From Actinomycetota bacterium (GTDB lineage: Bacteria > Actinomycetota > Thermoleophilia > Solirubrobacterales > 70-9): 32,146 bases of DNA. Under the pieces are notes generated by a model, which was not told the DNA's origin, made no database searches, and saw only the letters and a list, made by a program, of their open reading frames with translations. This document shows positions 1-32,146 of this stretch, piece by piece. Location of the stretch: positions 1-32,146 of the forward strand of contig JAUPTY010000007.1 of the NCBI GenBank assembly GCA_030917845.1, given 5' to 3'. How positions within the stretch are numbered: the first letter of the stretch is position 1; the number at the start of each line of letters is the position of its first letter. The translations under genes and the position numbers were made by a program.

Positions 1-143
1 CGCGGGACCTCCCGAAAGAGAGATCCGGACATGGCCTCGGCCTCCATGGTCAGCTCGATGCTCTCATCCGAGGCCGACGCAACGGACGGAAGCAGAGCCA
101 AGGCGACAAACAGGGCCGAGAGTGGGAGCGGAAGTTTCTTCAT
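1..143 (-). CDS. Secreted protein, N-terminal part only (cut by window edge)
   Basis: An ATG on the minus strand at 143-141 opens a frame that runs off the left edge, so only about 47 residues are visible. They read as a Sec signal peptide (MKKLPLPLSALFVALALL, then a small-residue cleavage region near SVASA) followed by an acidic start of the mature protein. No domain can be recognised in what remains. No good ribosome binding site precedes the ATG, and the strong hairpin at 169-198 lies only 25 bases upstream. It is therefore either read through from the gene at 225-1328 or has its own weak promoter. That gene also begins MKKL and encodes an exported protein, so the two may be a functional pair, but this is only inference. 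The signal peptide is clear; the function is unknown. Confidence 0.6.
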   Translation of the reverse strand, partial: MKKLPLPLSALFVALALLPSVASASDESIELTMEAEAMSGSLFREVP

Positions 144-168
144 GGTCGTGGGCGTTCGGGCAGAAAGC

Positions 169-198
169 AAAAGGGCGGCCCCGCAGGGCCGCCCTTTT
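169..198 (-). terminator. GC-rich hairpin, probable rho-independent terminator
   Basis: Two perfect 13-base arms (169-181 and 186-198) enclose a 4-base loop. The stem is GC-rich and closed by A/T runs, so in minus-strand RNA it ends in a U run. It lies 26 bases after the stop of the secreted protein gene at 225-1328 and fits as its terminator. Because the next start codon is only 25 bases beyond it, it could also act as an attenuator. Confidence 0.8.
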
Positions 199-224
199 TG
201 CTGCTGTCTGGAAAGACAGGCTTT

Positions 225-1328
225 CTACTTGACGCGCACCGTCTTGACGGCCTTGGCGCTAACGCCCTTGCCCTTGATGGTGAACGTGATCTTGGTCTTG
301 CCGCCCTTGCGGCCGTTGACCTTGGTCTTGACCGTTACGGTCTTCGACGTGCCGGGGGTGACATTGCCAGCGTTGGCCTTGCCTCCACCGGTCGCGGTTA
401 CCTTGACGGCGTTAGCCATGCCGGTGCCCGTGTTTTTGATCGTGACCTTGAAGGTGCCCTTGGCACCCTTCTTGACAGCGGACGGACCCTTGACCGAGCC
501 CTTCAGCTTGGCCGAACCCTTGAGACCGGTGCAGTCCTGCGTGGTCTCGGGCGAGTCGACCGTGACGGTCGGGCTGGTCGGCTGACCGGTGGAAACGTCA
601 CGCTGACCGAGCTCGAATACCGAGTTGGTCTTCCAGACGCCTGAAGCCGGGCAGGTAGCCCTGGCGTAGTTCTTGTCAAGACCCTTGATTTTGATGTTCA
701 GGTCCGGACGATCCAGGACCGGGCCCGGGATCTGGAGCGTGTAGAACTTCACGGCCGAGTCCGAGCTGAGAACCGGAATCGCGGTGTCCAGGACGCGGCC
801 CTTGAGGGTTGAGTACATGAGGACGCCGACAGTGGTCTGCTTCGAGTAACCGTAGATCTTGATCTTCGCACGACCCTGGCCGTCCTTGCCTGCGTTGAAG
901 ATGATCAGAACCGGGTCATTCAACGGAGCCGCCTGATACTTGCCCAGGTAGAGGGGCGAGATTCCGGTACCGATGACCGACTTCGGACAAAGGTCAATCA
1001 ATGCCTTCGGACCGAGAGACAGGTTCGTGGCCGGTCCGATCTTCGAATCGGGGCAGGTGGGCGTAACCTTCTCGTTCGGGTTGAAGGTCACGCCCTCGGG
1101 GAAGGTGATCTTCGTGTTCTTCATCGGATCAACGGTGACATTCGCGGGAGGGGGAATCACCTCGGCGTGAATCTCGATGTTGACTGGCTTCGGAAGCGCC
1201 TGATAGAGCGGTCCGCTAATCGAGGTGATCTCGGTCGTACCGGTTACGTCCTCGTTCACTGCCTGGGCAGTGCTGACCATTGAAAGTGACGCAACAAGCG
1301 CCACGAAAATGGCAAAAAGCTTTTTCAT
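225..1328 (-). CDS. Secreted protein with C-terminal CARDB/DUF11-like domain
   Basis: This 367-residue protein has a clear Sec signal peptide (MKKLFAIFVALVASLSMVST, cleavage near AQA). The middle, about residues 30-260, is a beta-rich region with several cysteines that I do not recognise. The last 90 residues are Lys/Gly/Thr-rich and look like an immunoglobulin-like CARDB/DUF11 domain: VKKGAKGTFKVTIKNTGTG, followed by a run ending TVRVK. There is no membrane anchor or sorting signal, so the protein is probably free or wall-associated. The ATG at 1328 was chosen because AGAGAGAA lies upstream at RBS distance and the signal peptide starts there; a longer frame to 1397 adds a charged, non-signal leader. 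It lies downstream of the mce array, about 230 bases away, and is probably separately transcribed. Function unknown. Confidence 0.75.
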   Translation of the reverse strand: MKKLFAIFVALVASLSMVSTAQAVNEDVTGTTEITSISGPLYQALPKPVNIEIHAEVIPPPANVTVDPMKNTKITFPEGVTFNPNEKVTPTCPDSKIGPATNLSLGPKALIDLCPKSVIGTGISPLYLGKYQAAPLNDPVLIIFNAGKDGQGRAKIKIYGYSKQTTVGVLMYSTLKGRVLDTAIPVLSSDSAVKFYTLQIPGPVLDRPDLNIKIKGLDKNYARATCPASGVWKTNSVFELGQRDVSTGQPTSPTVTVDSPETTQDCTGLKGSAKLKGSVKGPSAVKKGAKGTFKVTIKNTGTGMANAVKVTATGGGKANAGNVTPGTSKTVTVKTKVNGRKGGKTKITFTIKGKGVSAKAVKTVRVK

Positions 1329-1505
1329 CTGGTTCTCTCTTCTCTCTTGTGGATTACCTGGATTACGGCGTTTGTGCCGCAATCCCCCAACTCCCATAAC
1401 TGGATCGCAGCTTACATGAACAAGAACACCTATATGGCCAGGATGTTGCGGTCGTCAAACCGATTGCTCCGGGAGAAGCTGCAACGGATCATGAAAACAT
1501 TGCCC

Positions 1506-1534
1506 GGACGCCTGATGGAGCCGGAAATGCGTCC
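1506..1534 (-). terminator. Weak hairpin after the mce array
   Basis: Six-base arms GGACGC/GCGTCC (1506-1511, 1529-1534) lie about 20 bases after the stop of the last mce gene. In minus-strand RNA a short U-rich stretch (UGUUUUC) follows about 8 bases later. This is a plausible but weak terminator. Nothing else is recognisable in 1329-1555. Confidence 0.35.
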
Positions 1535-1555
1535 CCCGGAGCCCGGGTTCGCCGC

Positions 1556-3127
1556 CTACGGTTCGCGGAAGACGTGCAGGTACTGGCTGTCGGGCTGTGA
1601 CGGGTCGCCGAGGGGCTCGAACGGGGCCTGCTGGTCACAGGGGGATGCCGGCACGTTGTTGGTCTGGTTCTGTTCCTTCATCAGGTACTCGATGAACCAG
1701 TCATAGAAGAGTTGCTGCTGGGCCGGGCTGAAGCCGTACCGCAGATTGGTCCCGAACTGGGCCTGCTGGACTGGTGTCAGAGCAGAGTAAGGCGCGATCG
1801 TGGCGTTGATGCCAGCTGCGCATTCGGCCGCGCTGAAGACTTCCATCCCGCCCGAAGCAAAGTCCAGATTGTTGTTCGGTGCCGTGTAAGGGTTGACCCG
1901 ACCGGACGAGATGCCGGTCGGGAAGCCAACGTAGGACTCCGGCCCGAGCCGTACTCCGCCGCGGATGAAGTGTTTCTGCTGGCCAGCGCCGTAGTTGCCC
2001 TGTCCGTTGGTTGCTGCTGCGGCGTTGCCGAGGAACGAAGCCAACTCGTCCCTGTAGATGTTGGCGGTCTCGAGATAGGGGTTGAACTCGGCAAAGTAGT
2101 CCGGCACCCGGGCGAGCAGAGTTGGTGCGTCCTCATCGAGGAAAGCCCTGAGAGACGGGAACGCCTTCGGGGCCTTGCGGATTACCGGCTTCAGGTTCGT
2201 ATAAAGCCGCTTGCTGACCGGGGCCAGCCGCGCCGATGCCTGGAAGGTCGGTGAGAGCTGCTTGGCCACGGGGACCAGTTTGCGCATCACCGGGGTCGCG
2301 AAGTCGGAGAATTCGCCCAGCCGGTCCTGCGTGGCGGTCGACTCACGCGCGAAGGTCGGGAAGACCCGGAAGAAGTCCTTGAGCTCCTCGTCCCGGTTGG
2401 CCAGGGTAGTGAAAACGGTGTCGGTATTGCGGATCATTCCGCTGAGTTCACCCTGGCGTTTGCTGATTGCGTCGAACACCACGCCGGTGTTCTTGACCAG
2501 TTTCGAAACATCCTCTTCCTGGTCGTTGAGGACCCGGAGTACGTCAGTGAGTGAGGTCAGAGTCCCGGGCAGCACACCAAAGGTCTGGTTCAGGGTGGCT
2601 CCGCGCCCGGTCATTGCGGTCGCGTTGTCGATAGCCCCCTGCATGAATGCCTGTCTGGTCTTCTCGTCGAAGGTGCGGAAGATCTCGTCCAGCTGGACGG
2701 ACTTCGCCACCTGGGCGGGCGGCAGCTGGCCGCCGTCCTCCAACATGCCGGAGGCCTTGTCGCCGGGGGTAAGTTCGATGTAAGCCTCTCCGAGAAGGCT
2801 CTTGGCGCGGAGAATCGCCCGGGTGTCGGCAGGTACCGGCGCGTATTCGGGCTCGAGGTCGAGGGTCACGATCGCCGACCCTTCCTCCCCACCTTCGCCG
2901 AGTTCGATCGACTTGACCCGTCCGACTTCGATGCCGGAAATATCAACCTGGGACTGCTCTGCGAGCTGGCCGATCTGTGTGAGAGGCAGCCTCACTTCAT
3001 AGCCGCGGGCGGCCAGAGGAGTCGGTCCGCCGAATGCGACCCAGACGAAAAGCAGCAGGCCGAAGCACGAGAGCGCGAAGCCCGCGATCGCTATGAGTTG
3101 TCCGACTGAAGGTGCTTGCTTGTTCAT
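1556..3127 (-). CDS. MCE/MlaD-domain protein, sixth of six
   Basis: The last gene of the array, 523 aa. One N-terminal membrane helix (about residues 10-32) is followed by an MCE domain (about 42-125) with the family pattern of beta strands, including SQVDISGIEVGRVKSIEL and a LLGEAYIELTPG strand. A long helical region follows (about 150-350, helical spacing with few glycines), as in other Mce proteins, where six subunits form a tunnel carrying lipids across the envelope. The C-terminal 150 residues are Pro/Asn/Gln-rich and of low complexity. Its ATG overlaps the stop of the preceding gene by 4 bases (ATGA), so translation is probably coupled. Orthology to a named mceA-F cannot be assigned from sequence alone. 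Confidence 0.9.
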   Translation of the reverse strand: MNKQAPSVGQLIAIAGFALSCFGLLLFVWVAFGGPTPLAARGYEVRLPLTQIGQLAEQSQVDISGIEVGRVKSIELGEGGEEGSAIVTLDLEPEYAPVPADTRAILRAKSLLGEAYIELTPGDKASGMLEDGGQLPPAQVAKSVQLDEIFRTFDEKTRQAFMQGAIDNATAMTGRGATLNQTFGVLPGTLTSLTDVLRVLNDQEEDVSKLVKNTGVVFDAISKRQGELSGMIRNTDTVFTTLANRDEELKDFFRVFPTFARESTATQDRLGEFSDFATPVMRKLVPVAKQLSPTFQASARLAPVSKRLYTNLKPVIRKAPKAFPSLRAFLDEDAPTLLARVPDYFAEFNPYLETANIYRDELASFLGNAAAATNGQGNYGAGQQKHFIRGGVRLGPESYVGFPTGISSGRVNPYTAPNNNLDFASGGMEVFSAAECAAGINATIAPYSALTPVQQAQFGTNLRYGFSPAQQQLFYDWFIEYLMKEQNQTNNVPASPCDQQAPFEPLGDPSQPDSQYLHVFREP

Positions 3128-4437
3128 GAGGGGCAGATGTCGGTCGGGGGCGGGAGCTGGTTGAGTCGGTAGGCGGCTTCAAGCTGACGGATCCTGGTCC
3201 TGATGTCTTCTGCCAGGGCGGCGGTGTTACAGGTGATCAGGTTGACGCTGCGCCGGACCGGACCCATGCCGTCCTCGAAAGCCACCGAGGCATTGAAGTT
3301 GTGGAACATCCAGGGTGCGTAGAAGAGGAAGCCCTCGGATTCACCATCGGGGTTGTGCGCGAGCTGATTGAACAGCGTGTTCAGTTCAGAGAAGGTGCCG
3401 CGAAGCTGAGGTGTGCTCTTCGCGCCTGCCCGGCTGGTCTTCGCCAGCTCCTCGAATACGGGCTGTACATCCCTGGAGAAAGGCCTGATGTCATCACGCA
3501 CATACGGCAGGGTGTCGGTGGCCAGACGCTGGACAGAACGGAGCGAGTCCTTGAGATTGCGGGCTCCCGGGATCAGGCCGAGGAGCGTCGGGCGGGTCAG
3601 CTGCGATAGCTCGTCCGACTTGGCCAGGTTGATGCGGCCCGCTTCGAGGGTTGACGGGAACTCCCTCAGGGCCTCGCGGAGCGCGGCTTCCTGAGCGGCG
3701 TAATTGCCAAGGGATTCCTTCGAATTGGTGATGAAGTCGGCAACTACCTGATCGTTGTTGCCGAGCTCGGTTGCGACCTGGCTGAAGGAGTGAATTCCCT
3801 GGCGGATGAACTTGCGACGCTTCTCCAGCTCGCCGTTGAGGCGTGCGGTGTAGACCGCAAACGGACCGAAACGGCGCAGGGCCTGCGAAAGCTCGGGGCC
3901 TTTCTGGTTGAGGCCCTCCCCTGCTCCATTCAGCAGCAGGACCAGGTAGTCCTGGGTATCGCGATCCAGCGAGGCGAGGATCTGGTCCATCTGGACGTTG
4001 GACATGCTCTGGGCCACCGGGAAGACATGACCTTCCGGCGGAGGTGGACCGGTAGTCCCGGGATCAATCTCGACCACCATGTCACTCAGGCCCGTCTTTG
4101 GCCGCAGCAGGAATTCGGCGTCCTCGTGGATCAGCTCCCGGTACTCGGGCTCGATGTCAAGCCGCACCCGGGCAATGCCATCCTCGAGGGTCGAGGCGCC
4201 GACCTTGCCGACGTTGATGCCGGCGATCACAGCCGCCTGACCCTGGCCCGGAGTCACGGCCTGGGCGGTTTCCATCTCGACATTGATCGAGTAGAACTCC
4301 TGGCCGAGGCCCGGGATCCAGGAAGGCAGCGCGGCCTTCTGGTTGGAGAGGATGAAGAGCAGCACCAGAATCGCGATCACAATCAGGCCGGCGATCGCCA
4401 GGAAGTCCTTGAAATGTGTCTTTATTGCGCGTTTCAC
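3124..4437 (-). CDS. MCE/MlaD-domain protein, fifth of six
   Basis: 437 aa, the shortest of the array. The N-terminal anchor spans about residues 11-31 (DFLAIAGLIVIAILVLLFIL). The MCE domain (about 48-130) includes AVIAGINVGKVGAS and the GLSDMVVEIDPG strand, followed by a proline run (GPPPPEG). A long helical segment then extends to about residue 340. The C-terminus is short, ends LPPPTDICPS and lacks the low-complexity tail of its neighbours. It starts with a 4-base overlap with the upstream gene and ends with a 4-base overlap with the downstream one. Like the others it should sit in the cytoplasmic membrane with the MCE and helical parts outside, as one subunit of a hetero-oligomeric lipid-transport tunnel. 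Confidence 0.9.
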   Translation of the reverse strand: MKRAIKTHFKDFLAIAGLIVIAILVLLFILSNQKAALPSWIPGLGQEFYSINVEMETAQAVTPGQGQAAVIAGINVGKVGASTLEDGIARVRLDIEPEYRELIHEDAEFLLRPKTGLSDMVVEIDPGTTGPPPPEGHVFPVAQSMSNVQMDQILASLDRDTQDYLVLLLNGAGEGLNQKGPELSQALRRFGPFAVYTARLNGELEKRRKFIRQGIHSFSQVATELGNNDQVVADFITNSKESLGNYAAQEAALREALREFPSTLEAGRINLAKSDELSQLTRPTLLGLIPGARNLKDSLRSVQRLATDTLPYVRDDIRPFSRDVQPVFEELAKTSRAGAKSTPQLRGTFSELNTLFNQLAHNPDGESEGFLFYAPWMFHNFNASVAFEDGMGPVRRSVNLITCNTAALAEDIRTRIRQLEAAYRLNQLPPPTDICPS

Positions 4438-5936
4438 GGGTAAGCCGCCGGACTCGGTGCTCCCGGGCCCGCCATGGGCCCGTTGAGGTCGGGGATCTCC
4501 TGCTCGGAGCAGGGCTGGTCGCTGACCATAGGCGGAACGCCCGGTGCCAGCGGCGTCGTGCCAAGCGGGGCCGACTGGAGGCGGCCGTAAAGCGTGTTCT
4601 CGATCGGGCTGATCTCACCAGGGTCCGACTGCTTGACCCGAACCGGTCCGCCGCCGCCCTGCAGACGGGCGAATGAGCCGTTGCCGTCAAGGCCGTTCGA
4701 ACCGCCAGAGGCACTTACTGCTGCGTAGAAGAATTCGCGGTGCGCGGGCTGCCCGTTGCCGAAGGCACCATCGTTGATCACCTGTTCACCGGTGGGACTG
4801 ATCGTGTCGGCGATGCAGAGACCGAAGCTCCGGAGCTGCGGCAGCAGTTTCAGGGTGGCCGATGCCGACTTGGCCGCATCCGGCGTCGTGCGCTGGATGA
4901 TCTGGGCCAGACCGAGGAGCTCCCGCTCGGTCAGCAGCGGCTTCAGCTGCCGGAGGAAGGGCTTGGTGAGACGTATCGTTCGCGGCAGCTCGTTCAGACC
5001 AGGTGTGGACGCGATCGCGAAGCCGCGCAGAGCGGGCAGGGCGTCGTTCAGGCTGACCAGGGCCGAGCGGGCGACCACCAGGGTCGGACCGAGGCGCTGA
5101 ATGGTCAGACCGAGATTCTCTGACTCGGCTGCCAGGGCACCGGTGAAGGTTGCGAAATTGGTTACGAATCCCTGGAGGTCGTCGCCCCGCTCGTTGACTG
5201 CTCTGGTGACTCGTGAGAGGCCGCGCAGCAGGTTGCCGAGGTCATTGGGCTCGGTGCCGAGAGTGGCAGCGTTGACGATTGCTGTGCCGCGCGCGGCGGT
5301 CTCACCGCGACGGTAGGCGAGGTTGAGGGCCTCGCCGCCGCTCAGGCCCTGCACGAATGGTTCGAAAGTCAGGTCCTGCTGGGCGGTCGGCTCCTGGTTC
5401 AGGGCCGTGCCAAGGCTCACGAGCAGACGCTGGATGTTCGCCCGCTCCGGAGTCTGCAGGGTCCTCAGGATGTCACCGACCTGGACGCTGGTCGCCGTGT
5501 TGCTTAGCGGGATCATCCCGTTGTCTTCCATCTCGGGTGACTCCGGGGTGCCGGGATCGAGATCGATGAACCAGTTGCCTTCGAGGAAAAGACGGGGACG
5601 GATCTGGGCCGAAGCATCCTCCCGGATCGGCCTGCCCTCGTTATCAACGGTGAAGGTGACGACTGTGTTGTCGCCCTTGTTTTCCATGTCGGTGACCTTG
5701 CCGACATTGACGCCGGCGATACGGACCGGAGACTTGAGCGCGATGTTCACTGCGTTCTGGAAGGTCGCCTTGACCTCGTAGCCCGGGCTTGTGAACGGAA
5801 TCGACTTGGTGAAGGCCAGGTAGAGACCAAGCAATACGAGGAAGACGGCGATCAGACCGAAGAACAGCGGTCCAGGACCGCCCCACTGACGGAAGAACTG
5901 CTGGTTGTAGCGGCTGGGTTTGCGGTGATCTCTCAC
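4434..5936 (-). CDS. MCE/MlaD-domain protein, fourth of six
   Basis: 500 aa. A charged cytoplasmic N-terminus of about 20 residues (MRDHRKPSRYNQQFFRQWGG) precedes the anchor at about 23-42. The MCE domain (about 51-140) contains SPVRIAGVNVGKVTDMENKG and the LEGNWFIDLDPGTPE strand. The helical region runs to about residue 350. The tail is Gly/Pro-rich, with SGGSNGLDGNGSFARLQGG and a proline-rich end. Four-base overlaps on both sides place it firmly in the operon. The substrate is unknown; in actinobacteria, related systems import sterols, fatty acids or other lipids. Confidence 0.9.
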   Translation of the reverse strand: MRDHRKPSRYNQQFFRQWGGPGPLFFGLIAVFLVLLGLYLAFTKSIPFTSPGYEVKATFQNAVNIALKSPVRIAGVNVGKVTDMENKGDNTVVTFTVDNEGRPIREDASAQIRPRLFLEGNWFIDLDPGTPESPEMEDNGMIPLSNTATSVQVGDILRTLQTPERANIQRLLVSLGTALNQEPTAQQDLTFEPFVQGLSGGEALNLAYRRGETAARGTAIVNAATLGTEPNDLGNLLRGLSRVTRAVNERGDDLQGFVTNFATFTGALAAESENLGLTIQRLGPTLVVARSALVSLNDALPALRGFAIASTPGLNELPRTIRLTKPFLRQLKPLLTERELLGLAQIIQRTTPDAAKSASATLKLLPQLRSFGLCIADTISPTGEQVINDGAFGNGQPAHREFFYAAVSASGGSNGLDGNGSFARLQGGGGPVRVKQSDPGEISPIENTLYGRLQSAPLGTTPLAPGVPPMVSDQPCSEQEIPDLNGPMAGPGAPSPAAYP

Positions 5937-7372
5937 TTGGCCACCCAGTTCAGCTGCTTGTCGGACTGGAGGTTCGTCAGGACGCCCTGATCGCCGGGGT
6001 AGTTGCCGATCTGCTGGGCGGTGAAGTTGAAGGTCGGCGCGTTGCCGGGTTCACATTCGCGAGTCTCCCCGGGGGCCGCTGTATTCGGGTAGGGGTTGGA
6101 ATGCAGGAAGTTGACGTCGACTGCGCCCAGTCCGCCGCCATTCGCCGGGGCTGCTGACGGGCCGGCTTCCGAATTGGGACCCACCTGGGGGAGCACGCTG
6201 ATCGCCCGGACCCAGTGCCCTTCGGCATCGTTGGGACTGGTCGAAGAAGCGACGTTGCGCAGCAGCAGGGCGAGATAGTTGCAGACGTTCTGGGCCGGCG
6301 TGACCTGGCGCAGAAGCGGCCTGAGAATCTCCTGGGTACTGATCAGTGTGTTGAGACCGTCGTTGACCTGGGTGTCCTCGCCGAAGCGACGCAGCGAACG
6401 GGCAGTCGGGCCGAGCTCGTCGTAAAGCTGCGGTGACGAACGCAGCACGGGAATCCCGAGGTCAAATGAGTCGGACACGATCGGAGCGCTGTAGGCGAGT
6501 GCCCTGGCTCCGGGCAGTAGCGCCTTCATGAAGTCGGCCGAGGCGAAAAGGAACGGGCGGATCCGCGGGCCATTCCGGATCGCAGCCAATTCGGCCTGGA
6601 CACCTTCGGTGATCGAATCCTGGATGTAGGGCCGCGCAACTTCAGCCAGAGCGATGAAGGTCGTATCAAGCTGGACGAACATGTCCGCCTGGATATCGGC
6701 GACGGGCGCCACTTCGGCCGCTGCCTGGGAAAGCCCGCGCACGAATCCACGCAGGTCGGTCTCCTTCGAGGAGAGGTTCCGGGTAACCGGCTCGGCCAGC
6801 CTGAACAGGGGCGGCAGCTGGGAGATGATTTCGTTGATATCGGCGCCACGGGCGGCGAAAGCTCCGCCGTACTCGGCCAGGTTTGTCTGGATCGCCTTGC
6901 GGACCGGCTCCTGGAACATGTTGAACCACTGATCCATGTCCACCGGCTCTTCCGCCTGTGATTCCGGCAGAACGCCACCCGGGGGGAGACCTTCGCTGGA
7001 CTTGCCGGGGGTCAGAAGCAGGTATTTCAGGCCCATCGCCGAGCGCTGCCGGACCAGAACCGTCGAGTCGTCAGGGATCGGCTCGACGCTCTTGTCGAGA
7101 TTCATCGTTGCCACGGCGATCGAGCGGCCGTCATCAAGCTGCTTTGCCTTGACTTCGCTGACGATGCCGACCCGCACTCCGGCGACCCGGACCTCGTTGC
7201 CGGAAACCAGCGAGGCGGCCGAAGGCAGTTCGACTTTGACCTCGTAGGTAGGCACGAAGGGCAGGCCCTTGTTGGCGTTGTAAGAGAAGAAGATGCTGAC
7301 CACGGCGATAACCGCGGTGATCGCACCGACCAGGACGGGACTAGCTGAGATTCTCGAGCCGCGGCGCTTCAT
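5933..7372 (-). CDS. MCE/MlaD-domain protein, third of six
   Basis: 479 aa. The anchor is at about residues 12-31 (PVLVGAITAVIAVVSIFFS), followed by an MCE domain (about 42-130) with GNEVRVAGVRVGIVSEVKA and the MGLKYLLLTPG strand. The helical region carries the usual paired residues for a tube. The C-terminal part (about 400-479) is Gly/Ala/Pro-rich with a possible short cysteine loop (a cysteine in NVCNYLALLLR and one in ETRECEPGNAP). Start and stop overlap neighbours by 4 bases. Same role as the other members of the array. Confidence 0.9.
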   Translation of the reverse strand: MKRRGSRISASPVLVGAITAVIAVVSIFFSYNANKGLPFVPTYEVKVELPSAASLVSGNEVRVAGVRVGIVSEVKAKQLDDGRSIAVATMNLDKSVEPIPDDSTVLVRQRSAMGLKYLLLTPGKSSEGLPPGGVLPESQAEEPVDMDQWFNMFQEPVRKAIQTNLAEYGGAFAARGADINEIISQLPPLFRLAEPVTRNLSSKETDLRGFVRGLSQAAAEVAPVADIQADMFVQLDTTFIALAEVARPYIQDSITEGVQAELAAIRNGPRIRPFLFASADFMKALLPGARALAYSAPIVSDSFDLGIPVLRSSPQLYDELGPTARSLRRFGEDTQVNDGLNTLISTQEILRPLLRQVTPAQNVCNYLALLLRNVASSTSPNDAEGHWVRAISVLPQVGPNSEAGPSAAPANGGGLGAVDVNFLHSNPYPNTAAPGETRECEPGNAPTFNFTAQQIGNYPGDQGVLTNLQSDKQLNWVAK

Positions 7373-8997
7373 GGTCCGAGGAGGTAGTCGAGGATTTTCA
7401 TGCGGCTGTCGTCGCTGCTGCTACCGGACGAGCCCTGCTGGGCCGGAGCGCTGTAGCCCTCTGGCAGGGGTGAACTCTGGTTTTCGGCACCGGTTACGCC
7501 GAACGGATCACTCATGTTGCCGGTCGGTCCGGTCAGACCCGTCGGTCCCGTCAGGCCGGTGATGCCGGTCAGCCCGGTCGGTCCGGTCGCCAGGCCGCCG
7601 CCGGTCACGCCGGTCTCTCCGGTCGGGGCCAGGGTGTCTCCGGTCTCGCCGGTCGGTCCGGTCACGCCTTCGAGTTCGTCGAGATCGCCGAGCTGTCCGA
7701 TCGACTCCGACAGCGTTGCTGCCTCGCCGGCAGTTGCTGTCCAGTTCGTGGGGCAGGTGGGATCGGTAACACCGCGGTACTCGGTACAACCGGAAACGAT
7801 CAGGTTCGTCCGCTGGTAATGGCCGTACTGGTCGTAACCGTTGAGCAACGACGACGAGTTGTAGATCACGTTCATCAGGTTGTCGTACCCGCCTGCCTGA
7901 CGCGTGCTCTGCAGGAAGAAGTTGAGGTTGGCGGCCGGCGAGTAAGACTTGCGCGAGAGGGTGCCAAGCTTGCGGATGATCGGCTGTGAGGCGACTAGGT
8001 CCGGACCCGCGGTACGAGTGGCTTCACCGAGGCTGGTGATCGAGATCCGACCGGCGTCCGCGAACGGACCGAGCTTGGTCTGGACTTCGCTGATGTCGGC
8101 CGCAGCCGGCTTGAGAGTCTGGAATACCGGGATCGCACGGTCAGCAAAGGCACCGACCGCGACGAAGTCCGCTCTCAGCTGTCGGAGAGTCTCGGGCAAC
8201 AGCCTGATGTTCTCCTGGAGGTCTTCCCCGCGCTCGGCCGTGGCGGCGGCCGTGTAGCCGGCGTTGCGAAGGAAATTCACCAGGTTCTTGCGCTTGGCGG
8301 CAAGCGCGGTCATGTTCTTCGCTCCGTCTACGGAGAGCTTGGCGAGGCGCTTGTTCTCGGAAGCGAGGATCTCGAGGACCTCGTTGACTTCCTTCAGGGT
8401 CGGGTTGGCACGGATCACCGCTTCCCGCAGGTCTTCGCCCCTCGTAGCGAGGCCGGCGCCGAGCTCGTTCAGGATGATCCGGAACCGCTGCGCGTAGGGC
8501 AGGCGATAGATGTTGTTGATCAGATCGAGGTCGACCGAAGTCAGGTTGTTCTCGATCGGCAGCAGGTACTGCCCCGCGCCCGGCTCGCCCTCGGGAATCT
8601 GGGTCAGCGACGGTGGCGCCTCGGAGCCGGAAGGCCGGGGCTTGGTGACCTGGCAGTCGAGGAACTTCTCACCGATCAGCGACTGCGGGCGGATGATGCA
8701 GGACGCATCGTCTTTCCAGTCCTGGAAGCCCGGATCGCTGATCTCCATCACCACGATCGCCTTGCCGGGAACGTCGGTACCGGTTTCTTCGCCCGGCCTG
8801 GAAACGTCAATGTCGCTGACGCTGCCGACGTTGGCGCCGGCGACTCGCACGTCGATGCCCTTGACCACGAAGGCACCGTTGTCGAAGACTGCCCTGACCT
8901 TGTAGGCATCGCTGTCGTCATTGCAGCTGCGAACCAGCAACACGGCAGCGACTATCACGAGGATCACCAGGGCGATCTTTATGAGCTTGCGCAACAT
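7369..8997 (-). CDS. MCE/MlaD-domain protein with collagen-like tail, second of six
   Basis: 542 aa from the ATG at 8997, which overlaps the upstream stop by one base (TGATG). A longer frame to 9093 lies inside the previous gene and was not used. The anchor is at about residues 5-23 (LIKIALVILVIVAAVLLV), followed directly by a cysteine (RSCNDD) that resembles but does not meet the lipobox rule. The MCE domain (about 32-125) contains GIDVRVAGANVGSVSDIDV; the IGEKFLDCQVT strand carries a second cysteine. After the helical region, residues about 443-494 are a Gly-X-Thr collagen-like repeat (GPTGLTGITGLTGPTGLTG). The other five Mce proteins here lack such a repeat. The tail ends SSSDDSRMKILDYLLGP. 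Confidence 0.9.
   Translation of the reverse strand: MLRKLIKIALVILVIVAAVLLVRSCNDDSDAYKVRAVFDNGAFVVKGIDVRVAGANVGSVSDIDVSRPGEETGTDVPGKAIVVMEISDPGFQDWKDDASCIIRPQSLIGEKFLDCQVTKPRPSGSEAPPSLTQIPEGEPGAGQYLLPIENNLTSVDLDLINNIYRLPYAQRFRIILNELGAGLATRGEDLREAVIRANPTLKEVNEVLEILASENKRLAKLSVDGAKNMTALAAKRKNLVNFLRNAGYTAAATAERGEDLQENIRLLPETLRQLRADFVAVGAFADRAIPVFQTLKPAAADISEVQTKLGPFADAGRISITSLGEATRTAGPDLVASQPIIRKLGTLSRKSYSPAANLNFFLQSTRQAGGYDNLMNVIYNSSSLLNGYDQYGHYQRTNLIVSGCTEYRGVTDPTCPTNWTATAGEAATLSESIGQLGDLDELEGVTGPTGETGDTLAPTGETGVTGGGLATGPTGLTGITGLTGPTGLTGPTGNMSDPFGVTGAENQSSPLPEGYSAPAQQGSSGSSSDDSRMKILDYLLGP
7517..7668 (-). repeat. Collagen-like Gly-X-Thr coding repeat
   Basis: A 9-base-periodic stretch inside the second mce gene encodes repeated Gly-Pro-Thr, Gly-Leu-Thr and Gly-Glu-Thr triplets with a few interruptions. 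Collagen-like repeats of this type form extended triple helices in other bacterial surface proteins. The codons used vary little, so replication slippage could change its length between strains. Confidence 0.8.
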
Positions 8998-10373
8998 CAG
9001 GGCACCTGCGCGGGGTCGCATTTGCCGGTCAGGTTGCCGTTGTCCAGGAAGGGGTTGGACCCGGCGATCGGCTGGGAAGCGCCGCCCGGGCAACGCTGGA
9101 TGCCGGTGATCACGTCAAGCCCGCCATAGACCTCGGTATCGGCCGGCTGGATCGCGTTGCCGTTCAGCTGGAAGATTCCGGTGGCGGTAGGTGTGACCTT
9201 GGCGTACGGACCGTTCGCGTCGTAGCTGGCAGTCAGCGAACCGATCTTGGCGAATGAGCTGAAGATGTCCGGGGCGTAGGCGCGGGCTTCCGACACTTCT
9301 TCCTGGTTGGCGTCGAGGGCCCTGACGATCGCGTTCACGGCCGGCGCCGCCTTCGGATGGAGCGGAATCAGGTCGGAAAGCAGGTCCGAGGTGTCGTTGT
9401 TCGGACCGGGACGGCCGGCTGCTGTGGCCAGAGCATTGAAGACCGGACGGGCCCGGACCAGCACCGGGCGCAGATCGTTCTTCAGATAGTTGGCGAGTCC
9501 GGCGTCGGCAGCGCGATTGGAGGCGGCGATCATCGGCTCGACGTCATCAAGTGCGACCCGCAAGTTGGCCAGGGTCGTATTGCCCTGGCGCAGGGTCGGT
9601 GCCAATTCATCGAGGGCCAGAGCAAGCGAATCGTTGTTGTCGGCGATTGCCCCGAGAGCCTTGTTCGAGTTGCTGACCAGCTCGGTCAGCTGGGGAGCCA
9701 CTTCGGAGAGGTTGGTCACGAATTTCGATGTGTTGCCGACGAACTGGTCGAGGCGCGTGTCCTGGTCGGCAAGTTCGGCCATCAGGCGCTGAGTGCTCGA
9801 GAAAGCGGCTCCGCTGTACTTGAAGGTCTGGCTCGCGCCCTCGGCTCCCTCGCCTGCGTAAATCGCCGAGATGCCCTGGATCCAGTTCGACCAGCCGTTT
9901 CTGGTGCTCTCGTCAAAGGTGTCGAAGAACTGGTCCAGCTCGACGGCGGTGGCGGTGACGCCTTCGCCGAAGAGGTGGCCCTCTTCAACCACGGGTTCGT
10001 TGTCGGGACCGGGCGAAATCGAGATGTAGTGATTATGGAGCGAGGAGAGTGAACTCTTGCGGATCACGGCCGCCGTGCCCTCGTGGAGTTCACGGTCGAC
10101 TTCAACTTCCATCTCGACCATCATGTTGTCGGTCAGCTCGACCGAGTTGATGGTGCCGATCGGCGAGCCACCGACCATCACGTGGTTGCCGGGAACCATG
10201 CCGCTGGCGCTCTGGAAGGCGAACTTGTACTTGTAGCCGGAGTCACCACTAAAGATCAGCGAGGCGACGAAAACGATCGCAACAACAAGCGCGCCCAGAG
10301 TCACAACTCTGAGCACCGTCGAACTCCGTCCGCGATTGACGCGACTTGGTTTTGCTGGATTGGCAGTCGTCAA
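8997..10373 (-). CDS. MCE/MlaD-domain protein, first of six
   Basis: 458 aa. It opens the array. The start is a TTG at 10373-10371: an in-frame TAG lies three codons upstream, and AGG sits nine bases before the TTG. The membrane helix is at about residues 19-42 (VLRVVTLGALVVAIVFVASL). The MCE domain (about 47-125) contains GNHVMVGGSPIGTINSVEL and the SLHNHYISISPG strand. The helical region reaches about residue 360. The C-terminus has cysteines in RCPGGASQP and GKCDPAQVP. No yrbE permease or Mkl ATPase precedes it; the upstream gene is a secreted hydrolase 85 bases away. The permease partners must therefore be encoded elsewhere, or this array works without them. Confidence 0.9.
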   Translation of the reverse strand: MTTANPAKPSRVNRGRSSTVLRVVTLGALVVAIVFVASLIFSGDSGYKYKFAFQSASGMVPGNHVMVGGSPIGTINSVELTDNMMVEMEVEVDRELHEGTAAVIRKSSLSSLHNHYISISPGPDNEPVVEEGHLFGEGVTATAVELDQFFDTFDESTRNGWSNWIQGISAIYAGEGAEGASQTFKYSGAAFSSTQRLMAELADQDTRLDQFVGNTSKFVTNLSEVAPQLTELVSNSNKALGAIADNNDSLALALDELAPTLRQGNTTLANLRVALDDVEPMIAASNRAADAGLANYLKNDLRPVLVRARPVFNALATAAGRPGPNNDTSDLLSDLIPLHPKAAPAVNAIVRALDANQEEVSEARAYAPDIFSSFAKIGSLTASYDANGPYAKVTPTATGIFQLNGNAIQPADTEVYGGLDVITGIQRCPGGASQPIAGSNPFLDNGNLTGKCDPAQVP

Positions 10374-10458
10374 TCTGAGCTACCTGGTGATTCTCCCCAC
10401 CAAAGAAGCCTCCTTCCTGCGCGCATGTTACTTGAGCGCCCGGCGTAACAACCTTTCC
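10374..10458 (-). promoter_or_regulatory. Gap before the mce array with an inverted repeat
   Basis: The 85-base gap holds a 6-base inverted repeat TGTTAC/GTAACA (10426-10431, 10445-10450), which could be an operator. AGGAGG lies on the minus strand near 10410-10415, followed 5 bases later by a seven-codon TTG-initiated frame that ends seven bases before the mce start. No convincing -35/-10 pair was found, so the array could also be read through from the hydrolase gene. Confidence 0.3.
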
Positions 10459-13053
10459 TCAAGGGCCGGTCCATCCGCCAGCGAGGCAGAGACCGGGAGC
10501 ACACGGATTGGTGACCGCCCCGTTGACCCTCAGGAAGCCGTCGATCATCTCGATCGCGGTGTCGGTTACCCGCGGGTGTTCATGCGGATCTTCACCGGCC
10601 AGCGGCGGCGTATTGGTCAGTGGTGGCGGGTCGGTTCCGACCATCCCGTCGGGGCCGGGACCGGGCCTCAGCGGGCCGCTGTCCCAGTAGGCGACAGCCG
10701 AGCCGTAGTGCGGGAAAGTGGTCACCGGTTCGATGCCCCAATCACCGTCCACCCCGGGCCAGCGGCTTTCCGACACGAAAGGCGTGATCGCCCTGGCCCC
10801 GATCGTGCGGGCCTCGACGTTTGTCTGCCAGTTGGTGACCAGATGGTCCCCGAAGGCGGTGTCCATCAGCACCTGATGCGGCGGCGTACCCGGCAGCGGG
10901 TCATCGGTCATCCGGTGCGCGTATCCGTTCGGCTCGCCCCGGTCCCAAAGCATCTGGGCGATGCCCAGCGCCAGAGGTCGCTCGATCTGGTTCGGGTAGG
11001 CGGGGTCGAAGAAAGCGGAGTAGGTGTCCCAGGAACCGGACCGGGTCAGCAGCACCGAGTAATTCATCGCGGCAACTCCGAGCGCTCCCTTGTCGAAGTC
11101 CGGGGCGAGTGCCATCAGGGCCCCACCCATGATTCCGCCCTGGCTGATCCCGCGGTACCAGGCCCGGACGTTCGGCCCTGTGACGATCGCCGGGTCAAGG
11201 GTGCTGTTTCCAGGCACGACCGCATCGGGGTCACCCCCGGGAACGTCGGAGGGATCGGGCAGTCCGGAATCGATCCGGAAGGCGGCCTTCGAGACCAGTC
11301 CGTCCGGGTGGATCATGAGCCGTCCGAGGAAAAGCTCGTTCAGCAGTCCCTGCTGGAGGCGGTCGGCCACCTGGGGGAACTTCGTCAGGTTCATCAGGGC
11401 ACCGACCACGGTGACCGCATCCCCGGTCGACATGCCGATTTCGTCGGTGCCGCAGATCGTGAATCCGCGGGCGGCGGTCTTTCGCTGCGCTCCGGCGTTG
11501 ATTTCGCCACCGATCGTGCCCATCAGTCCGTGGCCGTAGACGATCGCCCGGCCGCGAAGTCCCAGCGCCGGCAGGTCCCCGGGGTCGATCGCATCGGGAT
11601 CGGTGATCACCTTTGGCACCACACATTCGAAATTCGCGCTGTAAGTGCCATTCGCGCGCGGCACCCCCTCCTCGTCGAGGTTCATGGTGGCTCCGGTCGC
11701 GCACTCGTTGGAGTCGGACGGGTGGTCGAGGAAGCAGGGGACCTCGAAGCTGCCCTTGATCCGGCGGGCGATCTCGCTGTTGGGATTGGCCTCGACCGAA
11801 TCGACGGTGAATTCAGGGGCGGTTCCCTGCGCGACCCGGTCGGCGAGGTCGGTGTCTCCGAGCTGGGCGAAGGCCTGGTCCCTCATCGCAAGTGCCCGGC
11901 CGCTGTTGTTCTCGTCGCTGGCGGTAGTGAAGTCCCATGCCAGATAGAGGTTCGACCGCCTGATGCCGGCCGCGCGAAGCCGTTTGAAGATGTCCTCGTA
12001 GAAGGAGCGCCTCCCGTTGATCCTCGAGTCGGTCGAGTTCAGGAAGTCCCGGTAGTAGCGGAAGCCTGCCGGTGCCTTCAGCACGGTTCCAAGCGCATCC
12101 TTGAGGTTGCGCAGCACCACGATGTATCTGGCCGCCGGTTCGAAGTTGACCATCGGGTGAATGACCAGGTTGGTCGCGCCCGGCGAGCTCGCGTTTGAAT
12201 CAATTTCGACCCAGATAGGGTGACGCTCGCGGGTTCGGGCGTCGAGCACGATCACCGGCGCGGACCCGGAGAGATACTGCGAAGGGTCGGCGAGGCCGAC
12301 TGGGTTCGTCTGGAGGAGTGCTGCCGGATTGTCCAGCCCTGGCACCCGGACGGTGATCGCCTGGCCGTGACTGAATCCGTCACTGCTCGAATAAGGAGCC
12401 GGATCGATGCGCACCCCGCCGGAGTTGGCCGGCATCGCGTCTTCCGTGAAGTTGATCCGCCGGCCCGTTTCGGTGGCACTGTCAGCCAGCGTGTAGTAGT
12501 TGTCCGGGAACGGCGACATGCAGATGTCGGGATCCGGCGCCACGACGAAGTTGCAGTCCGCAGCCCGGGAAAGATCGACCGGCTCAGCCCGGCAATCTGC
12601 GGTCTGCCGGGCCATCGCCCGGGCCCGGCCGAGCACGTTGCCGGCTTTGACCTTGATGTCCCGGTCCTGGCAGGTCGCAACCTGGGTCAATCCGGTCGCG
12701 GTTACCTTCAAGTTGATTTCCCGCCACTGGCCAGCCCGTTTGAATCTGGGCCAGGCGACCTGGGTCAAGGGCTTGTAGACGCCTTTGCGGTCGAAGGTCG
12801 CGGAAAGTGCGCGAACCCGGATCGTTCCCTTGCGATTTGACCGGACCTTCACCTTGAGCACGCCCCGGTTCAGCATCGGGTTCTGGCCGGCTTCGACTAC
12901 GCTGGCCTGGATCTTGACCTTGGGGGTCGGCTTCGCGTCCGCAGGCAGAGCAAGCAGCGCCGTCGCAGCGACTGACATGAGTGTGAGGGCTGAGAACAGC
13001 CCGATCATCTTTCGAAAGCTGATCAGCATCTTCCCTGTGCCGGCCTTCCTCAC
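10459..13053 (-). CDS. Secreted alpha/beta-hydrolase-like protein
   Basis: 864 aa. A Sec signal peptide ends near residue 40 (ALLALPADAKP). Residues 45-150 form a Lys-rich beta domain. The rest resembles large secreted lipase/esterase-like alpha/beta-hydrolases: an oxyanion-type turn GRAIVYGHGLMGT, a nucleophile elbow YRGISQGGIMGG (Gly-x-Ser-x-Gly), a likely acid region near the C-terminal third and an AFGDHLV histidine. The ester or lipid substrate is unknown. The GTG at 13053 gives the longest frame; a TAAGTT hexamer lies 10 bases before it. The ATG at 13029 is an alternative that gives a more typical signal peptide. It lies between an M23 peptidase gene (54-base gap) and the mce array (85-base gap), all on one strand. 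A lipid-ester hydrolase next to a lipid importer would be a sensible pair, but this is inference. Confidence 0.75.
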   Translation of the reverse strand: MRKAGTGKMLISFRKMIGLFSALTLMSVAATALLALPADAKPTPKVKIQASVVEAGQNPMLNRGVLKVKVRSNRKGTIRVRALSATFDRKGVYKPLTQVAWPRFKRAGQWREINLKVTATGLTQVATCQDRDIKVKAGNVLGRARAMARQTADCRAEPVDLSRAADCNFVVAPDPDICMSPFPDNYYTLADSATETGRRINFTEDAMPANSGGVRIDPAPYSSSDGFSHGQAITVRVPGLDNPAALLQTNPVGLADPSQYLSGSAPVIVLDARTRERHPIWVEIDSNASSPGATNLVIHPMVNFEPAARYIVVLRNLKDALGTVLKAPAGFRYYRDFLNSTDSRINGRRSFYEDIFKRLRAAGIRRSNLYLAWDFTTASDENNSGRALAMRDQAFAQLGDTDLADRVAQGTAPEFTVDSVEANPNSEIARRIKGSFEVPCFLDHPSDSNECATGATMNLDEEGVPRANGTYSANFECVVPKVITDPDAIDPGDLPALGLRGRAIVYGHGLMGTIGGEINAGAQRKTAARGFTICGTDEIGMSTGDAVTVVGALMNLTKFPQVADRLQQGLLNELFLGRLMIHPDGLVSKAAFRIDSGLPDPSDVPGGDPDAVVPGNSTLDPAIVTGPNVRAWYRGISQGGIMGGALMALAPDFDKGALGVAAMNYSVLLTRSGSWDTYSAFFDPAYPNQIERPLALGIAQMLWDRGEPNGYAHRMTDDPLPGTPPHQVLMDTAFGDHLVTNWQTNVEARTIGARAITPFVSESRWPGVDGDWGIEPVTTFPHYGSAVAYWDSGPLRPGPGPDGMVGTDPPPLTNTPPLAGEDPHEHPRVTDTAIEMIDGFLRVNGAVTNPCAPGLCLAGGWTGP

Positions 13054-13107
13054 CCGCCGGTTGAACTTACCAACCCGAACGGCAGCCGGAAGGTGCGAGA
13101 TCCAGGG

Positions 13108-14067
13108 TTACTTGTCAAGCAAAGATCGGAGATAGCCGAGCGGGTCGATCGGGCGGCCCCCGGTCTGCCATGGCCCGACCCAGTATTCGAAATGGAGGTG
13201 GCAACCGTAGGAGCGGCCGGTGTTGCCGACCCTTCCGACCGGGGTCCCTGCCCCGATTACCTGCCCGACTCGCAGCGGCGAGCGCCGGATCATGTGCATG
13301 TAGACGAAATTCGTGTTACTGCCGAAGTTGCGGAGGACGACGTAGTTGCCGCCACCGTCATCCCACTGGTTGTAGACCACCTTTGATTTGCGGATCGCGA
13401 CAAGTCTGGTCCCGCAGGTTGCAGATACGTCCTGGCCCTGGTGGATGTGACCTGGGCGTCCGGCACCGAACCGGGAGCCGGAACTGCCGAAGCTGAAAGG
13501 GCCGCGAACCGGGAAGACCTCGATCGGTATCGCGGAGATCGGGAAGATGCGCAGCTCGCGCGGCGATCGGTTGGAACGGTTGCCGGTCGAATCGATCACG
13601 AAGACGTAGCCGCGAGTTGCCCGCTTGGGGACAGTTACCCGAACGGCTCCACGGCTCCGGGTCCTGATCTTTGCCCGGATCCGGCCGCCCTTGCTGCGGA
13701 AAACCACGCTGGTTGCCCGTTCGAGGTTCTTTCCCTGGATCCCGATGATCGCGCCGCGTGTTGGCCTCGTCGTCGACACGCATTGGCGCAGGCAATTTAT
13801 CCGGTTGATCACCGGGAAACCCGGAATTCCTATCCCGCCACCGGACGCAGTGGAAACGCCGGCCTCGCCTTGCGTTGAGCCAGCGTCGCCGGCCGAAGGA
13901 GCGACAGGGGTAACCGGTGAGTTCTCAAGCGATGCGGTGCCGGCCCCGTCAAGGCTGCGGGCGTTGGCCATCGCAGGTGAAATCACGATCATGGTGAGGG
14001 CCAGGAAGCCGACCACTACGAGCAGAAGACCTGCCGGAGTGATCGTTTTTCGCCGGCCCCTGCGCAT
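13108..14067 (-). CDS. M23 (LytM-type) peptidase with IPT-like domain
   Basis: 319 aa from the ATG at 14067, chosen because AGGAG lies 5 bases upstream; longer frames to 14238 run into the leader. A signal anchor covers about residues 12-35. Residues 40-90 are a Ser/Gly/Thr linker. An IPT/TIG-like beta domain (about 95-170) includes RGAIIGIQGKNLERATSV. The C-terminal peptidase M23 domain (about 200-315) has the zinc ligands in HIHQGQD (His...Asp) and HLHFEYW, plus a GRVGNTGRSYGCHLHF core. Such enzymes cut peptidoglycan cross-bridges, or are scaffold LytM proteins if inactive; here the metal ligands are all present. It probably acts in wall remodelling. It ends 54 bases before the hydrolase gene and is divergent from glnN. 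Confidence 0.85.
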   Translation of the reverse strand: MRRGRRKTITPAGLLLVVVGFLALTMIVISPAMANARSLDGAGTASLENSPVTPVAPSAGDAGSTQGEAGVSTASGGGIGIPGFPVINRINCLRQCVSTTRPTRGAIIGIQGKNLERATSVVFRSKGGRIRAKIRTRSRGAVRVTVPKRATRGYVFVIDSTGNRSNRSPRELRIFPISAIPIEVFPVRGPFSFGSSGSRFGAGRPGHIHQGQDVSATCGTRLVAIRKSKVVYNQWDDGGGNYVVLRNFGSNTNFVYMHMIRRSPLRVGQVIGAGTPVGRVGNTGRSYGCHLHFEYWVGPWQTGGRPIDPLGYLRSLLDK

Positions 14068-14072
14068 TGGGG

Positions 14073-14319
14073 CTCCTCGCATCGTTCGCACCATAACATG
14101 AGTTCTAGACGATGATTGCGTGAGCTGCTGCACACATTGTTGCAAAGCACCCTCATCTGAACGGCGTGTTCGCGAGTCGGGAAGCCAAGCATGTCCCACG
14201 GGAGGGTGCCCCTGAACTAACCTTGTCCTGAGGTACAAGCGACCAGTGAGTCGTCCGGGGATAGCCTGAGATCCGCTTTTCCCTCTAAATCAATCTTGCC
14301 ACCAGGAGGAACTCTCCAG
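14073..14319. promoter_or_regulatory. Divergent control region of M23 peptidase and glnN, with inverted repeat
   Basis: About 250 bases separate the two starts. The glnN ribosome binding site AGGAGG is at 14304-14309, 10 bases before its ATG; the M23 site AGGAG is at 14073-14077 on the minus strand. Between them an 8-base inverted repeat GCACCCTC/GAGGGTGC (14147-14154, 14202-14209) encloses 47 bases that contain a smaller GGGA/TCCC hairpin. In the M23 mRNA this would form a leader stem. I do not recognise a known riboswitch class in it. Confidence 0.35.
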
Positions 14320-16464
14320 ATGACCGCGATTCGCCAGAAGAACGTAACTGCTGCCCAGTGGACAGCCAACGGAAGTGACGTTGCACCCTCTGACCTGACC
14401 AAGGAAGAGAACGTCATATTCGGCAGCAACGTCTTCTCGATCAAGACCCAGAAGGAACGGCTCCCCGCCGACATTTTCGACCGCCTTCAGGGCACCCTCG
14501 AAAGAGGCGAAGCCCTCGACGTGGAGCTCGCTGACGCGGTCGCCGAGGCAATGAAGGACTGGGCGCTTGAAAACGGTGCCACCCATTACACCCACGTCTT
14601 CCAGCCTCTGACCGGCCTGACCGCCGAGAAGCACGACTCGTTCTTCCGGCCGACCAGTGACGGCGGTTCGATCGCCAAGTTCAAGGGCTCCGAGCTGATC
14701 CAGGGCGAGCCCGATGCCTCCTCGTTCCCCACCGGCGGCATCCGCGCCACCTTCGAGGCCCGTGGCTACACCGCCTGGGACCCGACCAGCCCGGCCTTCC
14801 TGCTGGACAACCCCAACGGCACCCTGCTCTGTATTCCCACCGCCTTCGCTTCCTGGACCGGCGAGGCGCTCGATGCCAAGATCCCGCTGCTTCGCTCGAT
14901 GGACGCGCTTTCGCGCTCGGCTGTCAAGGCGCTGAAGCTGCTCGGTGACGAGGAAACCTCCAGGGTCGTGACCACGGTCGGCCCGGAGCAGGAGTACTTC
15001 CTGATCGACGAGCAGTATTATTACGCCCGTCCCGACCTGCTGCTTACCGGCCGCACTCTTTTCGGCGCCCAGCCGGCCAAGGGCCATGAGCTCGACGATC
15101 ATTACTTCGGAGCGATTCCGGAGCGCGTGCTCGCCTACATGATGGACTGCGAGAACGAGCTGGCCAAGCTCGGCGTACCGATCACGACCCGCCACAACGA
15201 GGTCGCCCCGGCCCAGTACGAGGTCGCCCCGATGTTCGAAAACTCGAACGTCGGCTCGGACCACCAGCAGCTGCTGATGCAGGTCCTCCAGAACAAGGCC
15301 CGTGACTACGGCCTGGTCTGCCTGCTCCACGAGAAGCCTTTCGCCGGAGTCAACGGCTCGGGCAAGCACAACAACTGGTCGATGGGCACCGATACCGGCC
15401 ACAACCTGCTTGAACCGGGCGATACCCCGTCGGGGAACCTGAGCTTCCTGTTCTTCTGCGCCGCCGTGATTCAGGCCGTGAACAAGCATCAGGGGCTGCT
15501 GCGGGCGACCGTCGCGAACATCGGACAGGATCATCGTCTCGGCGCCAACGAGGCACCGCCAGCGATCATCTCGGTCTTCCTCGGTGCCGAACTCGAGAAG
15601 GTCTTCAACACCATGGCAGCCGGCGAGGGAGACCCGGACACGCCCGATGCCGCGCTCGATCTCGGTGCTGTGGTCCTGCCGGACCTGCCGCTCGATGGTG
15701 GCGACCGGAACCGGACCTCTCCTTTCGCCTTCACCGGCAACAAGTTCGAGTTCCGGGCCCTCGGTTCCAGCATGTCGCTGGCCTTCACCAACACGGTCCT
15801 CAACACGATTGTCGCCGAGGCGATTGATGACCTGTCAGGCAAGCTGGAAGCGGCCGAGGGTGATCTTGCCGCCAAGGTGATCAAGGTGGTCACCGATTCC
15901 TACGTCGAGAACGCCCGCATCATCTTCAGCGGTGACGGCTACTCGGACGAGTGGCAGGAAGAAGCCGAGAAGCGCGGTCTGAAGAACCTGCGGACCACCC
16001 CGGATGCCCTGCCCGAGGTCGTCGCTCCGTCAACGATCGAGGTCTTCGGCGAGTACAACGTGCTTTCCGAACGCGAGCTCGAAGCCCGCTTCGAGGTCTG
16101 GGTCGAGCAGTACTCGATGAACGCAAACATCGAGGCCGAGACCGCCGCCACGATCGCCCGGACGCAGATCATCCCGGCAGTCGCCAAGCACCTGGTCCTG
16201 CTCGATGACGCGGACGCGGAGCTGCTCGAAAAGGAGAGCCGCGGCCTGTTCAATGAACTGGTCGACAAGACGCTCGCCCTCGAGGACGCCAACGGCTACC
16301 CCGACGGTCTCACCCAGGAAGGCATGGAGCTGGCGCTCTACGCCCGCGACAAGCAGCTCGCCGCGATGAGCGATGTCCGCGAGGTCGCCGACCGGCTCGA
16401 GCGGATCGTCGCCGACAACTACTGGCCGCTGCCGAAGTACTCGGAGATGATGTTCATCAAGTAG
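14320..16464 (+). CDS. glnN: Type III glutamine synthetase
   Basis: 714 aa, within the 700-730 range of GSIII and far longer than GSI. It makes glutamine from glutamate and ammonia using ATP in the cytoplasm. Class-specific sequence includes an N-terminal NVFS region, [13 protein letters not shown], the glutamate/metal-site block [18 protein letters not shown], the active-site run [18 protein letters not shown], the [13 protein letters not shown] segment and the C-terminal [20 protein letters not shown]. The ATG at 14320 has an AGGAGG site 10 bases upstream; an upstream frame start at 14296 was rejected. It is followed by a strong terminator and is monocistronic. No GlnB, GlnK or GlnE gene is nearby. 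GSIII is known from Bacteroides and cyanobacteria and occurs patchily in actinobacteria. Confidence 0.95.
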
Positions 16465-16510
16465 CGCAAGCGGTCCAATCGCTTCTCCTCGGGGGAAACG
16501 AGGAACACGA

Positions 16511-16540
16511 GACGCCCCGGCTCCGGCCGGGGCGTTTCTC
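16511..16540 (+). terminator. Rho-independent terminator of glnN
   Basis: A 9-base stem ACGCCCCGG/CCGGGGCGT (16512-16520, 16527-16535) with a 6-base loop is followed by TTCTCGTT. It lies about 47 bases after the glnN stop. The minus-strand 2TM gene ends at 16624 and may also use the hairpin, although its U tail is weaker in that direction. Confidence 0.8.
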
Positions 16541-16623
16541 GTTAAGCGGGTCGGACCAGGCCTGTCCAGCCGGGTTGGCCGAACCGGGTGTCAGGCGCCG
16601 GGCCGGGCCGGCCAGACCGGAAC

Positions 16624-16923
16624 TCAGGCGCCGCCGGGTCCGCCGTCGCGGTTGATCTTTTCCATCTCGGCCTGGATCTTGTCCTCGGGAATGCCGGACT
16701 GTTTGTAGGCGGTCCACCAGTTCGGGATGATTCCGAAGATGCCCCAGGCGACGATCGGGATCGCCGGCCAGAAGAAGTTGTCGGTTCCGGACCAGGCCCA
16801 GATCGCGACCATGAGCACGCTGACTCCGAAGTAGATCGCCAGGTGAGCAAGAAAGTCCCGCTTGGCTTCCAGTCGACTGATCGCCTGTTGCCTGAGGTCA
16901 TGTTTCGGTTCACTGGCTTCCAT
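16624..16923 (-). CDS. Small 2TM-domain membrane protein
   Basis: 99 aa. Residues 1-25 are charged and helical (MEASEPKHDLRQQAISRLEA). Two membrane helices follow, about 27-48 (LAHLAIYFGVSVLMVAIWAW) and 55-75 (FFWPAIPIVAWGIFGIIPNW), then a short acidic cytoplasmic tail. This matches the small 2TM family (pfam 2TM domain), which occurs alone or fused to signalling domains; its function is unknown. The ATG at 16923 has AAAGG 6 bases upstream. A longer frame to 17028 would run through the palindrome at 16996-17038 and was rejected. Confidence 0.75.
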   Translation of the reverse strand: MEASEPKHDLRQQAISRLEAKRDFLAHLAIYFGVSVLMVAIWAWSGTDNFFWPAIPIVAWGIFGIIPNWWTAYKQSGIPEDKIQAEMEKINRDGGPGGA

Positions 16924-16995
16924 TGACGGCCTTTCCGTACGGGTCCCGATTTCGGAGACATCGTAGCCCTCCTCCCGGTTCAGACGATTGGCTTT

Positions 16996-17038
16996 CTGAT
17001 GGCGATGTTCCACCGAATCGGTGGGCAAACGCCCTCAG
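16996..17038. repeat. Imperfect palindrome, copy 1
   Basis: Two 21-base arms (16996-17016 and 17018-17038) with 16 Watson-Crick pairs around a one-base centre. The right half (17011-17041) is identical at 26 of 31 positions to 18201-18231 beyond the AbiEi-like gene. It lies 25 bases after the stop of the AbiEi-like gene. Two differences from copy 2 are compensated in the opposite arm. Confidence 0.75.
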
Positions 17039-17062
17039 AAGCCCCGACCGAGGGGATGCCCT

Positions 17063-18094
17063 TCAGGCACCAGTCCCGGTTTGTGCCTCATGGGCCTTGA
17101 GCGTGAAGCACTTTTCCCTTTCCATCTTGATGATCCTTGCTACCCGTTCGGGATCCTCAATGATTTCCTCGCTCGAGAACCGGATTACCTGCCGGACTCT
17201 TTGACGCAGTTCGTTCTCCCGGTAGGAGTCGTCCAGGAAGGCGAGCCTTCCGGTGTGGGTTTCAGCCCCGTCGACTTCGACGAGGAGACCGCAATCTTCA
17301 TAGAAGAAATCGGGGTAGTAGCGGCCCATTGGCTTATTGACGACGGGATTGCCGAGGTCGAAGTCCCGGTTGATCTCCACCATCAGGGCTTCGATGAGCG
17401 TGCGAGCATCCTTCGTGTCGGGATGCCGCCGCCGGACAAGAGCCCGATTCCTCTCCGTCCCCTTCCACCCCTTTCCGAGGCTCTCGCACCGGAGCAGATC
17501 CGATTCGTTCAAGAACCCCTGCATGTCGGCCTGCTTGAAGGCGTTCGACAATGCCCTGTCGGGGAGAATCGCCGACAGGTCAACGAACAGCCGGGCAACG
17601 TTCATCACCGGGATGCCGTGCCTGCGGGTTCGATCGACTTTCGGCAGATGCCTGCTTCCGCGTACCACCGCCCTCTGCCTGCCCTTGACCCCTGGTCCCT
17701 CAAGCCAGAACTCTCGTCGTTTCTGGCCTACCGGGCGAACAACATCAATCACTCCTTTGTGATCAAGAAGGCCCCAAAGGTCGGCAGCCGCCCTGCCGGC
17801 CACGACCGAGCCCTCACCGGTGGCCAGCGTGGCTGCCATGCACATTGCACGACGACCTTCGATCGGCCGTCCCACGGCGTAGACCCCGAGGCGATCACCA
17901 GCCGGTAGCAGCCGCCCGTTCGCGATCCTGACATCGATCATCCGCCCCGAGATGTCCAGATCAAGCAGCTGGGTCCGGGTCACCATCCCGTACTGGTGAC
18001 CGGCAAGGTGGAGAACTTCCGATGAGGAGGGACGGTCCAATCCACGCGGTCCTTTCCTGATTCGCGACGCAGTTCGAGTTCGTCGCCCGAGCAT
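17063..18094 (-). CDS. AbiEi-like winged-helix protein with DUF559 nuclease-like domain
   Basis: About 343 aa from the ATG at 18094, which has GAGGT about 9 bases upstream; a TTG at 18175 would extend the frame through a tandem repeat. The N-terminal third (about residues 18-90) looks like the AbiEi-type winged helix: VLHLAGHQYGMVTRTQLLDL, then SGRMIDVRIANGRLLP and GVYAVG. The middle includes AATLATGEGSVVAGRAAADL, as in AbiEi-like proteins. The C-terminal 90 residues resemble DUF559/Vsr-like PD-(D/E)XK nucleases: YYPDFFYEDCGLLVEVDG gives Asp and the Glu-x-Asp pair, followed by RQRVRQVIRFSSEEI. AbiEi is the antitoxin of the AbiE phage-defence pair, but no AbiEii toxin lies beside it. Such fused proteins are common in actinobacteria and their function is not established. 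Confidence 0.7.
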   Translation of the reverse strand: MLGRRTRTASRIRKGPRGLDRPSSSEVLHLAGHQYGMVTRTQLLDLDISGRMIDVRIANGRLLPAGDRLGVYAVGRPIEGRRAMCMAATLATGEGSVVAGRAAADLWGLLDHKGVIDVVRPVGQKRREFWLEGPGVKGRQRAVVRGSRHLPKVDRTRRHGIPVMNVARLFVDLSAILPDRALSNAFKQADMQGFLNESDLLRCESLGKGWKGTERNRALVRRRHPDTKDARTLIEALMVEINRDFDLGNPVVNKPMGRYYPDFFYEDCGLLVEVDGAETHTGRLAFLDDSYRENELRQRVRQVIRFSSEEIIEDPERVARIIKMEREKCFTLKAHEAQTGTGA

Positions 18095-18128
18095 GCCGGG
18101 TATGACCTCAAATGTGGGTGACGACTGA

Positions 18129-18155
18129 GACGATTGCGGGACGATTGCGGGACGA
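18129..18155. repeat. Short 11-bp tandem repeat
   Basis: GACGATTGCGG occurs twice back to back (18129-18139, 18140-18150), followed by a partial third copy GACGA. It lies just upstream of the AbiEi-like gene, where it could be part of an operator or simply reflect slippage. Confidence 0.6.
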
Positions 18156-18186
18156 AAACCTTGTCTACCCGTCAATCCCGAGGTTC

Positions 18187-18227
18187 TGAGGTCATTTGCC
18201 CACCGATTCGGTGGTCAAATGACCTCA
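18187..18227. repeat. Near-perfect 41-base palindrome, copy 2
   Basis: Arms of 20 bases (18187-18206 and 18208-18227) with a single mismatch around one central base. It lies 57 bases after the L,D-transpeptidase stop and about 93 bases upstream of the AbiEi-like start. No U run follows it, so it is not a typical terminator. Its right half is closely related to copy 1. Confidence 0.85.
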
Positions 18228-18283
18228 AAAGGCTAAGGGCATCCATCGTCACGTCTAAGGGAGGGCCAATCCGCGTCCCCGGT

Positions 18284-19399
18284 TCAGGACCGGACCACAA
18301 CAACGGTTCCCATGCGGGCGAAGCGGTAGACCAACGGGGCTTCCGGGGCGGGGACCCGGACGCAGCCGTGAGAGGCCGGGTATGGCGGGACGTCCGGGTA
18401 TTCGTGAAAGGCGATCCCGTTGTTGAAGTACGAGGCGTAGGGCAGCCAGGTACTGAACGGGTATGACCAGGACATCAGTTCCTTGCGGAAGATCTCGTAG
18501 CGGCCGGTCGGGGTGTCATTGCCCGGGGAACCGGCCGAGATGTGGATAGTCCTCACGGCGCGCCCGTCCCTGACCAGCATCAGCACCCCCTTGCCGATCC
18601 GCACTTCCATCAACCGCTTCGGCCTCTTGGCGCTGGGCCGGGGGCGCTTCGCATCGATCAACGCCGCCCGGGTCTGGGGCCCGGCGACGCCGTCGCGGGT
18701 CAGGCCTTCCCAGCTCTGGAATGCCATCACGGCCTGCTGGGTCTGGAAGCCGACTACCCCGTCCACCCCGCTCTGCGGCAGGTAGCCAAGATCAGCCAGC
18801 TTCTGCTGCAGCGCCAGGCCGCCCGCCGCCCGGGCCCCGTACTGGCCGCCCTTGCCCGGTGGCGGTGGCACCTTCTGCGGCTCGGCGAAGTCGGCCCGGT
18901 CCTTGGGCGAGGTGACAGATAGGCCGCCGGACTGGACCTTGACTTTCTGGACGTTGCCCAGCGATGTGAGTGTGTAGGTGACCTGGGCCACTCTGCCCTC
19001 GACCGCTTCTTTCTGGCGATCCGTGCGCCGGGCGGGATCGGCCGGGATGTCACCGAGGAAGTCGTCCGAGAAGTTGACGACCGCCTCGCCGTCGCTCGAG
19101 ACGCTGACGTCCTTGACCGTCGTTCCCTGCGGGATGTAGGTGCGGTCGGGCGAGCCTTCGAGCAAAGCCTCGGCGGCGGCTTCGGGCGCGTCCGCGGACG
19201 GGACTTCCCTTTCGACCGGGTCGAACTGCTCGCCCTCGGTCAGGAACACCTTCACCTGTTCGGTGGAACCACTCTTTTCGGTGGTACCGTCGGCGGACTG
19301 GCCGGTCTGGTCCCCGCCATCGCCGGAGGATCCGCAGCCAGTCAGGGCGATCAGGCAGGTCGAGGCCGACAGGGCGAGGAGATTTCGGAAGGCGGGCAC
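18284..19399 (-). CDS. L,D-transpeptidase lipoprotein with GerMN and peptidoglycan-binding domains
   Basis: 371 aa, starting at a GTG (19399). A lipoprotein signal with lipobox LTGC puts the lipidated cysteine at residue 22. A Ser/Gly/Thr linker follows, then a GerMN-type domain (about 48-165: VKVFLTEGEQFDPVEREV, VVNFSDDF). A peptidoglycan-binding type 1 domain (about 195-245) contains LQQKLADLGYLPQSGVDGVV. The C-terminal YkuD catalytic domain (about 262-371) has the signature histidine in AFHEYPD and the nucleophile cysteine in SHGCVRV. It would form 3-3 cross-links or attach proteins to peptidoglycan outside the membrane. It is divergent from the dehydrogenase gene, only 45 bases apart. A TAGGCT hexamer ends 6 bases before the GTG and there is no Shine-Dalgarno site, so the mRNA is probably leaderless. 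Confidence 0.9.
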   Translation of the reverse strand: MPAFRNLLALSASTCLIALTGCGSSGDGGDQTGQSADGTTEKSGSTEQVKVFLTEGEQFDPVEREVPSADAPEAAAEALLEGSPDRTYIPQGTTVKDVSVSSDGEAVVNFSDDFLGDIPADPARRTDRQKEAVEGRVAQVTYTLTSLGNVQKVKVQSGGLSVTSPKDRADFAEPQKVPPPPGKGGQYGARAAGGLALQQKLADLGYLPQSGVDGVVGFQTQQAVMAFQSWEGLTRDGVAGPQTRAALIDAKRPRPSAKRPKRLMEVRIGKGVLMLVRDGRAVRTIHISAGSPGNDTPTGRYEIFRKELMSWSYPFSTWLPYASYFNNGIAFHEYPDVPPYPASHGCVRVPAPEAPLVYRFARMGTVVVVRS

Positions 19400-19405
19400 G
19401 GCGAA

Positions 19406-19411
19406 AGCCTA
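19406..19411 (-). promoter_or_regulatory. -10 hexamer of a likely leaderless L,D-transpeptidase mRNA
   Basis: TAGGCT ends 6 bases before the GTG start, so transcription should begin at or next to the start codon. No clear -35 is visible. The same arrangement recurs before four other genes in this window. Confidence 0.55.
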
Positions 19412-19432
19412 CCCACGGCCAGCGGCGACCTC

Positions 19433-19438
19433 TAGGAT
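19433..19438 (+). promoter_or_regulatory. -10 hexamer of a likely leaderless dehydrogenase mRNA
   Basis: TAGGAT ends 6 bases before the ATG at 19445. AGGA inside it could alternatively act as a Shine-Dalgarno site, so this is the least certain of the five cases. Confidence 0.45.
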
Positions 19439-19444
19439 CCGGGC

Positions 19445-20551
19445 ATGAGGATGAGGGCAGCAGTACTCGAGGAATTCGGTCAACCGCTCGTGGTCCAGGA
19501 GGTCGACCTGGCCGAGCCGAAAGCGGGCGAGGTCCTGGTCCGGCTGGAGGCCTGCGGTGTCTGTCACACGGACATGTACACCGCCTCCGGAGCCGACCCT
19601 TCGGGTTACGCACCCTGCGTGCTCGGCCACGAGGGGGGCGGCATCGTCGAGAAGGTCGGTGATGACGTGACTTCCTTGACGCCTGGTGACAAGGTCGTGA
19701 CGATGTTCTCGCCCCAGTGCCGGGAGTGCGTCCACTGCGTCGACCCGAGGACCAACCTCTGCATGGCGATCCGGGCGGAGCAGAACCTCGGTCACCTGCC
19801 CGACGGCACCACCCGCCTTTCCCGGAACGGCGAGGACATACGCCACTTCATGGGCACCTCAACTTTCGCCGAGTACACGGTGATGCCCGAGATCGCTCTC
19901 GCCAGGATCAATCCGGAAGCGCCGCTCGATCACGCCTGTCTCTTTGCCTGCGGCCTCTCCACCGGTCTCGGTGCTGCCATGTACACCGCCAAGGTCGATG
20001 AAGGAACCACTTGCGTGGTCTTCGGAGCCGGCATGGTCGGCCTCGGTGCGGTCGCCGGCTGCCGGCTTCAGGGAGCCGAGCGGATCATTTGCGTCGACCT
20101 TTCCGACGACCGGCTGGAACTCGCCAAGGGCCAGGGCGCAACCGAGGTCTACAAGGCGGACGAGAACACCGTCCAGTGGATCCTCGACGAGACCGGTGGT
20201 TACGGCGCCGACTACACCTTCGAGGCAACCGGCCTGGTCAGCGTGATGCAGCAGGCTGTCGAATCGGCCCGCATGGCCTGGGGCCTCTGCACCGTCGCCG
20301 GTGTCGCCGGAAAGGGCGAGACCCTCGACGTGATCCCCAGGTGGCTGATCCAGGGTCGCCGGATCGCCGGTTCATCTTTCGGTGGCGTCAAGGGACGCGA
20401 TCAGGTGCCCGAGCTGGTTGACCGCTACATGGCGGGCGAGATCGACGTCGATCCCTTCCTCTCCCACCGGATCAGCCTCGACGAGGTAAACAAGGGCTTC
20501 GACCTGATGGAAGCCCACGACGGCATCCGCAGCGTCATCGAATTCAATTGA
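19445..20551 (+). CDS. Class III-type zinc alcohol/formaldehyde dehydrogenase
   Basis: 368 aa, the usual length for class III alcohol dehydrogenases (thiol-dependent formaldehyde dehydrogenase and S-nitrosothiol reductase). Catalytic zinc ligands are seen in CGVCHTDMYT and GHEGGG. The structural zinc cysteines lie in PQCRECVHC and NLC. Class III hallmarks follow: NLCMAIRA, LPDGTTRLS and FMGTSTFAEYTVM. The Rossmann motif is VVFGAGMVGLGAV, with an Asp after the second strand (CVDLSDDRL) for NAD. The downstream MBL-fold gene is 31 bases away, which recalls the mycobacterial pair Rv2259 (MscR, mycothiol-dependent) and Rv2260. A mycothiol-linked formaldehyde/nitrosothiol role is therefore likely but not proven; an ordinary aldehyde/alcohol role is the alternative. 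The first two codons are duplicated (ATGAGG twice), so the start could be 6 bases later. Confidence 0.88.
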   Translation: MRMRAAVLEEFGQPLVVQEVDLAEPKAGEVLVRLEACGVCHTDMYTASGADPSGYAPCVLGHEGGGIVEKVGDDVTSLTPGDKVVTMFSPQCRECVHCVDPRTNLCMAIRAEQNLGHLPDGTTRLSRNGEDIRHFMGTSTFAEYTVMPEIALARINPEAPLDHACLFACGLSTGLGAAMYTAKVDEGTTCVVFGAGMVGLGAVAGCRLQGAERIICVDLSDDRLELAKGQGATEVYKADENTVQWILDETGGYGADYTFEATGLVSVMQQAVESARMAWGLCTVAGVAGKGETLDVIPRWLIQGRRIAGSSFGGVKGRDQVPELVDRYMAGEIDVDPFLSHRISLDEVNKGFDLMEAHDGIRSVIEFN

Positions 20552-20582
20552 TCCCCTCAACCGAAGCAAGAAAGGTCCGGTC

Positions 20583-21332
20583 ATGATCATCCAGCGAGTC
20601 GAGCAGTCCGAATGGCTTTCCAACGCCTATCTCGTCTGCGACGAAACCGGAGGTTCCGGCGTTCTGGTTGACGGCAACGGGGTGATCGAACCCCTGCTCG
20701 AGCGGGTCGATCGCGAGGGGATCACCCTCACCCACATCCTCCTGACCCACGAGCACTGGGATCACGTGGTTGACCTGCGCGAGGTCGCCGACAGATACTC
20801 GGTCCCGATCGTGGCCAGCCAGAAGACCGCCGACCTGGTCGACTTCACGGTCGACGAGATCGTCAGCGATGGCGACGTAACCGTTTCGGGTGACCTGACG
20901 ATCAAGTGGATTGCCACACCCGGCCATTCCGACGGGCACATGGCCCTGCTCTTCAACGACACCGATGTGATTACCGCTGACGTGATCTTCAAGGGCACGG
21001 TCGGCGGCACGGTCGCGCCGGGCGATACCGGCTTCCCCGAACTGAAGAGTTCGATCATGGACCGGCTGATGACCCTGCCCCCGGAGACCAGGATGCATCC
21101 TGGTCACCGCGAGCCTTCAACAATTGGGGTCGAGTGGGAGCAGAACCCCTTCGTGCGGATCTGGCGGGGCCTTGATCCGGAAGGCAACGAACCCTGCGAG
21201 GTCAACAATCTTGGCGAGGCGACCCTGATTCTCTGGGCGCCGGATTACGACGGCACCAACAAAGCCTGGATCCGCCTGCCGGACGGCAAGGACATCATTA
21301 CCGGCGGCTCGCAGATCATCAGCCGCGGCTAG
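20583..21332 (+). CDS. MBL-fold (glyoxalase II-like) hydrolase
   Basis: 249 aa. The metallo-beta-lactamase metal motif is LTHEHWDHVVDL (HxHxDH), with a further His in the TPGHSDGHMALLF segment and another in MHPGHREPS, as in glyoxalase II-type thioester hydrolases. The order of these motifs fits the family. AAAGG lies 7 bases before the ATG. It follows the dehydrogenase by 31 bases in the same direction and is probably co-transcribed. A reasonable role is hydrolysis of the S-formyl or S-acyl thiol made by the dehydrogenase, acting where FrmB acts in other bacteria. This is inferred from the pairing, not shown by sequence. Confidence 0.85.
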   Translation: MIIQRVEQSEWLSNAYLVCDETGGSGVLVDGNGVIEPLLERVDREGITLTHILLTHEHWDHVVDLREVADRYSVPIVASQKTADLVDFTVDEIVSDGDVTVSGDLTIKWIATPGHSDGHMALLFNDTDVITADVIFKGTVGGTVAPGDTGFPELKSSIMDRLMTLPPETRMHPGHREPSTIGVEWEQNPFVRIWRGLDPEGNEPCEVNNLGEATLILWAPDYDGTNKAWIRLPDGKDIITGGSQIISRG

Positions 21333-21356
21333 CGGCCTGAGTCAGCCCGGCGGAAT

Positions 21357-22532
21357 TCAGAGCCGGAATCGGAAGCGCCTGAAGCCGGCGAAGGCGCCGG
21401 CTTCGGCGAGTCCGCCGAGGCCGAGCAGGGCGCCGATTCCGATCACGGTCAGTGCCCCGTCGGAGATGCCTCCACCACCGCCCGAATCCCCTGCTTCTTC
21501 CGTCGGCTGGGAGTCGGTCGCGGGCGCATCAGCCGGGGGTGCGATCGCGGTGATCTGACTCGGGTCGATCAGCTGGCCGCTTACCGTGTCGAGGCCGTCG
21601 TCGACCGGCTGCTGCGGTTCCTTGTCCTTCGGCTGTTGAGGCGTCGGATTGCCGGTTGAGGGGCTGCCCGATCCACCGCTGGTCCCGCCGCCATAGCCGC
21701 CATACCCGCCGTCGGAGTAGCCGGGGATGTATCCGCCCGAGTTGCCCGTACCGCCGGTACTGTCGGTGTTCTCCGGCTTCTTGTTTTTCGGCTTCTTCTT
21801 CTCCACCTTGCCGACCGTGATCGTGGCGAAGGCATCATCACCGCGCTGGCCCTGGGCAGTCGCATCGACCACGACCACGAACTGTTCGTCGTCCCCCGTG
21901 AACTTGTGGGTGACGGTCTTGCTCCCGGAGTTGTCGGTTTGGCCATCTCCGAAGTCCCAGTCGTAGCTCACGCTGCCAGTGGCGCCAGTGACCGTTGCCG
22001 TGAAGGTGACCGAATCCCCGCTCTCGATCCGCTTGCTGGCGGGCGACAGGGTGACTTTCAGTTCCTGGGCCTGCGAAATGTAGATCTCCGGGTTGAAGGC
22101 CTTGTAACGGACCTTCCTGGTTTGCCCGTTTTTCCGGAACCTCATTTCCGTGTAGTCAGCCGTAGAGGTGAAGAGTGGGCAGGCAGCCGACTCTGCGCGC
22201 ACCTGGTCACCGGTACATGAGACCGAATTGACCGACCCCGGCAGGGCGACTGAAACGCCAGGAACAGTGTCCAGGTTGAACTGGCCGGAGCGCGGATCAG
22301 CGTCCTGGAGAATGTCGCGGACCGTGTAGGTGGTCGCTCCGTCGTCGGTCGGTGCGATGTCTGCCAGTTGGACGTTGACCGGGTCGGTGCTCCAGCCATA
22401 ACCGTTTACTTCGACCACGCCTTCCTGAAAGAAACCGGCTTTCGACTGCGGCGCCGTGGCGGCGAACAAAACGAGCAATGCGGCGAGCCCGATCCCGAGC
22501 GCTAGCGGTCTCTTGCCGGCCAAGACCGCCAT
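21357..22532 (-). CDS. PKD-domain surface protein with C-terminal membrane anchor
   Basis: 391 aa. A Sec signal peptide ends near residue 32 (APQSKAGFF). Residues 35-155 are a beta-rich region with two cysteines (SVSCTG, SAACPLF) that I do not recognise. A PKD domain covers about 158-245, with the hallmark YDWDFGDGQ. A Lys-rich stretch and a Gly/Tyr/Ser/Pro linker follow (GYGGYGGGTSGGSG). The C-terminus is a hydrophobic helix (about 358-382) ending in a basic tail (RRFRFRL), so the protein should be anchored in the cytoplasmic membrane and reach outwards. Its ATG overlaps the stop of the HtaA gene upstream by one base, so it is the last gene of that operon. It may be the anchored receptor or tether of the heme system. 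Its convergent neighbour ends 24 bases away. Confidence 0.75.
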   Translation of the reverse strand: MAVLAGKRPLALGIGLAALLVLFAATAPQSKAGFFQEGVVEVNGYGWSTDPVNVQLADIAPTDDGATTYTVRDILQDADPRSGQFNLDTVPGVSVALPGSVNSVSCTGDQVRAESAACPLFTSTADYTEMRFRKNGQTRKVRYKAFNPEIYISQAQELKVTLSPASKRIESGDSVTFTATVTGATGSVSYDWDFGDGQTDNSGSKTVTHKFTGDDEQFVVVVDATAQGQRGDDAFATITVGKVEKKKPKNKKPENTDSTGGTGNSGGYIPGYSDGGYGGYGGGTSGGSGSPSTGNPTPQQPKDKEPQQPVDDGLDTVSGQLIDPSQITAIAPPADAPATDSQPTEEAGDSGGGGGISDGALTVIGIGALLGLGGLAEAGAFAGFRRFRFRL

Positions 22533-23845
22533 CAGACGCCGGTGGCGAAGGTGTAGCTGACCGAGAAGAATCCGAAGCGGTCGGGACGCGGGTCCTGGCC
22601 GTCGAAATCAGGGCTGTAGGCCGGGTAGAAGTCGGCGAAGATGCCGGTCGCCTCGGCTGGGATGAATCCGGGGATCTTCACCCAGTTGACGGTTGTGGTC
22701 CCGTTGTCATTGCCGTTTACCCTGTGCGATTCAGCCTGGCTCGGCAGCAGCTTGACCATTACCGCGCGCTGATCCGGGAAAGCCGTTCCGTCGGTGCCGT
22801 TCACATGGAAGATCAAACGCGAGTTGGTGTCGCCATCAATTTCGATCTCGGGGTCGGAGGTCGTGAAGTTGATGGTGTTCCGGCAGTACTGGAACCCGAC
22901 CTTGCCGCTGCCCTTGATCAAGGTGTTCTCGGGCGAGTCGAGAGATTCCGGGACAGTCCAACCCGAGCTGAACGGAAAGTTGAAGGAATAGACGAGGTTC
23001 TTGGCGCCGGAGGGCGGGTCGGCGGTTGCGCCGTCCCCGACTGTGGTGCCCAGCCCGGAGGCCACGTAGTCAATGAAGCTGTCCCGGACGTACCACTTGA
23101 TGGTTGCCGTCGACTGAATCGGTTTGGCTCCAGCCGGCTGCGGCTTGACCGCAGGCTCATCGGGGGTCTCCCCGGTCGGGTCCTTCACCGGGGTCACTTT
23201 GTAAAGCGAGTAGAGATTGAGGTAGCCCCAGACGGTGCCCGCCCTCAGCTTGTTGCGGCGGATGCCGAGCCTGCGGTTGAGGATCTTCGCTCCGCGGGCG
23301 GTGAGGCGGGCGTAACCGACCCGCGAAAGTTCACCGGTCTTCGCGTCGAACGCGCGACGACCACCCTTGACCGTGAAGAAGTTGACCTTTCCGGTTCCGG
23401 CCGAGCCACGCAGGTAGGCTGGTTTGCCCGCCACGCTGATGGCCTGCAGCCCTGTCAGTGAAACTGATCGCTTCTTCCGGACTATCCGCAGCCCGCCCTT
23501 CAGGTCAATGGAGGGCGTGCCTTTGTATCTGACGGCTTTGACTGGGAATGTGGGCCGGCCAGTCAGCTGATTGGCCGGCTTGATCAGTTTCTGACGAACC
23601 CCGCTGCGCTTCCAGGCGACCCGGGTGGCCCTCACAGGGGCGAGGGTTGCCTGACCTTCGAGTTCGATGATCGGCCCGGTCGGGTTGGTTGATTCGCAGG
23701 GCTCGAGCGTCGCCGCTCCCGCCGGCGCCGGTCCTGCCCCCTGGCCGACGATTACCGCAAGCAGAACGGCGACGAGGGCGAACCCCGAAAGGGCCGCCCT
23801 CGTCGATGCCGAATGAACGGCAATGCTTGTGCCGCTCGGCTTCAG
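22532..23845 (-). CDS. HtaA-domain heme-binding secreted protein, second copy (CTG start)
   Basis: About 437 aa if read from the CTG at 23845. From the first ATG/GTG/TTG in frame (GTG at 23635) it would lack any export signal. The extra 70 codons encode a clear signal peptide (ALSGFALVAVLLAVIVGQG, cleavage near AGAAT). GGAGG lies 6 bases before the CTG, and the upstream gene stops at 23848, so translation is probably coupled. Domains: an N-terminal beta domain (about 50-195) related to that of the preceding gene (GGLRIVRKKRSVSL), a Pro/Thr linker, then an HtaA domain (about 240-370) with ATIKWYVRDSFIDYV and TSDPEIEIDGD. In corynebacteria HtaA domains bind heme through a conserved tyrosine; the Tyr in DSFIDYV is kept. 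There is no membrane anchor. Confidence 0.75.
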   Translation of the reverse strand: MKPSGTSIAVHSASTRAALSGFALVAVLLAVIVGQGAGPAPAGAATLEPCESTNPTGPIIELEGQATLAPVRATRVAWKRSGVRQKLIKPANQLTGRPTFPVKAVRYKGTPSIDLKGGLRIVRKKRSVSLTGLQAISVAGKPAYLRGSAGTGKVNFFTVKGGRRAFDAKTGELSRVGYARLTARGAKILNRRLGIRRNKLRAGTVWGYLNLYSLYKVTPVKDPTGETPDEPAVKPQPAGAKPIQSTATIKWYVRDSFIDYVASGLGTTVGDGATADPPSGAKNLVYSFNFPFSSGWTVPESLDSPENTLIKGSGKVGFQYCRNTINFTTSDPEIEIDGDTNSRLIFHVNGTDGTAFPDQRAVMVKLLPSQAESHRVNGNDNGTTTVNWVKIPGFIPAEATGIFADFYPAYSPDFDGQDPRPDRFGFFSVSYTFATGV

Positions 23846-23847
23846 GT

Positions 23848-25080
23848 TCAGCCTCCGACCGTCACCGTGATCGGGTCAAGTGTCGTGCCGGCGGGATAGG
23901 TAGCAAACGGGGCCGCGCTTTCACTAAGCGAAGCCGGGATGTCCGTGTAGGTGATTCCCGCTTCGCTTTCAACCGGGGTGATCGCTGCCAGATCGAGGTC
24001 GGCAAGGTCAACGCGCTGCGGCGTCTGCCAGGGGCCGAGTTCGCCGAACATGCCGTTGCCGTTGATGTTCTGGCTGATCGTGGCGACGATCCGTGAATTC
24101 ACACCGTCGATGACGATGGTCGGATCGCTGATCGATGCCCAGAAGGAATGCTCCGAATTGCAGAACAGGGCAGTTCCGGTCCCGTTGATCACGGCCTGGT
24201 CGTCAGCAGCACCGGCGCCGTTGGCAGCATGCTGGCCACCGGACACGGGAAATGCGAAGCCGCGGGTCGGATCGAACGGCGGGAAGGTGCGGGTCGCTCC
24301 ATCAAGCGGCTGGAGAGCCTGGTCGGCCTTGCCGCCCGCGGTCATCGTCCCGTAGACATAGCCGCGGAAGCTGGCCCTGAAGCCCCAATTGAAGCTTGTC
24401 GGGGCAGTGGTCGCCGTGGGAGAACCCAAGGTCGGGAGCGCGGATGCTTCCGGCCAGGAGTTCAGTGCCCTCGAGGAAACGGGGACGCCGCACTGCTCGG
24501 TGTACTGGTCAGAGAAGGTCGTCTTGACATTGACGTAGAGTCCGCCGATTCGCCCGGTCGGGGACTTCTTCAGCTTCAGCGAGTTGCGCAGCTTTCCGGC
24601 TGCAGCCTTGGTGAAGGAGAGCTTCCCACCGGAGAGCCTGGCCAGCCCGTTCGCGGTTTCCAGTGTGGAAGTACCGAAAGCGTTGAAGACGTTCATCTTC
24701 TTTCCGCCGAGCTTGCCACTGATTACGGCGCGCTTTCCGTAGACGGCGACGTTGAGAGAGGTAATCGTGACCTTGCGCTTGCCGTTGGCGAAGCGGATCC
24801 CGCCCGCAACCCTGGCGCTGGCCTTCGTGTCGAAGGTGCCCTCGGAGACGGTGCTGGTCACTTTGGCGCCCTTCTTTCCGATGCGCTTGGCGAGTTTGGC
24901 CGGCTTTACGGCCGAGACCATGCCGGCCTTGCCTGAGGGAATGGTGATGGCCACGTTCCCCGTGGTCACGTCAGCAGCGCTGGCAGACCCCTGATTGAAA
25001 CCAGCGATGAAAAGGAAAGCCACGGCGAAGGCAGTGAGGGCTGCCGGAATGCGGCGACGGGCGAAGAGGGGTGAACTCAT
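23848..25080 (-). CDS. HtaA-domain heme-binding secreted protein, first copy
   Basis: 410 aa. A Sec signal peptide ends near residue 35 (GFNQGSASAAD). The N-terminal beta domain (about 45-195) includes ARVAGGIRFANGKRKVTI and aligns with the same part of the next gene product. The HtaA domain (about 225-370) has the family opening FNWGFRASFRGYV, a Gly-rich middle and the closing strand EHSFWASISDPTIVIDG. The Tyr in SFRGYV is the likely heme ligand, and the His in SEHSFW falls near the position of a conserved His in corynebacterial HtaA. No anchor is seen. The ATG has AAGGAG 11 bases upstream. It heads an operon of three genes behind two IdeR-like boxes and follows the importer gene hmuV. It probably captures heme outside the membrane and passes it to the importer. 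Confidence 0.85.
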   Translation of the reverse strand: MSSPLFARRRIPAALTAFAVAFLFIAGFNQGSASAADVTTGNVAITIPSGKAGMVSAVKPAKLAKRIGKKGAKVTSTVSEGTFDTKASARVAGGIRFANGKRKVTITSLNVAVYGKRAVISGKLGGKKMNVFNAFGTSTLETANGLARLSGGKLSFTKAAAGKLRNSLKLKKSPTGRIGGLYVNVKTTFSDQYTEQCGVPVSSRALNSWPEASALPTLGSPTATTAPTSFNWGFRASFRGYVYGTMTAGGKADQALQPLDGATRTFPPFDPTRGFAFPVSGGQHAANGAGAADDQAVINGTGTALFCNSEHSFWASISDPTIVIDGVNSRIVATISQNINGNGMFGELGPWQTPQRVDLADLDLAAITPVESEAGITYTDIPASLSESAAPFATYPAGTTLDPITVTVGG

Positions 25081-25117
25081 GTGTGGTGATTCTCCTTGAG
25101 AAGAGGGAAATAGGGAG

Positions 25118-25136
25118 TTAGGTCTGCCTTAGAAAT
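25118..25136. promoter_or_regulatory. IdeR/DtxR-like box, proximal to the HtaA operon
   Basis: TTAGGTCTGCCTTAGAAAT agrees at 12 of 19 positions with the DtxR/IdeR consensus, including the whole left half. It lies 38 bases before the first HtaA start, where a bound repressor would block transcription under iron sufficiency. Confidence 0.55.
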
Positions 25137-25151
25137 TCAGACTAACACGAT

Positions 25152-25170
25152 TGGTATTAGCCTTGCCTAA
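25152..25170. promoter_or_regulatory. IdeR/DtxR-like box, distal to the HtaA operon
   Basis: The core TTAGCCTTGCCTAA (25157-25170) sits in a 19-base site matching the DtxR/IdeR consensus at 13 positions. It overlaps the hmuV stop codon (25167-25169), so the promoter of the HtaA operon begins inside the end of hmuV. Confidence 0.55.
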
Positions 25171-25985
25171 TGGCGTTCGAGCCACTCGACATGGAGCGCC
25201 GACCGGCCCTCTTTCTGTACGAGTTCCGCTTCGACATCCCATACTTCACTGATCAACTGACTCGTTAACACCGCTTCCGGGGTCCCAGTTGCGATTGTCC
25301 TTCCGTGAGACATGACCACAACCCGGTCAGCGATCGCCGCGGCCAGGGCGAGGTCATGCACGATCAGGACGACACCCATGCCGTCGGCGACCAGTTCTCG
25401 CAGCATTTTCGAGATCGAAGCGGTGGCTCCGAGGTCGAGCTGGGCGGTTGGCTCGTCGGCGATCAGGACCGGCGCGCCCTGAGCAAGGGCGATCGCGATC
25501 TGGACCCGCTGCATCTCGCCACCGGAGAGGGTGCTGAGATCGCGATCCTCGAATCCTTCCATCTTCGCCCGGGCAATCGACTGGGCCACCACCTCCCGGT
25601 CCGCTGCCGTCAATCCCTGCAGTGGCTTGAGATGAGTGGAGCGGCCGATCCGGACGGCCGACTCGACCGTGACCCCATTGGGGACCTGTGCACTCTGGGG
25701 TACGTATGCCCGAACGTCGGCAAGACGTCGGCCCCTGAGCGATGCCAGGGGAACACCCTTCCATTCGACCCTTCCCCCCTCTGGACGCCGCAGACCGCAG
25801 AAGGCACGGGCGAAGGTTGACTTGCCGGCTCCGTTCGGACCGACCACGGCGACCAGCTCGCCGCGCTCGAGCGTCAGGCTGGCCGATTCGAGGATCACCT
25901 CACCGGCGATTTCCACACGGACATCCCGCGCGTCCAGCAGGGGCGCTTCGGGATCGAATTCTGCGGGGTTCCTGCCGAAGGCCAT
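25167..25985 (-). CDS. hmuV: Heme/iron ABC transporter ATPase
   Basis: 272 aa. Walker A GPNGAGKST, Q-loop YVPQSA, ABC signature LSGGEMQRV, Walker B VLIADEP with the D-loop QLD, and the switch His in IVHD are all intact, so it should be active. The family is the FecE/BtuD/HmuV type that energises FecCD permeases. Its ATG overlaps the permease stop by one base. The substrate (heme rather than siderophore or cobalamin) is inferred from the HtaA and HugZ genes on either side; the ATPase itself does not show it. The C-terminus carries a 35-residue extension after the core, also seen in many HmuV proteins. Confidence 0.88.
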   Translation of the reverse strand: MAFGRNPAEFDPEAPLLDARDVRVEIAGEVILESASLTLERGELVAVVGPNGAGKSTFARAFCGLRRPEGGRVEWKGVPLASLRGRRLADVRAYVPQSAQVPNGVTVESAVRIGRSTHLKPLQGLTAADREVVAQSIARAKMEGFEDRDLSTLSGGEMQRVQIAIALAQGAPVLIADEPTAQLDLGATASISKMLRELVADGMGVVLIVHDLALAAAIADRVVVMSHGRTIATGTPEAVLTSQLISEVWDVEAELVQKEGRSALHVEWLERH

Positions 25986-26974
25986 CAGACCGCCTTCCTT
26001 AGGAGCCAGAGGAAAAGCGGAACCCCGAGCAGGACAAGGAACGGCCCGACCGGCAGTTCCTGCGGGGCGGCGATGGTCCGGGCCAGGGTGTCACCCGCGG
26101 TGAGCAGCGCCGCTCCGGCCAGGGCCGAGACCGGCATGACGAAGACATGGCTCTTGGTGCCACCGAGCAGGCGAACCAGATGGGGGATCACCAGTCCGAG
26201 GAAAGCGAGCAGGCCGGCGATCGCGGCGGCCGCCGAAGCGAGGATCGCGGCGGCCAGTGCGGCAACCAGTCGGATCAACCGGGGCCGGGAACCGAGTGAA
26301 GCGGCAACGTCATCGCCCAGCATCAACTTGTCGAGCGGGCGGATCATGAAGGCAGCCAGCACGAAACCGACCGCGAAGTAGGGCCAGATCGTCTCCATGT
26401 TCTCCCAGCCGGTGGAGGTCAGACCGCCGACCAGAAAGAAGACCGCGTTGGGCACCCGGTCCGGGTAGGCGGACATCAGGCCAGCGGTGGCGGCCGAGAA
26501 GAGAGCGGCGATCGCGATGCCGGCAAGGATCACCCGGGTGATGTTGCCGCCGCCCCGACCAGTGAATCCGATCAGGAAGACCATGCCAGCGGCGATCAGT
26601 CCGAAGGCCAGTGCGCTGATCGGCAGCAAGGCAACGCTGGCCGGGTTGAGAATGATGATCAGCATCGCGCCGAAGCCGGCGCCGCCGGTCACTCCGATCA
26701 CGTCGGGTGACGCCAGGGGGTTGTTCAGTGCGCCCTGAAGACAGGCTCCGGCCACGCCGAGTGCCGCACCAACCACGATCGCCTCCACCGTGCGGGGCAG
26801 GCGCAAAACTTCGATGATCTGCTTGCTGGTCTCCGGGACGCTGTCACCGAAGAAGGTGCCGAAGACGTCGCTGAGCGGGATCTCAACCGCGCCGAAGGCC
26901 AGCGAGGCGCAGATCGCGGCTACAAGTGCGACCAGCATTCCTGCGGCTACAGCTACGGGCCTGACGGAAGTCAG
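25985..26974 (-). CDS. hmuU: Heme/iron ABC transporter permease (FecCD family)
   Basis: About 329 aa from a CTG at 26974, or 317 aa from the ATG at 26938. The ATG has AGGA touching it, too close to serve, and it falls inside the first membrane helix. The CTG has GGGGGA 5 bases upstream and adds a basic residue before the helix (TSVRPVAVAAGMLVALV). No other ATG, GTG or TTG lies between the in-frame stop and 26938. FecCD hallmarks: about nine or ten helices, EAIVVGAALGVAGACLQGAL, NPLASPDVIGVTGGAGFGA, and the coupling loop near GLVIPHLVRLLGG. It should form a homodimer with HmuV below and HmuT above. A hairpin lies between hmuT and this gene. Confidence 0.85.
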   Translation of the reverse strand: MTSVRPVAVAAGMLVALVAAICASLAFGAVEIPLSDVFGTFFGDSVPETSKQIIEVLRLPRTVEAIVVGAALGVAGACLQGALNNPLASPDVIGVTGGAGFGAMLIIILNPASVALLPISALAFGLIAAGMVFLIGFTGRGGGNITRVILAGIAIAALFSAATAGLMSAYPDRVPNAVFFLVGGLTSTGWENMETIWPYFAVGFVLAAFMIRPLDKLMLGDDVAASLGSRPRLIRLVAALAAAILASAAAAIAGLLAFLGLVIPHLVRLLGGTKSHVFVMPVSALAGAALLTAGDTLARTIAAPQELPVGPFLVLLGVPLFLWLLRKAV

Positions 26975-26999
26975 AGCGTTCCCCCAGGTTCGAGGTCAG

Positions 27000-27016
27000 G
27001 ACCGGAAGGTCCGGTC
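27000..27016 (-). other. Small hairpin between hmuT and hmuU
   Basis: GACCGG/CCGGTC arms (27000-27005, 27011-27016) with a 5-base loop lie just after the hmuT stop, without a U run. Such structures often protect the upstream message and give more binding protein than permease. Confidence 0.5.
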
Positions 27017-27018
27017 GC

Positions 27019-27921
27019 TCACCAGTTCTTCAGCCAATCCGACCGAATCTTGCCAATTATCTGGCCGACATCCGTACCAGCCTGGAGCAACTCGTTGTCA
27101 GTCGAGACGAACACCTTGCCGTTCTTGACCGCATTGGTGGTCTGCCAGGCCTCGTTATTCATGATGTACTCGGCGACCTCGCTGAGGTCGTCCGCGTTGC
27201 CGTGAGGCACGGCGACAATGACGTCCGGATTCTCGGCGACCACGACTTCGTCAGAAAGACGGGCGAAGCCGCCCGTGTTGCTGGCGCCGCCGGTGACCAG
27301 GTTGCCACCCGCCTTCGTGACCAGCTCACCGCCCCAGGAGTTCCCGAGGAATGCCATCGCGGTGTTGCCGATGCCGAGCACGACAAGTACGCGCGGCCGC
27401 TTCGTGATGTTCCGGGTCGCGATTCTGATGCGATTGCGGATGCTGTTGTTGACCCGGGCTGCGCGTCGACCCTTGCCAATGAATCGGGCGACTTTCTTGA
27501 CGCCCGCGTAGACCTGATTGATGTTCAGCGGATCAGTATTTACGACGGTGATACCCAGACGGCGCATCGCCTGGGAGCCCCGCGCCCATCGGCTGGAGCT
27601 GAAGACCACGTCAGGCCGGAGCTTCGCCATTACTTCGAGATTGGGACCGTTCGGGTGGCTCAGCTTCAGCACCGGCACTCCCCTGAGGGCCGCGGGCTTG
27701 CGTCGCTCGCCACCGATGGTCTGTCCGATCGCGATCGGCTTCACACCGATCTTGACCATTGCAGCCGCAGCGAAGGGGCTGATTGCCACGACGCGCTTCT
27801 GTTTAGCCGCTTCCGCCTGGGGCGAAACTAGGGCCACGAGCATGAACGCGGCCGCAAGGACCATCACCACCCGGGAAATCAGGCTTGTTCGGGGCGTGAG
27901 GCTGGTTGCGGCGTCAGACAT
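27019..27921 (-). CDS. hmuT: Heme/iron ABC transporter substrate-binding protein (no lipobox)
   Basis: 300 aa, the size of FecB/BtuF/HmuT-type class III binding proteins. A Sec signal peptide ends near residue 39 (VSPQAEAAKQKRVV). The two lobes start with KRVVAISPFAAAAMVKIGVK and RPRVLVVLGIGNTAMAFLG, joined by a long helix (about 135-165), as in the family; MAKLRPDVVFSSS and AENPDVIVAVPHGNADD are the usual substrate-side strands. The mature protein contains no cysteine at all, so it cannot be a lipoprotein, unlike HmuT of corynebacteria. ATG at 27921 has AAGGAG 11 bases upstream. It is the first gene of hmuTUV and is divergent from the HugZ-type gene. Confidence 0.82.
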   Translation of the reverse strand: MSDAATSLTPRTSLISRVVMVLAAAFMLVALVSPQAEAAKQKRVVAISPFAAAAMVKIGVKPIAIGQTIGGERRKPAALRGVPVLKLSHPNGPNLEVMAKLRPDVVFSSSRWARGSQAMRRLGITVVNTDPLNINQVYAGVKKVARFIGKGRRAARVNNSIRNRIRIATRNITKRPRVLVVLGIGNTAMAFLGNSWGGELVTKAGGNLVTGGASNTGGFARLSDEVVVAENPDVIVAVPHGNADDLSEVAEYIMNNEAWQTTNAVKNGKVFVSTDNELLQAGTDVGQIIGKIRSDWLKNW

Positions 27922-28087
27922 TGAGGGTTGGGCTCCTTCGAGGGGTAGGCAAGTAACCTTGGAACACGGCGCGGAGGCAAAGGTCGTGGACCTGCCGAAA
28001 TCCCGGCGCTTGAGTAGGAATAGGGTAGCCTAACTCCTCTTTCTCGTCCCTGACTTCTCCCCTAACTGAATCGAAAGCGAGCCAACG
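27922..28087. promoter_or_regulatory. Divergent hmuT / HugZ control region
   Basis: 166 bases between the two starts. The clear element is the IdeR-like box at 28020-28038; a weaker half-site (TAGGCAAGTAACC) lies near 27945-27957, closer to hmuT. An in-frame TGA at 28067-28069 fixes the HugZ start downstream of it. One shared site would let iron control uptake and heme breakdown together. Confidence 0.5.
28020..28038. promoter_or_regulatory. IdeR/DtxR-like box between hmuT and the HugZ gene
   Basis: A site with the core TAGCCTAAC matches the DtxR/IdeR consensus at 13 of 19 positions. It lies 50 bases before the HugZ-type GTG and about 100 bases from the hmuT start. Confidence 0.6.
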
Positions 28088-28936
28088 GTGTCGACCGAGA
28101 CCAAGCAGAATCGTGAACTCAAGGCAGTTGTCGGCGCCCACGATGTGGCCCCCGGCGCCGAGATCCCCGATGTCGCCCCGATCGCTTTCGGTGGAGTCCG
28201 GCGGAGCGCCGCAGAGGAGTCACGGACGATTCTCGCCAACGCCACGCACGGAACTCTCGGTTCGCTGAGCGACGATGGCACCCCCTGGGCCTCGCTTGTC
28301 ACATTCGGTGTGATGGATGACGGCAGCCCGGTCTTCTGCCTCTCCACCCTTGCCGAACATGCGCGCAACCTGGAGAAGAACCGCCAGGCCTCGCTGATGG
28401 TCATCGACCCTTTCCACACCGGCGAAGTCCTGGCCGGTGGCCGGGTCACCCTGGCCGGAAAGGTCAAGCGCTCCGATGAGCACCCCGACGAGGCTTCGGC
28501 CCGAGCCGCCCACCTCGAGGCAGTTCCCTCGGCCGCGATGTACGCGGACTTCAATGACTTTTCCTTCTGGATCCTCGAAGTCGACCGGGTGCGCTGGGTA
28601 GGTGGATACGGTCGCATGGACTCGGCCTCATCCGAGGAATACAGCGCCGCCGAACCGGATCCGGTCCAGCCTCAGGTTCCGGACGCGGTCGCTCACCTGA
28701 ACGCCGACCACCCGGACGCCCTGCTGATCATGGCCAGGGCATTTTCGAAGTACAGCGACGCCACCGAGGCGAAGTGCACCCGAGCCGACCGCTACGGGCT
28801 CGATCTCCAGGTCGAGACCCCGGAAGGCGAGAAGGCGACCCGGGTCAGCTTCACCGACCGGATCGACAAGCCGGGCGGCCTCCGCGCGGCCACGGTTGAC
28901 CTGGCCCGCCGCTCCCGCGAGAAGCTCGACTCCTAG
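28088..28936 (+). CDS. HugZ-type heme-degrading protein (PNPOx-like fold plus DUF2470)
   Basis: 282 aa, GTG start; an in-frame TGA 21 bases upstream rules out an earlier one. A split-barrel flavin-reductase-like (pyridoxamine phosphate oxidase) domain covers about 38-170: TLGSLSDDGTPWASLVTFGV, a FCLSTLAEHARNL strand-helix and the WVGGYGRM end. DUF2470 covers about 190-275, with the signature HLNADHPDALLIMAR, as in HugZ and HutZ. These proteins cleave heme to release iron in the cytoplasm. The position next to the importer and behind an IdeR-like box supports that role here. The ribosome binding site is weak. It ends in a 4-base tail-to-tail overlap with the peroxidase gene (CTAG). Confidence 0.85.
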   Translation: MSTETKQNRELKAVVGAHDVAPGAEIPDVAPIAFGGVRRSAAEESRTILANATHGTLGSLSDDGTPWASLVTFGVMDDGSPVFCLSTLAEHARNLEKNRQASLMVIDPFHTGEVLAGGRVTLAGKVKRSDEHPDEASARAAHLEAVPSAAMYADFNDFSFWILEVDRVRWVGGYGRMDSASSEEYSAAEPDPVQPQVPDAVAHLNADHPDALLIMARAFSKYSDATEAKCTRADRYGLDLQVETPEGEKATRVSFTDRIDKPGGLRAATVDLARRSREKLDS

Positions 28937-29415
28937 AGCTCGGCCTCTATTGCCTCGATCACTTCCGGATCATCCGGGGCAGTCGGGGCGGGGAACTTCT
29001 TGACCAGCCGACCTTCCCGGTCGATCAGGTACTTGGCGAAATTCCACTCCGGCTGTTCGGACTGGGCAGCTAACTCGGCGAAGAGCGGATTGGCCTCGTC
29101 ACCGACCACCGTGGACTTCTCGAACATCGGGAACTCGACCCCGTAATTGATCTGGCAGAACTCGGCGATCTCGTCGGCGCTGCCGGGTTCCTGCTCGAGG
29201 AAGTCGTTTGCCGGAAAGCCGAGGACCGTGAAGCCCTGGTCTTTCTTCTCCGCGTAGAGGGCCTGCAGGGCCTCGAACTGGGGAGTGAGGCCACACTTGC
29301 TGGCGGTGTTGACGACCAGGGTCACGTCACCCAGGTATTCCCCCAGATCCTGTTCGCTGCCAGTCAGCCGGTTCATGGTGCCGGTCAGCACGACCGGGTG
29401 CTCTTCATCGCTCAT
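28933..29415 (-). CDS. Cysteine-type glutathione peroxidase family protein
   Basis: 160 aa, the length of bacterial GPx/BtuE-type thiol peroxidases. The peroxidatic Cys is in NTASKCGLTPQ; the active-site Gln and Trp appear in LEQEPG and WNFAKYLI. The likely resolving Cys is in EFCQINYGVEF, the position used by BtuE, so it should use thioredoxin or a similar thiol rather than glutathione. The usual FPCNQF is FPANDF here. No signal peptide, so cytoplasmic. The ATG at 29415 is preferred to a longer frame (29484) because TACGAT ends 7 bases upstream and there is no Shine-Dalgarno site, a leaderless layout. It is divergent from the HMG-CoA reductase gene. Confidence 0.88.
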   Translation of the reverse strand: MSDEEHPVVLTGTMNRLTGSEQDLGEYLGDVTLVVNTASKCGLTPQFEALQALYAEKKDQGFTVLGFPANDFLEQEPGSADEIAEFCQINYGVEFPMFEKSTVVGDEANPLFAELAAQSEQPEWNFAKYLIDREGRLVKKFPAPTAPDDPEVIEAIEAEL

Positions 29416-29422
29416 GACCGGG

Positions 29423-29428
29423 ATCGTA
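29423..29428 (-). promoter_or_regulatory. -10 hexamer of a likely leaderless peroxidase mRNA
   Basis: TACGAT on the minus strand ends 7 bases before the ATG. No Shine-Dalgarno sequence lies in the gap. Confidence 0.5.
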
Positions 29429-29469
29429 CCCGGCGGATCGCGGAACCGGGTGAAGCCGCCATCCCCGGA

Positions 29470-29475
29470 TAGGCT
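29470..29475 (+). promoter_or_regulatory. -10 hexamer of a likely leaderless HMG-CoA reductase mRNA
   Basis: TAGGCT ends 7 bases before the ATG at 29483. The start codons of this gene and the divergent peroxidase gene are 67 bases apart, so two promoters share the space. Confidence 0.55.
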
Positions 29476-29482
29476 GCCCGGC

Positions 29483-30649
29483 ATGAGTCTGCCCAGGATT
29501 CCCCGCGACCCTGAAAATGACTACAGCCGGGAAGCGGCCGCGGAGCGGCGGGAACTGATCGCCGCCGAAACCGGAGCCGACCTCGAACACATCAGCTCCT
29601 TTTCTTTCGACCCCGAGGTCCTACCGGGCAACATCGAGAACTTCATCGGGGTGGCCCAGGTTCCGATCGGTCTGGCCGGCCCCCTGCTGGTTGACGGCGA
29701 ACATGCCCAGGGCGAGTTCTACGTGCCGATGGCGACCACAGAGGGGACCCTGGTCGCCTCCTACAGTCGCGGCATGAAGATGGTCGCCGAGGCGGGCGGA
29801 GTCAAGACCACGATCGTCGATGACCGCATGCAGCGGGCTCCGGGCTTCCTGTTTGACTCGGCCCGGGAAGCAAGGGACTTCGTGGTCTGGCTCGACGAGC
29901 ACTACGAGGAGATCAAGGCGGTCGCGGAATCGAGCACTTCCACCGGCAAGCTGATCGAGATCGAGCGCTACCACGCGAGCCGCTTCGTTTACACCCGCTT
30001 CGATTACACAACCGGGGACGCGGCCGGCCAGAACATGGTCAGCAAAGCCACCTGGTTCGCCTGCGAATGGATCAAGAAGAACTACCCGCCGCTCAACGAC
30101 TACATGCTGGACGCGCAGCTATCGACCGACAAGAAGCACTCGCACATCAACACGCTGATGACCCGCGGCAAGCGGGTGATCGCCGAAGCCCTGATTCCGG
30201 GCGAACTACTCGAAAAGCACATGCGGGTGACCGCGAGGCAGATCTACCGAAGCCGCCAGATCGCAACCCAGGGCGGAATGCTCTCCGGCACTTCGGCCAA
30301 TACTCCCCACCCGGCCAACGGAATCGCCGCGACCTTCATCGCCACCGGTCAGGACGAGGCCAACGTCGCCGAATCCCAAGCGGCACTTGGCTACGCGGAA
30401 CTCCGGGGTGAGGACTACTACTCGTCAATCACCCTCCCCTCCCTGATCGTCGCGACCCACGGCGGCGGCACCGCACTTCCCACCCAGCAGGAATGTCTGA
30501 AGATCCTGGGCTGCGACGGGCCCGGCAAGGTCCGGAAACTGGCCGAGATCATCGCCGCGACCGTGCTCTGTGGCGACCTCTCCCTGGGCTCGGCAGTGGT
30601 CGCTGACGAGTGGGTCGATGCCCACGACCAACTGGGCCGCAACCGCTGA
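29483..30649 (+). CDS. Hydroxymethylglutaryl-CoA reductase, class I type
   Basis: 388 aa. It reduces HMG-CoA to mevalonate, the committed step of the mevalonate isoprenoid route. Conserved sequence: ENFIGVAQVPIGLAGPL, the catalytic Glu in MATTEGTLVAS, the NAD(P)H motif in the variant form TGDAAGQNMV (usual DAMGMNM), the catalytic Lys in TDKKHSHIN, the catalytic Asp in GQDEANVAES, GGGTALPTQQECLKILG, and the C-terminal His in DAHDQLGRNR. No N-terminal membrane domain, as in prokaryotic enzymes. The ATG at 29483 was chosen; the frame from 29285 reads through the divergent peroxidase gene. No other mevalonate gene is in the window. Next in the same direction is a P450 gene after 160 bases. Confidence 0.9.
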   Translation: MSLPRIPRDPENDYSREAAAERRELIAAETGADLEHISSFSFDPEVLPGNIENFIGVAQVPIGLAGPLLVDGEHAQGEFYVPMATTEGTLVASYSRGMKMVAEAGGVKTTIVDDRMQRAPGFLFDSAREARDFVVWLDEHYEEIKAVAESSTSTGKLIEIERYHASRFVYTRFDYTTGDAAGQNMVSKATWFACEWIKKNYPPLNDYMLDAQLSTDKKHSHINTLMTRGKRVIAEALIPGELLEKHMRVTARQIYRSRQIATQGGMLSGTSANTPHPANGIAATFIATGQDEANVAESQAALGYAELRGEDYYSSITLPSLIVATHGGGTALPTQQECLKILGCDGPGKVRKLAEIIAATVLCGDLSLGSAVVADEWVDAHDQLGRNR

Positions 30650-30666
30650 TCCGGGTCGGGTTCGGT

Positions 30667-30709
30667 GAGGTTGAAGTTACCGTCGCATAGGACGGGTAAC
30701 TTCAATCTC
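30667..30709 (+). terminator. Large hairpin after the HMG-CoA reductase gene
   Basis: Fifteen-base arms (30667-30681, 30695-30709) pair at all positions with one G-U. It starts 18 bases after the HMG-CoA reductase stop. There is no U run, so it is either a structure-only terminator or an mRNA stabiliser. Confidence 0.6.
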
Positions 30710-30775
30710 AGTGAGTCAGCTCGAGGATGCTCAGTGGGCTGACTCGATGAATCTCGGTGGGTCTGCTGAAATCTG
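30707..30775. repeat. Degenerate 23-base repeat, three copies
   Basis: CTCAGTGAG, CTCAGTGGG and CTCGGTGGG start at 30707, 30730 and 30753, exactly 23 bases apart. The first copy matches each of the other two at about 15 of 23 positions. An 8-base inverted repeat GAGTCAGC/GCTGACTC (30713-30720, 30738-30745) overlaps copies one and two. Placed just upstream of the P450 promoter, this looks like an operator array. Confidence 0.5.
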
Positions 30776-30797
30776 ACACGAAGGCCTGTCAGTTGGT

Positions 30798-30803
30798 TAG
30801 GCT
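30798..30803 (+). promoter_or_regulatory. -10 hexamer of a likely leaderless P450 mRNA
   Basis: TAGGCT ends 6 bases before the ATG at 30810. CTGACA (30773-30778) is a possible -35, with a rather long 19-base spacer. GGAG lies only 2 bases before the ATG, too close for a normal Shine-Dalgarno site. Confidence 0.5.
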
Positions 30804-30809
30804 GGAGCA

Positions 30810-32120
30810 ATGAGCGCCACTGCAACAGCGAGACGGCTTCCGCCCATGGTCGAGGAATCGATGATTTCCCAGGTCTGGAAGATCTCGAACGGCAAGAACG
30901 AGATCTTCGACCAGGCCAGGGCCCGTTTCGGGGACAGCTTCGGCCTCAACGTGGCCCGGGGCAACTGGTACTTCTTCGCCGATCCCGAAGACGTGAAAGC
31001 GGTCTTCACCGCTTCACCGACCGCGCTCCACGCCGGCAAGGGCAACGAGATCCTGGCCACCGCGCTCGGTGACTATTCACTCCTCCTGCTCGACGAGGGC
31101 GAGCACATGCGGCAGCGGAAGCTGCTCCTCCCCTCCTTCCACGGTGAGAAACTCGCGAAGCAGACCGCCGCAATGGAACGGATCTCCGAAGAGATCGTGA
31201 GCCGGCTGCCCAAGGGCGAGAGTTTCCATGTCCGCGACATGAGCCAGGACATCGCCCTCGAGGTGATTCTGGAAGTCGTGCTCGGAACCGCAGCCACCGG
31301 TGAGGAGCACGACCGGCTGGGCGAAGCGACCCGCAAGCTGCTCGACTGGATCGCCAGCGGCCTGCGGCTGGTTGCTTCCTCCGTGATCGGACCGCGTAGC
31401 CGGCCGATCAAGCGGATGTACAAGCCGGCGCTCGCACCCCTGGATACCGGCCTTTACCGGCTGATCGCCGAACGGCGGAACGCCGACGACCTCGAGGACC
31501 GCGACGACATCCTCTCGATGCTCCTGCTGGCAAGTGACGAGGACGGCCGCCCGATGACCGACGTCGAGATCCGCGACGAGCTGGTCACCCTGATCGTGGC
31601 CGGGCACGAGACGACCGCGACCGCCCTGGCCTGGGCATTCGAGCGACTGACCCGGGTCGAAAGCGGGACCGAAAGGCTGCATGAGGAATCACTGACCGAG
31701 GAGACCACCTACTCCCGCTACGTAGCCCAGGAATCGCTGCGGTTGAGGCCGGTGCTCGACTTCGTTCTGCGCCGGGTCATGGAGCCGATCGAGATCGGCG
31801 GCTACCAGTTCGAACCCGATGACTTTCTCTGTCCGAGCATCTACCTGGTCCACCGCCGGGAGGACATCTATCCCGACCCGCTCAGGTTCAATCCCGACCG
31901 CTGGGCCGACCAGAAGCCCGGCACCTACACCTGGTTCCCCTTCGGTGGCGGTGTCCGCCGCTGCATCGGAATGCAGTTTGCGATGGCCGAGATGGAAATA
32001 GTGATGCGGGCGGTCGCCCGGGCCGGGATTCTGCTTCCCGTGGGCCCGGACGAGCCGACCGTATCGCGGTTCATCACCTCCTCCCCGAAACGGGGAGGCC
32101 AGGTGCGCTTCGCCTTCTAG
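30810..32120 (+). CDS. Cytochrome P450
   Basis: 436 aa, complete, no signal peptide. Heme-binding loop FPFGGGVRRCIGMQF with the cysteine ligand; I-helix oxygen-activation motif AGHETTATALAW; K-helix ESLRLRP (ExxR); the C-helix W/R type segment DEGEHMRQRKLLLPSFHGEKL. The overall pattern resembles mycobacterial CYP135/CYP138 and cyanobacterial CYP110 proteins, which are soluble class I enzymes needing a ferredoxin and reductase; none is encoded here. The substrate is unknown. The gene lies behind the HMG-CoA reductase gene, which hints at an isoprenoid substrate, but each gene seems to have its own promoter. The 23-base repeat array upstream suggests specific control. About 25 bases remain after the stop before the window ends. 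Confidence 0.92.
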   Translation: MSATATARRLPPMVEESMISQVWKISNGKNEIFDQARARFGDSFGLNVARGNWYFFADPEDVKAVFTASPTALHAGKGNEILATALGDYSLLLLDEGEHMRQRKLLLPSFHGEKLAKQTAAMERISEEIVSRLPKGESFHVRDMSQDIALEVILEVVLGTAATGEEHDRLGEATRKLLDWIASGLRLVASSVIGPRSRPIKRMYKPALAPLDTGLYRLIAERRNADDLEDRDDILSMLLLASDEDGRPMTDVEIRDELVTLIVAGHETTATALAWAFERLTRVESGTERLHEESLTEETTYSRYVAQESLRLRPVLDFVLRRVMEPIEIGGYQFEPDDFLCPSIYLVHRREDIYPDPLRFNPDRWADQKPGTYTWFPFGGGVRRCIGMQFAMAEMEIVMRAVARAGILLPVGPDEPTVSRFITSSPKRGGQVRFAF

Positions 32121-32146
32121 CTTCTACTTGCCCGGCTGCGGGACTA

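What the first reader, a model, noticed from the sequence alone, without database searches (positions are those of the whole stretch)
21357..28936. Complete HtaA-type heme acquisition and breakdown locus with a PKD-domain membrane-anchored partner
Two HtaA-domain secreted proteins, an anchored PKD protein, hmuTUV and a HugZ-type enzyme lie together with IdeR-like boxes. Corynebacterial Hta systems use HtaA proteins that carry their own C-terminal membrane helix. Here neither HtaA protein has one, and the only anchored protein is the PKD protein, whose N-terminal domain is unrecognised. This suggests a divided receptor: soluble heme catchers plus a separate anchor.
Basis: partly seen in the sequence, partly recalled or inferred. 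Interest (0 to 1): 0.72.

Follow-up and report, generated by a model that had tools for sequence, protein, structure and literature searches.

The report
Heme-uptake locus with motor-linked anchor protein
An uncultured actinobacterium carries a heme-uptake gene cluster whose only membrane-anchored surface protein appears to be the partner of an unlinked ExbB-type proton-channel pair, suggesting that heme capture is energised even without an outer membrane.

Summary
A Solirubrobacterales MAG carries a hmuT-hmuU-hmuV-htaA1-htaA2-PKD gene run with a divergent HugZ-like gene. Neither HtaA protein, nor HmuT, has a membrane anchor or lipobox. The PKD protein has a signal peptide, a C-terminal helix and a basic tail.

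But "passive anchor" is probably not the whole story. The N-terminal domain (AlphaFold pLDDT about 90, weakly PruR-like) occurs in 25 of 232 Solirubrobacterales genomes. All 25 also encode DUF2149, which sits beside an ExbB/TolQ-type gene. In seven genomes from four families, hmuTUV, HtaA, this anchored protein, ExbB and DUF2149 share one locus. In the window's genus the ExbB-DUF2149 pair is unlinked. The best-conserved part of the PKD protein is the transmembrane helix, with an invariant Leu-Gly-Glu pattern. Similar helices end the proteins encoded immediately upstream of ExbB elsewhere in the order.

Best model: soluble HtaA hemophores, HmuTUV importer, and a PKD-anchored subunit coupled to an ExbB/DUF2149 proton channel. 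Coupling and heme binding are inferred, not shown. No ExbD was found in the family, no TonB-dependent receptor in the genus.

The parts
21357..22532 (-). PKD protein, 391 aa: signal peptide, N-domain (about 33-152), PKD domain (158-236), Pro/Gly-rich linker, VxGxL motif (317-321), C-terminal TM helix (about 360-379) with invariant L369, G373, E377, basic tail
22532..23845 (-). htaA2: secreted protein with a C-terminal HtaA/CR domain; probable CTG start at 23845-23843, 6 nt after GGAGG (another CTG at 23851 overlaps the htaA1 stop)
23848..25080 (-). htaA1: secreted protein with a C-terminal HtaA/CR domain, no TM helix
25167..25985 (-). hmuV: ATPase of a FecCD-type (heme/siderophore class) importer
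25985..26938 (-). hmuU: FecCD permease
27019..27921 (-). hmuT: substrate-binding protein, nearest solved relatives Lmo2184 and IsdE; no lipobox
28088..28936 (+). HugZ-like heme-binding protein (DUF2470), nearest solved relative MSMEG_6519 (5bnc, 9e-77)
28020..28033 (.). IdeR/DtxR-like palindrome ATAGGGTAGCCTAA in the divergent hmuT-hugZ promoter region, conserved in the genus
25118..25131 (.). second, weaker IdeR-like site TTAGGTCTGCCTTA upstream of htaA1; another candidate at 25156-25170

Best explanation
This is a probably iron-regulated heme (or other iron-tetrapyrrole) uptake locus. HtaA1 and HtaA2 are released hemophore-like CR-domain proteins that take up heme outside the membrane and pass it to unanchored HmuT and then HmuUV; the HugZ-like protein handles heme inside. 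The PKD protein is held in the membrane by its C-terminal helix, and that helix docks into an ExbB/DUF2149 proton channel (DUF2149 standing in for ExbD) encoded elsewhere in the genome. It would act like a TonB turned round: globular domains at the N terminus, Pro/Gly-rich linker, membrane helix at the C terminus. Proton flow would move or re-orient the ectodomain, gathering the soluble HtaA/HmuT proteins at the importer or driving heme release from tightly binding HtaA proteins. Shown by sequence: gene content, synteny, domains, absence of anchors, co-occurrence and co-localisation with ExbB/DUF2149, conserved helix. Inferred: heme as substrate, physical partnership with ExbB/DUF2149, energy coupling, hand-over step.
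For: PKD gene beside htaA2 in 14/14 genus operons. N-domain in 25/232 order genomes, all 25 with DUF2149 (64/232 background; 24 by HMM, G231 by motif); genus-level Fisher 3.6e-5. Outside the genus all 10 N-domain genes lie within 7 kb of DUF2149; seven loci in four families hold hmuTUV, HtaA, N-domain protein, ExbB and DUF2149 together. G204: HmuT-U-V-HtaA-ABM-anchor-ExbB-DUF2149 on one strand (one S4-like ORF between); ABM proteins of G204 and G230 are PF03992, and the G230 one matches MhuD/HmoB/IsdG heme-degrading enzymes. Proteins immediately upstream of ExbB mostly end in a C-terminal helix, in this order mostly with a G-x-x-E-like end; the PKD protein ends the same way and ExbB has no such upstream partner in the window's genus. 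TM core is the most conserved part (56% mean pairwise identity against 30-33% in the ectodomains; L369, G373, E377 invariant in 17/17). DUF2149 carries Asp or Glu at the start of its helix in all 39 sequences; ExbB is PF01618 with conserved GTL and TVxG motifs. CR heme residues kept. In Bacteroidota heme operons ExbB and DUF2149 follow a membrane protein of unclear function.
Against: In the window's genus the ExbB-DUF2149 pair is unlinked, so the partnership there rests on co-occurrence. G004 (74% complete) has DUF2149 but no N-domain protein. ExbB-DUF2149 also sits with other anchored proteins and with tungstate-type ABC genes, so it is not heme-specific. No TonB-dependent receptor for a TonB-like arm to act on. 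No unbiased control set for the GxxE helix end could be assembled. The N-domain has no conserved His/Tyr ligand, and its fold match is weak (E 0.3-0.4). No experiment.
Confidence: 0.55

Rival explanations
1. Passive scaffold: the PKD protein only tethers soluble HtaA1/HtaA2 (and perhaps HmuT) near HmuUV through its ectodomain. ExbB/DUF2149 co-occurs because both belong to the same kind of iron-uptake gene set, without contact.
For: Only anchored protein of the locus, operon order, no lipobox on HmuT; PKD domains commonly mediate protein or wall contacts (general knowledge).
Against: The ectodomain is poorly conserved (30-33%) while the helix with a Glu at its end is the best conserved part; the N-domain protein also occurs with ExbB/DUF2149 where no HtaA is nearby (L170, L173, L174).
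Confidence: 0.25
2. The anchored protein is the cell-surface receptor itself: the N-domain binds heme or another ligand directly and ExbB/DUF2149 drives ligand release to HmuT; HtaA is auxiliary.
For: Predicted fold of the N-domain is nearest to PruR pterin-binding proteins (TM 0.53-0.59); N-domain proteins occur in genomes without an HtaA match (G068, G230, G231).
Against: Fold match is statistically weak; no invariant heme-ligand residue in the domain; HtaA is the domain with the known heme pocket.
Confidence: 0.12
3. The substrate is not heme but another iron complex or tetrapyrrole (for example cobalamin-like); the HtaA domains have been recruited for it.
For: hmuT/U/V hit several siderophore and B12 families below the equivalog cut-offs; the helper His position is not kept in HtaA2.
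Against: Axial Tyr, propionate Ser and Tyr are conserved in both HtaA proteins; HtaA2 mostly has a Tyr-Cys pair as in ChtA; HugZ-like or MhuD/IsdG-like neighbour in most loci.
Confidence: 0.08

Closest known systems
Corynebacterium diphtheriae HtaA/HtaB/ChtA-HmuTUV hemin uptake system
   Same: CR (HtaA) domains feeding an HmuTUV importer, metal-regulator-like boxes, axial Tyr residues kept
   Different: C. diphtheriae CR proteins each carry a C-terminal helix (PMC12494546); here both HtaA proteins and HmuT are unanchored and a PKD protein carries the only anchor; the papers read here describe no ExbB/DUF2149 component there
Bacteroidota hmuYRSTUV operon
   Same: Membrane protein of unclear role (HmuT) followed by ExbB-like HmuU and DUF2149 HmuV in an iron-regulated heme operon (PMC10434189, PMC12583661, PMC13227078)
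   Different: Diderm with TonB-dependent receptor HmuR and CobN-like HmuS; no HtaA and no ABC importer in that operon; homology of Bacteroidota HmuT to the PKD protein was not tested
TonB-ExbB-ExbD energy transduction complex
   Same: ExbB-family channel, small partner with an acidic residue at the helix (DUF2149), third protein with long Pro/Gly linker and a membrane helix
   Different: TM helix is C-terminal rather than N-terminal; no ExbD family member (family) and no TonB-dependent receptor (genus) found; no sequence homology to TonB shown
Isd heme system of Gram-positive bacteria
   Same: Division between surface capture, IsdE-like binding protein and importer; MhuD/IsdG-like enzymes in relatives
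   Different: Capture domain is HtaA/CR, not NEAT; no sortase motif noticed (not searched systematically)

Membership tests
HtaA (CR-domain) protein family | PF04213 domain over the curated cut-off | tested here: met
   47 and 83 bits against cut-off 24; HtaA1 profile matches solved CR domains 9o0k 1e-13, 8smu 1.5e-8
HtaA (CR-domain) protein family | Axial Tyr with Ser four residues before it, and propionate Tyr near the C terminus | tested here: met
   HtaA1 Y241, Y395 and HtaA2 Y259, Y406 invariant in the genus; Ser at i-4 kept in nearly all (residue roles from PMC12494546)
HtaA (CR-domain) protein family | Measured heme binding | not testable with these tools
   needs purified protein
Corynebacterial Hta uptake system | CR proteins carry their own C-terminal membrane helix | tested here: not met
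   no hydrophobic segment after residue 60 in HtaA1/HtaA2
HmuTUV heme ABC importer | SBP, FecCD permease and ATPase encoded together | tested here: met
HmuTUV heme ABC importer | Equivalog-level match to a heme SBP or ATPase model | tested here: not met
   best IsdE 96 of 298 bits; heme ATPase PRK13548 219.5 of 261 bits
HugZ heme oxygenase | Match over the HugZ equivalog cut-off (TIGR04109) | tested here: not met
   52.8 of 240 bits; family-level resemblance only, nearest solved protein MSMEG_6519
Ton system | ExbB/TolQ-family channel | tested here: met
   PF01618 31 bits over cut-off 22.9 in the window's genome, on another contig
Ton system | ExbD family protein | tested here: not met
   PF02472 in 0 of 50 family genomes; DUF2149 is encoded in its usual place
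Ton system | TonB-dependent outer-membrane receptor | tested here: not met
   PF07715 plug in 0 of 18 genus genomes, 1 of 50 in the family
Ton system | TonB C-terminal domain protein | not tested
   PF03544 not searched
PruR-type pterin-binding proteins (N-domain) | Significant fold match | tested here: inconclusive
   7kou TM 0.59/0.55, probability 0.82, but E 0.43

The most novel reading that the evidence does not exclude
Monoderm actinobacteria use a proton-driven ExbB/DUF2149 motor with an interchangeable, C-terminally anchored 'inverted TonB' protein to energise surface steps of ABC importers: heme with HtaA hemophores here, apparently tungstate-type and other substrates in relatives, with the transmembrane G-x-x-E end as the docking signature.
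Probability: 0.38. Interest if true: 0.85.

Novelty: new variant of a known kind. Interest (0 to 1): 0.64.

Why it matters
Ton-like parts in monoderms, Actinobacteria among them, have been called likely non-functional (PMC12204202), and DUF2149 and its upstream membrane partner have no assigned role even in the well-studied Bacteroidota heme operon (PMC12583661, PMC13227078). Here the same channel pair repeatedly shares loci with hmuTUV, HtaA and an anchored partner in an order of Gram-positive bacteria, with no ExbD found in the family and no TonB-dependent receptor in the genus. That makes the role of these parts directly testable by gene deletion and point mutation, and would explain how unanchored hemophores and an unanchored binding protein can serve an importer without an outer membrane.

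Tried and rejected
Sequence profile of the N-domain against PDB: only chance-level hits. Foldseek with the two-domain model: immunoglobulin-like hits dominate, uninformative for the N-domain; the single-domain model gave the weak PruR match. NCBIfam hits of the PKD protein (polycystin, PamR) reflect the PKD domain only. TIGR03771 'anchored repeat ABC' was considered because of the name and rejected: one of many generic ATPase hits, far below cut-off (130.6 of 268.8). A classical Ton system with an outer membrane was considered and not supported. A control set of other C-terminally anchored proteins for the GxxE motif was attempted but too few such proteins were present, so no specificity figure is given. 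Literature searches for HtaA with PKD domains, and for Solirubrobacter with ExbB, found no paper describing this arrangement. No tRNA in the window.
Full report
Source. The window is contig C99 of a 2.04-Mb, 76% complete MAG. Named relatives with the same locus are Solirubrobacterales bacteria (67-14, HKST-UBA63 to 68 and others), class Thermoleophilia.

Observation. Gene order on the minus strand is hmuT (27019-27921), hmuU, hmuV, htaA1 (23848-25080), htaA2 (22532-about 23845), PKD gene (21357-22532); a HugZ-like gene diverges at 28088. The stop of htaA2 and the ATG of the PKD gene overlap by one base, and htaA2 begins at the htaA1 stop, so the last three genes look translationally coupled. 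Hydropathy confirms that HtaA1 and HtaA2 have only a signal segment, and that the PKD protein has a C-terminal helix with a basic tail. HmuT lacks a lipobox in 13 of 13 relatives and, by eye, in the window, so no other extracytoplasmic component of the locus is tethered. A 14-bp IdeR-like palindrome is conserved in the hmuT-hugZ gap.

Is HtaA still a heme protein? The known CR-domain structures use an axial Tyr, a Ser four residues earlier and a Tyr near the C terminus for a propionate (PMC12494546). These are kept in HtaA1 and HtaA2 across the genus, the Ser with few exceptions; the profile of HtaA1 matches solved CR domains. HtaA2 mostly has a Tyr-Cys pair where ChtA has helper Tyr178 and Cys179, although three sequences have Phe and one His. 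HtaA1 mostly keeps a nearby CNxxH. A Cys before the domain (C197 in HtaA1; C49 in HtaA2) and the loop Cys (C307; C320) are invariant, a possible disulfide. Heme binding is therefore likely, not shown.

Searching 50 family genomes, the PKD protein is found directly downstream of htaA2 in every genus genome that has the operon: 14 of 14, counting the window and G010, where htaA1 lies on another contig. G005 has the PKD gene at a contig edge. G004 has large two-HtaA proteins (about 1,100 aa) and no PKD homologue. G003 and G017 have none of these genes. The refutation condition is thus not met.

Beyond HtaA. In genus g9 the PKD-type gene follows hmuTUV and is itself followed by an ExbB/TolQ gene (PF01618) and a DUF2149 gene. 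A profile of the N-domain finds 25 of 232 order genomes; DUF2149 occurs in 64 of 232, and in all 25 of these, G231 being found by motif rather than by the HMM. By genus the overlap is 7 of 7 against 15 of 54 (Fisher 3.6e-5; genera are not fully independent). Outside the window's genus, all ten N-domain genes are within 7 kb of DUF2149. Seven genomes from four families (G036, G038, G050, G053, G054, G081, G204) have hmuTUV, HtaA, the anchored protein, ExbB and DUF2149 in one place. G204 has them in one run, with an ABM-family protein and one S4-like ORF in between. G230 has ABM, anchored protein, ExbB and DUF2149 in a row, and its ABM protein matches MhuD, HmoB and IsdG enzymes. In the window's genus the pair is elsewhere, near metH (window genome C20, L098 7100-8214). 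Across the phylum DUF2149 is rare: 10 of 396 over cut-off.

The helix. In alignment A1 the ectodomains are 30-33% identical pairwise, the TM core 56% with no gaps; V317, G319, L321, L369, G373 and E377 are invariant in 17 of 17. Proteins encoded immediately upstream of ExbB, with quite different ectodomains, mostly end in a C-terminal helix, in this order mostly closing with a G-x-x-E-like end. In the window's genus ExbB has no such upstream partner, leaving the PKD protein as the candidate. This is suggestive, but a proper control set was not available. DUF2149 has NLF[DE] at the start of its helix, reminiscent of ExbD (a recalled resemblance, not tested). ExbD itself is absent from all 50 family genomes, and plug domains from the genus.

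The N-domain. AlphaFold2 gives pLDDT 88 for the window N-domain plus PKD domain, and 91 (pTM 0.87) for the domain of a relative. The best TM-scores in PDB are PruR pterin-binding proteins (0.53-0.59, E 0.3-0.4), so the fold call is tentative.

Mechanism. The parts fit a heme-uptake system in which soluble HtaA proteins and HmuT are served by an anchored protein coupled to a proton channel. In Bacteroidota, an iron-regulated heme operon also holds a membrane protein of unclear role, ExbB and DUF2149. One study calls incomplete Ton systems in monoderms likely non-functional (PMC12204202); the conserved co-localisation seen here argues against that for this clade. What the proton flow would do is inference: re-orienting the ectodomain, concentrating HtaA/HmuT at HmuUV, or releasing tightly bound heme. 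That these bacteria are monoderm is general knowledge, not tested here beyond the absence of receptors.

Membership. The HtaA proteins are members of the CR family by every feature testable here. The system is not a Corynebacterium-type Hta system, because the anchor is divided off, and not a Ton system, because no ExbD was found in the family and no receptor in the genus. It may work like the latter. The HugZ-like and Hmu proteins fall below equivalog cut-offs, so those names are family-level.

Noticed in passing
window 23843-23856 (-): htaA2 has no ATG, GTG or TTG before its signal peptide; CTG codons at 23851 and 23845 follow GGAGG and overlap or adjoin the htaA1 stop. L062, L066 and L067 also have CTG there, while L059 and L061 have ATG at the same junction: a possible conserved CTG start.
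   Followed up: partly
L101, L102, L178, L179, L202 (G036:C67, G040:C91, G214:C416, G118:C177, G122:C530): ExbB-DUF2149 pairs beside tungstate-type ABC permease genes, some with a TupA-like binding protein, others with a PKD protein ending in the same kind of helix: the channel pair is not restricted to heme loci. The tungstate assignment is by eye.
   Followed up: partly
L107, L204: ExbB/DUF2149 preceded by anchored proteins, the L107 one with prenyltransferase-like toroid repeats; substrate unknown.
   Followed up: no
L175 7050-8309, L176 364-1707: Second, paralogous N-domain anchored protein in G001 and G008, next to a sucC-like gene and without its own ExbB.
   Followed up: no
L073, L074 (G004:C5, C14): Genus member G004 lacks the PKD gene and the usual HtaA pair but has two proteins of about 1,100-1,160 aa with two HtaA domains each.
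   Followed up: no
G019:C183:6972-7304: A lone TonB-dependent receptor plug-domain match in one family genome, possibly contamination.
   Followed up: no
L171 3316-4473: HtaA-domain protein with a collagen-like repeat stretch inside the heme locus of G081; extra secreted proteins also lie next to HugZ in L167-L169.
   Followed up: no
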